Shown: positions 1 to 64,000 of the stretch, piece after piece
Position numbering within the stretch: the first letter of the stretch is position 1
Layout: every line of letters starts with the position of its first letter
Source: Solidesulfovibrio magneticus RS-1
GTDB lineage: Bacteria; Desulfobacterota; Desulfovibrionia; Desulfovibrionales; Desulfovibrionaceae
DNA length: 64,000 nucleotides
NCBI RefSeq assembly: GCF_000010665.1
Contig: NC_012796.1
Coordinates: forward strand, 2,261,501-2,325,500
Direction of reading: 5' to 3'
Program-made: the position numbers and the translations under genes
The notes under the pieces: generated by a model
The model's database searches: none
Seen by the model: only the letters and a program-made list of their open reading frames with translations
What the model was told of the DNA's origin: nothing

Positions 1-2504
1 TTGATGGGCGCGAACCCGGCCTGGGACGGGCGAGTGAAGGAGAGTATCTGCTTGACCAGCCGGCTGCCGCGCTCGCCGGCCTTGAGCACCCGGCGCAGGT
101 CGTCTTCCATGGGATCGTCCGGGGCCATGTCCATGAGCGCCAGCTCGGTGGAATTGATGATGGAGGTGAGGATGTTGTTGAAGTCGTGGGCGATGCCGCC
201 GGCCAGGGTGCCGATGGCTTCCATCTTTTGCGACTGGAGCAGCTGTCGCTCCAGGCTGACCTTCTGGGTCACGTCCTCGGCCGTGGACAAGACGCCGACC
301 ACGGCCCCCTTGTCGTCGTGGAGCGGCACCTTCTTGATTTCCAGCAGCACGTCCAGGCCCCGGACGTTGCGGGCGGCCAGCTCCCCGGCGACGGGGCGGT
401 TGTGGTGCATGACGTCGATGTCCGTGGCCCGCACGGCGTCCACGTCCTCGGGGCGAAGCGGCAAGGCGGCGTCGTCGCGGCCCATGAGGTCGGCCAGGCC
501 GTCAAAGCCGAAGAAATCGATGAAGGCCCGGTTGGCCCCCATGTAGCGCAGGGCCTTGTCCTTCCAGGAAACGAGCTGGGGGATGTTGTCCAGGACCAAG
601 CGCAGCATTTCCTGGGATTCGCGCAGGGCCCGCTCGGCCTCGTGGCGCTTGGTCACGTCCTCCACCACGCCCTCGACAAAGGCCAGATAGCCCTCCGGGT
701 CGGCCACCAGCCGGATGGTCACGTTGGCCGTGACCTGGCGGGCGTCGGGCCGCACGAAACGGGTCTCGAACTGGGCCGTGGCGTCCTCGTCCACGGCCGA
801 GTCAATCAGCGCCGTAAAGCGCTCCCGGCCGCCGAAAAGCACCTCCACCATGTCGCCCCGTCGGCGCAGCAAGGTATCGAGATCGTCGACGCCGAGCATG
901 GACAGCATGGCCGGGTTGACGTCCACGGCCGCGCCGTCGGGGGTCATGCGGAAGATGCCCAGGGCCGAGTTTTCGAAGATGCCGCGGTATTTCTCCTCGG
1001 CCAGGCGCAGGCGCTCGGCGGCACGCTTGAGTTCCGAGACGTCGTAGAGCACGCCCACAAGCCCGGCGATCTGTCCCTTGGCGCTTTCGTAGACGGCCCG
1101 GTGCAGGATGACCGAGTGGGGCGTGCCGTCGGCGGCTTCGATGTCGGTTTCGGCCATGCGCACGCCGGGTTCGCGCAAAAGCCCGGCGTCTTCGGCGTCA
1201 AGGGCGCGCGACAGCGGCGAATCGGCCACTCCGGCGCAGGCGTCCACGGTCCGGGGATCGTCGCCCGCGCCGCAAAGCGCCCGGAAGGCCGGGTTGCAGC
1301 CACGGTATTGCCCGGACTCATCCTTATAATAGATAGGAATGGGGATGGTGTTGACCAGGGTTTCCAGGAACGACACCTGATCCTTGATTTTTTCCTCCAC
1401 CGAGCGGCGGCGCAGGATGTTGGTCACGAGCAGGACCATGACGTAGCACAGGATGAGCAGGCTGATGATGATGGTCCAGAAGACCGCGATGTTGATGTGG
1501 TAGAAGGGGTAAGGTTCGTTTATGAGCGTAAAGCCGGTAGGCAGTTTGTCCGTGGTGATGCCCAGGCGCAGCATCTCGCGGAAGTCGAAGATAAACGTGT
1601 CGTTGGTTTTTGAGACGATGGGCAGCTCGGCCACGGGCGTGCCGTGCAGGAGCCTGTCGGCCATCTCGGCGGCGATGCGGCCTTCCTCGAAACCGCTGTG
1701 CAGCCGCCCGCCGACGATGCCGTGGCCGAGCATGAACTGCCAGGCGCTGTAGATGGGCACGTCGGAATTGGCCCGGATGGCCGAGAGGACCTCGTTGACG
1801 GAATAGACGTCCTTCTCGGTGTCCTTGTAAAAAGGGATGAGAAAGATCATGGCCTCGTCGGACAGATCGCGGACCCGGCCGAGGATGCCGGTCAGCGTCA
1901 GGTTGTCCTCGTATTCGAAGGTGAGCCGGCCGGCGAAGTCCGGCTCCACGGCCCGCAGCTGGTTGCCGATGGCCACGCCCGTCACCGAGGTGTCGCCGAA
2001 GATGACGAGCTTGTCGCGGCCGGGATGAAAGCGCAGGGCCAGTTCCAGGGTGGTCTTGATGTCCGGGTTTTCCAGGACGCCGGTGAAGTTGGGGTGGCCG
2101 TCGAGCCAGGCGGGCTTGAAGTCGTTGACGCCGCAAAAGACCACCGGCGTGCCGGGAAACAGTTCGTCGTGGTATTCCCGCAGGAAGTCGAAGGCGTAGT
2201 TGTCCGAGGCCAGGATGACCTCAAAGCGGGTGTTGCGGTACTTGAGCTTGTAGAAATCGTGGAGCATGGCCCGCAGCACGGGGTCGGCGTACTTTTTCGA
2301 GTCCATGTACTCGATTTGCAGGTCCACGTTGAAGTCCGAGGCGGCGAAGGCTTCGCGCACGCCGGCCAGGATCTCGTCGGACCACTGGTAGCCGTTTTGG
2401 TAGGCATTAAAAAACAGGACGTTCTTGCGGATCTTCTCAGCCCGGGCAGGGCTGGCCAGAACCAGCAGGAGCAGGGCGAGGCAACAAAGAAGCCTTCGGG
2501 CCAT
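1..2504 (-). CDS. PAS sensor histidine kinase with periplasmic ABC-type substrate-binding domain (3' end outside window)
   Basis: Read on the minus strand from the ATG at 2504, the frame stays open to the window edge, about 834 residues. A signal peptide (about residues 1-22, ending ASPARA) is followed by a region resembling the ABC_sub_bind family (about 25-320). A transmembrane helix lies near 335-358, followed by three PAS-like segments (about 395-485, 500-618, 632-745). A histidine kinase core begins with the H-box GGIAHDFNNIL near 765. The ATPase domain would lie beyond the window. The design suggests a membrane sensor that binds a small periplasmic ligand and signals through phosphotransfer. 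The ligand and partner regulator cannot be told. It is divergent from ftsY. The family call is firm and the ligand-binding call moderately so. Confidence 0.88.
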   Translation of the reverse strand, partial: MARRLLCCLALLLLVLASPARAEKIRKNVLFFNAYQNGYQWSDEILAGVREAFAASDFNVDLQIEYMDSKKYADPVLRAMLHDFYKLKYRNTRFEVILASDNYAFDFLREYHDELFPGTPVVFCGVNDFKPAWLDGHPNFTGVLENPDIKTTLELALRFHPGRDKLVIFGDTSVTGVAIGNQLRAVEPDFAGRLTFEYEDNLTLTGILGRVRDLSDEAMIFLIPFYKDTEKDVYSVNEVLSAIRANSDVPIYSAWQFMLGHGIVGGRLHSGFEEGRIAAEMADRLLHGTPVAELPIVSKTNDTFIFDFREMLRLGITTDKLPTGFTLINEPYPFYHINIAVFWTIIISLLILCYVMVLLVTNILRRRSVEEKIKDQVSFLETLVNTIPIPIYYKDESGQYRGCNPAFRALCGAGDDPRTVDACAGVADSPLSRALDAEDAGLLREPGVRMAETDIEAADGTPHSVILHRAVYESAKGQIAGLVGVLYDVSELKRAAERLRLAEEKYRGIFENSALGIFRMTPDGAAVDVNPAMLSMLGVDDLDTLLRRRGDMVEVLFGGRERFTALIDSAVDEDATAQFETRFVRPDARQVTANVTIRLVADPEGYLAFVEGVVEDVTKRHEAERALRESQEMLRLVLDNIPQLVSWKDKALRYMGANRAFIDFFGFDGLADLMGRDDAALPLRPEDVDAVRATDIDVMHHNRPVAGELAARNVRGLDVLLEIKKVPLHDDKGAVVGVLSTAEDVTQKVSLERQLLQSQKMEAIGTLAGGIAHDFNNILTSIINSTELALMDMAPDDPMEDDLRRVLKAGERGSRLVKQILSFTRPSQAGFAPI

Positions 2505-2708
2505 GGGGACTCGCGAGGGAAAAAGTGTCGGGCCGCGCGGCCCGGGGAATGTCGTTTCCGAAGTTTGTCATGGCCGGCCCGGAAGTCAAGGCCTTGGCCC
2601 GGCTCCCCTTGGCGGCGACGGATTGGGTGCGGATTGCGGCCTTCGGCCCAGGCCGCCGCTGTGGCTACAGCGGGAAAGGATGTCGCCACGCGTGTCGCCA
2701 CGCAAGAG

Positions 2709-2737
2709 TTGCTTCCAGGGAGCCTAAAAGTTATACT
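2709..2737 (+). promoter_or_regulatory. Putative sigma-70 promoter of ftsY
   Basis: TTGCTT at 2709-2714 and TATACT at 2732-2737 are separated by exactly 17 bases, on the strand of ftsY and about 65 bases before its start. The match to the housekeeping consensus is good (4 of 6 and 5 of 6). It stands out as an AT-rich patch in GC-rich DNA. Not tested experimentally. Confidence 0.6.
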
Positions 2738-2802
2738 TTTTGGCCGCGCCGTCCGGCGCGCCCGGTTTGCCAACCCCCTTTCGCACAGAAGGACCACGCC
2801 CC

Positions 2803-4620
2803 ATGGGTTTTTTTTCCAAGCTCAAGAAATTCTGGACGGCGGACAACGCCCCGGAAGCCACGGTTCAACCCGCCGCCGAAGCTCCGGCCGAGGCTTCTGC
2901 TCCGGTTGACGAAGTCGCGCCTGTCGCCGCCGATGCGGCAGCATCGTCTCCGGCTGCCGAGCCGTCAGCCCAGGTTGCCGCTCAACCCGCGACCGATCTT
3001 GCACCACTCGCCGCGCCGGAACCGGCCGACAGCACGTCCCAGCACGAACCGGCCTCCGGCCGGGAACCCGTTGCCGCGCCCCAGACAGCGGCCCCGATGC
3101 CGCATCACGATGTAGTCGATGCAGAGCCTTCGTCTGAAGACCGGCCGGCCCCCCAGGCCGAAGCAACGCCGGCCATCCAGCCTGACGTTCCTGCATCCGA
3201 GGCCGAACCGCTGGCCGGGACGGCCTCGACGCCGCAGCCGGAACCCACGTCCGAACCGGCTCCCGAGCCTGAATCGAAGCCGGCTCCCGCCCCCGAGGCG
3301 CAGGCCATCGCCGCCGTGGCCGAACCCGTTGTCTCCACGCTCAAGCCCCAGCCTGTCGCCGCGCCCGAACCGACTTCCGTCGCCCCGGCTCCGGCCGCCC
3401 CCGCCGCAGCCGAGGACGCGCCGTGGCGCAACGCCCTGGTCCTGGCCCTGCGCCAGGCCGAACCCAAGCTGTCCGTCTGGCTCGACGTGCTGCTGGCCGA
3501 CGTGGACGTGGCCGGGCCGGTCCTGTGGGAACGTCTGCGCTTCCTGTTCGAAAGTCTGGAAGCGCCGAGCGCCGAGGCCGACGCCTTTGTCGCCAAGTTC
3601 GCCGACTGGGTGGCGGTCATGGAGTACGACGAGGTGGAGCTGTTCCGCTCCGAACTCCAGTACCGCCTGGCCCTGGCCCTGGACCTCGAAGACGAGGAAG
3701 ACGAGCGCAACCGGCTTTTCCTCAAGCTCTCCGAAGGGCTGGCCAAGACCAAGGAACAGATCGTCAAGCGTATCGACGGCCTGCTCGGCCGCCATGCCGT
3801 CATTGACGAAGCCTTTTGGGAAGAACTCGAGGAAATCCTCATCATGGCCGACGTGGGCTTCGAGCCGGCGGCCAAGCTGCTGGACGCCCTGCGCGACAAG
3901 GTCAGAAAGCGCGGCACCACAGATCCGGCCGTGTTCAAGGATATCCTGCGCGAGGAGCTGGCCGAGATTTTCCGCACCCCCAAGACCATCAAGGCCATCA
4001 ATCCGCCTGAAGTGGTCATGATGATCGGCGTCAACGGCGTGGGCAAGACCACTACCATCGCCAAGCTGGCCCACCGCGACATGATGCGCGGCAAGAAGGT
4101 GCTCATCGCCGCCGGCGACACCTTCCGGGCGGCGGCCATCGAGCAGCTGCACATCTGGGCCAAGCGCGTGGGCGCGGACTTTTACAGCAAGGGCGCCAAC
4201 GCCGACCCGGCGGCTGTGGCCTTCGAGGCCATGGACAAGGCCCTGGCCGAGGGCTACGACGTGGTCTACCTGGACACGGCCGGCCGGCTGCACACCAAGA
4301 CCAACCTCATGGAAGAGCTGCGCAAGATCCACCGGGTTGTGGGCAAAAAGCATCCGGGCGCGCCCCACCGCTCGGTGCTGGTGCTGGACGCCACCACCGG
4401 CCAGAACGCGCTGTCGCAGGTAAAGCTTTTCGGCGAGGCGGCCGGGGTGGACGAGATCATCCTGACCAAGCTCGACGGCACAGCCAAGGGCGGCGTGGTG
4501 GTCGGCATTGCGCTGTCGTTCTCGGTGCCCATCACCTACGTGGGCCTTGGCGAGAAAATGGAAGATCTGCGGCCCTTTGACGGCCAGGATTTCGCCCAGG
4601 CGCTGCTCGGGGTGGAATAG
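2803..4620 (+). CDS. ftsY: Signal recognition particle receptor FtsY
   Basis: FtsY is the SRP receptor GTPase that docks ribosome-SRP complexes at the inner membrane for co-translational insertion. The 605-residue protein has a short amphipathic start (MGFFSKLKKFW) and an unusually long Ala/Pro/Glu-rich, low-complexity A domain (to about residue 205). The NG domain follows, with the G1 motif GVNGVGKTTT (about 408-417), DTAGR, and TKLDGTAKGG near the C-terminus. The ATG at 2803 was chosen because it starts the conserved amphipathic segment and follows an AGAAGGA ribosome-binding site. The frame itself extends upstream to 2740. Eight consecutive T bases lie in codons 3-5. The function call is firm. 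Confidence 0.97.
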   Translation: MGFFSKLKKFWTADNAPEATVQPAAEAPAEASAPVDEVAPVAADAAASSPAAEPSAQVAAQPATDLAPLAAPEPADSTSQHEPASGREPVAAPQTAAPMPHHDVVDAEPSSEDRPAPQAEATPAIQPDVPASEAEPLAGTASTPQPEPTSEPAPEPESKPAPAPEAQAIAAVAEPVVSTLKPQPVAAPEPTSVAPAPAAPAAAEDAPWRNALVLALRQAEPKLSVWLDVLLADVDVAGPVLWERLRFLFESLEAPSAEADAFVAKFADWVAVMEYDEVELFRSELQYRLALALDLEDEEDERNRLFLKLSEGLAKTKEQIVKRIDGLLGRHAVIDEAFWEELEEILIMADVGFEPAAKLLDALRDKVRKRGTTDPAVFKDILREELAEIFRTPKTIKAINPPEVVMMIGVNGVGKTTTIAKLAHRDMMRGKKVLIAAGDTFRAAAIEQLHIWAKRVGADFYSKGANADPAAVAFEAMDKALAEGYDVVYLDTAGRLHTKTNLMEELRKIHRVVGKKHPGAPHRSVLVLDATTGQNALSQVKLFGEAAGVDEIILTKLDGTAKGGVVVGIALSFSVPITYVGLGEKMEDLRPFDGQDFAQALLGVE

Positions 4621-4647
4621 CGGCGCAGCCCGCATTTCCCCACGGAC

Positions 4648-4693
4648 AAGGGCCGCGCGGTCTCGGCTTATGCCGAACAACCACGCGGCCCTT
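4648..4693 (+). terminator. Hairpin downstream of ftsY
   Basis: A 10-bp perfect stem (4648-4657 with 4684-4693), extended by GG/CC, encloses a second small CGGC-TTAT-GCCG hairpin. It starts 27 bases after the ftsY stop and is followed by ATT rather than a long T-run. Probably a transcript end between ftsY and the convergent thioredoxin-like gene. Confidence 0.6.
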
Positions 4694-4707
4694 ATTCCCG
4701 CTCCCAG

Positions 4708-4763
4708 CCCCCTTTTAACCATTCGGGGGGTCTGGGGGCCTCAGGCCCCCAGCCGCCGGAGGC
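4708..4763 (+). repeat. Intergenic palindromic repeat, copy A
   Basis: The element starts with CCCCC, then has GGGGGGTCTGGGGG, a CCTCAGG palindromic core with CCCCC, and ends with GCCGCCGGAGGC. It can fold into two hairpins. Closely similar copies occur at 26237, 27899, 33781, 35854 and 40379. This copy lies between the convergent ends of ftsY and the thioredoxin-like gene. Confidence 0.85.
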
Positions 4764-4790
4764 CTCTTCCCTCTTCTCTGCTCTCTTGTC

Positions 4791-5021
4791 CTACCCAATC
4801 CACCCTTCGATTTCCTGGCGCGTGGGCATCTTCCCCGCCGCCTTGACCGCGCCGTCGATGACCAGGCCCGGCGTCACGAAGACGCCCAGCATGGCGATCT
4901 GCTGCAGATCGGTCACTTTTTCCACGGTCGCGTCGCAGCCCTTGGCCGCCACCACGTCCTTGACCAGCTTTTCCAGCTCATTGCACTTGGAACACCCTGT
5001 GCCGAGCACCTGAATCAACAT
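4791..5021 (-). CDS. Small thioredoxin-like protein with CxxC (redox-active disulfide protein 2 type)
   Basis: A 76-residue protein starting MLIQVLGTGCSKC, with a CSKC redox pair at residues 10-13 and the conserved VTPGLVIDG segment with a cis-proline. Members of this MTH895/TM0996-like thioredoxin-fold family are cytosolic and often sit beside DUF318 permeases and ArsR regulators, as here. The gene follows the CMD-like gene by 21 bases and is the last of the cluster. A role in reducing or passing on a metal(loid) or thiol substrate is inference from context. Confidence 0.9.
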   Translation of the reverse strand: MLIQVLGTGCSKCNELEKLVKDVVAAKGCDATVEKVTDLQQIAMLGVFVTPGLVIDGAVKAAGKMPTRQEIEGWIG

Positions 5022-5042
5022 GGATTGGCTCCTTGTCGGCGG

Positions 5043-5366
5043 CTATTTCTGGCAGCCGCAGTCGATTTTTCCGGCCACGATGTCGGCTACGTCGCCCAGC
5101 ACGTCATGGGTCCAGCAGTCGTCGGCGCCGGCCGCCTCGCGCATGACCAGGGCCAGGATGTAGGCCAGCTCCTGCAGGCTGGCTCCGGCGTCCAGCGCCC
5201 CCTTGAAGTGCTTGAGCACGCAGGGCTTGGACCGGGCCTTGACCGACACCGCGAAGCAGATGAACTGGTAGGTCTTCTCGTCGATGAGCCGCTTCTCGGC
5301 ATACAGCGCGTCCATCTCGTCGAGTTTCGCCGCAAACTCCGGGAACAGTTGGGCCAGGAAACGCAT
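5043..5366 (-). CDS. Carboxymuconolactone decarboxylase / AhpD-like protein
   Basis: A 107-residue all-helical protein. It resembles the CMD/AhpD-like fold in length and in the segment ICFAVSVKARSKPCVLKHFKGALDAGAS, which fits the family pattern of a cysteine a few residues before a histidine. Canonical AhpD has CxxC-x2-H; here the visible motif is CVLKH, so peroxidase-type disulfide chemistry is not assured. It ends with a cysteine-rich tail (DCGCQK) and has a second cysteine in DDCWTHD. It lies 9 bases after the permease gene and 21 before the thioredoxin-like gene, so all three are probably co-transcribed. The exact reaction is unknown. Confidence 0.75.
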   Translation of the reverse strand: MRFLAQLFPEFAAKLDEMDALYAEKRLIDEKTYQFICFAVSVKARSKPCVLKHFKGALDAGASLQELAYILALVMREAAGADDCWTHDVLGDVADIVAGKIDCGCQK

Positions 5367-5375
5367 ACAAGTCTC

Positions 5376-6479
5376 CTACAGGATCAGGTTGAAGACATAG
5401 CCTACAATGAGGATGCCACAGCCGACAATGCCGGCAAACGCCAGCAACAAAGGCGGTTTGAGGACCTTGCGCAAAATCACCATCTCCGGCAGCGACAAGG
5501 CGATGACGGCCATCATGAAGGCCAACACCGTGCCCAGGGCCGCGCCCTTGGACAGCAGCGCCTCCACCACCGGCACGATGCCGGCGGCGTTGGAATACAT
5601 GGGAATGCCGATCAACACCGAGACCGGCACCGACCACCAGTTGGTTTCGCCCATGATGCCGGCCATGAAGCCCTCGGGCACGTAGCCGTGGATGCCGGCC
5701 CCGACGCCGATGCCCAGAAGCACCCATTTCCAGGTGCGCCCCAGGATGTCGCGCACGGCCTGGATGGCGTAATCGATGCGCCCGTCAGGGGTAAGGTCGG
5801 TGGTGGACGCATCGCCGCCACCGGCCCGGATGGCCAGCACCCAGTCCTCCACGTAGCGCTCCAGATTGAGCCGGCCAAGCACCCAGCCCGAGACCACGGC
5901 CACGGCCAGCCCCATGGCCATATAGAGCGCCGCCACCTTCCAGCCAAGCAGGCCGTAGAGCAGCACCACCGCGATCTCGTTGACCATGGGCGCGGACACG
6001 AGGAAGGAAAACGTCACGCCAAGGGGCACGCCGGCCGAGACGAAGCCAATAAACAGCGGCACGGCCGAGCAGGAGCAAAAGGGCGTGACGATGCCAAGCA
6101 GCGCGGCCATGACGTTTCCGGCGGATTCGCGTTTGCCGGCCAGGATGCGGCGGGTGCGCTCGGGCGTGAAAAACGAGCGGATGATGCCGACGCCAAAGAC
6201 GACCAGGGTCAGGAGCATGAGCACCTTAGGCGAATCGTAGAGGAAAAACTCGATGGAATCGCCGAGGTGCGACCCGCGTGTAAGGCCCATGACGTCGTAG
6301 GTGAGGAATTTCGAGATGCCGAGCAGCTTGCCGTAAAGATAAAACCAGGCGGCCAGGCCGACGCCCCCCAGGACCAGGCGGCGCGGCGAGGGCCACACCC
6401 GGCCCGTGGCCGCCACTTGTTCCGGATCGGTCCCGGCGCAGGCGCAGGCAACTTGTACAGCTTTTTCATCGTGTTGCAT
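5376..6479 (-). CDS. DUF318 / ArsP-type permease
   Basis: A 367-residue multi-pass membrane protein of the DUF318 (SO_0444-like) permease family. It carries the motif VTPFCSCSAVPLFIGFVSAGVPLGVTFSFL, with a Cys-x-Cys pair, in the first half and a second inverted half with YSNAAGIVPV. Relatives include organoarsenical exporters (ArsP), but many members are uncharacterised. The ATG at 6479 was chosen because GGGAG lies about 8 bases upstream. The frame extends to 6560 but would read through a dyad. The N-terminal tail has a CACAC-like motif (VACACAGTDPEQ). It heads the permease-CMD-thioredoxin group. The substrate is not determinable. Confidence 0.88.
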   Translation of the reverse strand: MQHDEKAVQVACACAGTDPEQVAATGRVWPSPRRLVLGGVGLAAWFYLYGKLLGISKFLTYDVMGLTRGSHLGDSIEFFLYDSPKVLMLLTLVVFGVGIIRSFFTPERTRRILAGKRESAGNVMAALLGIVTPFCSCSAVPLFIGFVSAGVPLGVTFSFLVSAPMVNEIAVVLLYGLLGWKVAALYMAMGLAVAVVSGWVLGRLNLERYVEDWVLAIRAGGGDASTTDLTPDGRIDYAIQAVRDILGRTWKWVLLGIGVGAGIHGYVPEGFMAGIMGETNWWSVPVSVLIGIPMYSNAAGIVPVVEALLSKGAALGTVLAFMMAVIALSLPEMVILRKVLKPPLLLAFAGIVGCGILIVGYVFNLIL

Positions 6480-6511
6480 GGTTGAAACTCCCGGCCGGAG
6501 GCGGCCATGAT

Positions 6512-6541
6512 TTGCTATTTGGTCAAAAGGCAAAATAGCAA
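6512..6541. promoter_or_regulatory. Inverted repeat in the permease promoter region (possible operator)
   Basis: TTGCTATTT (6512-6520) and AAATAGCAA (6533-6541) form perfect 9-bp arms around a 12-base spacer. It starts 33 bases before the permease ATG, in an AT-rich patch. The nearby ArsR-family regulator is one candidate binder. That link is inference. Confidence 0.5.
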
Positions 6542-6794
6542 CATTGCCAACGGCCGGCAAGTGGGATTTTGCGGCTCTGTTGTAGGAAAATGGGAGAGGG
6601 GAAACGAGACGACGACGGGCGGTGGGAAGCGGACGAGGCGTCGCCGCAACGTCGGCGGGCTTGGCCTGCGACTCGCCACAATAGATGATTTTCTTGGCTT
6701 TCCAGTGCGCTAGCGGGATCCTTGCCCGAATTCCGCGGCACCACGGCGAGGAGGGAAAAGAGCAATCGGACGGCAGGGAGCCCGCGCGTCTAGA

Positions 6795-6822
6795 CCGGGC
6801 CGGGGAGCGTTCCCCGGCCCGG
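6795..6822 (-). terminator. GC-rich hairpin after the MOT1-like transporter
   Basis: Perfect 12-bp arms (6795-6806 and 6811-6822) with a 4-base loop begin 13 bases beyond the transporter stop codon. There is no U-run after it on the minus strand, so it may stabilise a 3' end rather than terminate alone. Confidence 0.5.
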
Positions 6823-6835
6823 CATCACCGCCGGC

Positions 6836-8017
6836 CTAGAGCTTTATCCACTTGCGGCGCAGGGCGTTGTCGAGAATGACGCCGACCACGAAGGCCACGC
6901 CCATGTGCCACATGGCAAATCCCGCCACCACGATCATGGTGTAGAATTCGTCGCGCTTGTTGCCGATGTCGCGCACGGTGACGGCCAGTTCGGCCCCGGC
7001 CAAAAAGAGGATGACGCCGAGGATGGATGGCGGGAACATCTTGAAGATGACGGCCACGGACTGGCTGAAAAAAAGTGCGATGACGATGACGATGGACCCG
7101 AGGATGACCAGCGACCCGCCCGTGCGCGCGCCGAAACGCACGTGACCGGCCATGCCGCCCGCGCCGTGGCACATGGGCACGCCGCCAAACAGCGGCGAAA
7201 TGATGTTCATGACGCCCTGGCTTATGCACATGGTGCGCTCGGTGACGGGCCGGTCCGGGAACAGCTCGTTGTTCTCGGCGGCGATGGCCACCACGGCGTT
7301 GCCCAACGTTAGCGGTATCTGCGGCAGGGTGAACAGCAGCGTGCCGGTGACGATGTCGCTCCAGGTCATCTGGTGCAGGCCGAATTCCGGCAGCCGAAAG
7401 CCGATGCTCACCTGGGTCAGCTCCGACCACAGGGCCGGATTGCCGATAAGCGCGGCCACGACGCCGATAAGCAGCAACACGAACATGGCCGGAATTTTCG
7501 GATTGGAGAGCAAGATAATGGTGACGGTCAGCCCGATGCCGGCCAGCACCGGCTCGGCCACCATACGGTGGATGCCCTCCACCACAAACGACATGCCAAG
7601 GCCGAGCATGATGCCGCGCACCACGGGCTTGGTGGCGAGCTTGGCCACGTAGTCGATGGTGCCGGTGAGGCCAATGATGAGCCAGAACAGTCCGGTGGTC
7701 AGGCCGGAACCGAAAAGCGCCGCCGGGCTGATGCCGCCGGCCACGGCGGCCGCGCCGATGGCCTTCATGGGCTGGATGGGAATGGGGGTCTTGTAGAACA
7801 GCCCGGCCGCGATCTTCCAGGCGCCGAACATGAAGAGCAGGCCCAGGGGATCGATCCCGAGGATGGTGATATAGGCCACGACAAAGGGAATGAGTGTGCC
7901 AATGTCGCCAAACGCGCCGGCCCATTCCATGTGATCGTAGCGGTTGCGGGTTTTTTCGCCGGCCGCCTGGCCGGGGGCCGTTTCCAGAACCTCTTGTGCC
8001 TGCGCGCCGTCGTTCAT
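6836..8017 (-). CDS. MOT1-type molybdate / sulfate transporter
   Basis: A 393-residue polytopic inner-membrane protein. It carries the two signatures of the MOT1 molybdate transporter family (PF16983-like, distant SulP relatives): GAFGDIGTLIPF near the N-terminus and PMCHGAGGMAGHVRFGARTG in the second half. TPIPIQPMKAIGA is also typical. Known MOT1 proteins import molybdate with high affinity. Annotation pipelines often call bacterial ones putative sulfate transporters. The ATG at 8017 has AAGGCGG upstream; a GTG at 8038 is possible. It lies 138 bases downstream of the ArsR gene. Molybdate fits an organism with Mo-nitrogenase and molybdopterin enzymes, but sulfate or another oxyanion cannot be excluded. 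Confidence 0.85.
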   Translation of the reverse strand: MNDGAQAQEVLETAPGQAAGEKTRNRYDHMEWAGAFGDIGTLIPFVVAYITILGIDPLGLLFMFGAWKIAAGLFYKTPIPIQPMKAIGAAAVAGGISPAALFGSGLTTGLFWLIIGLTGTIDYVAKLATKPVVRGIMLGLGMSFVVEGIHRMVAEPVLAGIGLTVTIILLSNPKIPAMFVLLLIGVVAALIGNPALWSELTQVSIGFRLPEFGLHQMTWSDIVTGTLLFTLPQIPLTLGNAVVAIAAENNELFPDRPVTERTMCISQGVMNIISPLFGGVPMCHGAGGMAGHVRFGARTGGSLVILGSIVIVIALFFSQSVAVIFKMFPPSILGVILFLAGAELAVTVRDIGNKRDEFYTMIVVAGFAMWHMGVAFVVGVILDNALRRKWIKL

Positions 8018-8096
8018 GGTGGTGCCGCCTTGTTGCACGGTGTGGAGGCAAGCCCGCCGGGCCGATCCGGTCCGGGCCGGTATCCTATCTTCTATG

Positions 8097-8120
8097 ACAC
8101 GGATTTTAGAAAATACGTGT
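8097..8120. promoter_or_regulatory. 24-bp imperfect palindrome upstream of the MOT1-like gene
   Basis: ACACG (8097-8101) pairs with CGTGT (8116-8120), and an inner ATTTT pairs with AAAAT; 10 of 12 pairs match. It sits in the 138-base gap between arsR and the transporter, 80 bases before the transporter ATG. It is a plausible operator, possibly for the adjacent ArsR protein. Confidence 0.55.
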
Positions 8121-8155
8121 TACCAAGGCAAGATAAAAAAGTCCCACAGGCCTCC

Positions 8156-8497
8156 TCAGCGACCGGAGTGCTGACGCAAGTCTTTGAGATAAATGATTTG
8201 TTCTTCGATTTGTTGCGCAAAGAAATGTTCAACGCAGGACAGGAAACCCGTGACGCAGCCCAGTCGTAGGGAATAATAAACGCTGGTTCCCCGGCGTTCG
8301 TCGGCCACGATGCCGGCTTCTTTGAGGATGCTTAAATGCTTGGAGACCGTGGAGACGTCCGAGCCGACAAGATCGCGCAACTCGCACACGCAAAGCGCGC
8401 CCCGGCCCAGAGCTTCGACCATGAGCAGGCGGCTGGGATGTCCCAGGGCTTTGAAGACCTTGGCCCGTCGGGCCACATCGGCAGGCGGTTTGGTCAT
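8156..8497 (-). CDS. ArsR/SmtB-family transcriptional regulator
   Basis: A 113-residue winged-helix repressor. The segment GALCVCELRDLVGSDVSTVSKHL contains the Cys-x-Cys (CVC) before the recognition helix, the arsenic/metal site of the ArsR type (ELCVCDL in classic ArsR). Binding of a soft metal(loid) would be expected to release it from DNA. The ATG at 8497 follows AGGAG with good spacing; an upstream in-frame ATG at 8527 has none. It heads the minus-strand cluster of transporter, permease, CMD and thioredoxin genes. It is likely their regulator and perhaps its own, through the dyads in the cluster. The effector is not known. Confidence 0.92.
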   Translation of the reverse strand: MTKPPADVARRAKVFKALGHPSRLLMVEALGRGALCVCELRDLVGSDVSTVSKHLSILKEAGIVADERRGTSVYYSLRLGCVTGFLSCVEHFFAQQIEEQIIYLKDLRQHSGR

Positions 8498-8634
8498 GGG
8501 GCTCCTAAAACTCTCGGCTCTCGTCATAGGTACGGACCTGCCGCCAGGATACCGGGGCAGGCGTTGGCCAGAAAACCATAAGGCAGGGACAACGTGGACT
8601 GAAAACCACTCAGGGGGTTGGAAATAACCTGCAA

Positions 8635-8728
8635 TGGCGGAAGCGTATAGGAGTCGAACCTACCTGCGACCTCGCGACCGCACACCGGATTTGAAGTCCG
8701 GGCGCCACACCGGTGACGAAACGCTTCC
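8635..8728 (-). tRNA. selC: tRNA-Sec (anticodon UCA)
   Basis: The 94-nt minus-strand transcript has an 8-bp acceptor stem (GGAAGCGT with ACGCTTCC), the anticodon loop CTTCAAA with TCA, a long variable arm, the T-arm GTAGGTTCGACTCCTAT, and an encoded CCA end. It closely follows the E. coli selC layout. It inserts selenocysteine at UGA codons together with SelB and a SECIS element. No selA, selB or selD is in the window. It lies between the ArsR gene and the divergent ATC hydrolase-like gene. Confidence 0.96.
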
Positions 8729-8890
8729 ACGTGAGCCAGGATCTGTACCACCTTTTAGCCCTGGTTTCAATCCTTGCCCGGGATTGCTCCCGCGTGGCAG
8801 CGGCGTCACGACGGTTGTGGTCGGGCCGGGCGTTGTGGCAAAAGAAGGGTTCGCGCCCGCCGGATTTCTTCCGGGCGCTGGAGCAACCCC

Positions 8891-9376
8891 ATGAGCGCAA
8901 CGATCCCGTCCGAAGTCACCTTGCTTGAACGCCGCCGCATTGAGGCGGCCATGCTGGCCGACGTCTACGCCGTCCTGGTCGAACGTATGGGCCGCGCCGC
9001 CGCCCTGGCTGTCATCGAGGACACGGTGGCTCGGGCCGCCAGGGCCGCCGGCCAAGCCTTCGCCGCCCAGGCCCCGGGCGGGCCGAACCTTGCGCATTTC
9101 GCCACGGTTTCGGCCATTTGGCAACGCGGCGGGGCGCTTGAGATTGTCAACGAACAGCGCGACCCCGGCCGCGTGTCCTTCGACGTCGCACGCTGCCGCT
9201 ACGCCGAAAGCTACCGGGAAATGGGCCTGCCCGAGGAATTGGCCGTACGCGTGTCGTGTCTGCGCGACGCCGCCTTTGCCGCCGGCTACAGCCCCTGTCT
9301 GACCCTGGATCGCCCGGCCACCATCGCCTCGGGCGCGGAAAAATGTCCTTTCACCTTCACCTGGAATGACGCATGA
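8891..9376 (+). CDS. Putative L-2-amino-thiazoline-4-carboxylic acid hydrolase family protein
   Basis: A 161-residue soluble protein. It resembles the ATC hydrolase family (PF14196), whose named member opens a thiazoline ring on the way to cysteine. Most family members have no tested function. Recognisable parts are the N-terminal helical stretch TLLERRRIEAAMLADVYAVLVERMGRAAAL and the C-terminal segments FDVARCRYAESYREMGLPE and FTFTWNDA. The ATG at 8891 was chosen because the upstream frame reads into the tRNA flank with no similarity. Its stop overlaps the asnS start (ATGA), so the two are translationally coupled. Family assignment is moderate. Confidence 0.68.
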   Translation: MSATIPSEVTLLERRRIEAAMLADVYAVLVERMGRAAALAVIEDTVARAARAAGQAFAAQAPGGPNLAHFATVSAIWQRGGALEIVNEQRDPGRVSFDVARCRYAESYREMGLPEELAVRVSCLRDAAFAAGYSPCLTLDRPATIASGAEKCPFTFTWNDA

Positions 9377-10761
9377 GCATACGCCGCACCACCGTCAAGG
9401 CCGCCCTGGAAAGCCCGTCCCCCTGCCCCGAAATCCGCGTCATGGGTTGGGTGCGCACCCGCCGCGACGCCAAGGGCTTTTCCTTTCTCGAATTAAACGA
9501 CGGCTCCTGCCTGGGTAATCTGCAGGTCATCATCGACGACACGGCCGAGGGCGCGGATCTGGTCAAAGCGCTTGGCGTCGGCGCGTCGGTGGCCGTCACG
9601 GGCGAACTGGTGGCCTCACCGGGCAAGGGCCAGCGCTACGAGGTCCGGGCTGCTTCGGTCTCGCTTCTAGGAGCCGCTGACCCGGAAACCTATCCGCTCC
9701 AGAAAAAACGCCATTCCGACGAATTTTTGCGCACCATCGCCCATCTGCGCCCGCGCACCAACAAGTACGGCGCGATGCTGCGCATCCGTGCGGCCCTGGC
9801 CCACGGTATCCACGACTATTTCGCCAAGGAAGGCTTCGCCCTGGTCCACACCCCGGTCATCACCGGCTCGGACTGCGAAGGCGCCGGCGAGATGTTTCGG
9901 GTGACCACCCTGGGGCCCGAGGCCGCCGCGCTGCCGGTGGCCGAGCGCCTGAGCCAGGATTTTTTCGGCAAGGAAGCCATGCTCACCGTCTCGGGGCAGC
10001 TCTCGGCCGAACCCCTGGCCTGCGCCCTGGGCCGGGTCTACACCTTTGGGCCGACCTTTCGGGCCGAGCATTCCGACACCTCGCGCCATGCCGCCGAGTT
10101 TTGGATGCTCGAACCGGAGATGGCCTTCGCCGATCTTGAAGACAACATGAACCTGGCCGAATCCCTGGTCACTCATCTGGTGCGGCTGGTGCTGGCCGAA
10201 TGCGCCGAGGACTTCGGGCTTTTCGCCAAGTTCGTGGACCCGACCCTGCCCGCCACCCTGGAGAATCTGCTGGCTGAGCCCTTTGTGCGCCTGCCGTACG
10301 TCGAGGCCGTGGACATTCTCACGTCGTGCAAAAAGGCTTTCCAATATCCGGTGGCCTTCGGGGCCGACCTGCAAAGCGAACACGAGCGCTATCTGGCCGA
10401 GGAGCACTTCAAGCGCCCGGTCATCGTGTATGACTATCCCAAGGACATCAAAGCTTTTTACATGCGCCAAAACGACGACGGCAAGACCGTCGGGGCCATG
10501 GACGTGCTCGTGCCGGGCATCGGCGAACTGGTTGGCGGCAGCGCCCGCGAGGAACGTCTGGACCGGCTGGAAGCCCGCATCGCGGAATTGGGCCTACCCC
10601 TTGAGGCCTATTGGTGGTACCTCGACACCCGGCGCTTCGGCACGGTGCCCCACGCCGGCTTCGGTCTCGGGTTCGAACGGTTGGTCATGCTTGTCACCGG
10701 CGTCACCAACATCCGCGACGTCATGGCTTTCCCGCGCACCTGGCGGCATCTGGAGTTCTAG
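9373..10761 (+). CDS. asnS: Asparaginyl-tRNA synthetase
   Basis: A 462-residue class IIb aminoacyl-tRNA synthetase that charges tRNA-Asn. The N-terminal OB-fold anticodon-binding domain (about residues 15-105, [23 protein letters not shown]) is followed by the catalytic core. Motif 2-like residues lie at [25 protein letters not shown] and motif 3 at [32 protein letters not shown] in motif 2 and the overall length fit AsnRS rather than AspRS. The start overlaps the preceding stop by 4 bases. Having AsnRS means Asn-tRNA can be made directly, without the GatCAB route. Confidence 0.97.
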
Positions 10762-11266
10762 GTCCGCGTTCTTGATCAAAGAAGCGGTGAGGCGCTTTTC
10801 ACTGGCGGACGATCATGGTTTGTCTGGTTGCGCCAGCCTTTTTAATGGCTCACGGCGGCCGGCCGACGCGTCTCCCGGCAGACGCGGGACGTGATGGCGA
10901 GGAGCAAGACGCAAAAGCTTCCCAGTGCGAATGACCTCCCGAACGCAAACCACGGCGGCCCATCTTTCCTTAGGGGAAGGATGGGCCGTTTTATTGAGGC
11001 GGCAAGGGATGTTGGCTGCGCTGCGCGAGCTGCTTCACATGCTGCCCCGAGGACTGAACAAGGAGGCGAGCGTAGCGGCGCAGGTCCGTCAGAGAGCATG
11101 GCGGGTGTCGGTGGGCTGGCCACGAGGGCAAGATATGCTGGATTGACCGTGTTGCGTTGTTCCGAATTTTTCGTTATGAAAAGAATTTAAGATATTTTGT
11201 CATGCAGCTTGCGTCGCGGCGAACTGCGGACGGGGTAGATAGAAATGCTGTCATCGGGAGCGACGA
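10762..11266. other. Non-coding stretch after asnS, possible small RNA
   Basis: About 500 bases without a convincing gene. It holds a small AAGCG-CGCTTTT hairpin about 20 bases after asnS, a perfect 6-bp inverted repeat (GCGTCT / AGACGC near 10867-10890), and a strong terminator at 10956-10992, nearly 200 bases after the asnS stop. The spacing would suit a short untranslated RNA ending at that terminator, but no known RNA family was recognised. The 3' part becomes AT-richer toward the glycosyltransferase. Confidence 0.4.
10956..10992 (+). terminator. Strong intrinsic terminator
   Basis: CGGCCCATC (10956-10964) pairs perfectly with GATGGGCCG (10980-10988), extended by TTTCC/GGAAG, and is followed by TTTTATT. 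It ends either asnS transcription or a small RNA between asnS and the glycosyltransferase. Confidence 0.8.
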
Positions 11267-12265
11267 ATGGATACGGTCGAGTTTTCCCTTGTCGTGCCCT
11301 GCTATAACGAAGAAGATGTATTGCCGCATTTTCAAGCGGAAGTTATTCCGGCTCTTGATGCGGCCTTAGGAGCCGACTGGGAGATCGTTTTTGTAGACGA
11401 CGGCAGCCTGGATCGTTCACGCCAGCTCATTGTCGGTTTGCATTTGCACGATCCGCGCATAAAAGGCGTGTTTCTCAGCCGTAATTTTGGTCACCAGGCA
11501 GCGGTCGATACAGGCCTTAGTCATGCCAAGGGACGTTTCATCGGCGTGATGGATTGCGATCTGCAAGACCCTGTTCAGGTCTTGTTGAACATGTACGCCA
11601 AATGCAAATCCGGGGTGGATGTCTGCTACGGCGTGCGGGCCAGACGCGAATCCCCCTGGCTGCTCAAGTTTTTTTACTCGTTTTTTTACTTGATCATGCA
11701 CAAGGTAGCCACCCACGACTGGCCCCGCGACGCCGGCGACTTCTGCGTTGTCTCACGCAAGGCCCTTGATGCGGTTCTCGCCTTGCCGGAAAACTCCCGG
11801 ATGTTTCGTGGGCTGCGTTCCTGGGTCGGCTTTAGACAGCTGGGGTTGCCCTACGACCGGCCCAATCGTCGCTCGGGAAAAAGTAAATACAACCTCCGCA
11901 AACTCATTGATCTGGCGCTACTCGGCTTCGTCGGCTTCACCGATTTTCCCCTGCGCTTCATTGGCGTTTTTGGTTTTGCCGTGGGCCTGTTTGCCTGCCT
12001 GCTCATGTTCTTCGTGGTGCTCAACCGATTTTTTCCCCAGTTTTCCCTGTTCGGCTACTGGGTCGGCGTCAGTCCCGTGGCGACGACAATTCTGGTTATC
12101 TTCTTGTTTTTTATGAGTATTATTTTCGTTTTCCTGGGCGTCATCGGCGAATACATCCGAGTGCTGCTACAGGAGGTAAAGGGTCGTCCCTTTGCCGTTG
12201 TCGATACGACGGTGGGCGATGTCGCCAGGCCGGAAGCGCCGGTCAGAATCAAGCGAAGGGAGTAA
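11267..12265 (+). CDS. Family 2 glycosyltransferase with C-terminal membrane helices (GtrB/DPM1-like)
   Basis: A 332-residue protein with an N-terminal GT-A domain (VVPCYNEEDVLP, VDDGSLDRS, and DCDLQDP as the metal-binding aspartates). Two C-terminal transmembrane helices follow (about 232-255 and 268-295). This layout is that of polyprenyl-phosphate glycosyltransferases such as GtrB, which load a sugar from a nucleotide donor onto undecaprenyl phosphate at the cytoplasmic face. GGGAG lies 6 bases before the ATG. The methyltransferase gene begins 10 bases after it, so they are probably one unit acting on a cell-surface glycan. The sugar is unknown. Confidence 0.92.
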   Translation: MDTVEFSLVVPCYNEEDVLPHFQAEVIPALDAALGADWEIVFVDDGSLDRSRQLIVGLHLHDPRIKGVFLSRNFGHQAAVDTGLSHAKGRFIGVMDCDLQDPVQVLLNMYAKCKSGVDVCYGVRARRESPWLLKFFYSFFYLIMHKVATHDWPRDAGDFCVVSRKALDAVLALPENSRMFRGLRSWVGFRQLGLPYDRPNRRSGKSKYNLRKLIDLALLGFVGFTDFPLRFIGVFGFAVGLFACLLMFFVVLNRFFPQFSLFGYWVGVSPVATTILVIFLFFMSIIFVFLGVIGEYIRVLLQEVKGRPFAVVDTTVGDVARPEAPVRIKRRE

Positions 12266-12274
12266 GCGGCCGCA

Positions 12275-13036
12275 ATGCGAAACATTGTCCATCTGTCCGA
12301 GGCGTTGCCCGTCAATATGACCGATTATTGGCATGACATCGCCAGCCTGGAGCATTTCTGGGTACGTCGTCGCCTGGAGGTCTTTCGCGCCCTGGCCGGC
12401 CAAACGGCCCGGGACATGGGACCGGCGGCCGACATCGGCTGCGGCCGTGGGCTTTTGCAAAGCCAGTTGGAACGGGAATACGGTCTGGCCGTGGACGGCT
12501 TTGATCTCGACGAAAACGCCTTGGCCCACAACCTGAGCACGTCAAGCGGCCTATACGTCTACAATATCCACGACCGTTTGCCCGAGCTGGCGGGGAAGTA
12601 CAAAACGATCTTCCTGTTTGACGTGCTGGAGCATGTTGCGGATGAACTGGGCTTTTTAGAGTCCGCCTTGCATCATCTGCGGCCCGGCGGCCTGCTCTAC
12701 GTCAACCTGCCGGCTTACCAGCATCTCTTTTCCGCCTACGACACCATGGCCGGCCATTTGCGGCGCTATACCCTGGCCCAGGCCGAGGATCTTGGCCGCA
12801 GGGCCGGCCTGCGGCTGGTCAGGTCAACCTATTGGGGCGCGCCGTATTATCCGCTGCTGGTCGTGCGCAAGTTTCTGCTGCGGCTCAAAAAAACGGAAAG
12901 CGACATTGTCGCCACGGGGTTTGACGCCAAAAGCGATAGGCTCAACACGGCCCTTGGCTACCTCGGTCGGCTGGAGCCGCTGCCCCAACGCCTGTTTGGC
13001 ACCTCCGTCATGCTGGCCTGGCAAAAGACGCGGTAA
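12275..13036 (+). CDS. Class I SAM-dependent methyltransferase
   Basis: A 253-residue protein with the AdoMet motif I ADIGCGRGLLQ (about residues 51-61), the acidic end of strand 2 in VDGFDLDENAL, and LFDVLEHVAD (motif IV-like). These mark a Methyltransf_11/23-type enzyme such as those acting on lipids or glycan intermediates. A partly basic C-terminal region contains RKFLLRLKK. It follows the glycosyltransferase by 10 bases and converges on the PocR kinase. The methyl acceptor is unknown; a polyprenyl-linked or surface-glycan substrate is suggested only by its neighbour. Confidence 0.88.
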   Translation: MRNIVHLSEALPVNMTDYWHDIASLEHFWVRRRLEVFRALAGQTARDMGPAADIGCGRGLLQSQLEREYGLAVDGFDLDENALAHNLSTSSGLYVYNIHDRLPELAGKYKTIFLFDVLEHVADELGFLESALHHLRPGGLLYVNLPAYQHLFSAYDTMAGHLRRYTLAQAEDLGRRAGLRLVRSTYWGAPYYPLLVVRKFLLRLKKTESDIVATGFDAKSDRLNTALGYLGRLEPLPQRLFGTSVMLAWQKTR

Positions 13037-13296
13037 CGTCTCCCTGGCCGGTTGGATTGCGCCGCCCAGGAGTGGCCGGTTTGGCGACGCAAAGACCGCC
13101 GTGTCGTGGCGGCGGGTGGTGATGAGACTTGGCTGCGTGTTTTCGCCGCGAGCCCGGACCTCTTGCGCCGCTTGAACGTCGTGGCGCCCGACAACGTGCA
13201 ACTCGTGTGTCTTCGGCCGGCGCCCCGACCTTTTCCGCAACCTGCCCAGTGGCTGCCCGGACCCGTGGGGCGTCGGTCCGTGCCCGCTTCTCGGCG

Positions 13297-15621
13297 TTAT
13301 AACGCCGGGTCGCAGACCGTTTCCAGACACTGCGCGGCCATGGGCAGGCGCACATGAAAGGCGCTGCCTTCGCCGAGGCGCGACTCGGCCCAGATGCGGC
13401 CGCCGTAATGGCGCACGATCTGGCGGCAGATGGCCAGACCCAGGCCTGTGCCTTTGATGGTCGGGCTGACGATGGTGTCACCGCGCCCCACCTGATGGAA
13501 CCGGTCGAAAATGGATTCGAGCTGATCGGCCGGAATGCCCACGCCCTGGTCGCGCACAGTCATGAGTACAGCCTCGGCTTCGGCCCGCACCTCCAGGACG
13601 ACCTCGCCCCGTTCGGTGAATTTGACGGCGTTTTGCAACAGGTTGGCGATGACCTGCACGAGTTGGTCAGGGTCCATGAGGAGCGGCGGGGCCGAGGTGT
13701 GGGCGAGGAAACGGAAGCGGATTTCCGGGCGCTGGGCCAGCAGCCCTTCAATGGACTGCACGGCCTGGTGCAGCACCGCCACAGGATCGATGCACTGATC
13801 GCGCCACTGCATATTGCCGGATTCGATGCGGTTGAGGTCAAGGACGTCGTTAATCAGGCGCGTGAGGCGTTCGGCCTCGCCGTAGACCACGCCGAGATTG
13901 TGGGCGATGCGCTTGCCCCGGGCGGCCAACGCGGGGTTGTCTCCGGCCAACGGGCTGAAATGCTCGCCAAATTCCCGACCGATGAGCTTGGCAAAGCCCA
14001 GGATCGAAGTCAGCGGCGTGCGCAGTTCATGGGAGACGGTGGAGAGAAAGGCCGATTTGAGTCGGTCGAGTTCACTCAAGCGGATGTTGGCCTCGGCCAA
14101 TTCCATGGCCTGTTCGCGCAGTTCCCGGGTGCGTTCTTCCACCTCCTCTTCCAGGCGCTGTCGATGGGCTCGCAGTTCCGCCTCAACGGCCTTGACCGCG
14201 CTCAAATCCGAGAACATCCCGAGGGATCCGGCGAAGTTTCCGTGTTCGTCCTGCAAGGGGCTGGCGGAGATGAGCACCCAGAGCATCGTGCCGTCGCGGC
14301 GCTCGATGCACTGCTCGAACACGTCGCTGAAGCCGTCCCGGCGACGTTGCTGTTGCCGGGCGGCCCGCTGCTGGCTTTCCGGCGGCAGGAACTCGGTCAG
14401 ATTGCGGCCCAACAGCTCGTGGGACGCATACCCCAGCATGTCGGCCATGCGTTTGTTGACGAAGGTGGTGTCGTAGTTCACGTCGTAGACCCACACCCCC
14501 TCGTGGGCGGTTTCCACGATGCCCCGGAACATGGCCTCGCTCTGGCGCAACGCCGCTTCGCGCCGCTCCCGGTCGGTGACGTCGCGGATGGCTTCGATGG
14601 CCCCGTTGACTTGGCCGGACTCGTCGTAGAGGGCTACGGCCTTGGCCCAGACATGGCGCAGGCCACCGGGCATGGCGGTCAGGGTGACCTCGGCGATGAT
14701 TTCGCCAGGAGCCATGTCGGCGACCTGATAGCGCGGGTCGGGCATTGAAACGGCCCCCCGGGCATAGTCCAGAAGCAGCGGGGTGGGCTGGCCGTAAAAT
14801 GCCGCGCCGTAGGCAAAATCACCCTTGCCGAGCATGTCGGCGGCGGCGATGCCGGTCAAGCGCTCCAAGGCCTTGTTCCAGAAGGTGACCCGGCCGTCCC
14901 GGTCCACGGCAAAGGCGGGGTCTGGCAGAAACTCGATGATTTCCGAGAAGCTGCGATCCCGGGCCTTGATGCTGGCCTGAGCTTGGCGCAGTTCGTCAAT
15001 GCGCCAGGCCTGCTCGAAATTGGCCACGGCCAGGGTCGAGAGGTGGTTGGCGAAGTGGTGCAGGGCCTGGCAGATTTTTTCAAACCGGGCCAGGGGCATA
15101 CGCGGCACCTCGGCCAGGGCGGCCCGGAAGGCCGCCTCATCGGCCCCAATTTCGCGGGCATAGGCGGCCATGGCTTCGAGGTCGGCCTCTTCGTCCAGGA
15201 CCTGGCCTACCAGCCAGTTGGCGATGTGGCGTTCGCCAACATGGATGGCCGTGCCGCCGTCGAGGAGGCCGCCGCTCAGGCAGCGTCGCACCATGGGGCC
15301 GCCAGGCGTCCCCTGGCCCAGGCAGACGTCGGACCGGATGCAGTTGGCAAGGCCCTTGGGCGTGCCACGAATAACTTTGGCGCACAGGGTGGTGAAATTG
15401 CTCGGCCGGGTCAGCGGTCGGCCTTGGGGATCGGTTATCAGCGAGGCCACGCCCGAAGCAGCGGCAAAAGCGTCCTGGATGCGCTGGATTTCCTCAATGT
15501 GGAATAGATCCTCGAAACGAAGCCGGGTCGAATCCACGGACAAAGCGCCCCCATGGCGCGGTTGGCCGCAAGCGTCCTGTGTTTCCGGGGCGTCACATAC
15601 GGAGGGCTGATCCTGGGACAT
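13297..15621 (-). CDS. PocR-PAS sensor histidine kinase
   Basis: A 774-residue cytosolic kinase with no transmembrane helix. Order: PocR sensory domain (about 35-190; Cys-rich region with CIRSDVCLG and HIANWLVGQV), two PAS domains (about 218-340 and 350-470), a coiled coil (EEEVEERTRELREQAMELAEAN), HisKA with STVSHELRTPL near 530, and HATPase_c with DQGVGIPADQLESIFDRF and GTGLGLAI. PocR domains are thought to bind small hydrocarbon derivatives such as propanediol. No response regulator gene is adjacent. The ATG at 15621 is the likely start; another in-frame ATG at 15663 is possible. Confidence 0.93.
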   Translation of the reverse strand: MSQDQPSVCDAPETQDACGQPRHGGALSVDSTRLRFEDLFHIEEIQRIQDAFAAASGVASLITDPQGRPLTRPSNFTTLCAKVIRGTPKGLANCIRSDVCLGQGTPGGPMVRRCLSGGLLDGGTAIHVGERHIANWLVGQVLDEEADLEAMAAYAREIGADEAAFRAALAEVPRMPLARFEKICQALHHFANHLSTLAVANFEQAWRIDELRQAQASIKARDRSFSEIIEFLPDPAFAVDRDGRVTFWNKALERLTGIAAADMLGKGDFAYGAAFYGQPTPLLLDYARGAVSMPDPRYQVADMAPGEIIAEVTLTAMPGGLRHVWAKAVALYDESGQVNGAIEAIRDVTDRERREAALRQSEAMFRGIVETAHEGVWVYDVNYDTTFVNKRMADMLGYASHELLGRNLTEFLPPESQQRAARQQQRRRDGFSDVFEQCIERRDGTMLWVLISASPLQDEHGNFAGSLGMFSDLSAVKAVEAELRAHRQRLEEEVEERTRELREQAMELAEANIRLSELDRLKSAFLSTVSHELRTPLTSILGFAKLIGREFGEHFSPLAGDNPALAARGKRIAHNLGVVYGEAERLTRLINDVLDLNRIESGNMQWRDQCIDPVAVLHQAVQSIEGLLAQRPEIRFRFLAHTSAPPLLMDPDQLVQVIANLLQNAVKFTERGEVVLEVRAEAEAVLMTVRDQGVGIPADQLESIFDRFHQVGRGDTIVSPTIKGTGLGLAICRQIVRHYGGRIWAESRLGEGSAFHVRLPMAAQCLETVCDPAL

Positions 15622-15830
15622 GGCGACTCGCTTCGTTTCTGAACCACAAAAGCGTGACAACAATACCGCATACGATGGGTTTAATACAATGGCTAATTTC
15701 TCTCGACAACGCGGCGTTCCTGTCCTGTCGGAGAGGCTTGGGCGGGAGTTTCGGGAGGCCTGCAGCGACCACGGAAGGCGGGAAACCGCGTTGTCTGCCT
15801 CCGTTTGCCAGGGGGCATGTCCTGGCTGAC

Positions 15831-15865
15831 AAAAGGCCCCGACCGGAGCACTTCCGGTCGGGGCC
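15831..15865 (-). terminator. Intrinsic terminator in the kinase / PHP-glycosyltransferase gap
   Basis: GGCCCCGACCGGA (15835-15847) pairs with TCCGGTCGGGGCC (15853-15865). On the minus strand the hairpin is followed by TTTTG. It lies just upstream in coordinate of the PHP-glycosyltransferase stop codon, that is, downstream of it in transcription. Confidence 0.75.
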
Positions 15866-15892
15866 TCTTGGCGGCGCGGGGCTCAAGCGTCG

Positions 15893-18370
15893 TCAGGCGG
15901 CGTGCACCAGGCGTTGCATGGCCTTGGCCAGGGCCGGCTCCAGGGGGACGCTGGGCGTCGGCGCGCCCGGCGCGTCCTCGTACATTTTCCAATAGTCCTC
16001 AAATGCCTGGTCGATGGTGCGCTTTTCGGCGTAGTCCCGGCCGGCCCGGCCCATGGCCCGCATGAGTTCGGGATCGGCGATCAAGCCGGCCATGGCCGCA
16101 TAGAGCGCCTCGGCGTCGCCGGCCGGAACCACCACGCCGGTTTCGCCGGGCACGATGTTTTCCATGGGGCCGCCCTGGTTGGTGACGATGATCGGCAGGC
16201 CCGAGGCCTGGGCTTCCAGGACCACGTTGCCGAAAGTGTCGGTGGCGCTGGGAAAGACGAACAGGTCGCAGGCGGCGAAAAGCCCGGCTAGCTCCTCGCC
16301 CTCACGGTAGCCGGTGAAGACCGTGGGCGTGCTGGCAAGCTGCGCGCGCAGTTCGTCGAGATAGGGGCCGTCGCCCACGATACACAGCGTGGCCTCGGGG
16401 TGCTGGCCCACGAGGCGGCGGAAGGCCGCGGCCAGCAGATGCAGGTCCTTTTCCCGGGACACCCGGCCGGCGTAGAGCAGGCGCGGGCCGTGGCCCAGGC
16501 CAAAACGCGCCGCGAGATCCTCGTCGCGCTTGGCCGGATCGAAGCGGACCACGTCCACGCCGCGCGGGAAAAGCCGCAGCTTGGCCGGGTCCAGCCCCTT
16601 TTCGGCCAGCTCCCGGCCGGTTTCCCTGGAGGGCACGTACACCAGGTCCATCTGATTGTAATACCAGATGATGCACTTCCAGGTGAGGTCTTCCATGGCC
16701 TCGTCGCCGGTGAGAATCTGGGCGTATTGGGGCAGGGCCGTGTGGTAGGTGCCGTAGATGGGCAGGCGCAGCGTCTTGGCGATGCACAGGGCGGCCAGGC
16801 CGATGGGGCCGGGGGTGGCCGAGTGGATGCGGGTGAAGTTGCCGGCGTAGACGGAGTGGAGCATCTCCAGCAGGGGCGGGTAGTAGAGCTTCTGGTCGGG
16901 GTACTCGGCCAGGCTGTAGACGCCGATGGGCGTGAACTGCTGCACGCCCGGCTCGAAAACGCGCGGGCCGTGGTCGCAGGTGTAGATGCTTAAGGATTTT
17001 CCGGTTTTGATGGCCAGCTCGGCCTGCTGGCGCAGGGTGCCGGACACGCCGTTTATTTCGTGGAAGGTGTCGGTGAAGTGGGCCACGCGCACGGCGGCGT
17101 CCTTGCCGTTTTGTCCGGTGAGCGCCAGCCTGGCCTGGCTGCTGAACTGGCGGTCCTTGGTGAAGATGGAGTAGGCCAGGAAGTATGGGGCGAGCATGGT
17201 GTAGAGCGCCCCGGCCGAGCCCAGGGCCCCGAAGATGTCGAAGACGTTGGCTCCGCTGACGTGATCGAGCAGCGAGCCGGCGAAATGGGCGGCCACCCGG
17301 TTGGTGGCCCGGTTGACGAAGGAGAACCAGCCGTTTTCCAGGCTGTCGTTGCCAAGGACGCCGGCCCTGGCGAATTCCATGAGCGCCGGGTCGGAGTGGA
17401 TAAGCGATTCCGTCTCGGAGCGGATCAGTTCCCGAAGCGGGGTGCTGGCGCTCTTGCGGCGGCGGGTCAGTCCCCGGGCCAGCCGGCTTTTGAGGCGAAA
17501 GGCCAACCCCACGGCCTCCTGTTCGCCAGGTTCCAGGAACCGGTCCACGACCTTGAGGGTCACGTCCTTGTCCAGGAACCGATCGATACCGAAGCGGTGT
17601 TTATAATACTGGTAGGCGATGCTGTAGAGGTTGCGGGCCATGGTGCGCGGCGTGCTCGACGCTCCCCGGGCGACAGAGGCCCCGTTTTCCAGGCCGTCGA
17701 GGAATTCGGCCAGGTTTTCGGCGCCCTCCACCTCGGTGTAGGTGGAGGCGATGGTGAGCGCACTGTGGTCGTCGGAACCGCCGATCAGGTTCTTGCGCCA
17801 TGGCTGGGCATAGCCGGGGTCGATGCCGTGCTTGTCGGCCAGCCGCCAGATGGTGTCGGCGTCGAGGTTAGGGATGATGTCGCGCAGGCAGTCGTTTTGC
17901 CAGGCGTCGCGCGCGCCGTTGATCTCGAAATTGCGGAACAGCAGCAGGAGCTTTTCAAAATTGGCCACGGTCATGCGGTCGTTGACCCCGAAAAGCGGGT
18001 GGGCCACGGCGTGGTGGATGCCTTCCTGGCGCAGGTAATCGACCAGCTCGTGGATGTTTTCGCGCAGGCGCTGCATCTCCCGGTGCATGGCCTCGGTGAT
18101 GTCAAAGACCAGCACATGGACCTTGCAGCGGTCGTCGGGGAAATAGGACGTCACTTCCTCGCTGACGAAGGTTCCGGGCAGATGGGCGATGGATAGCACC
18201 CCTTCGATGCGGTTGTGATCGGAGATGGTTACAAGCCCCATGCCCTTGCGCCGGGCTTCCTCGTAGATACGCATCGGTTCGGTGAAGCTCTCGGGACAGT
18301 TGAGCTTTTGCAGCACCCACTGGGACGGGCGGGTGGAGAATTTGGAGTGCACGTGCAGGTCGATTTTCAT
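15893..18370 (-). CDS. PHP-domain / family 4 glycosyltransferase fusion
   Basis: An 825-residue two-part protein. The N-terminal half is a PHP-type metallohydrolase domain (DLHVHSKFS near residue 4, TISDHNRIEG near 47, and GGSDDHSALT near 200). The C-terminal half is a GT4 glycosyltransferase (LLYAGRVSREKDLHLL; FGNVVLEAQASGLP carrying the EX7E motif). AAGGAG lies just before the ATG at 18370, so the upstream frame to 18730 was discarded. The protein could make and trim a glycoconjugate or its phosphorylated intermediate, but neither substrate can be named. It is divergent from the EAL-CBS-GGDEF gene. Confidence 0.92.
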   Translation of the reverse strand: MKIDLHVHSKFSTRPSQWVLQKLNCPESFTEPMRIYEEARRKGMGLVTISDHNRIEGVLSIAHLPGTFVSEEVTSYFPDDRCKVHVLVFDITEAMHREMQRLRENIHELVDYLRQEGIHHAVAHPLFGVNDRMTVANFEKLLLLFRNFEINGARDAWQNDCLRDIIPNLDADTIWRLADKHGIDPGYAQPWRKNLIGGSDDHSALTIASTYTEVEGAENLAEFLDGLENGASVARGASSTPRTMARNLYSIAYQYYKHRFGIDRFLDKDVTLKVVDRFLEPGEQEAVGLAFRLKSRLARGLTRRRKSASTPLRELIRSETESLIHSDPALMEFARAGVLGNDSLENGWFSFVNRATNRVAAHFAGSLLDHVSGANVFDIFGALGSAGALYTMLAPYFLAYSIFTKDRQFSSQARLALTGQNGKDAAVRVAHFTDTFHEINGVSGTLRQQAELAIKTGKSLSIYTCDHGPRVFEPGVQQFTPIGVYSLAEYPDQKLYYPPLLEMLHSVYAGNFTRIHSATPGPIGLAALCIAKTLRLPIYGTYHTALPQYAQILTGDEAMEDLTWKCIIWYYNQMDLVYVPSRETGRELAEKGLDPAKLRLFPRGVDVVRFDPAKRDEDLAARFGLGHGPRLLYAGRVSREKDLHLLAAAFRRLVGQHPEATLCIVGDGPYLDELRAQLASTPTVFTGYREGEELAGLFAACDLFVFPSATDTFGNVVLEAQASGLPIIVTNQGGPMENIVPGETGVVVPAGDAEALYAAMAGLIADPELMRAMGRAGRDYAEKRTIDQAFEDYWKMYEDAPGAPTPSVPLEPALAKAMQRLVHAA

Positions 18371-18499
18371 GACGGCTCCTTGGGGCACGGGGCAACGCCG
18401 GCTCGCGTCGCCGTTTGCGGCTTGTAGCGCCGCCCGCGTGGCGGTCGGATTGCGGTTGGCCGCAGTTTTGTTGACGTCGGCCGGGCTATTGTCACGGAA

Positions 18500-18739
18500 A
18501 TGTCGCTTGTCGCGGCCGTCTGCCTGTCCCATGGTGCATCCATGGAACCACGGCGGGAACCGTCTGGAATAGGCGAAGCCGAACGGCGCGATTTCGTGCG
18601 CCAGGGCCGTGAGGTGCTGTTGTCCCTGGGGCAGCGGGATCTGGCCCGTCGCTACGGTCTGCTCGCGGCCGGGGCCTCCTCGCGGGAGGAACTGGCGGAA
18701 TTGCTCCTGTCGATGCTTCAGTCCCGCCACGCCGGATAG
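18500..18739 (+). CDS. Small hypothetical protein
   Basis: A 79-residue frame (or 65 from an internal ATG at 18542) with a charged, helical composition (RRDFVRQGREVLLSLGQRDLARRYGLLAAGASSREELAELLLSML split into helices). It ends 41 bases before the EAL-CBS-GGDEF gene on the same strand. No ribosome-binding site is convincing and no family was recognised. It could be real as the first gene of that operon, but coding status is uncertain. Confidence 0.45.
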   Translation: MSLVAAVCLSHGASMEPRREPSGIGEAERRDFVRQGREVLLSLGQRDLARRYGLLAAGASSREELAELLLSMLQSRHAG

Positions 18740-18780
18740 GCGGTCCTCGCCTGTCCCGGCCCCGGCTCAGGGGAGTCCCC

Positions 18781-21087
18781 ATGGAATGGAACAATGACCA
18801 TCCGCCCTACGTCAAAGGGGCGTTGCGCTCCCGTCCGGGACCTTTGGGGTCCGGTCCGGACGACGGGCCGGGCCTGTGCGACGGCCTTTTGGCCGCTGAC
18901 GGGGAAATGGGCCTGGTGACGGCGGCCATCGCCGATTTCGCCAGCCTTCTGCCCGAGATTGATCTGGAAACCGGTTGCGAGATTTTGCGCCTGTTGGCCG
19001 AGGGTGTGCGGGAAGGCTTTGCCCGCCATTTTCCAGGCTGCCGGGCGCTGCGGTTTCAGGAAACCGGGGTCGCCTCCCAGACCTGTGTTTTTGCCCAGGG
19101 GCCAGGCTGCCGCGAGCCCGGCGCGGTTCTCGGGTTCTTCGCCGCCTTCCGGGCCGCCCTGGCCGGGCCGTTGTCCGAGCGTCTCACGCGCCTGGCCGGC
19201 CGCCGGTTGGTCGTGGAGGTCGGCTACGCCCGCCTGGACGCCGCCGCCGGAGCCGGGCCGCGCCAGCTGTTGCGGGCCTTGTGCCAGGCCCAGTGCCTGG
19301 GCAAGCACGGCTTTGACGACGAACGGCGCCGTCTGCACCAGGCCTTTGAGCGCCTCATTGCCGCCCGGGAATGCGACGTGCGCTACCAGCCCCTGGTCGA
19401 TCTGGCCGGCGGCGGGGTGCTGGGCTGGGAAGCCTCGCTTCGGGGCGAAGCCGACGGCCCTTTCGCCGCCGTCGGCCAGCTCTGGGCCTTTGCCGCCACC
19501 TGCGGCGAGGAAGCGGGGCTGGACCGGCTTTTCCGGGAACTGGCCCTGTCCCGCCTGGGGCTGCTTGGCGACCGTCAAAAGCTCTTTTTGCCCATCCGCC
19601 ATGCCAGCCTCGACGATCCGGCTTTTGCCGCGCCCAGGCTCGCCGCCGATTTGGAGCGCCTGGGCCTGTCCCCGGCCGACGTGGTGCTGTGCGTTTCCGA
19701 GAAAAACGTCCTGGGCGACCTGTCCTGCCTGTTTGAACGCCTGGAACCCCACCGGGCCGCCGGGTTTGCCCTGGCCGCCGACGACGTGGGCGGCGGGGCG
19801 TCCAACCTGCTGCTGCTTTCCCGGGCCCGGCCCGACTGGATCAAGACCTGTCCGGGCCTGGCCGAGGCCGTGGAAGCCAATCCCTTTAAGCGGGTGATGC
19901 TCGAAACCCTGGCGCTTTTGTCGGAAAAAATCGGCGCGCGTCTGGCCGTGGCCGGCATCGCCTCGGAACTGGCCCTGTCCACGGTGGCCTCCATGGGCGT
20001 TCATGCCGCCCTGGGGCCGCATTTCGGCCAGCCGGCCTGTCCCAAGCTGGAGCAGGTGGCCGAATTGCCGCCCAAGGCGAACTTCGACATCCTGGGCGGC
20101 GGCGGCTGGCAATCCTCGGCCCCCATTGGCAATCTGGCCGAGGCCTGCCTCACCGTGGCCGAGGACACTACCGTGGACGAGGTGCGCGGGCTCTTGGCCG
20201 ACCGGCCGCCCATGACCAACGTGGTGGTGGCCGCCGCCGGCCGGCCGGTGGGCATTCTCATGAACTACCATCTGGATCGCCGGCTCAGCTCCCGTTACGG
20301 CAATTCCCTTTTTGGCCACAAATCCGTCACCCGCATCATGAACCCCAAGCCCCTTGTCGCCGAGGCCGCCCAGGCCGTGGAAGCCGTGGCCCGGCAGGCC
20401 ATGAACCGCGACCCGGCCATGGTCTATGACGATATCGTGGTGGTGGACGGGACCGGGCTTTTAGTCGGCACGGTCTCGGTGCAAAAGATGCTCGACTCCC
20501 TGGCCCAGGTGCAGGTGGAGCTGGCCAAGGGGCTTAATCCCTTGTCCGGCCTGCCCGGCAACATGGCCATCGAACTGGAAGTGGGGCGTCGGGCCAAGCT
20601 CGGCGGGCCGGCCAGCTGCGTCTACGTCGATCTCGACAATTTCAAGGTCTACAACGACGCTTACGGTTTTTCCAACGGCGACAAGGTGATTCTGCTCACG
20701 GCCAGGGTGCTGGCCGAAGCTCTGCGCGGCCGGCCGGACTGTTTTCTGGGCCACGTGGGGGGCGACGATTTCGTGTGCATCACCCCGCGAGAAGAGGCCG
20801 AAGGCCTGTGCCAGCGGGCCATCGAGGCCTTTGCCGGGGCCATCGGCGACCACTACAGCCCCGAAGACCGCCGACGCGGAGCCATCGCCGGCAAGTCCCG
20901 CGACGGCGCGCCCGGGATGTTCCCCCTGGTGTCGCTGTCCATGGGCATCGTGGACTGCGCTTTCGAGATACCTTTCAGCGCCGAGGAGTTCAGCCAGCGG
21001 GTGGCGGAAGTCAAGAAATTCGCCAAGACCCGGGCCGGCAACTCCTACGTGCGCGACCGCCGCGCTCCCCTTGGCGCGCGGGTTTGA
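18781..21087 (+). CDS. EAL-CBS-GGDEF protein with degenerate catalytic motifs
   Basis: A 768-residue cytosolic protein. An EAL-like domain (about 190-420) is followed by a CBS pair (about 450-575) and a C-terminal GGDEF-like domain (about 590-755). The EAL signature reads EAS (GWEASLRG). DDFGT is replaced by DDVGGG, and the later catalytic glutamate segment reads AVAGIAS, so phosphodiesterase activity is unlikely. The GGDEF motif reads GGDDF (GHVGGDDFVCI), so cyclase activity is doubtful. The protein is more likely a c-di-GMP receptor or scaffold than an enzyme. AGGGGAG precedes the ATG. It lies upstream of pstB on the same strand, with a 140-base gap. Confidence 0.9.
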   Translation: MEWNNDHPPYVKGALRSRPGPLGSGPDDGPGLCDGLLAADGEMGLVTAAIADFASLLPEIDLETGCEILRLLAEGVREGFARHFPGCRALRFQETGVASQTCVFAQGPGCREPGAVLGFFAAFRAALAGPLSERLTRLAGRRLVVEVGYARLDAAAGAGPRQLLRALCQAQCLGKHGFDDERRRLHQAFERLIAARECDVRYQPLVDLAGGGVLGWEASLRGEADGPFAAVGQLWAFAATCGEEAGLDRLFRELALSRLGLLGDRQKLFLPIRHASLDDPAFAAPRLAADLERLGLSPADVVLCVSEKNVLGDLSCLFERLEPHRAAGFALAADDVGGGASNLLLLSRARPDWIKTCPGLAEAVEANPFKRVMLETLALLSEKIGARLAVAGIASELALSTVASMGVHAALGPHFGQPACPKLEQVAELPPKANFDILGGGGWQSSAPIGNLAEACLTVAEDTTVDEVRGLLADRPPMTNVVVAAAGRPVGILMNYHLDRRLSSRYGNSLFGHKSVTRIMNPKPLVAEAAQAVEAVARQAMNRDPAMVYDDIVVVDGTGLLVGTVSVQKMLDSLAQVQVELAKGLNPLSGLPGNMAIELEVGRRAKLGGPASCVYVDLDNFKVYNDAYGFSNGDKVILLTARVLAEALRGRPDCFLGHVGGDDFVCITPREEAEGLCQRAIEAFAGAIGDHYSPEDRRRGAIAGKSRDGAPGMFPLVSLSMGIVDCAFEIPFSAEEFSQRVAEVKKFAKTRAGNSYVRDRRAPLGARV

Positions 21088-21227
21088 ACCGTTTCGTCAC
21101 GCAGGCGGCCTTTGTCACCGGTTTGCCATAAAGCCATGGCCTGTTCGTCATGGGCGGCGGGCATACCGGATCAGGCCGGGCGCGATGCCGCCCCGGCCGG
21201 CACAAACGCCCAAGGACGGCTCGCCCC

Positions 21228-21989
21228 ATGCAACACAGCGTCAAAATGGCCGCGGTGGACCTCGACTTCTACTACGGTCGGTTCAAGGCTCTTGAGAGCA
21301 TCAATCTGGAAATCCCCGAGCGCCGGGTCACAGCGCTCATTGGCCCGTCCGGCTGCGGCAAATCGACCTTTTTGCGGTGCCTCAATCGCATGAACGACCT
21401 CATCGCCGGCACGCGCACCGAAGGCGCGGTGCTCCTCGACGGGGTCAAGGTCAATGTGCCCAGCCTCGACGTGGTGGAGCTGCGGCGCAAGGTGGGCATG
21501 GTCTTTCAAAAGCCCAACCCCTTCCCCAAGACCATTTTCGAGAATGTGGCTTATGGCCTTCGCGTCGGCGGCGTGACCGATCGCAACTACATTTCGAGCC
21601 AGGTGGAAAAGAGCCTGGTCGCGGCCGGGCTTTTCACCGAAGTCAAGGACCGGCTTCATGATTCGGCCCTGGGCCTTTCCGGCGGCCAGCAGCAGCGGTT
21701 GTGCATTGCCCGGGCCGTGGCCCTGGAGCCGGAAGTGCTGCTCATGGACGAGCCGGCCTCGGCCTTGGACCCCATTGCCACCCAGAAGATCGAGGAGCTC
21801 ATTGCCGAGCTCAAGCGCAACTACACCATCGCCATCGTCACCCACAGCATGCAGCAGGCGGCTCGGGTCTCGGACCTCACCGCCTTTTTCTACATGGGCA
21901 AGCTCGTGGAAGTCGGCCCTACCGAAGCCATTTTCACCCGTCCGGCCAATCAGCAGACCGAAGACTACGTGACCGGCCGTTTCGGCTGA
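21228..21989 (+). CDS. pstB: Phosphate ABC transporter ATP-binding protein PstB
   Basis: A 253-residue ABC ATPase with Walker [10 protein letters not shown], signature LSGGQQQR, Walker B VLLMDEP, and the PstB-typical [11 protein letters not shown] and [19 protein letters not shown]. It powers the PstCA phosphate channel. Unusually, pstS, pstC and pstA are not beside it. Only phoU follows, 62 bases downstream. The ATG at 21228 was chosen by homology and the AAGGAC before it; the frame upstream is unrelated. The call is firm. Confidence 0.96.
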
Positions 21990-22051
21990 TGCCGCAGGCG
22001 CGCCATAGGTCGCCCCGCCAGAAACAACGCCAAGCCTTCGGGAGCCATTTC

Positions 22052-22717
22052 ATGGAAAGCAGAGCCCATTTTCACGCCGAACTCGATGCCCTCAAGGGCC
22101 GTGTCATCGCCCTTTCCGTGCTGGTCGAAACGGCCCGCCAGGGCGCGGTGGCCGCCTATCGCCAAAACGACCAGACCTTGGCCCGCCAGATCATCGAAGG
22201 CGACAAGGCCATCAACCAGCAGGCCTGCGACATCGACGAGGCCTGCCTCAAGCTGTTGGCCCTGGAGCAGCCGGTCGCCCTGGACTTGCGCCGCATCGTC
22301 GGCTACGCCCGGGCCGTCATCAACCTCGAACGCCTGGGCGATGAAGCCGTCAACATCGCCGAGGGCGCGTTGGTCGGGGCCGGGCTTCCGGGCGACTGCG
22401 ACGGCGCGCTCATGGAGCTTTCCGACCATGTGGCCGGCATGTTGGCCCTGGCCTCGCGGTCCTTTGTCGAGGATGACGTGGACGCGGCCATGGACGTCTG
22501 CCGTCTGGACGAGCGGGCCAGGGAACTGGCCGTGGCCGCCATGCGCTGCATCACCGAGGCGCTTTCGCGCTGCCAGGCCGCGCCCGAGGACGGGGTGCGG
22601 GCCATTCTCGCCTGCCGCAGTTTCGAGCGTATGGCCGGACACGCCGCCAACCTCGGCGAGATCCTGGTCTTTATCGTCAAGGGCGTCATCCTGAGCCAGA
22701 AATGCCAGCCCCGCTAG
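22052..22717 (+). CDS. phoU: Phosphate-signalling protein PhoU
   Basis: A 221-residue all-helical protein with the two repeated PhoU units. The metal-binding-type motifs are VINLERLGDEAVNIAE in the first and SFERMAGHAANLGE in the second. PhoU links Pst transport to the PhoR/PhoB phosphate response and restrains uptake. CGGGAG precedes the ATG at 22052. It follows pstB directly and is 29 bases upstream of the kinase B gene, so phosphate sensing and the kinase/CofD pair may share a transcript. Confidence 0.95.
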   Translation: MESRAHFHAELDALKGRVIALSVLVETARQGAVAAYRQNDQTLARQIIEGDKAINQQACDIDEACLKLLALEQPVALDLRRIVGYARAVINLERLGDEAVNIAEGALVGAGLPGDCDGALMELSDHVAGMLALASRSFVEDDVDAAMDVCRLDERARELAVAAMRCITEALSRCQAAPEDGVRAILACRSFERMAGHAANLGEILVFIVKGVILSQKCQPR

Positions 22718-22746
22718 TCTCGGCCCGTCCTTTGGAGCCTTTGCCC

Positions 22747-23805
22747 ATGACGGCCGCCTGCGCCGACGTCATCGCCGCCAGCCGCGCTACCGTGCCCCAT
22801 GTCGTGGACGTCATGCCGGGCGGAACGCGGCTTCGCGTACAGACCAACAGTTTGCCCCTGGCCCAAGCCCTGAGCCGCCATTTCGCCGCCTTTCCGGGCG
22901 ACGGCGGCCAGCCCGATCTGGTTGTCAAGGCCGTGGACGGCCCCAGCCCAGAGCTTGACCTGACCTTTGTCCCCCACGAGTCCGAGGGCGGCAAGGAAGA
23001 GTATGCCGATCTGCCCGACGGCCGCCTGGTGCGCAAGCGCCGTACCGGGCTGCTGCTCGTCTTCGGTGCGGCCGGCAACTGGATTTTCGGCCCCTGTGCC
23101 GCCTGGCCCCAGCAAGTGATCAACGCCGTCAACGCCCGGCTGGCCGATCGGGAACTGGCCCGGGGCGCGGCGCTGCTCCATGCCGCCGCCGTGGCTCGGG
23201 GAGAGGCCGCCCTGGCCCTGGCCGGGCTGGCCGGCGCGGGCAAGACCACCCTGGCTTTGGAACTGGTGCGGCGCGGCGCGGATTTCGTCACCAACGACCG
23301 CTTGTTCGTTACCTCCGAACCCAACGGCTTCGGGTGTTGCGGCGTAGCCCGGCCGCCCCGGGTCAACCCCGGAACGATCCTGGGCAACGACCGCCTGCAT
23401 GGGCTTCTTGACCCGGCCGAGCGGGCCGCTTATGCCGCCTTGCCGCCTGATGCGCTATGGGGGCTTGAATCCAAACATGACGCCCCCATTGAGACGTGTT
23501 TCGGGCCGGGGCGGGTGCGCCTTCGGGCCGGGCTTCACGCCCTGATCGTGCTGTGCTGGAAACGCGGCGGCGGCCCCGTGGACGCGCGCTGGACCACGTT
23601 GGCAGCCGCGCCCGAACTGGTCCCGGCCATCACCAAGGACCTAGGCGTGCTGTTTCTGGCCGGTCCGCGCCCGGCCGATCCGGCCGCCTATCTCGCCGCC
23701 CTGGGAGAACTGCCGGTGCTGGCGCTCTTAGGCGGCACGGACGTTTCCCACGCGGCCCAGTTGTGCCAGGACATCCTCTGGCGCGCCGACGAAGGTCGGC
23801 CATGA
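22747..23805 (+). CDS. HprK-related kinase B (GAK-type locus)
   Basis: A 352-residue protein. Its C-terminal half resembles HPr kinase: Walker A AGLAGAGKTTLALELV near residue 160, then VTNDRLFVTS. The N-terminal half has no obvious known domain. It matches what I know as HprK-related kinase B, part of the GAK systems found mainly in deltaproteobacteria, whose function is unknown. The stop overlaps the CofD-like ATG by 4 bases. The usual ATP-grasp, amphi-Trp and XXXCH partner genes are not in this window. The start at 22747 has GGAG upstream; an upstream ATG at 22702 would overlap phoU. Confidence 0.82.
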   Translation: MTAACADVIAASRATVPHVVDVMPGGTRLRVQTNSLPLAQALSRHFAAFPGDGGQPDLVVKAVDGPSPELDLTFVPHESEGGKEEYADLPDGRLVRKRRTGLLLVFGAAGNWIFGPCAAWPQQVINAVNARLADRELARGAALLHAAAVARGEAALALAGLAGAGKTTLALELVRRGADFVTNDRLFVTSEPNGFGCCGVARPPRVNPGTILGNDRLHGLLDPAERAAYAALPPDALWGLESKHDAPIETCFGPGRVRLRAGLHALIVLCWKRGGGPVDARWTTLAAAPELVPAITKDLGVLFLAGPRPADPAAYLAALGELPVLALLGGTDVSHAAQLCQDILWRADEGRP

Positions 23806-25061
23806 CGACATTGCCTGTACCGAGCCTCGACGCTATTGAAGGAACCGACGTGCCAGACGCCAAGCCATCGCCCCGGGCGCGCATCGCCCGCACCGTGCGC
23901 CTGCCCGATCCGTCCCGGGCGGCGCTTTTCCGCCGCGCTCCGGAACTGGGACCGCGCGTGCTCTTTTTCAGCGGCGGCACGGCGCTTCGCGACCTCAGTA
24001 CCACGCTGATTGAATACACCGCCAATTCCATCCACTTGATCACGCCCTTTGATTCCGGCGGTTCCTCGGCCGTGCTGCGCAAGGCCTTCGGGATGCCGGC
24101 CGTGGGCGATCTGCGAAACCGCATCATGGCCCTGGCCGACCGCAGCATCACCGGCAATCCGGCCGTGTTCGAGCTTTTTGCCCACCGCCTGCCCAAGGAC
24201 GCGCCCCAGGACGAACTGGCGGCTAAGCTCGTACGGATCATGAACGGCGAAGACCCGCTCATCCGCCGGGTGCCCGATCCCCTGCGCAAGATCATCCGCA
24301 CCCATCTGCGCTTTTTCAACGAACGCCGTCCCAAGGATTTCGACCTGCGCGGGGCCAGCATCGGCAACTGCATCCTGGCCGGCGGCTATTTCAACTACAA
24401 CCGGATGCTCGACCCGGTCATCTACCTCTTTATGCAGCTGGTCGAGGCCCGGGGCGTGGTGCGGCCCATCGTCAACGCCGACCTGCACCTGGCCTGCCGC
24501 CTGGCCGACGGTCGGGTGCTCATTGGTCAGCACAACATGACCGGCAAGGAAGCCGCGCCCATCGACGCGCCCATCGAGTCCCTGTGGCTGACCGCCAGCC
24601 TCGACGACCCGACCCCGGCCAGCGTGCGCATCCGCGACAAGACCGACAAGCTCATCCGTCAGGCCGAGGTCATCTGCTTTCCCTACGGCAGCTTCTATTC
24701 GAGCCTCATGGCCAACCTGCTCCCCCAGGGCGTGGGCGACGCCGTGGCCGCCGCCGATTGTCCCAAGGTCTACATCCCCAATCTCGGGCACGATCCCGAA
24801 CAGCAGGGCCTGACCGTGGCCGACCAGACGCGCCGGCTCCTGGACGCCCTGGAAGCCGGCTGCGCCAAGGCCTGCCGCCGCGAGGACCTGCTGCGCTTCG
24901 TCTTCGTGGACAGCCGGGGAGGGCGCTACGACGGCGGCCTGGACATCCCGGCCATCCGCCGCCTGGGCGTGGAAGTGGTGGACGTGCCGCTGGCCCGGTC
25001 CGACGATTCCGGCCAGGCCGACAGCCGCAAGGTGGCCGAGCTGCTCGTTTCCCTGGCCTGA
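23802..25061 (+). CDS. CofD-like protein of the GAK type
   Basis: A 419-residue protein of the CofD/YvcK (UPF0052) fold. It carries FSGGTALRDLSTTL near residue 48, ITPFDSGGSSAVLRKAFGMPAVGDLRNRIMALAD, and the later PYGSFYSSLMANLLPQGVGDAV. True CofD transfers a phospholactyl or phosphoenolpyruvyl group in coenzyme F420 synthesis; YvcK binds UDP-sugars. The extra internal segment (about residues 100-200) and its pairing with kinase B fit the GAK CofD-like subgroup, of unknown reaction. Its start overlaps the kinase stop (ATGA). CorA lies 87 bases downstream. Confidence 0.85.
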   Translation: MTTLPVPSLDAIEGTDVPDAKPSPRARIARTVRLPDPSRAALFRRAPELGPRVLFFSGGTALRDLSTTLIEYTANSIHLITPFDSGGSSAVLRKAFGMPAVGDLRNRIMALADRSITGNPAVFELFAHRLPKDAPQDELAAKLVRIMNGEDPLIRRVPDPLRKIIRTHLRFFNERRPKDFDLRGASIGNCILAGGYFNYNRMLDPVIYLFMQLVEARGVVRPIVNADLHLACRLADGRVLIGQHNMTGKEAAPIDAPIESLWLTASLDDPTPASVRIRDKTDKLIRQAEVICFPYGSFYSSLMANLLPQGVGDAVAAADCPKVYIPNLGHDPEQQGLTVADQTRRLLDALEAGCAKACRREDLLRFVFVDSRGGRYDGGLDIPAIRRLGVEVVDVPLARSDDSGQADSRKVAELLVSLA

Positions 25062-25148
25062 TCCCAAAGCTTCCGCAGTGTGGCGGAGCGCATTCCCATG
25101 GACGATGCCGCCCCTGTCCCTGTTTCTTGATTCCAAGGAGTCCGCATC

Positions 25149-26084
25149 ATGATGCAGTGTTTCATCGGCGAGGCCGGCAAGCCGCAGATCGTCGACAGCG
25201 TGACGCGGAAATGCTGGATTCACATGGTCGATCCGAGCGAGGACGAGATCCAGTACATCGTCCGGGAACTCGGCGTGCCGCTGGATTTCCTGACCGATCC
25301 CCTGGACGTGGACGAACGGTCGCGCATTGAGCAGGAGGACGGCGTGCTGCTGCTGGTGCTGCGCGTGCCGGTGCGCCACGACGAGACCTCGGGCGGCGTG
25401 CCCTTCGCCACCGTTGCCCAGGGCGTCATCGTCGCCGGGGATCATGTGGTGACGGTGTCCAAGGTGGAAAACGAGCTGACGCGCCATTTCGTCGATGGCC
25501 TGGCCAAGCAGTGCACCCCGGAGCGGCCCGGCCGGTTCGTCATTCAGCTCTTGCAGCGAAACGCGCTGCAGTTCCTGGCCGATCTGCGGGAGATCAACCG
25601 CCTGACCAATCTCATCGAGCAGGAGTTGCACAAGTCCTCGCGAAACGAGGAGCTCATTGGCCTCGTCAACATCGAAAAAAGCCTCGTCTACTTCATCACC
25701 TCGCTGCAATCCAACAACCTCATTATGAAGACGCTCTTGCGACGAAAAATCATCGCCCTGGACGAGGACGAGCGGGACCTGCTCGAAGACGCGCTCATTG
25801 AAAACAAGCAGGCCATCAGCATGACCAAGATCTACACCGATATTTTAAGCGGCCTCATGGACGCTTTTGCTTCCATCGTTTCCAATAATTTGAACGTCAC
25901 CATGAAGTTTTTGACCTGCTTCACCATCATTCTCATGATCCCCAACATCCTGGCCGGCCTGTTTGGCATGAACGTCAAGCTGCCGCTGCAGGACGAACCT
26001 CAGGCCTTTGTCTACATCGTCCTGGCCTCGTTGGCCTTTGCTTTTGCTCTGAGCGCGGTTTTCGTCAAGAAACGCTGGTTCTGA
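25149..26084 (+). CDS. corA: CorA-family Mg2+/divalent cation channel
   Basis: A 311-residue protein with a long cytosolic alpha/beta domain and helical stalk, and two C-terminal transmembrane helices. The hallmark GMN motif is at the end of TM1 (LAGLFGMNVKLPL, near residue 278). The acidic loop QDEPQ replaces the common MPE-type motif, and the C-terminus ends in KKRWF. The family forms pentameric channels for Mg2+ or Co2+/Ni2+. CAAGGAG lies 8 bases before the start. A strong terminator follows 20 bases after the stop, closing the transcript from pstB onward. Confidence 0.93.
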   Translation: MMQCFIGEAGKPQIVDSVTRKCWIHMVDPSEDEIQYIVRELGVPLDFLTDPLDVDERSRIEQEDGVLLLVLRVPVRHDETSGGVPFATVAQGVIVAGDHVVTVSKVENELTRHFVDGLAKQCTPERPGRFVIQLLQRNALQFLADLREINRLTNLIEQELHKSSRNEELIGLVNIEKSLVYFITSLQSNNLIMKTLLRRKIIALDEDERDLLEDALIENKQAISMTKIYTDILSGLMDAFASIVSNNLNVTMKFLTCFTIILMIPNILAGLFGMNVKLPLQDEPQAFVYIVLASLAFAFALSAVFVKKRWF

Positions 26085-26104
26085 CGCGCCCCTTTACCGG
26101 ACGA

Positions 26105-26144
26105 AACACGGCCCCGGTTCGCGGCAGCGAACCGGGGCCGTGTT
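26105..26144. terminator. Strong bidirectional-type hairpin after corA
   Basis: Perfect 18-bp arms (26105-26122 and 26127-26144) around GGCA, flanked by AAA on the left and ATT on the right. It closes corA on the plus strand and may also serve the convergent hemerythrin gene. Confidence 0.85.
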
Positions 26145-26236
26145 ATTGTGAACAGACTGCGGCTGCTTCGGCCTTGATCGACGGCTTCTTGCCTTCTGCG
26201 CCGAGCAGAGCGTCAATCTGCGCCCGTCCCCTTGAA

Positions 26237-26291
26237 CCCCCTTCTTTCATTGCAGGGGTCCGGGGGGATCATCCCCCCGGCCGCCGGAGGC
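26237..26291 (+). repeat. Intergenic palindromic repeat, copy B
   Basis: CCCCC, then AGGGGTCCGGGGGG-ATCAT-CCCCCCGG and GCCGCCGGAGGC. It shares flanks with copies A, D, E and F but has a GATCATC core instead of CCTCAGG, as does copy C. It lies between convergent corA and hemerythrin genes. Confidence 0.8.
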
Positions 26292-26306
26292 ATTTCTTCC
26301 CTCCCG

Positions 26307-26714
26307 CTACCCGGACATGGCCTGAACGCGCACGAATTCGCCAAGCGCCTTGTCTTCCTGGGTGATGTGGCTGATGAACCACTCCTTGAGAAAGACCAGG
26401 ATGTCGGCCAGCATTTGTTCGCTGACCACGCCGAATTCCTTTTCGATCTCGAAAAAGATGACATGGTTGGCGAAGAGTTCATGCTGCTGGCGGTGGGCGT
26501 CGAGTTCGGGGTAGCCAAGATCAAGCATGAGTTCGGTTTCGAGGTCGAAGTGGTCGTGGAGATAGGCGCGCAAAAAGGCCAGGGCCTTGGCGGCGTCGGC
26601 TTCCTCGGCCTGTCCCTGTCTGGCGGCCAGATCATTGATGAGGCGGATGATGGCTTGGTGCTGTTCGTCGATTTCCGTCACGCCCACGGCCAAAGATTCG
26701 TCCCATGCGATCAT
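26307..26714 (-). CDS. Bacteriohemerythrin
   Basis: A 135-residue single-domain hemerythrin that binds O2 at a di-iron centre in a four-helix bundle. The ligand pattern is present: His in DEQHQAII, His in HDHFDLETEL with the following Glu, HRQQHELF, and the last His-x4-Asp in HITQEDKALGE. It likely carries or scavenges O2 in the cytoplasm, as in other anaerobes. GGAG lies 8 bases before the ATG. It stands alone between CorA (convergent) and the L,D-transpeptidase gene. Confidence 0.95.
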   Translation of the reverse strand: MIAWDESLAVGVTEIDEQHQAIIRLINDLAARQGQAEEADAAKALAFLRAYLHDHFDLETELMLDLGYPELDAHRQQHELFANHVIFFEIEKEFGVVSEQMLADILVFLKEWFISHITQEDKALGEFVRVQAMSG

Positions 26715-27034
26715 GTGTTTTCTCCAAAGCCTGGGGCCAATGGGGCGCGGCCGGCCCCGGTCTGACCCGGACGGGGTGATGTGAATCAGGGTACGGCAAA
26801 AAACCCCGATTCTTTCAGCTTTGCGCCCGTTGCGTGCGGGGCTTTTGCGGGGGATTGCGCCAACATATTCAACTGTCTATGCACCATGCCATAGCCAGGG
26901 AACATGTCAAGACGACGCGAATCACCAGAACGTGGATTCGCCCAACGACATTTTCCGAAATGCTTCCCATAAAGCCTTACGGTGAGTTAGACTCAGCGTG
27001 TCATGCCGTTTTGACCTCTTACTTGGAGATGGCC

Positions 27035-27877
27035 ATGGTTCGCTCGTTTAGGCTTTTGCTGCTCGGTCTCCTGTTGCTCGTTTGTCTGCCTGCCTGCCGC
27101 ACGGCCGGCCCCACAACCCCGGCGGCCGCCGGGCGCAGCGGCCAAGCTGCGACCATCCAGGCAGGTAAATCGCCCCTGGACGGCTCCCGCCAACTCGTGC
27201 TGGTGGTGACCGAAAGCTTTGACGACAATCAAGCCCGTATGCGCCGCTTCGAACGCTCGGGGCCTGGCTCTTGGCGGCCGGTGGGCGACGACGTGGCCGT
27301 TACTCTCGGCAAAAACGGCCTGGCCTGGGGCCGGGGGGTGCACGGGCAAACGCCTCTTGGGCCGGGACCGGTCAAGGTGGAGGGCGACGGCCGTTCGCCG
27401 GCCGGTGTGTTTGCCTTTGGTACGGCCTTCGCCTACCGCCCCGAAGACCTGTGGCAGCCGGCCAAGATGCCCATGCACCGGGTCACCGACCAGACGGTGT
27501 GCGTGGAGAGCATAAGTTCCCGCTGGTACAATCGTATTGTGGACGAAAACACCGTCCCGGCCGTGGATTGGTCCTCGCCCGACCGGATGCTGCGCCCCGA
27601 CGGCCTGTACCGCTACGGCCTCATGGTGGACCACAATGCGCCGGACACCAAGCCCGGAGCCGGTTCGTGCATTTTCTTCCATCTGTGGCGGCGGCCCGGC
27701 GCGCCGACGGTCGGCTGCACGGCCATGAACGAAGCGGCCATGCTGGCCGTGCTGGCCTGGCTGGACGCCTCCAAAAAACCCATTGTCGTGCAACTGCCCC
27801 GGACCGAACTGGAACGCCTGGCCCCGAGCTGGGGCGCGTCCGAACTCGTCGTCCTGCGTCTTACGCCCAGGGAATAG
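27035..27877 (+). CDS. Lipoprotein L,D-transpeptidase (YkuD family)
   Basis: A 280-residue envelope protein. The lipoprotein signal LLLLVCLPAC ends at a lipobox cysteine near residue 23. The YkuD catalytic domain shows HGQTPLGPGPVKVEGDGRSPAG and SCIFFHLWRRPGAPTVGCTAM, in which the His and Cys are the expected catalytic residues (HX..GC motif). Such enzymes cross-link peptidoglycan at 3-3 bonds or attach proteins. TTGGAG precedes the ATG at 27035, and an ATG two codons earlier is possible. The long upstream frame is not supported. Confidence 0.9.
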   Translation: MVRSFRLLLLGLLLLVCLPACRTAGPTTPAAAGRSGQAATIQAGKSPLDGSRQLVLVVTESFDDNQARMRRFERSGPGSWRPVGDDVAVTLGKNGLAWGRGVHGQTPLGPGPVKVEGDGRSPAGVFAFGTAFAYRPEDLWQPAKMPMHRVTDQTVCVESISSRWYNRIVDENTVPAVDWSSPDRMLRPDGLYRYGLMVDHNAPDTKPGAGSCIFFHLWRRPGAPTVGCTAMNEAAMLAVLAWLDASKKPIVVQLPRTELERLAPSWGASELVVLRLTPRE

Positions 27878-27898
27878 CCTGGAAACAAAAAGAAAATT

Positions 27899-27963
27899 GC
27901 TCCGGCAGCCGAGGGGATGATCCCCCCGGCCCCCTGCAATTGGAACAATGCTTCAAAGGGGGG
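27899..27963 (-). repeat. Intergenic palindromic repeat, copy C
   Basis: In minus orientation: CCCCCC..., GGGGGCCGGGGGGATCATCCCC, then GGCTGCCGGAGC. It is the most diverged copy and has the GATCATC core like copy B. It begins 22 bases after the L,D-transpeptidase stop. Confidence 0.7.
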
Positions 27964-28179
27964 CGGCGTGGATGCGCTCTCTGCCGGCTGGGAAGGTAAA
28001 GTAGTCGAGGTTGGCGCTCAAGGCCGGCGGCCGAGAGGCTAAGGCCACCGACACCAAAACGGCAACGGGGGAAGATGGGTTGTGCAGCCTGGGAAAAGCG
28101 GCTGCAGCCGAGGCGGTGCTCCCACCTCAGCCAATGGCTCCAGTTAGCGCCCCGACCAAGGTCGTCGCTTTGGTGTGAA

Positions 28180-28212
28180 AAGACGGCGCGCCGTTTGACG
28201 GTGCGCCGTCTT
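28180..28212. terminator. Hairpin between convergent genes
   Basis: AAGACGGCGC (28180-28189) pairs perfectly with GCGCCGTCTT (28203-28212), with an inner CCG/CGG and a TTTGA loop. GTCGTTTT follows on the plus strand and TTTC on the minus strand, so it may terminate from either side. Confidence 0.65.
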
Positions 28213-28265
28213 GTCGTTTTGCAAGCCAAAGGAGGGTGGCCGGGCAGATGCCCAGGCTCGCCGGT

Positions 28266-29084
28266 TCAGGCGGTTTCGGGCTCCTTGCCTTGCTTCTTGA
28301 GGGCATAGTTGAGGAGTTTTCTGGCCTCGACGAATTCCGGCGACAGGCGCAGGGCCAGACGTGACGATTTTTCGGCCTTGTCCCAGCGTTCCCAGTCGAC
28401 ATAGAGCCGGCCCAGGTTGAAATAGAGGTTGGGGTCGGACTTGGCGAACTCCGCCGCCCGCATGAAATAGCGTTCAGCGATGTCGTACTTGCGTAGCTTG
28501 CGAAGGACAATGGCGATGCGGTTGTAGTGATGGATCTGGTCGGGCGAAAGCTCGATGGCTTCGTCGAGGTAGGAAAACGCTTCTTCGTAGAGTTCGCCGC
28601 CGATGAAAAGCTCAGCGATGCGGGCGCGCAGATCGGCGTCATGGGGATGTTCCCGGGCGAGCTTTTCCAGCAGCGCCTTGGCCTCGTCGATGCGCTTTTC
28701 CTCGATAAGGAGCTTGCCTTGGGCCAGACCCTCGGCAATGCGCTGTTCCTTGTCGGCGATAATGTCCTTGGCCGCTTCCACAGCCGTGGCTTGCAGTTCG
28801 CCAAGGACATTGAAGAGCTGGTCTGCCAGCTCTTTTTCCGCGCCGGGCTTGTAATCGAGGATGAGGGGATAGATGGTGCGCAGATTCCTGTCGCCGTTAA
28901 GGTGCAGGACCGCGTCGGTGATAAGCTTGGAAAACTCTTCTTTTTCCGAACGGATAAGCGGCGTTCGCATGACCGCCGCGATGGCTTCGTACAAGGCCGA
29001 GACGGCCGGCAGGGGCTTGGCCTGCTTGAGGAACGTCCCGACCTTGTTGATCTGGGCCCGAGCTTTGGTCAGTTCACCTGACAT
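28266..29084 (-). CDS. TPR-repeat protein
   Basis: A 272-residue helical protein with several tetratricopeptide repeats in its C-terminal half (about residues 115-265: IDEAKALLEKLAREHPHDADL, YEEAFSYLDEAIELSPDQ, YDIAERYFMRAAEFAKSDPNL, WDKAEKSSRLALRLSPEF). TPRs bind other proteins. The N-terminal half has no recognised domain. It starts 27 bases after carA on the same strand and is probably co-transcribed, but no link to pyrimidine or arginine synthesis is evident. A related but distinct TPR gene lies at 43923. Confidence 0.85.
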   Translation of the reverse strand: MSGELTKARAQINKVGTFLKQAKPLPAVSALYEAIAAVMRTPLIRSEKEEFSKLITDAVLHLNGDRNLRTIYPLILDYKPGAEKELADQLFNVLGELQATAVEAAKDIIADKEQRIAEGLAQGKLLIEEKRIDEAKALLEKLAREHPHDADLRARIAELFIGGELYEEAFSYLDEAIELSPDQIHHYNRIAIVLRKLRKYDIAERYFMRAAEFAKSDPNLYFNLGRLYVDWERWDKAEKSSRLALRLSPEFVEARKLLNYALKKQGKEPETA

Positions 29085-29111
29085 GCTACCCCGGCGCTGT
29101 GGCGCCCGTGC

Positions 29112-30239
29112 TTATTTGCCCGTTTCCTTGCGCACCAGATTGCGGAAGCGGCTGAAGAAATACCGGCTGTCATGGGGACCCGGCGCCGCCTCAGGGTGGT
29201 ACTGAATGGCGATGACGGGTTTCTTCTTGTGGGCAAAGCCCTCAAGGGTGTTGTCGTTTAAATTGACGTGAGTCAACTCTACGTCGGACAGGCTCTCGAT
29301 GTCCACGCAAAAACCGTGGTTTTGCGAGGATATCTCGATACGGCCGGTCTGGAGATCCTTGACCGGATGGTTAAGCCCGTGGTGGCCAAACTTGAGCTTG
29401 AAGGTGCGCCCGCCAAGGGCCAGACCCAGGAGCTGATGGCCCAGGCAGATGCCGGCCAGGGGGTATTCGTTGACCAGAAGCGACGTGGTATGGACCAGAT
29501 CGGTCAGGGCCGCCGGGTCGCCCGGGCCGGGGGAGAGAAAGACCGCGTCGGGGCCGAGCTTGCGCACCTGTTCGGCCGTGGTGGTGTAGGGCACCACCAG
29601 CATGTCGAAGCCCTGGGCGGTCAGAAGCCGCAGGATGTTCCACTTGATGCCCATGTCGAAGACCACCAGCCTGGGGCCGGTTCCGGGCCAGGCGTAGGTC
29701 CCGTCCACGATCTTGGCCGGCTCCATGGCCGTGCCGGACCAGGTGAACGGCGCGTCGCAGCAGACCCGGTCGGCCAGGCCCAGGCCTTCCATGGACGGCA
29801 GGCCCTTGGCCAGCCCGACCACGCGTTGGGGATCGGACACGTCGGTGGAAATGTAGCCCCGCATGGCTCCATGCAGGCGCAGGTGACGGGTCAGCGCCCG
29901 GGTGTCGATGCCTTCGATGCCCGTGATACCCTGGCTGGTCAGGTATTCGGGCAGGGTCATGGTGGAGCGCCAGTTGGAGGGCTCCTTGCAGCATTCCTTG
30001 ACGATGAAGCCGGCCACGCGGATGTGGGCCGATTCGATGTCCTCGGGGTTGATGCCGTAGTTGCCGACGTGGGGATAGGTCATGCACACCATCTGCCCGG
30101 TGTAGGACGGATCGGTGAGGACTTCCTGGTAGCCGGTCATGCCGGTGTTGAAGATGACTTCGCCGCCGGCGCTGCCCTCGCCGGTAAAAGTGTGGCCGTG
30201 GAAAAGGGTGCCGTCTTCGAGGGCCAAAATGGCTTTCAT
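29112..30239 (-). CDS. carA: Carbamoyl-phosphate synthase small subunit
   Basis: A 375-residue glutamine amidotransferase subunit. It releases ammonia from glutamine and passes it to CarB for carbamoyl phosphate, the entry to pyrimidine and arginine synthesis. The N-terminal CPSase_sm domain starts [18 protein letters not shown]. The C-terminal class I GATase domain has [22 protein letters not shown] with the nucleophile Cys, and [14 protein letters not shown] with the catalytic His. CGGAGAC precedes the ATG. carB is not in the window. A TPR gene follows 27 bases downstream. Confidence 0.97.
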
Positions 30240-30347
30240 GCGTGTCTCCGGACGTGTTCGCTAAGGACCGCAACTTGCGGCCGGCGGCAGGGTATATCGG
30301 AAAGGGGCCGGCGTAAAGGGCCGGGCATCCCCGGGTGCAGCGCTCAC

Positions 30348-31262
30348 TTAAGGCCTCTTGGCTTGCTGCGCAAGGCCAAGTTCGATCAGGCGCGCGATAA
30401 GATCGGCGAAGCTCAGGCCCGCCGTTGCCGCCGCGCGCGGCAAAAGGCTCGTCGGCGTCATGCCGGGCAGGGTGTTGACCTCCAGGAGCCTCAGGCCCTC
30501 CGGGGCCAGGATGAAATCCGCCCGGCTGTAGCCGCAAAGCCCGAGAACCCGGTGGGCGGCCAGACTCAGGCGCGAAAGTTCTTCGGTCACGGCTGGTTCC
30601 ACTGGGGCCGGGCAGATCTCGTCGGCCGCGTCCGGCTCGTACTTGCTGGCGTAATCAAAAAACTCCCCGGCCTTGGGCCGGATGAGTATGGGCGGCAAGG
30701 CTTCGTCGCCCAGGACGGCGCAGGTGAGTTCCGGACCGGAAAGCCCTTCCTCAATCAGCGCGTCGTCGCCGTGGGCAAAGACTTTTTCCAGGGCGGCCGG
30801 CAGCTCCTCGGCCCGGCGCACCAGGGTCATGTGGATACTCGATCCGCCGAGGTTGGGCTTGACGAACCAGGGCAGGGGGAAATCCGGGCGCGCGCTCGTG
30901 CCGGCGTCGCGGGGCACGAACGTCCAGCGCGGCGTGGGCAGGCAGGCCTCGAGGAAAAGCTGCTTGGAGGCGGCCTTGTTCAGCGCAAGAAACGAACCGG
31001 CCGGGCCGCTGCCCTGATAGGGCACGCCGGCGGCGTCCAGAAGCGCCTGGGGCAGTCCGTCCTCGCCCGGCGCGCCGTGGAGGCTGAGAAACACGAAGTC
31101 GCAGGCCTTGGCCCGTCGCACAAAGCCGGGGAAATCGTGGGAGAGGTCATAGGGCACGACCTCGTGGCCAAGGGACGTCAGGGCTTTTTCGATCTGGACC
31201 GCGCCGGAGAGCGAAACGGCCCGCTCACTCGACCAGCCGCCCGCAACCAAAAGTATTTTCAT
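30348..31262 (-). CDS. ddl: D-alanine-D-alanine ligase
   Basis: A 304-residue ATP-grasp enzyme joining two D-Ala for peptidoglycan precursor synthesis. Visible motifs are [25 protein letters not shown] in the N-terminal domain and [17 protein letters not shown] and [35 protein letters not shown] at the C-terminus. The start overlaps the end of the HD-domain gene by 38 bases, so translation is coupled. The function call is firm. Confidence 0.95.
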
Positions 31263-31884
31263 GGATGTCTATGCCAAGCGTTGCGGCCAGGGCCCGTTCA
31301 ATGGCTTCGGCCTGTTGGAAGGATTCGCGGATGCGGCCCCGGATGTACTCGGTGGTTCCGTAGCGCACCAGCAGATCCTCAAAGCGCGCTTCCAGGGTCA
31401 CGATCTGGTTGTGCTTGACCCGTTTGTCGCTATAAATGAGGGCCAGCGGCAAGAAATCGACGGCGAGATCAATCTCGCGCGGCCAGTGGACATGGCACAG
31501 CACCCCCTGGGCCAGGGCCGGATTGCCGGTGATCTCCTGCACCCAGGCCGCCCCGAGCTGGCAGTGGTTGCCGCCGTGGCGGATGGTGTAGGTCTTGGCC
31601 AGATCGTGGAGCAGAGCGGCCGCCCGCACCGCGGTCACGTCCACGGCCAATCCCGCCGCCCGGGCCAGTTCGGCCAGGGCCGTGGCCAGACAGGCCACCA
31701 GTTCGCTGTGGGCTCGGATGTTGGGCAACATGCCGTAGGCGTCCCACAGCAAGCGGCACTGGGCGTCGGTGGGGACGGCATCGACCGGCGGCAACTCGGC
31801 CACGAGCGGCAGGGCCACGGCTTCGGTCGGGGGAAAATCCGCCTCGGGAGCGGCAAAAAGAGGCTTGCTGGTGCTGTCGGACAT
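31225..31884 (-). CDS. HD-domain phosphohydrolase
   Basis: A 219-residue protein with an HD domain: metal-binding residues in [20 protein letters not shown] and [10 protein letters not shown]. It belongs to the broad HD superfamily, which includes nucleotide and other phosphate-ester hydrolases. The substrate is unknown. The N-terminal about 45 residues are Pro/Ala-rich and variable. The ATG at 31884 was chosen for a compact domain; the frame continues upstream to 31947. The 3' end overlaps ddl by 38 bases. Confidence 0.85.
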
Positions 31885-32003
31885 GGAAATGCAGCCGGAA
31901 GCGGGCGAAAAAAAACGGTTCGCTCCCGGCCTCGGTTCTGATACCAACCCTGCTTAAAAAAGCAAAGGCCGACGTGAGGCATACGCGCCGGCAGGGAACC
32001 ATA

Positions 32004-32363
32004 ATGAAGAAATTCCGCATCCGCTACGAGACGAGGCTTCTCTACGGCCTGGAAGGGACCGAGACCGTGGCCGCCTCGAGCAAAGGCCAGGCCATGCTGG
32101 CCGTCCAGGCCATGGTCCACCCGGACGAACGTCTCGACGAGCCCTATTTCCACTTCGAGCCCCTGACCATTCGTCAGATCGAGCCCGGCCGGTACGAAGT
32201 GGCCTTTCGCACCAAGGTGGAAAAACCCGTGTCCGGCGAAGTGGACGTGGAAGCAACCGACGCCGACAAGGCCGTGTCCAAGGCCCGGCTGGCCGTGCAC
32301 CAGGAATTCATTCCGCCCAAATGCTTCAGGGCCGTGGCCGTGGAGGAGATCGGCGGCGCCTAG
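32004..32363 (+). CDS. Conserved-looking hypothetical protein, 119 residues
   Basis: The start at 32004 follows AGGGAA. The protein begins MKKFRIRYETRLLYGLEGTE and is moderately charged, with alternating strands and a helix (DADKAVSKARLAVHQEFIPPK), as in small adaptor-like folds. No family was recognised. It is divergent from the HD-domain gene and 96 bases upstream of hypC. Neighbourhood alone does not say whether it acts with the hydrogenase genes. Confidence 0.7.
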   Translation: MKKFRIRYETRLLYGLEGTETVAASSKGQAMLAVQAMVHPDERLDEPYFHFEPLTIRQIEPGRYEVAFRTKVEKPVSGEVDVEATDADKAVSKARLAVHQEFIPPKCFRAVAVEEIGGA

Positions 32364-32459
32364 TCCGCCGGCCTTTTGACAAGCGCCGCGCCCATGCGCA
32401 TATCTTTCGGACGCGCTGGCCAATCCGCCTGCCGCCAACCGCCAGACCCGGAGGTCCTC

Positions 32460-32687
32460 ATGTGCCTTGCCGTTCCCATGGAAATCACCGCCATCCATGA
32501 CAAGATCGCCGACGTGGAAATCGGCGGCGTCACCCGCCAGGTGCGCCTGGAACTCATCGACGCGGCCCCGGCTGTCGGCGACTACGTCATCGTCCACGCT
32601 GGCTTCGCCATCCGTCGCCTGGACCGGGAAGACGCCATCGAGACCATCAAGCTTTTCCAGGAAGGACTCAACCTTGAACTCCTTTGA
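32460..32687 (+). CDS. hypC: Hydrogenase maturation chaperone HypC
   Basis: A 75-residue protein of the HypC/HupF family starting MCLAVPMEI, with the essential N-terminal Cys2. It carries Fe(CN)2CO intermediates with HypD to [NiFe]-hydrogenase large subunits. GGAGG lies 6 bases before the ATG. It overlaps hypD by 14 bases. Confidence 0.97.
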   Translation: MCLAVPMEITAIHDKIADVEIGGVTRQVRLELIDAAPAVGDYVIVHAGFAIRRLDREDAIETIKLFQEGLNLELL

Positions 32688-33765
32688 GGCCTTCAAGGAC
32701 CCGGCCCTGTGCCGGGCGCTGCTGGAGCGTTTGCAGAAAGAAGCCGACACCCCCTACCGGTTCATGGAAGTCTGCGGCACCCATACCGTTTCCATCTTCC
32801 AGTCCGGGCTGCGTAGCCTGCTGCCCCAGACCATCACCCACGTGACCGGCCCGGGCTGCCCGGTCTGCGTCACCCACGAATCCGAAGTGGCTTGTTTCCT
32901 GGACTTGGCCACCCGCGACGACATCGTGCTGGCCACCTTCGGCGACCTCATGCGCGTGCCCGGCCCCAAGGGCAAAAACCTCAAGACGGCCCAGGCCGAC
33001 GGCGCGCGGGTCGAGGTGGTCTATTCGCCCGTGGACGCCCTGGCCGTGGCCGCCGCCAACCCCGGGCGCACCACGATTTTTCTCGGCGTCGGCTTCGAGA
33101 CCACCGCCCCGGCCGTGGCCGCCACCATCCGGCTGGCCCGGGAGCAGAATCTCAAAAACTTCCGGGTGCTGAGCTTCCACAAGCTGGTGCCGCCGGCCCT
33201 GGCCGCTCTGGTCGCCGACCCGGACATCAACATCGACGCGTTTATTCTGCCCGGCCACGTCTCGGCCATCATCGGCGCGGCCCCTTACGGCTTTTTAGCC
33301 GAAAAGCACGGGCTGCCGGCTGTGGTCACCGGTTTTGAACCCCTGGACATCCTGTCGGCGCTGCTCGAAATCACGGCCATGCGCGCCTCCGGCCGGCCGG
33401 CCGTGGTCAACGCCTACACCCGCGTGGTGGCCCACGACGGCAATCCCGTGGCCCGGGCGGTCATGGACGAGGTGTTCATCCCCGTCGATGCCCTGTGGCG
33501 CGGCCTTGGCGTTTTGCCGGGCAGCGGCCTGGACATTCGCGAGGAGTTCGCCGACTTCGACGCTCTGCGCCTGCCCGGAGTCAGCCTGCCCGACGTGCCG
33601 CCCTTGGCCGGCTGCCGCTGCGGCGAGGTGCTCAAAGGCAAGAGGGCCCCCAACGAATGCCCGCTTTTCGACAAGGCCTGCACCCCGGCCACGCCCGTGG
33701 GGCCATGCATGGTCTCCACCGAAGGCGGCTGCGCCGCTTACCACAAATATCGGTTGGAGTTGTAA
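32674..33765 (+). CDS. hypD: Hydrogenase maturation protein HypD
   Basis: A 363-residue iron-sulfur protein that builds the Fe(CN)2CO group of [NiFe]-hydrogenase with HypC and HypE. Signatures are FMEVCGTHTVSIFQSG, TGPGCPVCVTH and FETTAPAVAA. The C-terminal cysteines (CRCGEVLKG, ECPLFDKAC, GPCMVSTEGGCAAYHKY) bind a 4Fe-4S cluster. The start is read as TTG at 32674, because GGAAGGA precedes it and the next ATG would remove conserved sequence. It overlaps the hypC end. Confidence 0.95.
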   Translation: MNSFEAFKDPALCRALLERLQKEADTPYRFMEVCGTHTVSIFQSGLRSLLPQTITHVTGPGCPVCVTHESEVACFLDLATRDDIVLATFGDLMRVPGPKGKNLKTAQADGARVEVVYSPVDALAVAAANPGRTTIFLGVGFETTAPAVAATIRLAREQNLKNFRVLSFHKLVPPALAALVADPDINIDAFILPGHVSAIIGAAPYGFLAEKHGLPAVVTGFEPLDILSALLEITAMRASGRPAVVNAYTRVVAHDGNPVARAVMDEVFIPVDALWRGLGVLPGSGLDIREEFADFDALRLPGVSLPDVPPLAGCRCGEVLKGKRAPNECPLFDKACTPATPVGPCMVSTEGGCAAYHKYRLEL

Positions 33766-33780
33766 GAGGAAGATGAAGAT

Positions 33781-33836
33781 GCCTCCGGCGGCTGGGGGCT
33801 TGAGGCCCCCAGACCCCCCATATGGGGAAAAGGGGG
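33781..33836 (-). repeat. Intergenic palindromic repeat, copy D
   Basis: On the minus strand: CCCCC, TTTTCCCCATATGGGGGG, then TCTGGGGGCCTCAAGCCCCCAG and GCCGCCGGAGGC. It lies in the 107-base gap between co-directional hypD and hypE, with about 36 bases between its end and the hypE start. Confidence 0.85.
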
Positions 33837-33872
33837 TGGAGTATTGGCATCGATCACACACAGGGATGGGGC

Positions 33873-34874
33873 ATGGACAAGGTTTTGCTTGATTACGGCA
33901 GCGGCGGCCGGGCTTCGCACCGGTTCGTGGCCGATCTGTTCTTCAAATATCTCGGCAACGACATCCTGGCCCGCATGGACGACGCGGCCGTGCTGTCCCT
34001 CACCGGCCCGGTGGCCATGAGCACCGACAGCTTCGTGGTGGACCCGATCTTTTTTCCGGGCGGCGACATCGGTTCCCTGGCCGTCCACGGCACGGTCAAC
34101 GACGTGGCCATGATGGGCGCGCGTCCGCTGTATCTGACCTGCGGCTTCATCCTGGAAGAAGGTCTGCCCATGGACGATCTGGCGAAAATCGTCGCTTCCA
34201 TGGGGCAAGCCGCGCGCGACGCCGGGGTGCGCATCGTGGCCGGCGACACCAAGGTGGTGCCCCGGGGCGCGGCGGACAAGATCTTTATCAACACCACCGG
34301 CGTGGGCGAAATCATGGTCGATCCGGCTCCCAGCGGCCACCGGGCGGCCGTGGGCGACGTGGTCATCGTCTCGGGTTCCATGGGCGACCACGGGCTGGCC
34401 ATCCTCTCCACCCGCGAAGGCCTGTCCTTCGAGGCCCCGGTGGTCAGCGACAGCGCCTCCCTGGCCGGCATCGTGGGCAAACTGCTCGCCGCCGTGCCGG
34501 GCGTGCATGTGCTGCGCGATCCCACGCGCGGCGGGCTGGCCACCACGCTCAACGAGATCGCCGGCCAGTCCGACGTCGGCATCGAACTGACCCAGGCCGA
34601 CATTCCGATCCATCCGGCCGTGGCCGGCGGCTGCGCCGTGCTGGGCCTTGATCCGCTCTATCTTGCCAACGAGGGCAAATTTTTGTGTATTGTGCCCGAG
34701 GCAAAGGCCCAGGCCGCCCTGGCCACAATCACGGCCGATCCGCTGGGGGCCGGGGCCAAGGTCATCGGCCGGGTGGTTTCCGACCATCCGGGCAAGGTGG
34801 CCCTGGTCACGCCCCTGGGCGGCAAGCGGCTGCTGGGGATGCTCGAAGGCGAGCAGCTGCCGCGCATCTGCTAG
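33873..34874 (+). CDS. hypE: Hydrogenase maturation protein HypE
   Basis: A 333-residue AIR-synthase-like ATP-dependent dehydratase that makes the thiocyanate on its C-terminal cysteine, the source of the cyanide ligands. Signatures are LDYGSGGRASHRFVADLF, MDDAAVL, ISTDSFVV-like TDSFVVDPIFFPGGDIG, and the C-terminal PRIC with the reactive Cys. The ATG at 33873 was chosen by homology and AGGGAT upstream. It follows hypD across repeat copy D; hypA, hypB and hypF are not in the window. Confidence 0.95.
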   Translation: MDKVLLDYGSGGRASHRFVADLFFKYLGNDILARMDDAAVLSLTGPVAMSTDSFVVDPIFFPGGDIGSLAVHGTVNDVAMMGARPLYLTCGFILEEGLPMDDLAKIVASMGQAARDAGVRIVAGDTKVVPRGAADKIFINTTGVGEIMVDPAPSGHRAAVGDVVIVSGSMGDHGLAILSTREGLSFEAPVVSDSASLAGIVGKLLAAVPGVHVLRDPTRGGLATTLNEIAGQSDVGIELTQADIPIHPAVAGGCAVLGLDPLYLANEGKFLCIVPEAKAQAALATITADPLGAGAKVIGRVVSDHPGKVALVTPLGGKRLLGMLEGEQLPRIC

Positions 34875-34966
34875 TAACGCGTTTCTGACGGCACAAAACG
34901 AAGCATTTGTTATGCAAGCGGCGTGATACGCGGCGCTGACACCATATAACCGACGGGAGCGCGGAC

Positions 34967-35755
34967 ATGAGCGTGTGCGATGTTGTGGTGATGGGGGCTT
35001 TGGGGCGCATGGGCGCGACCTTCGTGCGGTTGATCCAGGCCGAACCGGCCACGTTCCGGCTGGTCGGGGCTTTGGAGCGGGCGGGCTGCACCGCCGGGCT
35101 GGCCAATTTGCACTGCGAGATCGGCGACGATCTGGCCACGGTGCTGGCCAAATGCCCGGGCGCGGTGGTCATCGACTTCACCTCCCCGGAGAATTCCGTG
35201 CATGTGGCCCGGACCGTGGCCGCTTCGGGCAACCCGTGCGTCATCGGCACCACCGGCCTTTCTGCCGAGCAGACCGCCGAACTGGCCGAAGCGGCCAAGA
35301 AAACGGCGCTGTTTTTTGCCCCCAACATGAGCGTGGGCCTCAACGTCCTTTTGGCCGTGCTGCCTGATCTGGTGCGCAAGCTCGGCCCGGCCTACAACAT
35401 GGAAGTGATGGAAATCCACCACGGCAAAAAGGCCGACGCCCCCAGCGGCACGGCCATCAAGCTCGGTCAGTGCCTGGCCGAGGCCCGGGGCCTGGACTAC
35501 GACACGGTCAAGCGCCACGCCCGCGACGGCATCATCGGCCCGCGCACCAGCGACGAGATCGGCGTCGCCGCCCTTCGTGGCGGCGACGTGGTGGGCGACC
35601 ACACCGTCTATTTCTTCGGCCCGGGCGAGCGCATCGAAGTGACCCACCGGGTCCATACCCGCGACACCCTGGCCCAGGGCGCGCTGCGGGCCGCCACCTG
35701 GATTGTCAAGCAAAAGCCCGGCAAGCTCTACAACATGGCCGACATGCTGGCCTAG
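34967..35755 (+). CDS. dapB: 4-hydroxy-tetrahydrodipicolinate reductase
   Basis: A 262-residue NAD(P)H reductase of the diaminopimelate/lysine pathway. The nucleotide-binding GALGRMG lies near residue 10, FTSPENS follows, and the DapB active-site region [15 protein letters not shown] lies near 150-164. GGGAG precedes the ATG. It follows hypE by 92 bases and is probably separately transcribed. Confidence 0.96.
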
Positions 35756-35806
35756 CGGGCGGCCGTTTGTTCACCCTATTCGGGGCAAGGCCGCGAAGCT
35801 GACGAC

Positions 35807-35844
35807 CAAGCCCGCGTTGTTCCTGCGGGGGCAAAGCGGGCTTG
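35807..35844 (+). terminator. Hairpin after dapB
   Basis: CAAGCCCGC (35807-35815) pairs with GCGGGCTTG (35836-35844), with a 20-base loop. A TTGTTGTC tail follows. It is a moderate terminator about 50 bases after the dapB stop. Confidence 0.5.
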
Positions 35845-35853
35845 TTGTCTATG

Positions 35854-35928
35854 CGGGGGGTCCGGGGGCCTCAGGCCCCCGGCGGAGAGGGTAAGGCAGA
35901 GGCAGCGCCTCTCCTGGCCGCCGGAGGC
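35854..35928 (+). repeat. Intergenic palindromic repeat, copy E with internal insertion
   Basis: GGGGGGTCCGGGGGCCTCAGGCCCCC is followed, after about 35 extra bases with their own GAGGCAGCGCCTC hairpin, by GCCGCCGGAGGC. The GGAGG at the element end (35923-35927) lies 5 bases before the TTG start of the helicase gene, so the repeat appears to supply its ribosome-binding site. Confidence 0.75.
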
Positions 35929-35932
35929 AGCG

Positions 35933-38900
35933 TTGCCGTTTCATCCGCTGACTGTTGAATGGTTTACGGCCCAGGTCGGCCGGCCCACGGACATCCAGTC
36001 CCTGGCCTGGCCGCGCATCGCCGCTGGCGAGCATGTGTTGGCCGTGGCCCCTACCGGCTCGGGCAAGACGCTCACCGCCTTTCTGGCCGCCCTGGACGCC
36101 TTGGCCTGCGGCCGGTGGCCGGTCGGCCAGACCAGCGTGGTCTATGTTTCGCCGCTAAAAGCCCTTGGCGGCGACATCCGGGCCAACCTGGCCCGGCCGC
36201 TTTCGGGCCTTCGCCAGGCCTTCGCCGCCGCCGGCCGGGAGTTTCCCCGCATCCGGGCCGAACTGCGCACCGGCGACACCCCGGCCGATGCCCGGCGGCG
36301 CATGTTGCGCCAGCCGCCGGAAATCCTCATCACCACGCCGGAATCCTTGAATCTCCTGCTCAGTTCTAAGGGCGGCCGGGGGATGCTCGGGGCGGTGCGG
36401 CTGGTCATCCTGGATGAAGTCCACGCCGTGGCCGGCTCCAAACGGGGGGTGTTTCTCATGGCCGCCGTGGAGCGGCTGGCGCTTTTGGCCGGCGAATTCC
36501 AGCGGGTGGCCCTGTCGGCCACGGTATCCCCCTTGGCTGAGGCGGCCCGGTTCGTGGGCGGGCTGGCTCCCGGCCCGGACGGCGTCCTGGCTCCCCGGCC
36601 CGTGGCCGTGGTGGAGAGCCGGGCGGCCAAGGTCATGAACGTGCGGGTGGAGTACCCGGACTGGAGTGAGCGCGAAGGCTCCAGGGATTCCTTCCTTGCC
36701 ATCGTGGCCGGACGCATCCGCCGCCGTATTGCGGCCAACCGCACCACGCTGTGTTTCGTCAACAACCGCAAGCTGTGCGAAAAACTGGCCCGGCTGCTCA
36801 ACGCCGACCGGGAAACGCCGCTGGCCCACGCCCACCATGGTTCGCTGTCCAAGGAGCTGCGCCTGGCCGTGGAAACTCGCCTCAAGGCCGGCGAGCTCAA
36901 GGCCGTGGTGGCTACCCATTCCCTGGAGCTGGGCATCGACATCGGTTCGGTGGACGAGGTCTTGCTCATCGAGTGCCCGCCCACGGTGAGCGCGGCGGTG
37001 CAGCGCATTGGCCGCTCCGGGCACGGCGTGGGCGAGGTGAGTCGGGCGGTGTTCTTGCCCACTTCGGAAAAAGATCTGCTGGAAGCGGCGGTCATGGCCC
37101 GAGCGGCGGCCGGCCGCGACATCGAACCCCTGCGGCTGGTCGATGCGCCGCTGGATGTCCTGGCCCAGGTGCTGGTAGCTATGCTCGGGGTCGAGACCTG
37201 GAACGTGGACGCGCTTTTCGACGCCGTGCGCCGCATCTACGCTTACCGTGACCTTTCCCGGGCCGCTTTCGATCTGACCCTGGGCATGTTGGCCGGGCGC
37301 TACGCCGCCACGCGCCTGCGCGAACTCTCCCCCCTTGTCGCCATCGACGCCCTGGACGGCACGGCCAGCGCCCGGGCCGGGGCGCTCTTGCGGCTGTACG
37401 CCTCGGGCGGGGTCATCGCCGACCGGGGCTATTACGCCCTGCGCCGCCAGGATTCGGCCACGCGCCTGGGCGAACTCGACGAGGTGTTCGTCTGGGAGGC
37501 GCGGCTAGGCCAGGTGTTCGCCTTTGGCGCGCAGAACTGGCGCATCGAGCGCATCACCGACGCTGACGTGTTCGTGTCGCCGGCTCCGGTCGGGGCCGTG
37601 CCGGCTCCTTTTTGGCTCGGCGACCCGCGTCAGCGCGACCGCCATTTTTCCGGGCTGGTGGCCGCCTTTTTGGAAGAGGCCAACGCGCGACTGGACGATC
37701 CAACCTATGCCGAAGCGCTGGCCACGGAGCATTTTCTGGACCACCAGGCCGCGCAAGCCCTGGTCGGCTACCTGCGCCGCCAAAAAGACGTCACCGGTGC
37801 GGCCCTGCCCCATGCCCGCCATCTGCTTATCGAGGTGACGGACACCGGCCCGGGCGGCGCGCCCGGCAATCAGGTAATCCTGCATGCGCCCCTGGGATTG
37901 GTCGTCACCGCGCCGCTGGGGTTGGCCCTGGAGGCAGCCCTGGAAGCCAGGCTCGGCCACGCCGTGCCGGTCTATGCCGGCAACGACTGCCTGGCCGTCA
38001 CCTTGCCCGGCGAGGTCGATCCGCTGGAGGTGTTGGCTGCCGTGCCGTCACGGCAGGCGGCGGCGCTGCTGCGCGACCGGCTGGAAGGTTCCGGCGCGTT
38101 CGGAGCTGCCTTTCGCGAGGCGGCCGGCCGGGCGCTGCTGCTGCCCCGCGACGGCTTCGGCAAGCGCCAGCCCCTATGGATCACCCGGCTGCGGGCCAGG
38201 AAGCTCCTTTCCGCCGTGGCCGGCTACGGCGATTTCCCCATTGTCCTCGAAGCCTGGCGGACTTGCCTGGTCGATCTCTTCGATCCCCAGGGGCTGGCCG
38301 GGTTTCTGGCCGCCGCCCAGTCCGGGGCCATGGCCGTGACCGTAGTCCGCACCCGGACCCAAAGCCCCTTTGCCGCCGACATCGTCTGGCGGCACGTCAC
38401 CGAATACATGTACTTGACCGACGCCGGCACGGCGGCGGGCCCCACCGGCGCGCGGCCCGATCTGGTGGCCGAGCTGACCCGCCGGCCCGACCGGCCGGCC
38501 GTGCCCGAGGCCGTGGCCCAGGCTTTCGAGGCCCGTCGCCAGCGGTTGTATCCGGGCTACGCGCCGGTGAGTGCCGCCGAACTCCTGGAATACGTCAAGG
38601 AGCGGGTCGTGGTGCCCGGGGACGAATGGCAGGCCATGCTCGCCGCCATGGAGCGCGACCATGGGCTGGCCCCGGCTGCCCTGGAAGCCGCCCTGACACC
38701 CAAGCTGGCCCGCCTCGCCACGCCGCCCCAGCCGGGCATCGTCGCCCTGGAGCGGGCAGCCGAGGCGGCCGAGGCGGTTTACGGCGATGCGGTCCTTGTC
38801 CAGCCCTTGGTGGCCAAGGCCAAGCCGCCGCGCCGAGCCAAGGCGGCGTCCGAGGACCAAAGCGCTGTCCGGGAAGGGCTCATTGCCCAATGGCTGAGCT

Positions 38901-40351
38901 ATTACGGGCCGCGATCCCTGGACGATTTGGTGTCGCGTCTGGGCCTGGACTCGGCAATACTTCAAGCGGTACTTGAGGATTTGCAGGCGGCCGGGAACGT
39001 GGTCAGCGGCCGCCTCGTGACCGGCCGGGACGAAGCCTTGTGGTGCGACGCGGCCAATTTCGAGACCCTGCTGCGTCTGGCCCGGGCAGCAAGGCGGCCG
39101 GCGCTGGCCGCCTTGCCGCCGGAAAAGCTGCCGTATTTCCTGGCCGTCTGGCAGGGCGTGGCCCAACCGGCCAAGGATGCGGCGGCCCTGGCCGAGCGCC
39201 TGGAGCGTCTGGCCTGTCTGCCTCTTGCCGCCGCCGCCTGGGAGGCCGACGTCTTGCCGGCCCGCGCCCTGGGCTACGACCCGACCCTGCTCGACGCCGC
39301 CCTGGAGGACTCGGGCCTGCGCTGGTTCGGCGCGGGAACCAAGAAGGTGCTTTTTGCCCGCCCTGAAGACCTTGATCTGGCCGGTTTTGCCCGGCGCGCG
39401 CCCGATGCCGGGCTGTTTCCCGATCCCCGGGCTTCGTATGATTTTTCGGCGCTGCTCGACATCACCGGCTTGCCGCCCAAGACCCTGGCCGAGCGGTTGT
39501 GGCAGGCGGCCTGGAAGGGCGAGGCGTCCTGCCCGGCCTTGTCCGTGTTGCGCCGGGGCGTGGCCAACGACTTCACGGCCGAGGACGCCTATGCGCCGAT
39601 TCGCTCCGGCTCGTCCCACGGCGGCCCGGTTCGGCGCGGTTTCCGCCGCACGCCGCCCGGGCGTTTCGCCGGTTCGCTGCCGCTGTCCGGCTCCTGGCAA
39701 GCGCTTGTCCCGCCGCTGTTGCCGGATGATCCCCTGGCCGTCGAGGAACTGGCCATGGACCGGGCCAGATTGTTGCTCGCCCGCTACGGCGTGGTCTGCC
39801 GCGACATGCTGGCCCGGGAGTCCGCCGCCTTGAGCTGGACCGCCGTCTTTCGGGCGCTGCGGCGCATGGAGCTGACCGGCGAGGTCGTGTCCGGCGAATT
39901 TTTTACCGGCCTGTCCGGCCCCCAGTTCGCCGATCCCGGAGCCGTGCGCTTGCTTGTCGCCGGCCTTGTCGGTGACGCCCCCTGGTGGATTGCCGGCAAC
40001 GATCCGGCCGCCGTCTGGGGGTTCGGCCAGGACCCGGCCGCTCTTGCCCTGCCGCGACGCACGGCGGGGGCTTTTGTCGCCTTTGCCGGCCCGCGACCCG
40101 TGGCCGTCATTGAAGCCGGCGGCGCGCGCCTGCGTCTGGCCCTTGCCCCGGATGATCCCGGACTGCCGGCGGCGTTATCGCCCCTGGTCCATCTCCTGTG
40201 CCGCCGCGTTTCTCCCCTGCCGCGCCTGACCGTGGCGACCATAAACGACGTCCCGGCCGACAAAAGCCCCTACCTCGCGATGTTGCGCAGCCTCTTCGAG
40301 GTTGTGGGCGAACGCCGGGGAGTCACTCTGTATCGGTCGCGTTCGTTGTAG
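35933..40351 (+). CDS. lhr: Lhr-type superfamily 2 DNA/RNA helicase
   Basis: A 1472-residue helicase, the Lhr length. The DEAD-box core has motif I APTGSGKT (about 39-46), motif II DEVH (about 162) and the helicase C domain with ATHSLELGIDIG and QRIGRSGHG. Large C-terminal winged-helix and Lhr-specific regions follow, ending in a DUF-type C-terminal domain. Lhr proteins act on damaged DNA or RNA-DNA hybrids. The start is read as TTG at 35933 with GGAGG 5 bases upstream; the helicase fold begins at once. The next start codon would cost little, so the exact start is uncertain. It overlaps the opposite-strand gene at 40323. Confidence 0.92.
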   Translation: MPFHPLTVEWFTAQVGRPTDIQSLAWPRIAAGEHVLAVAPTGSGKTLTAFLAALDALACGRWPVGQTSVVYVSPLKALGGDIRANLARPLSGLRQAFAAAGREFPRIRAELRTGDTPADARRRMLRQPPEILITTPESLNLLLSSKGGRGMLGAVRLVILDEVHAVAGSKRGVFLMAAVERLALLAGEFQRVALSATVSPLAEAARFVGGLAPGPDGVLAPRPVAVVESRAAKVMNVRVEYPDWSEREGSRDSFLAIVAGRIRRRIAANRTTLCFVNNRKLCEKLARLLNADRETPLAHAHHGSLSKELRLAVETRLKAGELKAVVATHSLELGIDIGSVDEVLLIECPPTVSAAVQRIGRSGHGVGEVSRAVFLPTSEKDLLEAAVMARAAAGRDIEPLRLVDAPLDVLAQVLVAMLGVETWNVDALFDAVRRIYAYRDLSRAAFDLTLGMLAGRYAATRLRELSPLVAIDALDGTASARAGALLRLYASGGVIADRGYYALRRQDSATRLGELDEVFVWEARLGQVFAFGAQNWRIERITDADVFVSPAPVGAVPAPFWLGDPRQRDRHFSGLVAAFLEEANARLDDPTYAEALATEHFLDHQAAQALVGYLRRQKDVTGAALPHARHLLIEVTDTGPGGAPGNQVILHAPLGLVVTAPLGLALEAALEARLGHAVPVYAGNDCLAVTLPGEVDPLEVLAAVPSRQAAALLRDRLEGSGAFGAAFREAAGRALLLPRDGFGKRQPLWITRLRARKLLSAVAGYGDFPIVLEAWRTCLVDLFDPQGLAGFLAAAQSGAMAVTVVRTRTQSPFAADIVWRHVTEYMYLTDAGTAAGPTGARPDLVAELTRRPDRPAVPEAVAQAFEARRQRLYPGYAPVSAAELLEYVKERVVVPGDEWQAMLAAMERDHGLAPAALEAALTPKLARLATPPQPGIVALERAAEAAEAVYGDAVLVQPLVAKAKPPRRAKAASEDQSAVREGLIAQWLSYYGPRSLDDLVSRLGLDSAILQAVLEDLQAAGNVVSGRLVTGRDEALWCDAANFETLLRLARAARRPALAALPPEKLPYFLAVWQGVAQPAKDAAALAERLERLACLPLAAAAWEADVLPARALGYDPTLLDAALEDSGLRWFGAGTKKVLFARPEDLDLAGFARRAPDAGLFPDPRASYDFSALLDITGLPPKTLAERLWQAAWKGEASCPALSVLRRGVANDFTAEDAYAPIRSGSSHGGPVRRGFRRTPPGRFAGSLPLSGSWQALVPPLLPDDPLAVEELAMDRARLLLARYGVVCRDMLARESAALSWTAVFRALRRMELTGEVVSGEFFTGLSGPQFADPGAVRLLVAGLVGDAPWWIAGNDPAAVWGFGQDPAALALPRRTAGAFVAFAGPRPVAVIEAGGARLRLALAPDDPGLPAALSPLVHLLCRRVSPLPRLTVATINDVPADKSPYLAMLRSLFEVVGERRGVTLYRSRSL

Positions 40352-40790
40352 CGAGGGGGACAGGAGAAGACGGGGGAGGCCTCCGGCGGCTGGGGGCCTG
40401 AGGCCCCCAGACCCCCCAAATGGGAAAGGGGGCGGGCGTTGCTGCCGCAGGGCGCGTCAGAAACGCAGCCAGGCGGGCAGCGGCAGCCTGGGACAGGCGG
40501 CTGAGGACGGCCGGTAGGTCGGGACCGGCCAAGGCGGCGGCCAGGGGCGGATGGCCGGCCAGGCGCGGAGCCAGGCTCCAGCCGCCCGGCGCGGCGGGAT
40601 CAAGGCGGATGTCCTCATAGAAGATGGCAAAGCCGCCGGCTTCGTCGGCCAGGACGCCGTGGAGCAGCTCCAACACGGCGTAGGCAAAATATTTTTCCAC
40701 ATCCGCGCCGTGCCGGCTTTTGGCCAAGGCGGCGGCAAAGGTGGGCCAAAGGGCGGTTTCCAGGCTTTCAAAGGCGTTTTGGGCGGACAT
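40323..40790 (-). CDS. Hypothetical protein with repeat-derived C-terminus
   Basis: The frame of 155 residues starts MSAQNAFESLETALWPTF. It has a helical, Ala/Leu-rich central part (YAVLELLHGVLADEAGG, IRLDPAAPGGW). GGAGAC precedes the ATG. Its last about 40 residues are encoded by repeat copy F and the lhr 3' end, and include FPIWGVWGPQAPSRRR, which equals what the same repeat would encode elsewhere. The original gene probably ended near LTRPAAAT. The stop lies within lhr, 29 bases from its end. No family was recognised. Confidence 0.6.
   Translation of the reverse strand: MSAQNAFESLETALWPTFAAALAKSRHGADVEKYFAYAVLELLHGVLADEAGGFAIFYEDIRLDPAAPGGWSLAPRLAGHPPLAAALAGPDLPAVLSRLSQAAAARLAAFLTRPAAATPAPFPIWGVWGPQAPSRRRPPPSSPVPLATTNATDTE
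40379..40432 (-). repeat. Intergenic palindromic repeat, copy F
   Basis: On the minus strand: CCCCC, then TTTCCCATTTGGGGGG, TCTGGGGGCCTCAGGCCCCCAG and GCCGCCGGAGGC. Nearly identical to copies A and D. It lies between the convergent ends of lhr and the small gene, and within the latter's reading frame. Confidence 0.85.
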
Positions 40791-40920
40791 GGCGGTGTCT
40801 CCGTGGCGAAAAACCGTTGGGTACGGCAGCCCGGCCCCGGGCGCAAGTCCCCTTGCCATCTGGCAAAGCTTTGGCCATGACGGAGATGGTCCGAAATCCC
40901 TCGCCAAGGAGCCGTCCGCC

Positions 40921-43900
40921 ATGCCCGAGTCCAGCCTGCCCGACGCCGCCGTCCTCGCCCGAAGCGTCAACCGCGACCTACGCCGCCAGGTGAGCGAACT
41001 GGCTCCCTGGTTCGCGGCCAACATGCCGGCCTACTATTTCCGCACCCACGACGCCGCCGAACAGGCCCGCCACCTGCGCGCCGTCATCTCCGGCGAAGTG
41101 CTGACCGGCGGCCAATCGGCTACCCTCTGGGACGCCACCCGCACCCGGCTGACCCGCATCGCCCCGGCCAACGGTTCCTGCCTGCTCGACCATCTGGCCG
41201 AACGGGTTGACGACAATATTCGCACCTCGCGGCTCTACGCCTCCCTGGACGGCCGTTTGCGGCTGGACACCTTTCTGCTCGACCCCCAGCCGCCGGTGGC
41301 CCCCAAAAGCCCGGCCATGCGTCGGGCCGTGGCCGCCATGATGGCCGGCGGCCATCTCGATGCCCGGTTCCGCCAGGCTTTCACCGCCTTTCTCGGCGGC
41401 GCACCGGCGGATTACGTCGAGAAGTTCGACCCCCTGCGGGCCGCCCGCCACTTCGCCCTGGCCCGGGAACTCGACGGCCGCGACGGCGTGCGGGTGGAGC
41501 TGCATCTTTTGGCCGACGCTTCCGAGAGCCGGCTTGTCCTGGCCATGCGTGAGCCGCCCCGGTCCGGACTTTTGCTGCAAGTGGCCCAGGCCGTCATGTC
41601 CGAGGGCCTGTCCATCCTGCGCGGCTATTCCGACCGGTTTGTCCTGGCCGGCGGAGACCTGTCGGTTATTAGCCTCTACGTCGCCCGGGGAGGCCGGGCC
41701 CTTGACCCGGCCGACGCGGCCTGGAAACGGCTGCGGCTGCTTCTGCGCCGGGTCAAGTGGAGCGTGCCGGCCCAGGATCAGCCCCTGGCCGTCCTGGCTT
41801 CGCGGCACGGGTTTGCCCAGGAGGAAGTCGAGTTGCTCGGGGCCGGCTGCGAATGCGCTCGGCAATTCCTGCTGCCCCGAAACCGCTACGCCTTTTCCAT
41901 GGACAACGTGCACGGCGTCCTTATCGCCCATCCGGCCCGGGCCAGGGCGCTGCTGGATGTGTTTGCCGCCCGGTTTGATCCGCAACTGCCCGTGCGGCAT
42001 CGGGAAACCGACGATGGGCCGCTGGCCGGAGCCGTGCTGGACGGCCTCGACGACGATCTGGCCCGGCAGGTGTTTGCCGCCGTCATCGAACTGTGGCGGC
42101 ATGTGCTGCGCACGAACTGTTATCTGGCCGACCGTTTCGGCCTGGCGTTCCGTCTCGACCCCGGCGTCATCGAGGCAATTGGCGGCGTGCCTCGACCGTC
42201 CGGGGAGCACCTGCCCCATGCGCTCTTTTTCGTTGCCGGCCCAAAAATGCGCGGCTTCCACGTGCGCTACCGCGAGATGGCCCGGGGCGGGGTGCGTCTG
42301 GTGCGGACCCGGACCTGGGCCCAGCTCGAACTGGAGTCCGGCCGGCTCTACGAAGAGGCCAAGCACTTGGCCGAGTCCCAGCAGCTCAAGAACAAGGATA
42401 TCCCCGAAGGCGGGGCCAAGGCCGTGCTGCTCCTTGATCCCGGGGCCGATCCCACCCTGGCGCTCAAAAGCGCCGTGGACGGGCTGCTCGACCTGCTCGT
42501 GCCCGGGGACGAGGCCGATACCCTTCCCGGCGTGGTCGATTATCTGGGCCGGCCCGAGCTCGTTTATCTCGGCCCGGATGAGGGCATCACCCCGGACCAT
42601 ATCCGCTGGATCGTGCGCCGGGCCGCCAAACGCGGCTACGGCTGGCCCCGGGCGTTTATGAGTTCCAAGCCCGAGGGCGGCATCAACCACAAGCGTTACG
42701 GCGTCACCAGCCTTGGCGTGCTGGAATTCGCCGACGCCTTTTTGCGCGAGGCCGGCATTGACCCCGACCGCCAGGAATTCACGGTCAAGCTGACCGGCGG
42801 CCCGGCTGGGGACGTGGCCGGCAACGCCCTGATCCAGCTCTTTTCCCGCTATGGCGACCGGGCCAAGGTGTTGGCCATAAGCGACGGTCACGGCGCGGCC
42901 TACGATCCGGCCGGCCTGGACGCGGCCGAGCTGGCCCGGCTGGTGGCTGCCGAAACCTCCATCACCGGCTTTGACCCGGCCCGGCTGTCCGGCTCGCAAG
43001 CCTTTGTCCTGGCCGCCGACACGCCACAAGGGGCCAAGGCCCGGGCCAGCCTGCACAACACCGTCGTAGCCGACCTCTTCATCCCGGCCGGCGGCCGCCC
43101 GGACACCATCAACGACGCCAACTGGAGCGCCTTTTGCGACGAGGCCGGCCGTCCCTCGGCCCGGGTCGTCATCGAGGGGGCCAACCTCTTTTTGACCTCC
43201 GGCGCGCGCCGGGGACTGGAAGCGGCCGGGGTGCTCATCGCGCCTGGCCCCTCGGCCAACAAGGCCGGGGTCATCTGCTCATCCTACGAGATCCTGGCCG
43301 GCATGGCCATGACCGAGGAGGAACTGGCCGCCTGCCATGGCCGCTATGTCGAGGAAGTGCTGGTGATTCTTGGCCGCAAGGCCCGGAACGAGGCCGGGCT
43401 GCTGCTGCGCGAACGCCGCCGTCGCGGGGGCACGACGGGACTGGTGGGATTGAGCCGCGAGGCGTCTCTGGAGATCACGGCCCTTAAGGACGCTCTGAGC
43501 GAAGCCATGGCCCGGCAGGCCCCGACCGTGGCCGACATCGCCGCCGACCCGCTGCTGACAGAGCTTATTGCCGCCCACTGCCCGCCGCTGGTGGCGGCGC
43601 GCCACCTGGAGCGGCTTTTTGCCGTCGCCCCGGCGGCCTATCTCCATGCCGTGGCCGCGGCCCAGGCCGCCTCAACCATCGTCTATGCCGAAGGCTTGGG
43701 CTGGCTGTCTCGTCTGGCCGGCTTACGCGACCTCATGGCTATTGTCCGGGCCTATTTCGCGGCCGCCGGGGAGCTGGACCGACGTCTGGCCGCCCTGGGC
43801 CGAAGCCGGATGCCCGGACGAGACGAGCTGGCCGGCCTTTTGGCCCGGTCCGGGCGCAAGCTGCTGTGCGAACAGGCCCTGGGCCTGGATGGCCCGGCAG

Positions 43901-43926
43901 CGGGCGGGGAGAGTGAGGGACTCTAG
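40921..43926 (+). CDS. Large NAD-dependent glutamate dehydrogenase-like protein
   Basis: A 1001-residue protein of the large GDH group. The Rossmann-type dehydrogenase region holds EFTVKLTGGPAGDVAGNALIQLFSRYGDRAKVLAISDGHG (about 615-655), and the catalytic region around GGINHKRYGVTSLGV. An N-terminal helical/ACT-like region precedes. It would oxidise glutamate to 2-oxoglutarate and ammonia with NAD. It is shorter than the 180-kDa GDH of streptomycetes and near the 115-kDa class. AAGGAG lies before the ATG. It converges on the TPR gene with stop codons overlapping at 43923-43926. Confidence 0.85.
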   Translation: MPESSLPDAAVLARSVNRDLRRQVSELAPWFAANMPAYYFRTHDAAEQARHLRAVISGEVLTGGQSATLWDATRTRLTRIAPANGSCLLDHLAERVDDNIRTSRLYASLDGRLRLDTFLLDPQPPVAPKSPAMRRAVAAMMAGGHLDARFRQAFTAFLGGAPADYVEKFDPLRAARHFALARELDGRDGVRVELHLLADASESRLVLAMREPPRSGLLLQVAQAVMSEGLSILRGYSDRFVLAGGDLSVISLYVARGGRALDPADAAWKRLRLLLRRVKWSVPAQDQPLAVLASRHGFAQEEVELLGAGCECARQFLLPRNRYAFSMDNVHGVLIAHPARARALLDVFAARFDPQLPVRHRETDDGPLAGAVLDGLDDDLARQVFAAVIELWRHVLRTNCYLADRFGLAFRLDPGVIEAIGGVPRPSGEHLPHALFFVAGPKMRGFHVRYREMARGGVRLVRTRTWAQLELESGRLYEEAKHLAESQQLKNKDIPEGGAKAVLLLDPGADPTLALKSAVDGLLDLLVPGDEADTLPGVVDYLGRPELVYLGPDEGITPDHIRWIVRRAAKRGYGWPRAFMSSKPEGGINHKRYGVTSLGVLEFADAFLREAGIDPDRQEFTVKLTGGPAGDVAGNALIQLFSRYGDRAKVLAISDGHGAAYDPAGLDAAELARLVAAETSITGFDPARLSGSQAFVLAADTPQGAKARASLHNTVVADLFIPAGGRPDTINDANWSAFCDEAGRPSARVVIEGANLFLTSGARRGLEAAGVLIAPGPSANKAGVICSSYEILAGMAMTEEELAACHGRYVEEVLVILGRKARNEAGLLLRERRRRGGTTGLVGLSREASLEITALKDALSEAMARQAPTVADIAADPLLTELIAAHCPPLVAARHLERLFAVAPAAYLHAVAAAQAASTIVYAEGLGWLSRLAGLRDLMAIVRAYFAAAGELDRRLAALGRSRMPGRDELAGLLARSGRKLLCEQALGLDGPAAGGESEGL

Positions 43927-44660
43927 ATCTTGATGGGCGGCAGTTCGATGCGCGGCGGCGTGTCCCAGATGCGCTCAAGGAGCCTTTTGGCTTCGGCTAA
44001 GTCGGGATTGATGGCCAGGGCCTCCCGGGCGGTCTTCTCAGCCTCGGCCAGATTGTGCTGCTCGTAGTAGACCCGCGCGATGTTGAGCAGCAAATGATCA
44101 TCGGCGGGGGAGAGTTCGCGGGCCCGGAAATAGTACTTGAGCGCCTCGTCGAAAAGGCCTTTTTTGCGCAGATTGATGCCGAACTCGTTGAACAGGTGCT
44201 TGTGGCGCGGCTCGAAGGCCTCTTCCATCCTCACCAAGCGGTCGAAGATGTAGGAGGCCTTCTCGGTCTTGTCCATGGACAGATAGACCAGCCCCAGGCC
44301 GAAGTTGGCCCGGATGTTGTCTTCGTCGATGCGCTTGATCTTGAGGTATTCCTGCTCGGCGCTGGCCGGCTTGTTGGACGCCCGGTAGTGGTCGCCCACG
44401 AGCAGGGGTTGGCTGAGCAGGCGATAGCTCAGGTCCGGCTCCAGGTGGTAGTCCTCGAAGAGCTTTTCCCGGGTGATGCGAAAAGGCGCGCCCTGACGCT
44501 TGAAGTCCATGTCCAGGCTCTGGACGTCGAAGGCGTTGTCCTCGATTTCCTTGACGAACCAATACGTCTCGGACTGGGCTGTCCGTTTGGTGACGCCAAA
44601 ACCCACCGTAACGGCGGTTTTGAGCGAAAAGATGCCGTTGATCCGGTTTTCCTGGCTCAT
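43923..44660 (-). CDS. TPR-repeat protein
   Basis: A 245-residue helical protein. The first about 90 residues form a distinct domain (TAVTVGFGVTKRTAQSETYWFVKEIEDNAF). At least three TPRs follow (ANFGLGLVYLSMDKTEKASYIF, LFNEFGINLRKKGLFDEALKYYFRARELSP, LLLNIARVYYEQHNLAEAEKTAREAL). It starts 16 bases after the receiver-TPR gene, so the two are likely one operon and may interact. Its stop overlaps the GDH stop. Confidence 0.85.
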   Translation of the reverse strand: MSQENRINGIFSLKTAVTVGFGVTKRTAQSETYWFVKEIEDNAFDVQSLDMDFKRQGAPFRITREKLFEDYHLEPDLSYRLLSQPLLVGDHYRASNKPASAEQEYLKIKRIDEDNIRANFGLGLVYLSMDKTEKASYIFDRLVRMEEAFEPRHKHLFNEFGINLRKKGLFDEALKYYFRARELSPADDHLLLNIARVYYEQHNLAEAEKTAREALAINPDLAEAKRLLERIWDTPPRIELPPIKI

Positions 44661-44676
44661 GTCGCGGCCCGGGCGC

Positions 44677-45756
44677 TCAGACGTCCATGGCCAGGGCGGC
44701 CTGGCCGGCGTCGGCTGCGGTCGTTTGCGGGGCTTGGGCGAGGCCGTCGTATTGTTTGGCGCGCAGCTTGGCCAGGAGTTTCGTGGCCTCGGGGAAAGGG
44801 TCGCGCAAGCTGGCCGCCTGTTCCAGATGGTAGATGGCCCGGTCGTAGTCCTTGGCGAAAATGCAGGCCTTGGCGATGTTGTAATGCAGGTTTTCGTCCT
44901 TGGGCGTCAGCGTCAGGGCCTGGGTGTAGGCGTGCAGGGCGCCGGGGTAGTCGCCGCGCTTTCGCAGGTCGATGCCCAGGGAATTGTAGGGGTTGACCGC
45001 GTCGGGATTGGCTTGCAGGATCTCGGCGAAGAGTTCCTTGAGCTCGGCCAGACGATCCTGGAGAGCGAGAATCTCGGCGGATTTATCGAGATAGGCCCGG
45101 TAGTTGGCGTCGTCGCCCTTGCCTTTGTAGGCGTGGGCCATGCCCTGGTACGCCTCGGCGTACATGGCGTTTAAGGCCAGGGCCTTGTTGAAGGCTACGA
45201 TGGCCTTGCCGTATTTTTGACGGTGCAGGTAATCCATCCCCTTGTTGAACCAGACGGTGGACTCGTTTTCCTCTTCCACGATCTCGGAAAATTCCTGCAA
45301 CGCCTCGTCAAAGCGGCCTTGCTGCACGAGTTCCTGGGCCGTTTGCAACTGCTCGACTTCAACTTCGTCGACGCTGGTGGTCTCCAGGGCCATTTGCAGA
45401 TGCCGCTCCAGGGTGGTCATAGAATAGGGGCGGATGACGTAGCCGTTGCAGCCGGCGGCAATGGCCTTGACCACGTTTTGCAGCCCGCTTTCGGTGGTCA
45501 CCATGATGACGGGCAAGAGCTTGGAACGGGTGGCCCGGCGCAGGGCGCGCAGGCAGCTAGCTCCGTCCATGCCCTTGACGGCGGCGTCGATGAGCACCAC
45601 CTGGACGGCGTCTTCCTTGATGGGATCAAGCAGATCGTCGAGTTCGTCGGAGACGATGACGTTTTTGATGTTGAGATCAAGACAGCACTTCTTGTCTCGC
45701 GCGGCATGATGCAGGTTATTGGTGAGGATGGCGACGGAGATGTTCGGCGTTTCCAT
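44677..45756 (-). CDS. Response-regulator receiver domain fused to TPRs
   Basis: A 359-residue protein. The N-terminal receiver-like domain (1-125) has VVLIDAAVKGMDG with the likely phospho-acceptor Asp. The usual Lys near the C-terminal strand is replaced by Arg (YVIRPYS). TPRs follow (about 140-330: FDEALQEFSEIVEEENEST, YGKAIVAFNKALALN, GDYPGALHAYTQALTLTPKD, YDRAIYHLEQAASL). CheY-TPR fusions are found in Desulfovibrio and relatives, where they probably act as scaffolds in signalling. The next gene is another TPR protein. Confidence 0.9.
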   Translation of the reverse strand: METPNISVAILTNNLHHAARDKKCCLDLNIKNVIVSDELDDLLDPIKEDAVQVVLIDAAVKGMDGASCLRALRRATRSKLLPVIMVTTESGLQNVVKAIAAGCNGYVIRPYSMTTLERHLQMALETTSVDEVEVEQLQTAQELVQQGRFDEALQEFSEIVEEENESTVWFNKGMDYLHRQKYGKAIVAFNKALALNAMYAEAYQGMAHAYKGKGDDANYRAYLDKSAEILALQDRLAELKELFAEILQANPDAVNPYNSLGIDLRKRGDYPGALHAYTQALTLTPKDENLHYNIAKACIFAKDYDRAIYHLEQAASLRDPFPEATKLLAKLRAKQYDGLAQAPQTTAADAGQAALAMDV

Positions 45757-46245
45757 GCTTCGCTCGGTAGTCGGGATAAAGTGCGCCTGTCTTGCACGCG
45801 GTCCGGGCCGGGGAAAGATTGATGCCGAGCCTGGAGGCCAAGAAAGAGCGGGAATTGTCGTGCATTAGAAAGCTACCATGCGTCGGCGGCAAAACCAAGG
45901 GAAAAAGCGGAAGTTCGGCAGGGCCGATCAGACGCACGTTGCTGTGCCGCTGCAGAGGCGTTCCGCGCTATGATTTACACTGCAACAATGCCGTCCGCCA
46001 TAAATGTTTATCTGCAATGGTCGGGTCTGTCTCGGGACTTCTGGAGCAGCCAGACGCCTTGCCTGCTCGCCGCGTCGATCCGGTGTTGTGTCCTCGGAAG
46101 AAGCGTCTGGGTGTTTCGTGGGTGATATCCATAACATATTGATTTTAATAAACAATGCCGACATTTCTAGGGACGCGGCAAGAGGTTGACGCACACCCGC
46201 AAGGTACGACCTTGCCTTCAAGCTGGCTGCCGGTTGCGCCGCCCG
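45757..46245. other. Gap between receiver-TPR and DUF2207 genes
   Basis: About 490 bases with no gene I can support. The middle is AT-richer, including a run with AACATATTGATTTTAATAAAC near 46135-46155. It should hold the promoter of the receiver-TPR gene, which reads away from it. No clear terminator or repeat was found. Confidence 0.4.
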
Positions 46246-46246
46246 A

Positions 46247-48250
46247 TTACCAACCGCCGCCTCCGCCTCCGCCGCCTCCGCCGCCAGAACTCCCGCCGCC
46301 GCCCGAGCCGGAAGACGATCCCGGGGCCGTGGATGAGGCACTGATGGCCGAGGAAAACCCCGAGCCGAGGTCACCAGCAAAACCGCCGAAGTCCCCGGAA
46401 CTCCAACCGTGGCCGACGTACCAGACCGGCTGGTAGCCCTCGGCCGCTGCCAGCGCCAACACGTCGGCGAACTGGGCCGCCCAGTCGTTTTCCACGTCCA
46501 AGGCCAGGGCGTAGGGCAGGTAGCGTTCGAAAAGTTCGGGCGTGCGCTCCGGGGGAGTAAGCCTGTTGAGGCGTTCGCGCTCGCCCACGCGGAGATAGAG
46601 CCGAAAACCCTCCAGAGCGTCCATGACCCGCCGGCCTTCCCTGGTCGGGGCCTTGAGCAAGTGGCGAAAGATCGCGGCTTCCACGGCGATGGCGGCAAGG
46701 CAGCCGGCTGCCGGCCAGGAGACGGCGATGGAAAGGAAGGCCAGGGCGGCCAGCTCGCCAAGGACGAAGGGTAGGGCGAACAAACAGGCAAACGCCGCGC
46801 CGACGATGCTCAGAAAGCGCGGCCGGGCCTTGGCCTTGGCCAGGGCCTGCAGGGCGCGCATGGTCAGGGCGGCCACGCCGAAGCTCCATACGCCAAGCCA
46901 TGCCAGGGTCATGCCGGCCATCTCCGGCTCGTCGGCATGGATGGCGACCAGGGCAAAGACCAGCAGGCAAAGCGCCACACCGACAAAGAAATACGCCCGG
47001 TTGATCTGGAAATGGCTGCCCTCGTACCGGTCCTTGAGGTCTTCGCGAAGAGCCTTTTGCGACGCCCGCACGGCTTGATAGTTATCCTGTTCCAGACGCA
47101 CGGCCGGTGCGCCGCCAAGCAGGGCGTCGAGGAGGCCGGCCTGCCAGGAACCCTCGGGAAAGCGCTTCTTGCCGCGTCCGACAATGTAGGTTCCGTCGTC
47201 GTCCTCGATGACGGCCCCGCCGGCCACGGCCATTTCCACCACCCCGGCGGCGAAGGCCTTGTCGTCATAGCCCATGCGCCGCAGGTAGCGGGCGCCCGGG
47301 GCGCTGACGCCGTCTGGGGGCGAAAAAAGCGGAATAGTGATGCCCTTGGCCGGGTCGCGGCCGACAATGAGCCAGGCCACGACGAAAAAAACCGTCACCA
47401 CCACCAGTCCGGCGGCGGCGAGGTGAAAGGCCCGGCTCGTCAGGATACGTTCGGTTGGCGTGGGCAGGGTGACGAAGCCCTTGGGGAAGCTCACGGCCAC
47501 GGTCAGGCCCGAGCCTGGGGGCAACGGTTTGGTCGTTTGGCAATAAAACGTGCCCGGCCCGGTCTGGGCGGTGAAATCGCGGCCCTTGGCCCCGGCCGGC
47601 CCGGTGTAGGCGGCCCACTGTCCCGGCTGGGCCCCGGGCGGCAGGAAGACCGTGACTGATGCTTGGTCGATGGGCAGCCGCCAGCCGTTGCCGGTGACGT
47701 TCCAGTAGAGTTCATCGTAGTCCGCGAACTGCCCAATCTGACCGTCGGTTGCGTAGGTCAGCTCATAGGTGTGTTCGCCCGGGTCGAGGAGCTTCCCCTT
47801 TTTGCCCATGTAGACCTTGACGCCGTTGCCGGCCGTCTCGGTATGGTAGTCTTCGCCACGTCCGTCTCGGCGCACACTCAGAACTTTGAAGCCCGTCGTC
47901 ACGGTCTTGCCGTCGGGCATGTCGTAGCGGGTGGGGAATTCGCGCACGATGCCCTGGCGGATGGACTGGCCGGCGGCCATGACGCGCAGGGTCTCGACCA
48001 CGGTGAGATCGCCTGTGACGGCGATGGTCACCCGGCTGTCAAAGGACAGGAGGCGCTCGGACTGGGCTGCGGCCGGGCCGGCCAGGACAAGCAGCAAGGC
48101 CAGAGCCGCCAGCATGGCGCTGTGGGAGTAGAACGCGCGGAGTATGCGCGTAACAGCTTTTTGTCCAAAGACTTTTCGGTTTGCCGCCAAGCGCCTTTCT
48201 CCAGGGCGCGACGCAAGAACGCCGCCGGGCCGCAAGGCCGCTCGTTTCAC
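46247..48250 (-). CDS. DUF2207 membrane protein with poly-glycine tail
   Basis: A protein of up to 667 residues of the DUF2207 family. A signal/transmembrane segment (LAALALLLVLAGPAAAQ), a long extracytoplasmic beta-rich region, and several membrane helices (AAGLVVVTVFFVVAWLIV and others) end in SGGGGSSGGG and a run of glycines ending GGW. GTG at 48250 overlaps the lemA stop (GTGA), with GGAG upstream. ATG at 48115 places the signal peptide at residue 1, so the start is uncertain. It follows lemA. LemA-DUF2207 pairs are common; their role is not known. Confidence 0.82.
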   Translation of the reverse strand: MKRAALRPGGVLASRPGERRLAANRKVFGQKAVTRILRAFYSHSAMLAALALLLVLAGPAAAQSERLLSFDSRVTIAVTGDLTVVETLRVMAAGQSIRQGIVREFPTRYDMPDGKTVTTGFKVLSVRRDGRGEDYHTETAGNGVKVYMGKKGKLLDPGEHTYELTYATDGQIGQFADYDELYWNVTGNGWRLPIDQASVTVFLPPGAQPGQWAAYTGPAGAKGRDFTAQTGPGTFYCQTTKPLPPGSGLTVAVSFPKGFVTLPTPTERILTSRAFHLAAAGLVVVTVFFVVAWLIVGRDPAKGITIPLFSPPDGVSAPGARYLRRMGYDDKAFAAGVVEMAVAGGAVIEDDDGTYIVGRGKKRFPEGSWQAGLLDALLGGAPAVRLEQDNYQAVRASQKALREDLKDRYEGSHFQINRAYFFVGVALCLLVFALVAIHADEPEMAGMTLAWLGVWSFGVAALTMRALQALAKAKARPRFLSIVGAAFACLFALPFVLGELAALAFLSIAVSWPAAGCLAAIAVEAAIFRHLLKAPTREGRRVMDALEGFRLYLRVGERERLNRLTPPERTPELFERYLPYALALDVENDWAAQFADVLALAAAEGYQPVWYVGHGWSSGDFGGFAGDLGSGFSSAISASSTAPGSSSGSGGGGSSGGGGGGGGGGGW

Positions 48251-48819
48251 GAGCCGGCTCCGGCGTCGAAGCTCACACGCGGCATGGCGCGGTCGGCCGG
48301 ATCTTCGATCTCGAAATAGGGCAGGGGGCCAAAGCCCATGGACGAGGCCAGCAGGTTGGCCGGAAACGTCTGGGACCGGTTGTTCTGCTCCCGGGCCGCG
48401 CCGTTGTAGTAGCGCCGGGCGAGCTGTATGTCCGACTCGATGGCGGCCAGTTCCTGTTGCAGGGAGGCGAAATTCTCGCTGGCCCGCAGTTGGGGATAGC
48501 CTTCGGCCACGGCAAAAAAACGGGTCAGGGCCTGGGTCAGTTCGCCTTCCAGGCGATAACGGGCGGCTTCATCGGCAGTGTTCTGGATTTTCGTGCGCAG
48601 GCCGGTCACGGATTCCAGTACGCCGCGTTCATGACCCATGTAGCCTTTGACGGCTTCCACCAGATTGGGGATGAGGTCCGCCCGGCGTTTGAGTTGAACA
48701 TCAACGCCGCTGCGGGCTTCCTCGGCCAGGTTGCGGCCCCGGATCAGGCCGTTGTAGAGGGCGATGCCGTAGAGGCCGATAAGCAGGGCGACGCCGAGGA
48801 CGACGGACAGTGCGATCAT
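48247..48819 (-). CDS. LemA family protein
   Basis: A 190-residue protein with one N-terminal membrane helix (ALSVVLGVALLIGLYGIAL) and the LemA helical domain: YNGLIRGRNLAEEARSGVDVQLKRRADLIPNLVEAVKGYMGHE, and the C-terminal ARRYYNGAAREQNN. Its function is not established; some family members sit beside DUF2207, TPM or M48 peptidase genes. AAAGGAG precedes the ATG. It overlaps the DUF2207 gene. Confidence 0.95.
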   Translation of the reverse strand: MIALSVVLGVALLIGLYGIALYNGLIRGRNLAEEARSGVDVQLKRRADLIPNLVEAVKGYMGHERGVLESVTGLRTKIQNTADEAARYRLEGELTQALTRFFAVAEGYPQLRASENFASLQQELAAIESDIQLARRYYNGAAREQNNRSQTFPANLLASSMGFGPLPYFEIEDPADRAMPRVSFDAGAGS

Positions 48820-48983
48820 GGCGGAACTCCTTTGTCGGGAAACGGCCCATGAGCCGATACTGCAAGGTCATACGGAAACCGGCCGGCCAAGGCAATGGCT
48901 TGTTGCGGCCAAGCCTTCCCATGCCGCCTTGCCGGTGCTAGACGGGACGGGCGACGGGCCAAGAACAAGGAGCGAGAACCATC

Positions 48984-51020
48984 ATGGGCGTAATAGGCAT
49001 TTGGGAAGAAGGCGATGGCCGGCAGGGCGTTGATGGGAGCCTTGGCGCGCTGCTGTCAGCCCTGGGCCACGACGCTCGCGGCCTTGTCGCCGGACTGCCT
49101 TTGGCTGCCGAGCTTGAAGGTTTGGTGGCCCAGGCCGGGTTGCTCGCGGCTCACGGCGAGGCGGTCGCCGCCCGAAAGGCTGCTTCGGGCGAGGCCGGGT
49201 TTCCGGTGCTGGCCGTGCTGCCGGCCGGAGCCGATGATGCGGCCGTTGCCGCCGCTTTTGGTGTCGCCGACGAGGTGATCCGGGAGCCGGTTGGGCCGGC
49301 AGAGTTGGCCGGACGCCTGGGCAAGCTTCTGGAGTTTTACCGCCAAGAGGCCGACTGCTGCGCCTTGGCGCTGTGCCGGGCGCGCCAGGAAGCAGCCCTG
49401 GCCGAGGCCACCGCCGATCTTTCCCGCCGGGTAAGCGCCCTGGACTGCCTGTCCAAGGTCCATGCCGTGATCCAGCGGTTCGGCCAGCCCCGAAACCGCC
49501 TCTTCAAGGACGTCATCGCCTTGCTGCCCCCGGCCATGCGCCGCCCCGAAGCGGCTCACGCCCGTCTGCTGGTCGATGGGACCGTTTACGAGACGCCCGG
49601 CTTTCGCTCCTGTGCCCAAAGCCTGCGCATTCCACTGGCTGGCTCGGCCCAGCCCGAGGCTGCTTTGGAAATGCATTACGAAGCGCCCGATCCAAAACAG
49701 CCGGACATTGTTTTTCACGAGGACGAGGCCGAGTTGGCCTTGCTCGTGGCCCAGCGCCTGGGGCGTACCCTCAGCCGGCTTGGGGCCGAGGCGGCCCTGG
49801 CCCGGGAGCGCGAATTTTCCGCCCTGCTCATGGACGCTCTGCCCGGGGGAGTGCTGCGCTTCAATCGCCATGGGGCCATCGTGTTCAGCAATCCCCGGGC
49901 TGCGGCCATCCTGGAGTTGCAACAGCGTGCCCTGGCGGGAAACATGTTCGATGACGCCGGGTTCGGCGCGGCCAATGCCGAAGGCCGTCCCCTGGCCCGG
50001 GCAGATCATCCCTTTGCCCGGGTGCTGGCCACGGGCAAGCCGGTTTACGACATGGCCCTGTCCGTGGCCCGTCCGGGCGGGGGGCGGCGATTCTTGTCGG
50101 TGAGCGCCGCGCCGCTTTTCGCCCCGGATGGTGGCATCGACGAAGTCGTGGTCAACATGGTCGACGTCAGCGGCCAAAAGGCCCAGGAGCGCCAGCTTGC
50201 CCATGCCCTCAAGCTCGAATCCCTGGGCCAGCTGGCCGCCGGCATCGCCCATGAGATCAACACCCCGGTGCAGTATGTGCTGGGCAATCTGGAATTTCTG
50301 GCCAACGCTTTCGGCCGCCTCATCGAGACCTTGGACGGCTTGGCCGCCGCCGCCCTGGACACCGAGGGCGACCTGTGCCTGACCGAGGAGCTGGCCCGGA
50401 TGCTGGCCGACGAGGAGCTGCGGTTCCTGCTTGAGGAATCCCCGTCCGCCATCCGCGAATCCCGGGAAGGCCTGGACCGGGTGACCGGCATTGTTTCGTC
50501 CATGAAACGTTTTTCCCATCCCGGCAGCGAGCTGCCCATGGCCGTGGACGTGGGGCAGGCCATGGCCGACACCCTGGCCGTGTCGCGCGGGGCCTGGAAG
50601 TTCGCCGCCGACGTGCGCCTGGACATCGACGCGGGGTTGCCGCCGGTGCTGTTCGTGCCCGGCGATCTGCACCAGGTGCTGCTCAACATCATCGTCAACG
50701 CCGCCCAGGCCATTGAGGAGCAGCACGCCGGAACGGGCGGCAAGGGACATATCGACATCCGGGCCGTGCAAAACGGCCCCGTGGTGGAGCTGGCCGTGGC
50801 CGATGACGGTCCGGGCATGTCCGAGGAAGTGCGCCAGCGCGTCTTCGATCCCTTTTTTACCACCAAGCCCGTGGGCAAGGGCACGGGACAGGGCTTGGCC
50901 CTGGTCCACGGCATCCTCCAGCGCCACAAGGCCCGGGTGGAGGTGCTGTCCGCCCCGGGCCAGGGCACGAGCTTCGTCCTGAGCCTGCCCGTGGCCAATC
51001 TGCCGGAGATCGGCCGCTAG
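48984..51020 (+). CDS. PAS sensor histidine kinase with N-terminal receiver-like region
   Basis: A 678-residue soluble kinase. The N-terminal region (about 1-115) looks like a worn receiver domain (VLAVLPAGADDAAV, VIREPVGPAELAGRL). A PAS domain (about 275-390) is followed by HisKA with LAAGIAHEINTPVQYVLGNLEFL and HATPase_c with ADDGPGMSEEVRQRVFDPFFTTK and GQGLALVHGI. HEINTPVQ marks the phosphoacceptor His. AAGGAG is 12 bases before the ATG. It is divergent from lemA and just upstream of the molybdopterin oxidoreductase. The partner regulator is unknown. Confidence 0.92.
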   Translation: MGVIGIWEEGDGRQGVDGSLGALLSALGHDARGLVAGLPLAAELEGLVAQAGLLAAHGEAVAARKAASGEAGFPVLAVLPAGADDAAVAAAFGVADEVIREPVGPAELAGRLGKLLEFYRQEADCCALALCRARQEAALAEATADLSRRVSALDCLSKVHAVIQRFGQPRNRLFKDVIALLPPAMRRPEAAHARLLVDGTVYETPGFRSCAQSLRIPLAGSAQPEAALEMHYEAPDPKQPDIVFHEDEAELALLVAQRLGRTLSRLGAEAALAREREFSALLMDALPGGVLRFNRHGAIVFSNPRAAAILELQQRALAGNMFDDAGFGAANAEGRPLARADHPFARVLATGKPVYDMALSVARPGGGRRFLSVSAAPLFAPDGGIDEVVVNMVDVSGQKAQERQLAHALKLESLGQLAAGIAHEINTPVQYVLGNLEFLANAFGRLIETLDGLAAAALDTEGDLCLTEELARMLADEELRFLLEESPSAIRESREGLDRVTGIVSSMKRFSHPGSELPMAVDVGQAMADTLAVSRGAWKFAADVRLDIDAGLPPVLFVPGDLHQVLLNIIVNAAQAIEEQHAGTGGKGHIDIRAVQNGPVVELAVADDGPGMSEEVRQRVFDPFFTTKPVGKGTGQGLALVHGILQRHKARVEVLSAPGQGTSFVLSLPVANLPEIGR

Positions 51021-51209
51021 ACACGCCCGGCCTCCGCTTTCGACGGGCCTTTGCCCCGGCGGCGCTGCGGCGAGCCGTCCGTTGTTTCGTACCAGAACCA
51101 GTCTTCGGGTCCGGGCACGGCCTTGTGTCGGGGTTGCCGACGATCACGGCCGGGGATAAAGTCGAGTCTTTGCCGCATCATTTCGACTTGCCCGACGCCA
51201 GGAGGACGC

Positions 51210-53201
51210 ATGGCCCTCGACCCCGCTTTTTCCGCCGCCCCGGGCGCCCAGGGCGTGACCACGCCCGTGGTCGCCACCTGCACCCGCGACTGCCCCAGCG
51301 CCTGCGGCTTGCTCGCCTATGTCCGGGAAGGCCGGGTGGTCAAACTGACCGGCAACCCCGCCCATCCCGTCAACAGGGGCACGGCCTGCCGCAAGACGCC
51401 GGGTTTCCTGCGGCGCATGACCAGCGACAAACGCGTGACCACGCCGCTGCGGCGCGTGGCCGGCCAGTGGACGCCGGTGTCCTGGGACGACGCCCTGGAC
51501 GAGATGGCCGAGCGCCTCAAGGATTGCGTTGCCCGCCATGGCCCGGAGTCGATCCTCTACTACATGGGCTTTGGCGAACGCACGGCGCTCAAAATCGTCA
51601 ATGCCCGGTTTTTCGCCCACCTGGGTGGGGTGACCACCCTTCGCGGCACACTGTGCGGCGGCACGGGCTACGCCGCCCAGGGCCTGGACTACGGCCCCCG
51701 CGTTTCCCACGATCCCCTGGACCTTCAAAACGCCCGCACCATCGTCTTGTGGGGCAGAAACCCCGTCGCCACCCAGTTCGGGCTCATGCCGCATCTGCGC
51801 GCCGCCCGGGAGCGCGGGGCCAGCATCGTGCTGATTGATCCGCGCCAAAGCGAATCCGCCGCCCTGGCCGATTTGCTCGTGCAGCCAAGGCCCGGCCGCG
51901 ACGCGTTCCTGGCCCTGGCCGTGGCCAAACGCATCATCGAGGCCGGTTGGGAGGATCGAACCTTTCTCGAAACCCGGGCCGACAATCTGGCCGGCTACTT
52001 GGCCTTGCTGGCCCGGTGGAGCATGGACGAGCTGGTCGCCGCCTGCGACGTGCCCCTGGCCGTGGTCGCCGCCCTGGCCGAGGCCTACGCCCAGGGCAAA
52101 CCCACGGCCACCATGCTCGGTTGGGGGCTGCACCGCTTCACGCTCGGCCACGAGATGGTGCGCGCCGTGGACGCCCTTGGCGCGGTCTCGGGCAACATCG
52201 GCCTGGCCGGCGGCGGCGTGTCCCAGGGCTTCGAGGAGTGGGGGCCTTACGACCCGGAGCTGTGGGGCGAGGGCCTGCATCCGCCCCGGCGTAAGCTGCT
52301 CATGCCGCAAATCGGCCGGGAGATTCTCGAAGCCAAGGACCCGCCGGTGGAAATGGCCGTCATCACCGCCGCCAATCCGGTCTGCATGGCCCCGAATGCC
52401 GATCTCGTGGCCAAGGCCCTGGACTGCGTCCCCTTCGTGGTCCACATGAATCTTTTCCTCGACGACACGGCCGAACACGCCGACCTCTTCTTGCCCTGCG
52501 CCGCCTTTTACGAGCAGCGCGATCTGGTGGCGAGTTTTGGCCACAACTACGTCGGGCCGCTGGTGCGCGCCGTCGATCCGCCCGGGCAGTGCCGCAGCCA
52601 GTTCGACATCTTCATGGACCTTGGCCGGCGATTTCCCTTTGCCGGGGAGTACATCAAAACCGAGGAGGAGTGGCTGCGGCTGCTCATCCGGCCGCTTTTG
52701 GAAAAAGGCGTGGCCTGGGACGACCTCTGGAAGGGGCCGGTGCGCATCCCGGACGCGCCCATGGTCCCCTGGGCCGACGGCAAGTTCGACACGCCGACCG
52801 GGCGTTTCCAACTGCTCACGGAGGTGACGGCCTGCGAGGATTGCCGCGACGCCGCCCGCTATCCCTTCACGCTGCTCACCGTCGGCCCGGTGGGGCATCT
52901 GTGTTCCGAGCGCGAGCCGGGCTATGACTCGGGGCCGCTGGAAATCGCCATGGCCTCCGAAGCGGCCACGCGGCTGGGCATCGCCGACGGTTCGCCGGCC
53001 AAGCTCGTCAGTCCCCTTGGCGAGTTGGTCGTGACCGTGCGCCACGACGAGACGTCACGGGCTGATGTCGTGTCCTGCGGCCGAGGCGGCTGGCTGTCCC
53101 ACGGCCAGGGTGTCAACCGTCTCATCCCGGACCTGGTCAGCGCGGTGGGGCAGGGCACGCCGTATTACGAGGCCCGTGTGGACGTGGAGCGGCTGTCGTG
53201 A
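51210..53201 (+). CDS. Molybdopterin-dependent oxidoreductase (DMSO reductase family)
   Basis: A 663-residue catalytic subunit. An N-terminal CTRDCPSACGLL...TACRK binds a 4Fe-4S cluster, then the molybdopterin domains (LWGRNPVATQFGLMPHL, VCMAPNADLV), then a C-terminal MopB_CT-like region. RGTLCGGTGYAAQG, at the usual metal-ligand place, may offer a cysteine. No twin-arginine signal is visible, so it is probably cytosolic. No 4Fe-4S or membrane partner gene is adjacent; an ABM-like gene overlaps its stop. GGAGG precedes the ATG. The substrate cannot be deduced. Confidence 0.9.
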   Translation: MALDPAFSAAPGAQGVTTPVVATCTRDCPSACGLLAYVREGRVVKLTGNPAHPVNRGTACRKTPGFLRRMTSDKRVTTPLRRVAGQWTPVSWDDALDEMAERLKDCVARHGPESILYYMGFGERTALKIVNARFFAHLGGVTTLRGTLCGGTGYAAQGLDYGPRVSHDPLDLQNARTIVLWGRNPVATQFGLMPHLRAARERGASIVLIDPRQSESAALADLLVQPRPGRDAFLALAVAKRIIEAGWEDRTFLETRADNLAGYLALLARWSMDELVAACDVPLAVVAALAEAYAQGKPTATMLGWGLHRFTLGHEMVRAVDALGAVSGNIGLAGGGVSQGFEEWGPYDPELWGEGLHPPRRKLLMPQIGREILEAKDPPVEMAVITAANPVCMAPNADLVAKALDCVPFVVHMNLFLDDTAEHADLFLPCAAFYEQRDLVASFGHNYVGPLVRAVDPPGQCRSQFDIFMDLGRRFPFAGEYIKTEEEWLRLLIRPLLEKGVAWDDLWKGPVRIPDAPMVPWADGKFDTPTGRFQLLTEVTACEDCRDAARYPFTLLTVGPVGHLCSEREPGYDSGPLEIAMASEAATRLGIADGSPAKLVSPLGELVVTVRHDETSRADVVSCGRGGWLSHGQGVNRLIPDLVSAVGQGTPYYEARVDVERLS

Positions 53202-53524
53202 TCTCGCGCGAATGGAAATGCACCCTGCCGCGTCGCCACCGCGACGGCTTCATGGAGCACTTGTATGCCACGGGCGTGGCCGAGACCTCGGCGCTGCCGG
53301 GGTATCGCGGCTATCAAATCTTGGAGCGCGAGCTTCCCGGCGATGTGGCCGAGGTGACGCTTGTCACGTACTGGGGATCGCTGGAGGATATTAAGGCCTT
53401 CGCCGGCGAGGACATAGGGGTGGCGGTGCTGTATCCCGGCGACGAAGTATATGAACTCGTGCCGGAGACGGTGGTGAGGCATTATGGGGTGGTTGGGGCG
53501 GCGTGGCCGACGGGTAAGGAGTAG
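53198..53524 (+). CDS. Antibiotic-biosynthesis-monooxygenase-like (ABM) small protein
   Basis: A 108-residue alpha/beta ferredoxin-like protein: ISREWKCTLPRRHRDGFMEHLYATGVAETSALPGYRGYQIL, then VTLVTYWGSLEDIKAFAGEDI. It resembles the dimeric ABM family, which includes heme or quinone oxygenases and many unknowns. It starts with GTG overlapping the oxidoreductase stop (GTGA), so it is translationally coupled and may assist it. No metal site is evident. The assignment is by fold only. Confidence 0.72.
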   Translation: MISREWKCTLPRRHRDGFMEHLYATGVAETSALPGYRGYQILERELPGDVAEVTLVTYWGSLEDIKAFAGEDIGVAVLYPGDEVYELVPETVVRHYGVVGAAWPTGKE

Positions 53525-53555
53525 ATGTTGCTGGCGTTGGTTTGTGTGTCGTGTG

Positions 53556-54764
53556 TTAGTTTATGGTTTTGTCAAGGTTCATTTTGCGATTCATAATTTC
53601 AAGAATTTCCTGTCTTCTTTTTGAAGTTGGTTCAAAATCAGGAAATAGCTCAAGTACGGAGTTGCAAACAGCCAGGGCCTCGTCAAGTCGACCCAATTGT
53701 TTAAGGGCTCCAGCGCGGTTGTGTTGGGCAGGAATTAATTCAGGGTCGAGGCTCAACGCCATGTCGAGGGCGGCGAGAGCTTCTTCAGGCCGATTAAGTG
53801 AGTTGAGCGCAGCACCAAAGTTGTTCCAGGCATGCGGGCTTTTTGAGTTTATTTGTAATGCTTTTTCTAGAGCAAGCAAAGCTTCGTCGTATTGTCCATG
53901 CGTGCCAAGGATCACCCCTTTGCTGTACCATGCGCCAGCATCAGAGGGATTCAAGTTGAGGGCGATTTCGTAGGCTTGAAGAGCTTCGTCGTCGCGGTCG
54001 AGTTGTTTGAGTGCATCACCTTTTTTGGTCCAAGTAATGGCGACATCTGGATCGATATTTATCGCAACATCGTATGCTGTAAGGGCCTCGTCAAATCTGT
54101 CGAGCTTGTAGAGAGCTACGCCCTTTGCGTGCCAGGCCGCCGCGTAATCTGCGTCCAGGTTGGTCGCTTTTTCATGCGCGTCCAAAGCACTGCTGAAGTT
54201 TCCAAGAGCGGAAAGCGTCAAGCCTTTGTTGTTCCAGTACATAGGGTATTCTTCATCCAACAGTATGGCCATTTCACAAGAAGCTAGCGCCTCCTCGTAA
54301 CGCTGGAGATGGAAAAGGACTAGTCCCCGATCGTTCCATGACCTGTCGTCGTCAGGTTTGAGTTCTAGAGATTTGTCGAAATATGTCAGTGCTTCGTTGA
54401 AATGTCCCATTTTCACGAGAGCATCTGCTTTTCCATACCAGAAGTCATTGTCTTGTGGAGTCAATCTCAAGCCTGTATCGAAAGCGGCCAAGGCATCTTT
54501 CGGTCGATTTGCCTTGACTAGATTTCTGCCGATATAGTACCATATGTCTGGATCGTTAGGAGTGATGACTGAAGCTGTTGTAAAGGCCGCTAACGAATCT
54601 TCGTACCGATTAAGCTTTCTGAGGACAAAGCCTTTGCTGAACAAGGCGTCAACATGATTTTTGTTTAATAGCAACGCTTGCTCATATGCAGCCAGCGCTT
54701 CTTCGTACTGTTCAATGCGTTCTAAGGATCTTCCTTTGCGATACCATTCTTCGGCGTTTTTCAT
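53556..54764 (-). CDS. TPR-repeat protein with AT-richer composition
   Basis: A 402-residue protein of about eleven tandem TPRs of 34 residues (EEWYRKGRSLERIEQYEEALAAYEQALLLNKN and similar). The codon use is visibly AT-richer than the flanking genes, and its 5' region has long A/T runs, which suggests acquisition from elsewhere. It has no partner domain, so it is likely an adaptor. The ribosome-binding site is weak. It lies between the ABM gene and the nif operon end. Confidence 0.88.
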   Translation of the reverse strand: MKNAEEWYRKGRSLERIEQYEEALAAYEQALLLNKNHVDALFSKGFVLRKLNRYEDSLAAFTTASVITPNDPDIWYYIGRNLVKANRPKDALAAFDTGLRLTPQDNDFWYGKADALVKMGHFNEALTYFDKSLELKPDDDRSWNDRGLVLFHLQRYEEALASCEMAILLDEEYPMYWNNKGLTLSALGNFSSALDAHEKATNLDADYAAAWHAKGVALYKLDRFDEALTAYDVAINIDPDVAITWTKKGDALKQLDRDDEALQAYEIALNLNPSDAGAWYSKGVILGTHGQYDEALLALEKALQINSKSPHAWNNFGAALNSLNRPEEALAALDMALSLDPELIPAQHNRAGALKQLGRLDEALAVCNSVLELFPDFEPTSKRRQEILEIMNRKMNLDKTIN

Positions 54765-54844
54765 GTCAGTGTCTACGGTTTCTTTGTCAAAAAATATTTT
54801 TTATCGTGTATTTAATTTGCGTTGATCTGACGTTTTGTCAAGCG

Positions 54845-54886
54845 CAAAAAAGCCGCCCCGCTGGGTCCGTGAACAGCGGGGCGGCT
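54845..54886 (-). terminator. Intrinsic terminator of the nif operon
   Basis: AGCCGCCCCGCTG (54851-54863) pairs with CAGCGGGGCGGCT (54874-54886). On the minus strand this hairpin is followed by TTTTTT. It lies 41 bases after the ferredoxin stop codon. Confidence 0.88.
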
Positions 54887-54926
54887 ACCGTATGGGAGTC
54901 CAATCCAAGCGGTTGGCAAACCGGCT

Positions 54927-55232
54927 CTACGTGAACAGGTGGTCCTCGCAGGCTTCCCCGTTTTCCAGGGCGTCGAGAATCTCATCCACCTTGTCTTCGC
55001 TATCGATCTCTTTGTACCACCAGTTGTTGGGCATAACCACCACAACCGGTCCGTCTTCGCACTGCTTGAGGCAACCCGTGCTCACCACCCGGGCGTCGAT
55101 GTCCCGGTCGAGGATGCCTTCTTCCATGTAGCCGAGCAGGTTGTGCGAGCCTTTTTTGTGGCAGATGCCCTTGGCCTCGCCCTTGACGCGAAAGCTCGCG
55201 CAGACGTTGATCAGGTATTGCGGCTTTTCCAT
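54927..55232 (-). CDS. Thioredoxin-like 2Fe-2S ferredoxin of the nif cluster
   Basis: A 101-residue protein of the thioredoxin-fold (Shethna-type) [2Fe-2S] ferredoxin family. The cluster cysteines are in VCASFR, with GICHKKGS and STGCLKQCEDGP. Such ferredoxins occur with nitrogenase genes and may deliver electrons or take part in cofactor assembly. The ATG at 55232 was chosen because the upstream frame runs through a hairpin after nifK. It is the last gene of the operon. Confidence 0.92.
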   Translation of the reverse strand: MEKPQYLINVCASFRVKGEAKGICHKKGSHNLLGYMEEGILDRDIDARVVSTGCLKQCEDGPVVVVMPNNWWYKEIDSEDKVDEILDALENGEACEDHLFT

Positions 55233-55302
55233 GGTCCCTACGTCTCCCTCGTGTTGCGTCCCTTCACAATCCTCGTCACATGCCGTGGTCTGCTTTTTAT
55301 GT

Positions 55303-55358
55303 CCCGGTGTGACGTCCTCGTGATCGCGGTTGTCGCGTCGCGAGGACATCACACCGGG
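55303..55358 (-). promoter_or_regulatory. Long hairpin between nifK and the ferredoxin gene
   Basis: CCCGGTGTGA (55303-55312) pairs with TCACACCGGG (55349-55358). The stem continues with GTCCTCG / CGAGGAC and partly inward, giving about 20 pairs with two mismatches. It begins 9 bases after the nifK stop, and no U-run follows, so it may protect or process the nifHDK part of the transcript rather than end it. Confidence 0.72.
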
Positions 55359-55367
55359 GATCGGTCG

Positions 55368-56753
55368 TTACAGCTGGAGTTCGAAGCGGGTTTCGGGAGC
55401 GTCGCGGTCGAGCCGATCCAGGAGCGCTTCCAGGAACTTTTCCATCAGCCGCATGGCCCCGGAGTAGCCCACCGACGGGAAGTACTGGTGGCCGACGCGG
55501 TCAAGGATCGGGAAGCCGTGGCGCACCAGCGGGATGTCCTCGTCGCGGGCGACGTACTTGAGGTACGTGTTGCCGATGAGCAGATCGACGGGGTCGTTTT
55601 TGATCCACTGGTGGAGCAGGTACATGTCGGCTTCGCCGCCGCACTTGAACTTGCAGTCGTAAGGCACGTCCTTGAGCAGTTCGGTCATGCGCTCGTCGAA
55701 GTACTTACCGGCGGTGCCCGTGACCGTGTAGGCCGGGATCATGCCCAGGGTGATGCAGAATTCGACCAGAGCCAGCACCTGGTCGGGGTCGCCGGCCATG
55801 GCCACTTTCTTGCCGTAGAAGTACTGGCTGTAGTCGGAGAGCAGGTCCACGACCTGGCCGCGCTCGAAGTTGATGGAGTCGGGCACGGTCTTGCCGGAGA
55901 GCTTGCGCAGCAGATCGACGTAGCGGTCCGTGGCCTTAAGCCCGATGGGCAGGCCCATGACGTGGCCGGGCACCTTGAACTCGGCGTCCAGGAAGTTGAC
56001 GCCGTCGGCGGTGGCCCAGCGGCCGAGGCCAATGGTGGCCTTGGCGTCGCCCATGCCGGCGATCTCGGCCGGGGTGGCTCCGGCGTTGGGGTACATTTCG
56101 TAATGGCCGGTCATGGGGCCGTTGAGCACGCCATTGGTGTCCGGGACCATGGTGATGTCGATGCCCATCATGTCGGCCAGGCGGCGCATCTCGGCCATGT
56201 CCGACGGCTCGCAAAAGCCGGGGATGATGTTGATCTTGCCGTTGGGCGTCCCGGTCTTTGTGACAAAGCCCTTGAGGATGCCCTTGACCATGTTGGCGTA
56301 GCCGGTGACATGGGTGCCGACGTAGCTCGGGGTGCTGGCGTAGACGATGTGCTTGCCGGCCGGCACCTTGCCGTCGTCCTTGGCCTTCTGGGAGATCTGC
56401 ATCAGGTCGTCGCCGATGGTCTCCGAGAGGCAGGTGGTGTGGATGGCGATGACCTCGGGGTCATACAGGGTGAAGATGTTGTCGATGGCGGTGATGAGGT
56501 TGGACTGGCCGCCAAAGACCGAGGAACCTTCGGTGAAGGAGGAGGTGCCGGCCACGACCGGCTCCTTGTAGTGCCGGGTCAGGGCGGAGCGGTGGTAGGC
56601 GCAGCAGCCCTGGGAACCGTGGCTGTGGGGGAAACATCCCTTGACGCCAAGGGCCGCGTACATGGCCCCCACGGGCTGGCAGGTCTTGGCCGGGTTGACG
56701 GTGAGCGCCTTGCGTTCCTTGATCTCGCCGGTGGTGTGTCTTAAGAGAGCCAT
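55368..56753 (-). CDS. nifK: Nitrogenase molybdenum-iron protein beta subunit
   Basis: A 461-residue subunit that forms the MoFe protein with NifD and shares the P-cluster. P-cluster cysteines are visible in NPAKTCQPVGAMYAALGVKGCFPHSHGSQGCCAYHR and in HTTCLSETIGDD. It lacks the N-terminal extension of Azotobacter-type NifK, in line with the longer NifD here and typical of Clostridium/group II nitrogenases. AAAGGAAAG precedes the ATG. It is 32 bases after nifD. Confidence 0.98.
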   Translation of the reverse strand: MALLRHTTGEIKERKALTVNPAKTCQPVGAMYAALGVKGCFPHSHGSQGCCAYHRSALTRHYKEPVVAGTSSFTEGSSVFGGQSNLITAIDNIFTLYDPEVIAIHTTCLSETIGDDLMQISQKAKDDGKVPAGKHIVYASTPSYVGTHVTGYANMVKGILKGFVTKTGTPNGKINIIPGFCEPSDMAEMRRLADMMGIDITMVPDTNGVLNGPMTGHYEMYPNAGATPAEIAGMGDAKATIGLGRWATADGVNFLDAEFKVPGHVMGLPIGLKATDRYVDLLRKLSGKTVPDSINFERGQVVDLLSDYSQYFYGKKVAMAGDPDQVLALVEFCITLGMIPAYTVTGTAGKYFDERMTELLKDVPYDCKFKCGGEADMYLLHQWIKNDPVDLLIGNTYLKYVARDEDIPLVRHGFPILDRVGHQYFPSVGYSGAMRLMEKFLEALLDRLDRDAPETRFELQL

Positions 56754-56785
56754 AATGCTTTCCTTTCTCGCAATCGCGTGCGTTG

Positions 56786-58405
56786 CTAGGCCACGTAGGT
56801 GGCTTCGAGCTCGGGACCGTCGGCCTGCCAGGGAGCCTTGATAAGGTTCCAGACCTTGGTGTTCACCATGCGGTCGATATCGCGGTACCAGTTGATGGCG
56901 CCGTTGAACCCGGCGTAGGGACCGCCCATGTCGTAGTTGTGCAGCTGCTTGAGCGGAATCCCCATCTTCTGGACGATGTACTTTTCCTTGATGCCGGCGC
57001 AGAAGATGTCGGGCTTGTAGATCTCCAGGAGCTTTTCCGTCTCGTAGTGGTTGATGTCGTCGATGACCATGGCGTCCTTGCCCATGCCGCCGATCATGCC
57101 CTCGTAGCCCTTGAAGTCCAGGCCCTGCTCGTTGAGCTTGGCCAGTTCCGCCTCGGTCTTGCGGGGCTTGAAGCGCTCGGGATCGGGATGGATTTCGAGC
57201 TCTTCGATGTTGCGCGAGTCGGCGTCGATCTTGATGGTCGGCAGCACGTGGCGGCCTTCGTAGTCATCGCGGTGGGCGAACTCGTAGCCCGCGCCCAGGA
57301 TCTTCATGCCCAGTTCCTTGAACAGTTCCTGGTAGTGGTGGGCCCGGGAGCCGCCGACGAACAGCATGGCGGTCTTGCCGTCCGTGCGCGGCTTGATTTC
57401 GTCCACGACGGTTTTGACCTTTTCCAGCTCCTCGGCGATGACGGCCTCGGTGCGGTCGATGAGTTCCTGGTCCTCGAAGTAGGCGGCCATGCGGCGCAGG
57501 GACTTGGCCGAGGCTTCAGCCCCGATGAAGTTCACCTTGATCCAGGGGATGCCGTACTTGGTCTCCATCATTTCGGCCACGTAGTTGAGCGACCGGTGGC
57601 ACATGACGGTGTTGAGGTCGGCGGCGTGGGCGATGCGGAAATCTTCCACGGTGGAGTTGCCGGAGAAGGTGGCGACCAGGGTGAAGCCGCACTTTTCCAG
57701 GATGCGCTCGATCTCGAAAGCGTCGCCGCCGATGTTGTACTCGCCGAGCATGTTGACCTTGAACTTGCCCTCGACTTCGACGTCTTTGGTGCCGATGACA
57801 TGCTTCATGATCTGGTTGTTGGCGATGTGGTGGCCGGCGGACTGGGACACGCCCTTATAGCCTTCGCAGGAGTTGGCGAAGATGGTGATGCCCAGCTCTT
57901 CTTGCATGGTGCGGGCCACGGCGTGGATGTCATCGCCGATAAGACCGACCGGGCAAGTGGAGAAGATGGAAATGGCCTTGGGGTGGAAGTTGTCGTAGGC
58001 TTCCTGGATGGCCGCGCGCAGCTTCTTCTCGCCGCCGAACACGATGTCGTGCTCGGTCATGTCTGTGGAAAACGCGTAGGGGATGAAGTTCTCCCCGTCC
58101 GGACCGGCGTCGGTCTGGTTGCGGCGGGTGAGCCAGGAGTAGAAGCCGCAGCCGATGGGGCCGTGGGTCAGGTTGACGATGTCCCGGGAGGGGCCGAGAA
58201 CGACGCCCTTGCAGCCGGCGTAGGTGCAGCCGCGCTGGGTGATGATGCCGGGGATGGTGCGGACGTTGGACTGAATTTCGGGAATCGGTTCGCCGACCTC
58301 GGTGCCCGGGAGGATGGACTTGGCCCGCTTGCGCGCGACCTTGGTGGGCATCTTGGCGATCAATTCCTTCTTGATCTCTTCGACATTGGTGGGCTTGGTG
58401 CTCAT
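56786..58405 (-). CDS. nifD: Nitrogenase molybdenum-iron protein alpha chain
   Basis: A 539-residue subunit holding the FeMo-cofactor. The cofactor ligands are placed as in known NifD: Cys in NTVMCHRSLNY and His in KQLHNYDMGGPYAGF. P-cluster cysteines lie in TQRGCTYAGCKG, GPIGCGFYSW and FSTCPVGLIGDD. A roughly 50-residue insertion (PDPERFKPRKTEAELAKLNEQGLDFKGYEGMIGGM) marks the group II type of anaerobes. GGTAGCAG lies just upstream. It follows nifI2 by 51 bases. Confidence 0.98.
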   Translation of the reverse strand: MSTKPTNVEEIKKELIAKMPTKVARKRAKSILPGTEVGEPIPEIQSNVRTIPGIITQRGCTYAGCKGVVLGPSRDIVNLTHGPIGCGFYSWLTRRNQTDAGPDGENFIPYAFSTDMTEHDIVFGGEKKLRAAIQEAYDNFHPKAISIFSTCPVGLIGDDIHAVARTMQEELGITIFANSCEGYKGVSQSAGHHIANNQIMKHVIGTKDVEVEGKFKVNMLGEYNIGGDAFEIERILEKCGFTLVATFSGNSTVEDFRIAHAADLNTVMCHRSLNYVAEMMETKYGIPWIKVNFIGAEASAKSLRRMAAYFEDQELIDRTEAVIAEELEKVKTVVDEIKPRTDGKTAMLFVGGSRAHHYQELFKELGMKILGAGYEFAHRDDYEGRHVLPTIKIDADSRNIEELEIHPDPERFKPRKTEAELAKLNEQGLDFKGYEGMIGGMGKDAMVIDDINHYETEKLLEIYKPDIFCAGIKEKYIVQKMGIPLKQLHNYDMGGPYAGFNGAINWYRDIDRMVNTKVWNLIKAPWQADGPELEATYVA

Positions 58406-58456
58406 CTCGCTGCTACCTCATTGGTCTTGGGGTCCGGGAACGTCCGCCAAACCGGG

Positions 58457-58831
58457 CTAGACGATGGCCGCTTCGCCGGCTTCGCCGGTCCTGACCCGCA
58501 CGGAATCGGAGACGGGCATAACGAAGATCTTGCCGTCGCCGGCCTGGCCGGTCTTGTTGACGCTGATAAGAGCGTCCACAGCTTCCTTGACCTGATCGTC
58601 GGGGACCACGATGGATATGATGCGCTTGGGGTACAGGCGGCCCTTGGTGCCCAGAAGCGCGATGGCTTCCTCGTTGCCGGCCGCGGCGCCGTCAAGCACC
58701 GCCTGGTTGACCAGACCCTTGCCGCGTCCGTAGCCCTCGCGGGCCACGAAGGCCGGGATGCCCGCGTCGGCCAAGGCCTTCTTGGTCTGGTTCATCTTAT
58801 TCATGCGGATGACCGCCATAATCTCCTTCAT
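58457..58831 (-). CDS. nifI2: Nitrogen regulatory PII-like protein NifI2
   Basis: A 124-residue PII-family protein. It has the T-loop region (VAREGYGRGKGLVNQAVLDGAAAGNEEAIALLGTKGRLYPKRIISIVVPDD) and KTGQAGDGKIFVMPVSDSVRVRTGEAGEAAI. With NifI1 it forms a complex that switches off nitrogenase when 2-oxoglutarate is low or ammonia is high, as shown in methanogens. It lies 11 bases after nifI1, between nifH and nifD. The longer T-loop separates it from NifI1. Confidence 0.95.
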   Translation of the reverse strand: MKEIMAVIRMNKMNQTKKALADAGIPAFVAREGYGRGKGLVNQAVLDGAAAGNEEAIALLGTKGRLYPKRIISIVVPDDQVKEAVDALISVNKTGQAGDGKIFVMPVSDSVRVRTGEAGEAAIV

Positions 58832-58842
58832 GACGCGCCCCC

Positions 58843-59172
58843 TTAGGCTTCCTTGACGCCGGAGGAGATGGTGTACATCTCTTCCACCGGGCTCACGAAG
58901 ATCTTGCCGTCGCCGAAGGCTCCCTTGGAACCGCTGCGGGCGCTCTCCATGATGGTTTTGATCACGAAGTCCTTGTCGCAGTCGGGCACGACGCAGATGA
59001 GCATGACCTTGGGGATCTCGTCGTACTGGATCTCGCCGATCTTGATGCCGCGCTGCTTGCCGCGACCGGCCACGTTGAACTTGGTGACGGCGGGGAACCC
59101 GGCATCCATCAGGGCGGACAGGACTTCATCGGTCTTCTCGGGGCGGACGATCGCTCTGACCATGGTCTGCAT
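58843..59172 (-). CDS. nifI1: Nitrogen regulatory PII-like protein NifI1
   Basis: A 109-residue PII-family protein (MQTMVRAIVRPEKTDEVLSALMDAGFPAVTKFNVAGRGKQRGIKIGEIQYDEIPKVML). It is the first of the pair that acts on nitrogenase activity in response to nitrogen status. AAGGAG precedes the ATG. It follows nifH by 49 bases, the order found in methanogens and many anaerobic bacteria. Confidence 0.96.
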   Translation of the reverse strand: MQTMVRAIVRPEKTDEVLSALMDAGFPAVTKFNVAGRGKQRGIKIGEIQYDEIPKVMLICVVPDCDKDFVIKTIMESARSGSKGAFGDGKIFVSPVEEMYTISSGVKEA

Positions 59173-59221
59173 ATGAAATACTCCTTGCGTGTGTGCGTTG
59201 TGTGTCGGGGCAGCGGCGCGA

Positions 59222-60085
<864 letters not shown>

Positions 60086-60088
60086 TTA

Positions 60089-60104
60089 GGCAAGAGTCAT
60101 GCCA
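60089..60104 (-). promoter_or_regulatory. Sigma-54 type promoter of nifH
   Basis: On the minus strand, TGGCATG-N4-TTGCC places GG and GC exactly 10 bases apart, as in the -24/-12 consensus. It lies 43-58 bases before the nifH ATG, so a start site near 60078 gives a leader of about 30 bases carrying the AGGAGG. This implies an enhancer-binding activator such as NifA, which is not in the window. Confidence 0.85.
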
Positions 60105-60129
60105 GTGTGTGCCAGGCGTGATACTTTTT

Positions 60130-60142
60130 CGATAACTTATCG
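60130..60142. promoter_or_regulatory. 13-bp dyad upstream of the nif promoter
   Basis: CGATAA-C-TTATCG is a perfect 6-bp-arm dyad, about 26 bases upstream of the sigma-54 element, in an AT-rich patch. It may be a binding site for a regulator, but no match to a known operator is claimed. Confidence 0.45.
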
Positions 60143-60201
60143 ATATAATTTAAGATAGCTGATTCACTCGAGCTTTGATTTGTCAACCGGAATTGGTTGC
60201 A

Positions 60202-60250
60202 AACATTTTTGTTGCGTTTGGCGCGACAAAAATGTTCGACATAAATGTCG
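60202..60250. promoter_or_regulatory. Tandem dyads in the nif upstream region (possible enhancer sites)
   Basis: AACATTTTTGT (60202-60212) and ACAAAAATGTT (60226-60236) are perfect 11-bp arms. Next to them CGACAT-AA-ATGTCG (60237-60250) is a perfect 14-bp dyad. All share a CGACAWAAATGT-like half. They lie 156-204 bases upstream of nifH, where activators of sigma-54 promoters bind, but do not fit the standard NifA pattern TGT-N10-ACA. Confidence 0.55.
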
Positions 60251-60315
60251 CAAGCAAAATGTCCAGGGATGCAGGGGAGCGGTCACGAATGGCCGCTCAA
60301 GGAGGATGAGGAGCT

Positions 60316-60423
60316 ATGCAGCGGGTGATTGCTTCTGTACTTCAGGGTGTTGCGCTGCGAGGCAGGCTCCAGGAAAGGAAGCCGCCTCGCAGGCGAAGAG
60401 GGAGAGGGGCAGGGTTGATTTGA
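60316..60423 (+). CDS. Possible 35-residue small protein
   Basis: ATG at 60316 follows a strong AAGGAGG (60299-60305) and a GAGGAG nearer the start. It encodes 35 residues starting MQRVIASVLQG, with an Arg-rich middle (PPRRRRGRG). It is divergent from nifH and preceded by a GAGCGG / CCGCTC hairpin near 60270-60295. No family was recognised. It could equally be a chance frame with a purine-rich leader. Confidence 0.3.
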   Translation: MQRVIASVLQGVALRGRLQERKPPRRRRGRGAGLI

Positions 60424-60581
60424 CGAATATGGAAATGCGCCGGGCGAAGAATCCAATGATCCTCAAGGCCCGACTGCAGAGTGCGACTTCCGCCGGGCAA
60501 GGGCCGCTCTCCAGGCCGGGCGGTCAGGCTTTGGGAGCGCCATGAACGTGCGCCGCCGGGCGGCGGCGCGGATCAGGCCCG

Positions 60582-62723
60582 TTATCCCGTGGTTGCTTGC
60601 GGCTCGGACTTCATGCTCAGGCTCAGCCGCCCCCGCTCCTTGTCGATGGCCAGCACCGTCACCATGACCTCCTGCCCGGCCGCCACCACCTTGGCCGGAT
60701 CGACCACGTAGGCGTCGGCCAGATGGCTCACGTGCACAAGGCCGTCGCGGTGTACGCCCACATCCACGAACGCGCCAAAGGCCGTGACGTTGGTGACCCG
60801 GCCCGGCAGCCGCATCCCCGGACGCAGATCGGCCAGTTCGCTCACTCCCTCGGCAAAGGCGAAGGCCGAAAACGTGGGGCGTGGGTCGCGCCCGGGCTTG
60901 GCCAGTTCGGCCAGGATGTCGCGCAGGGTCTCCAGGCCCACGTCGCCGGCGACGTAGCGGGCCGGCTCGATGCCTTCCCGCAGGCTCGCCTTGGCGATGA
61001 GGTCGGTCACGGCGCAGCCCAGGTCCTTGGCCATGCGGCCGACCAGGGCGTAGCGCTCGGGATGCACGGCCGTGGCGTCCAGGGGCGGCCCGCCGCGAAG
61101 GCGCAAAAAACCGGCTGCCTGCTCGAAAGCCTTGGGACCAAGGCGCTTGACCTTGCGCAGTTCGGCCCGGGATCGGAAAGGGCCATTTTCCTTGCGGTGG
61201 GCCACGATGTTGGCGGCAAGGCTTGGCCCCAGGCCCGAGACGGCGGTGAGCAGCTCCACGCTGGCCGTGTTGAGATCCACGCCCACGGCGTTGACGCAGC
61301 TGGACACGACCTCGTCCAGGGCCTTCCTGAGGGCGGCCTGGTCCACGTCGTGCTGGTACTGGCCCACGCCAATGGATTTGGGGTCGATCTTGACCAGTTC
61401 GGCCAGGGGGTCCATGAGCCGGCGGCCGATGCTTACCGCGCCCCGCACGGTCAGGTCGAGGTCCGGGAATTCGTTGCGGGCCGTTTCCGAAGCCGAGTAG
61501 ATCGACGCCCCAGCCTCGTTGACCAGGATCACCGGCACGCCCAAGCCCAGGTCGGCCACGAAGCGTTCGGTCTCGCGCCCGGCCGTGCCGTTGCCCACGG
61601 CGATGGCCTCGATGGCCTGGGCGGCGCACAGCTGGCGCAGGGTCTCGGCCGCCTGGTCGCGCTGGCGCTCGGAGCCGGTGGGGAAGATGGTCTCGTAGTG
61701 GAGTAGGTTGCCCTGGGCGTCCAGGACGGCCAGCTTGGCCCCGGTGCGAAACCCGGGGTCCAGGGCCAGCACCCGGGCCTGTCCCAGGGGCGCGGCCAGG
61801 AGCACTTGGCGCAGATTGGCCGCGAAGATGGCGATGGCCTCCCGGTCGGCCCGGTCCTTGAGGCTGGCGCGCAGTTCGTTTTCCAGCGACGGCCCAAGCA
61901 GGCGCTTGTAGGCGTCGGCGGCCGCCTCGGCCACCTGTTCGCTGTCCTTGCCCCGGCCCGTGACCACCAGGCGCGTGAGCTGGCGCAGGGCCTCGTCCTC
62001 GACCGGGCGCAGGGAAAGGGCCAAAAGCCCCTCGCGCTCGCCGCGAAACATGGCCAGGGCGCGGTGGCCGGCCACCGCGCGCACGGCTTCGTCGCGCTCG
62101 AAGAAATCCCGATAGTTGGCGGCGTCTGCTTCCTTGCCCTTGACCAGACGCGAGACGATGCGGCCGCGCTTGGCGAAAAGATCGCGCAGGACGGCCCGGT
62201 TGGCGGCGTCCTCGCTTATGGCCTCGGCCATGATGTCGCGCGCCCCGGCCAGGGCGGCGGCGACGTCGGCCACGTCCTTTTCGGGATTGACGAACCGGGC
62301 CGCCTCTTTTTCCGGGGGCACGCCGCGTTGGCGCATGAGCAGTTCGGCCAGGGGCTCCAGTCCCCGTTCCCGGGCCATGGCCGCCCGGGTGCGGCGCTTG
62401 GGGCGGTGGGGCAGGTAGAGGTCTTCCAGCCGGGCCATGTCCTGGGCGGCCTCGATGTCCCGGGCCAGGGCGTCGGTCAAGAGGTCGCGTTCGGTCAGGG
62501 ATTCCAGGATGGCGGCCCGGCGTTTGTCCAGGTCGGCCAGTTGTTGGAGGCGGTCGCGCACGGCGGCCACGACCACCTCGTCCAGGGAGCCGGTGGCTTC
62601 CTTGCGGTAGCGGGCGATAAACGGAATCGTGGCCCCGTCGGCGAGCAGTCCGGCCACGGCCGCCACCTGGCGCGGGGCGACGGACAGTTCCTTGGCGATA
62701 AGGGCGGCGTGTTTTTCGGTCAT
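60582..62723 (-). CDS. tex: RNA-binding transcription accessory protein Tex
   Basis: A 713-residue Tex-family protein. The order is N-terminal helical region (TIPFIARYRKEATGSLDE), YqgF-like domain (ALDPGFRTGAKLAVLDAQGNLL and NGTAGRETERFVADL), helix-hairpin-helix repeats (VNAVGVDLNTASVELLTAVSGLGPSLA), and a C-terminal S1 domain (GRVTNVTAFGAFVDVGVHRDGLVHVSHL). Tex binds nucleic acid and RNA polymerase-associated factors. It is transcribed toward the nif operon upstream region and lies 159 bases from the small ORF at 60316-60423. Confidence 0.96.
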   Translation of the reverse strand: MTEKHAALIAKELSVAPRQVAAVAGLLADGATIPFIARYRKEATGSLDEVVVAAVRDRLQQLADLDKRRAAILESLTERDLLTDALARDIEAAQDMARLEDLYLPHRPKRRTRAAMARERGLEPLAELLMRQRGVPPEKEAARFVNPEKDVADVAAALAGARDIMAEAISEDAANRAVLRDLFAKRGRIVSRLVKGKEADAANYRDFFERDEAVRAVAGHRALAMFRGEREGLLALSLRPVEDEALRQLTRLVVTGRGKDSEQVAEAAADAYKRLLGPSLENELRASLKDRADREAIAIFAANLRQVLLAAPLGQARVLALDPGFRTGAKLAVLDAQGNLLHYETIFPTGSERQRDQAAETLRQLCAAQAIEAIAVGNGTAGRETERFVADLGLGVPVILVNEAGASIYSASETARNEFPDLDLTVRGAVSIGRRLMDPLAELVKIDPKSIGVGQYQHDVDQAALRKALDEVVSSCVNAVGVDLNTASVELLTAVSGLGPSLAANIVAHRKENGPFRSRAELRKVKRLGPKAFEQAAGFLRLRGGPPLDATAVHPERYALVGRMAKDLGCAVTDLIAKASLREGIEPARYVAGDVGLETLRDILAELAKPGRDPRPTFSAFAFAEGVSELADLRPGMRLPGRVTNVTAFGAFVDVGVHRDGLVHVSHLADAYVVDPAKVVAAGQEVMVTVLAIDKERGRLSLSMKSEPQATTG

Positions 62724-62775
62724 GGGGAGCGCCTCCGGGCGCGACCCGCGCGGGTCTTGGTGTCGCGCCCTCTAT

Positions 62776-62793
62776 AAAATACCATGGTATTTT
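62776..62793. promoter_or_regulatory. 18-bp perfect palindrome upstream of tex
   Basis: AAAATACCATGGTATTTT is a perfect 9+9 dyad, 53 bases before the tex ATG, in a short AT-rich island. It may be an operator for tex or for the divergent phosphoribosyltransferase gene. No matching regulator is known to me. Confidence 0.5.
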
Positions 62794-63019
62794 TTAAAAA
62801 TGAATGATTTTAAGTCTTTGTCCTCGAAAGAGCAGAAACGTTTTCGTGGACGCGACACGAGGCTTCAGGCCGTCGCCTCGGGAGGGCCGACATAACAGTC
62901 ACCGGGCCTTGCGGGCAAGGGCAGGGCGGCTCAACGCCTTGACCTTCCCTTGGCAACACGGCGGACAGCTTGTAGTTTTACCCCACTTTCGCGGCAACGC
63001 GCCGCCCACGGAGCCGTCC

Positions 63020-64000
63020 ATGCCCAATCTCCCCCCGCGCCACCAGCCCTACACCGACAAATACTTCCTGCGCTCGCGCCATATCCTGGAAAAAGAAGGC
63101 CTCAACCCGTGGATTACGGTGCAGGTCTTTTTTCGAAATGGTCCCGGGAAAATCGCCGGCGTTGGCGAGGCGGCCGCCGCGTTTTTGGCCTATTCGCCCT
63201 TGATGGAGCATGGCGGCCAGGTCTGGGCCCTGGCCGAGGGCGAGGCCTTTTCGCCCCTGGAGCCGGTGATGCGCATCGAAGGCCCCATTGGCGACGTCAT
63301 CGAGCTGGAGACGTTCTACCTCGGCATCCTGACCGCCCGCACCAGCCTGGCAAACGACGTTCCCCGGCCCGATCCCCTGGCCGCAACCGCCAAGGCGGCG
63401 GCCCTACGCCAGATCTTGCCGGGCAAGGATCTCCTGTATTTCGGCGCCCGCCACTGGCACTGGTCCCTGGAAGAGGAACTCTGCCGGGCGGCCGTGGCCG
63501 GCGGTTTCGATTCCTGCGCCACCGACGCCGGCGCCCGGGCCGCCGGCCTGCCCGCCGGGGTCGGCACCATTCCCCACGCCCTGGTCCTGGCCTTCGCCCA
63601 TCGCTTCGGCCCCAAGCGGGCCACCCGCGAAGCCGCCCTGGCCTTTGACCGCCACATCGAGCCGACCTGTCCGCGCATCGCCCTTGTCGACACCTTCAAC
63701 AAGGAAATCGACGACGCCCTGGACACGGCCCGGGCGCTGGGGGAGCGCTTGTGGGGCGTGCGCCTGGACACCTCGGGCGAACTGATCGGCCAGGGCGGCG
63801 CGACCTTTGACGGCCGCCCCTACCTGACCGGCCCCGGCGTCACCGTGGCCGGCGTGCGGGCTGTGCGCCAGGCCCTGGATGCGGCCGGCTTTGCCCACGT
63901 CAACATCGTGCTGTCCAGCGGCTTTGGCGATCCGGCCAAGGCGGCCGCCTTTGCCGCCGACGAGGCGCGTCATGGCCGGCTGTTCGAGGCCGTGGGCGTG
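63020..64000 (+). CDS. Nicotinate phosphoribosyltransferase-like enzyme (3' end outside window)
   Basis: 327 residues are seen, open to the window edge. The N-terminal segment QPYTDKYFLRSRHILEKEGLNPWITVQVFFRNGPGKIAGVGEAAAAF, LGILTARTSLANDV and the later FGARHWHWSLEEELCRAAVAGGFDSCATDAGARAAGLPAGVGTIPHALVLAF fit the NAPRTase family, which converts nicotinate and PRPP to nicotinate mononucleotide in NAD salvage. The ATG at 63020 begins the conserved region. Several related enzymes use other bases, so the substrate is likely but not certain. Confidence 0.87.
   Translation, partial: MPNLPPRHQPYTDKYFLRSRHILEKEGLNPWITVQVFFRNGPGKIAGVGEAAAAFLAYSPLMEHGGQVWALAEGEAFSPLEPVMRIEGPIGDVIELETFYLGILTARTSLANDVPRPDPLAATAKAAALRQILPGKDLLYFGARHWHWSLEEELCRAAVAGGFDSCATDAGARAAGLPAGVGTIPHALVLAFAHRFGPKRATREAALAFDRHIEPTCPRIALVDTFNKEIDDALDTARALGERLWGVRLDTSGELIGQGGATFDGRPYLTGPGVTVAGVRAVRQALDAAGFAHVNIVLSSGFGDPAKAAAFAADEARHGRLFEAVGV

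Follow-up and report, generated by a model that had tools for sequence, protein, structure and literature searches.

A kinase and CofD-like gene pair behind pstB-phoU in Solidesulfovibrio magneticus: probable part of a split GAK system under phosphate control

The GAK system (NCBIfam TIGR04354-TIGR04358) was named from comparative genomics, and the literature we searched reports no substrate, no expression or mutant data and no function for it. In the genome of Solidesulfovibrio magneticus RS-1, the kinase B, CofD-like, ATP-grasp, amphi-Trp and XXXCH proteins of this system all score over their cut-offs, but their genes are split over several loci instead of forming one operon, the kinase is duplicated, and one kinase gene and the CofD-like gene sit behind pstB-phoU with a Pho-box-like element. 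The name of the system also omits two recurrent members, a PhoU::APH fusion and a PHP phosphoesterase. As in the pstSCAB-phoU operon of the Pho regulon, pstB is followed by phoU and preceded by a direct repeat with an 11-bp period, here Pho-box-like, whereas pstB has no pst gene directly before it (a GGDEF/EAL gene lies directly 5′) and the kinase and CofD-like genes are added. The features concerned, in the coordinates of the window (the whole stretch of 64,000 nucleotides that was analysed), are as follows.

15893..18370, - strand: PHP-like::GT4 glycosyltransferase, a neighbour of the pair (GT4 domains in Pfam)
21112..21129, + strand: Pho-box-like direct repeat TTGTCAC-N4-TTGCCAT with an 11-bp period (footprint in aligned upstream regions)
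21228..21989, + strand: pstB, phosphate ABC transporter ATPase (TIGR00972, 393.9 bits, cut-off 343.2)
22052..22717, + strand: phoU (TIGR02135, 158.5 bits, cut-off 130.25)
22747..23805, + strand: HprK-related kinase B (TIGR04355, 336 bits, cut-off 200)
23850..25061 (alternative start ATG 23802), + strand: GAK CofD-like protein of the CofD/YvcK superfamily (TIGR04357, 536.1 bits, cut-off 340; PF01933)
25149..26084, + strand: corA-like Mg2+ transporter (PF01544, 190.2 bits)

The gene pair and its relatives

As the original prediction had it, pstB, phoU, the kinase gene, the CofD-like gene and corA follow one another on the + strand, the kinase ATG lies 29 bases 3′ of the phoU stop, and both members of the pair match their GAK family models; because these scores far exceed the curated cut-offs, the two are not chance ORFs. 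The 4-base overlap also claimed between them needs ATG 23802, which is found in just 4 of 14 compared loci (the window, L043, L103 and L104), whereas (A/G)AGGA followed by a GTG at window position 23850 is present in all 14 (two of which, L046 and L105, are identical to each other). The overlap is thus probably not real, and GTG 23850, 44 bases 3′ of the kinase stop, is the most likely start of the CofD-like gene. To the extent that contigs cover it, the gene order is conserved in 8/8 Solidesulfovibrio-genus genomes in the order sample. Membership of corA in the arrangement was rejected, as the gene is not conserved there: by tblastn it occurs in only 5 of 140 CofD loci (L047 and L104 being one contig and L148 a distant match 4.7 kb off), and apart from the window only the nearest relatives have it next to the pair. 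A structured RNA leader was likewise rejected, a search of 20900-25300 against Rfam having given no hit at gathering scores. On the + strand, neither a terminator-like site between phoU and the kinase gene nor a sigma-70-type promoter match in 20950-25300 was found.

Among protein kinases the nearest is HPr kinase/phosphorylase (HprK/P), whose target is a serine in a small protein. The window kinase has the HprK fold and P-loop, and its structural matches are HprK/P and phosphoenolpyruvate carboxykinase (PEPCK). However, it scores 20 bits against Hpr_kinase_C, below the Pfam cut-off of 33.3, and full-length 1ko7 aligns with it over the C-terminal domain only (138 residues); it also differs from ATP-dependent PEPCK in length (352 residues vs. 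>500) and shows 14% identity with it. A pseudogene is ruled out, the catalytic motifs being intact (P-loop, H145, N183-D184-R185, K243 and D245) and the model having a mean pLDDT of 95.3. The kinase evolves fastest of the four genes, with 52-62% identity in five more distant genomes of the genus, compared with 75-83% for CofD, 67-81% for PhoU and 83-94% for PstB in the same five. HprK_B is duplicated in this genome, and the window copy appears as a fast-evolving, genus-specific paralogue (the kinase and CofD trees were quick searches, and the window kinase was flagged for unusual composition).

Relatives of the CofD-like protein bind nucleotide-linked ligands. The window protein, the only GAK CofD-like protein of the genome, carries the Pfam CofD domain PF01933 (121.4 bits, cut-off 30) and shares the CofD/YvcK fold family with CofD, the 2-phospho-L-lactate transferase of F420 synthesis, but no NCBIfam CofD transferase model matches it at E 0.001. 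A further likeness to F420 synthesis is that the GAK ATP-grasp enzyme has MptN, the tetrahydromethanopterin:glutamate ligase, as its second-best model. In sequence the CofD-like protein is nearer to UPF0052/YvcK, and a transferase role here is putative: its best sequence matches among solved structures are UPF0052 proteins (2o2z, E 4.3e-18), and it obtains 104.5 bits with TIGR01826, the model of the UDP-GlcNAc-binding regulator YvcK, though below the cut-off of 196; the DDGGSS motif reads FDSGGS(S/T) in 15/15 aligned GAK proteins. CofD-like genes occur in 131 of 150 genomes vs. 68 with HprK_B over cut-off, and because many genomes have them without kinase or ATP-grasp genes, CofD can act without the kinase.

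Partners elsewhere and the recurrent phosphate link

The window holds no ATP-grasp, amphi-Trp or XXXCH gene, as had been stated; the accompanying suggestion that the system lacks these partners does not hold once the whole genome is considered, in which all three were found. All listed matches lie at least 118 kb from the pair, in several loci: a single GAK ATP-grasp gene (C2:2018297, 422 bits, cut-off 300), amphi-Trp genes at four loci and XXXCH genes at two. In a second GAK locus (locus B), the ATP-grasp gene, an amphi-Trp gene, a PhoU::APH fusion and the second HprK_B adjoin a PiT phosphate transporter, and a further cluster holds XXXCH, a PHP-type phosphoesterase, amphi-Trp and a second PhoU::APH; the PHP phosphoesterase fold was found for a previously unnamed partner in this cluster. 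One amphi-Trp gene of the genome lies two genes 3′ of a ParA gene (L041). A GAK remnant without partners is therefore ruled out, and the partners found elsewhere in the same genome make this a split GAK system, in which the kinase is duplicated. Split GAK operons are also present in another genus (L050-L052 with L183-L185).

To see how widely phosphate genes accompany GAK, neighbourhoods were surveyed in 140 CofD loci, which comprise 60 hand-chosen regions of matches and the best 80 of a second search, with some contigs in both, and are not a random sample. A locus was about 10 kb either side of CofD, less on short contigs, and any hit was counted; counts were made by tblastn, as all-versus-all neighbour clustering lost CofD in 32/140 loci to spurious high-GC ORFs. 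phoU is present in 22 loci, or 7 of 83 CofD groups (6 outside the genus), and pstB in 15 loci, or 6 groups; the loci of the other 76 groups showed no phoU, but short contigs are frequent among them. By comparison, 12 of 21 control genes, searched at thresholds stricter than those for PhoU, occur in no CofD locus and dxs in one group, the other eight coming from the loci's own flanks (ddl once outside too). Adjacent phoU/pstB genes turn up repeatedly, in differing arrangements, in Desulfovibrionales, in a Desulfobacteraceae MAG and in contigs of gammaproteobacterial type, and on a dereplicated CofD tree (L062 left out) the pst/phoU label needs 6 changes, at least 4 of them forced by well-supported branches. 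A PiT gene adjoins locus B in this genome and also in 5 of the 6 relatives from the genus that were checked. Ordinary GAK operons usually hold the PhoU::APH fusion, with XXXCH-PHP-amphiTrp-PhoU::APH-grasp-HprK_B-CofD as a recurrent order, and the GAK ATP-grasp gene is found in 68/68 genomes with HprK_B over cut-off vs. 10/82 others (counts that ignore phylogeny). In L058 and L071 the small proteins encoded between phoU and CofD resemble amphi-Trp by eye but gave no Pfam amphi-Trp match. Together with the Pho-box-like site described below, the recurrent adjacency, the PiT gene beside locus B and the PhoU::APH fusions uphold the original proposal of a meaningful link to phosphate transport, and on these sequence data suggest that the unexplained GAK system belongs to phosphate homeostasis.

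The Pho-box-like element

The direct repeat, 116 bp 5′ of the pstB start, is the core of a conserved block that extends to about 21151, as footprinted in an alignment of 10 upstream regions, of which two are identical. The perfect pattern yields 11 sites in 7 of 14 genus genomes, the other seven having none, vs. 0 for a backward control. Ten of the 11 lie 115-117 bp 5′ of a predicted start, in seven cases that of pstB and in three that of a PhoR-like gene. As the pattern was derived from the pstB region, its hits there are circular, but those at the PhoR-like gene are not. The same motif stands 116 bp before a PhoR-like/PiT operon. In the own genome, one perfect site (L205) has neither pst nor PhoR-like genes next to it, and allowing one mismatch gives 7 sites vs. 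2 for the backward control. Neither the PhoR-like nor the TIGR00153-like genes with this motif reach their NCBIfam cut-offs. Beyond the repeat, the leaders of pstB and of the PhoR-like gene have little in common.

A scan with the E. coli Pho-box consensus is not significant as stand-alone support. The window scores 10/14, equal to the 95th percentile of shuffles; of 15 pstB-type loci, the 14 with an upstream region (L062 gave none) all stayed within their own shuffled 95th percentile, and L196 (11 vs. 10) was the sole one to exceed it among 7 upstream regions of locus B. No pstB-type site was seen in the locus-B upstream alignment. That alignment shows a different conserved block with an 11-bp CTTCA repeat.

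Proposed role and rival explanations

It is quite likely that the pair is part of a phosphate-regulated split GAK module, for which the following scheme is proposed. When phosphate is scarce, a PhoB-type regulator would turn on pstB, phoU, the kinase and cofD as one transcript. The ATP-using kinase of the HprK/PEPCK fold would then phosphorylate a small molecule or a small carrier, possibly an amphi-Trp or XXXCH protein; the CofD-like protein may transfer or sense the phosphorylated group, the RimK/MptN-like ATP-grasp enzyme may add an amino acid, the PHP phosphoesterase may reverse the modification, and PhoU::APH would couple the module to phosphate status. Taken by itself, this chemistry (phosphorylation, CofD-like transfer or sensing, amino acid addition and reversal) is tentative and less likely than not. 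It is doubtful, but conceivable, that GAK as a whole is a phosphate-starvation biosynthetic module with PhoU::APH and the PHP phosphoesterase in its core, which would make and recycle a hitherto undescribed phosphorylated, amino-acid-tipped metabolite by F420-tail-like chemistry (kinase, CofD-like transfer and MptN-like ligation) as a phosphate signal or reserve, and which in Solidesulfovibrio would be divided between the Pst locus and the PiT locus, each served by a kinase copy of its own.

The adjacency to pstB-phoU in Solidesulfovibrio and other lineages, the PhoU::APH fusion in GAK operons and the action of HprK/P, a structural match, on a protein serine could also be explained if the kinase and CofD-like protein formed a post-translational regulator, in which the kinase phosphorylates PhoU, PstB or PhoU::APH and tunes Pst/PiT with no metabolite made. 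This we consider a minority possibility; the ATP-grasp, CofD-like and PHP phosphoesterase partners resemble small-molecule enzymes, and most CofD groups, as counted above, show no phoU in the locus.

A role of GAK in polyphosphate storage, modifying or priming polyphosphate or coating granules via the amphi-Trp and XXXCH proteins, is unlikely. In its favor, genes for a CHAD-domain protein and a ParA-type ATPase are found at a distance of 3 kb from the CofD-like gene in gammaproteobacterial-type contigs L125, L156 and L172 (Pfam CHAD 201-216 bits in all three), and the ParA gene near amphi-Trp in the own genome fits as well. Published reports, which can be read in favor of such a role, describe parA-CHAD-ppk clusters in Acidithiobacillus (PMC10892726), binding of polyphosphate by CHAD (PMC6537752) and D. 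alaskensis without polyphosphate granules under phosphate limitation (PMC5193443). However, the CHAD link is confined to one cluster of related contigs, and the window's genome has no CHAD protein. A common ParA type linking amphi-Trp and CHAD was rejected, the two compared ParA proteins being just generically alike (33% over 163 residues).

The PHP-like::GT4 gene, a recurrent GAK neighbour in other genera, raises the idea that it and GAK help swap phospholipids for phosphorus-free glycolipids under phosphate limitation, which we regard as improbable. Its product in the window has a PHP-like N-terminal motif by eye and no Pfam PHP hit. The gene is present in 28 of 140 CofD loci, which belong to 9 of 83 groups; positions were computed for 59 genomes, and in 20 of these, from 7 genera, it lies no more than 10 kb from a GAK gene. 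The D. alaskensis study reports that glycolipids under phosphate limitation require Dde_3613, an Agt homologue and group 1 glycosyltransferase (PMC5193443), of which the window gene is a candidate counterpart. Yet about 60 of the 80 genomes with PHP-like::GT4 carry it away from GAK (59 computed; in the other 21, read by eye, none within 10 kb of CofD among the matches listed). Finally, an accidental neighbourhood, in which a relaxed kinase duplicate and a lone CofD gene came to lie 3′ of pstB-phoU by chance, would suit the fast evolution of the kinase, but is very improbable given the order kept across the genus, the retained catalytic residues and the further pst/phoU links in other lineages.

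For the favored split, phosphate-regulated GAK module, the tie to pst, phoU and PiT, the PhoU::APH fusion and the shared Pho-box-like site point to a concrete condition, phosphate limitation, and to concrete genes in cultivable sulfate reducers. If true, this would be an overlooked extra layer of bacterial phosphate control that uses a kinase of the HprK/PEPCK fold and, judging by record titles (many of them MAGs), spans Desulfobacterota, Gammaproteobacteria and some other phyla.

A GAK kinase and CofD-like pair beside pstB and phoU

The gene set named in the original prediction, pstB, phoU, kinase B, the CofD-like gene and corA, is present with all members on the + strand, and the kinase and the CofD-like protein both score above the cut-offs of their GAK family models:

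21228-21989, +, pstB (NCBIfam 393.9 bits, cut-off 343.2)
22052-22717, +, phoU (NCBIfam 158.5 bits, cut-off 130.25)
22747-23805, +, HprK-related kinase B (HprK_B), intact (NCBIfam 336 bits, cut-off 200)
end at 25061, +, GAK CofD-like gene (NCBIfam 536.1 bits, cut-off 340)
25149-26084, +, corA

The window lies at C2:2261501-2325500 in a genome of 5,315,620 bases (chromosome, 5,248,049 bases), and S. magneticus UBA7700, at 98% in CofD, is the closest record with a name among the CofD matches listed. Between the phoU stop and the start of the kinase gene lie 29 bases, as predicted; the proposed 4-base overlap between kinase and CofD-like gene is doubtful. It requires the ATG at 23802, which 4 of the 14 compared loci have. 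All 14 (two identical) have a GTG that aligns with window position 23850 and is preceded by (A/G)AGGA, and a start at this GTG leaves a gap of 44 bases. In a scan of the + strand of 20950-25300, the interval between phoU and the kinase gene had no terminator-like site, and no sigma-70-type promoter match lay on that strand.

The CofD-like protein belongs to the CofD/YvcK superfamily (PF01933, 121 bits), and its closest solved structures are UPF0052 proteins (2o2z, E 4.3e-18), which we take, partly from TIGR01826, to be the YvcK family. UPF0052/YvcK proteins carry the motif DDGGSS, whereas all 15 aligned GAK CofD-like proteins carry FDSGGS(S/T). For the GAK ATP-grasp protein the second-best model is MptN, a tetrahydromethanopterin:glutamate ligase, which it resembles at 120 bits, below the cut-off of 350.

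Recurrence of the phosphate link

GAK genes in the compared loci usually run XXXCH, PHP (a phosphoesterase-type partner), amphi-Trp, PhoU::APH (a fusion), ATP-grasp, HprK_B and CofD, often with a second amphi-Trp gene 3' of CofD. The 140 CofD loci hold HprK_B in 94 cases, ATP-grasp in 87, PhoU::APH in 82 and PHP in 71. Solidesulfovibrio has a split layout, with pstB-phoU-HprK_B-CofD at one place and ATP-grasp, PhoU::APH, amphi-Trp and a second HprK_B at another (locus B), where the neighbouring PiT gene is kept in 5 of 6 relatives within the genus. Among 150 Desulfovibrionales genomes, CofD occurs in 131 (128 above cut-off), and HprK_B and ATP-grasp exceed their cut-offs in 68 and 78; all 68 HprK_B genomes have ATP-grasp and two of them lack CofD (raw counts, uncorrected for phylogeny). 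In this order it is common for a CofD-like gene to occur without kinase or ATP-grasp, which makes a strict dependence of CofD on the kinase less likely. At another locus (L040, 9147-11853), a lone XXXCH gene lies directly 5' of one for ParA, and a ParB-like gene is present downstream.

phoU is found in 22 of the 140 CofD loci, or 7 of the 83 groups formed at 75% CofD identity (14 of these loci form the single genus group), and pstB in 15 loci of 6 groups. Among 21 control genes, 12 occur in none of these loci and dxs in one group, the other eight deriving from the flanks of the CofD loci themselves; the loci are a non-random sample, and thresholds were stricter for the controls than for PhoU. 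On the CofD tree the pst/phoU label falls on 12 of 100 rows and requires 6 changes, at least four of them forced by well-supported branches. The arrangements vary. In L058, L069 and L071, pstB-phoU is followed by a small protein gene and CofD, with a PhoB-like regulator upstream (in L058, TIGR02154 254.6 bits, below the cut-off of 296.2; in L069, receiver and DNA-binding domains). A full GAK operon follows pstB-phoU in L062 and L110, and in L151 an ArsC-like gene intervenes. In L156 and L172, on gammaproteobacterial-type contigs, a PhoU::low-molecular-weight phosphatase gene lies about 6 kb on, with Pst-type transporter genes 3' of it in L156. Two further genomes have an HprK_B gene that lacks a CofD partner near pstB, at a distance of 6.2 kb in L198 and 3.5 kb in L200.

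L156 17131-18264 and L172 11276-12361, PhoU::low-molecular-weight phosphatase
L151 1892-2998, phoU, then ArsC-like gene

These fusions and the phoU/ArsC-like pair suggest a possible arsenate/phosphate link. L172 comes from a contig with the label 'Halobacteria archaeon'. On the HprK_B tree it groups with a contig of Ectothiorhodospiraceae, whose gene order it shares; it is probably misbinned.

A conserved element upstream of pstB

The block TTGTCAC-N4-TTGCCA(T/C) upstream of pstB, a direct repeat with an 11-bp period, is conserved while its flanks vary, and its layout is that of a Pho box; against the E. coli Pho-box consensus the match is 10/14, no better than shuffles. The perfect pattern TTGTCACNNNNTTGYCAY occurs at 11 sites in 7 of the 14 genus genomes, and its backward control at 0 sites in the same 14. 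Seven sites precede pstB, which is circular as support because the pattern was derived from that region. Three, in three related genomes, precede a PhoR/PnpS-like histidine kinase gene (product below NCBIfam cut-offs); in the window's genome a TIGR00153-like gene and PiT (PHO4 326 bits, cut-off 33.7) come after it. The remaining site is beside neither gene. Both types of site lie 115-117 bp 5' of the predicted start codon. With one mismatch allowed, the window's genome yields 7 sites versus 2 for the control, so weight is placed on perfect sites only. An EAL-CBS-GGDEF gene (18781-21087, +) ends 24 bases upstream of the pstB site. A second conserved block, which includes an 11-bp CTTCA repeat and reads GCTTCACCTTTTCTTCAT in the window's genome, lies 5' of locus B, and such a block precedes amphi-Trp in L038, L192-L196 and L202.

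The main text of PMC5193443 reports strong low-phosphate fitness defects for the PhoR homologue Dde_3782 and PstB of D. alaskensis G20, and makes no mention of HPr, CofD or ATP-grasp.

Possible functions of GAK

GAK is a named yet unexplained system, and a search by its names found nothing among open-licence PMC papers. A PhoB-type regulator may control pstB-phoU-kinase-CofD, with pstB through CofD transcribed as one unit. PhoU::APH would be a phosphate sensor, kinase, transferase and ligase would act on a small molecule or small carrier, and PHP might perform the reverse step; this chemistry, guessed from folds, is tentative and less likely than not.

Alternatively, GAK could control phosphate uptake at the protein level. 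It could also serve polyphosphate storage, which would fit the CHAD and ParA-type genes that lie close to GAK CofD in L125, L156 and L172, but no CHAD was found in the window's genome. Elsewhere in that genome (L041 6723-8896, C2:2708723-2710896), genes for a ParA-type ATPase, an Ala/Pro-rich protein without Pfam match and amphi-Trp are consecutive; the row could be a granule-positioning operon, and its upstream gap holds a one-mismatch Pho-box-like site, a kind the control pattern also yields.

A role in membrane-lipid replacement is a third alternative, touching one neighbour in the window:

15893-18370, -, GT4 glycosyltransferase with PHP-like N-terminal part (PHP-like::GT4)

This gene is found in 28 of 140 CofD loci (9 of 83 groups) and in 80 of the 150 order genomes (E 1e-100), and 20 of the 59 genomes computed have it no more than 10 kb from a GAK gene; in L200 (genome G032) it shares 13.1 kb with PhoU::APH, ATP-grasp, HprK_B, pstB and phoU. 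In five genomes (G083, G122, G123, G133, G144) the match stops at about residue 414 of a long open frame, which would fit divergence or replacement of the glycosyltransferase half. For its phosphorus-free glycolipids at low phosphate, D. alaskensis requires Dde_3613, an Agt homologue of the group 1 glycosyltransferases, according to the main text of PMC5193443; the protein encoded in the window is a candidate synthase of such lipids.

To our knowledge, the split, phosphate-linked form of GAK is new, as are the inclusion of PhoU::APH and PHP among its members and the upstream element that pstB shares with the PhoR-like gene.
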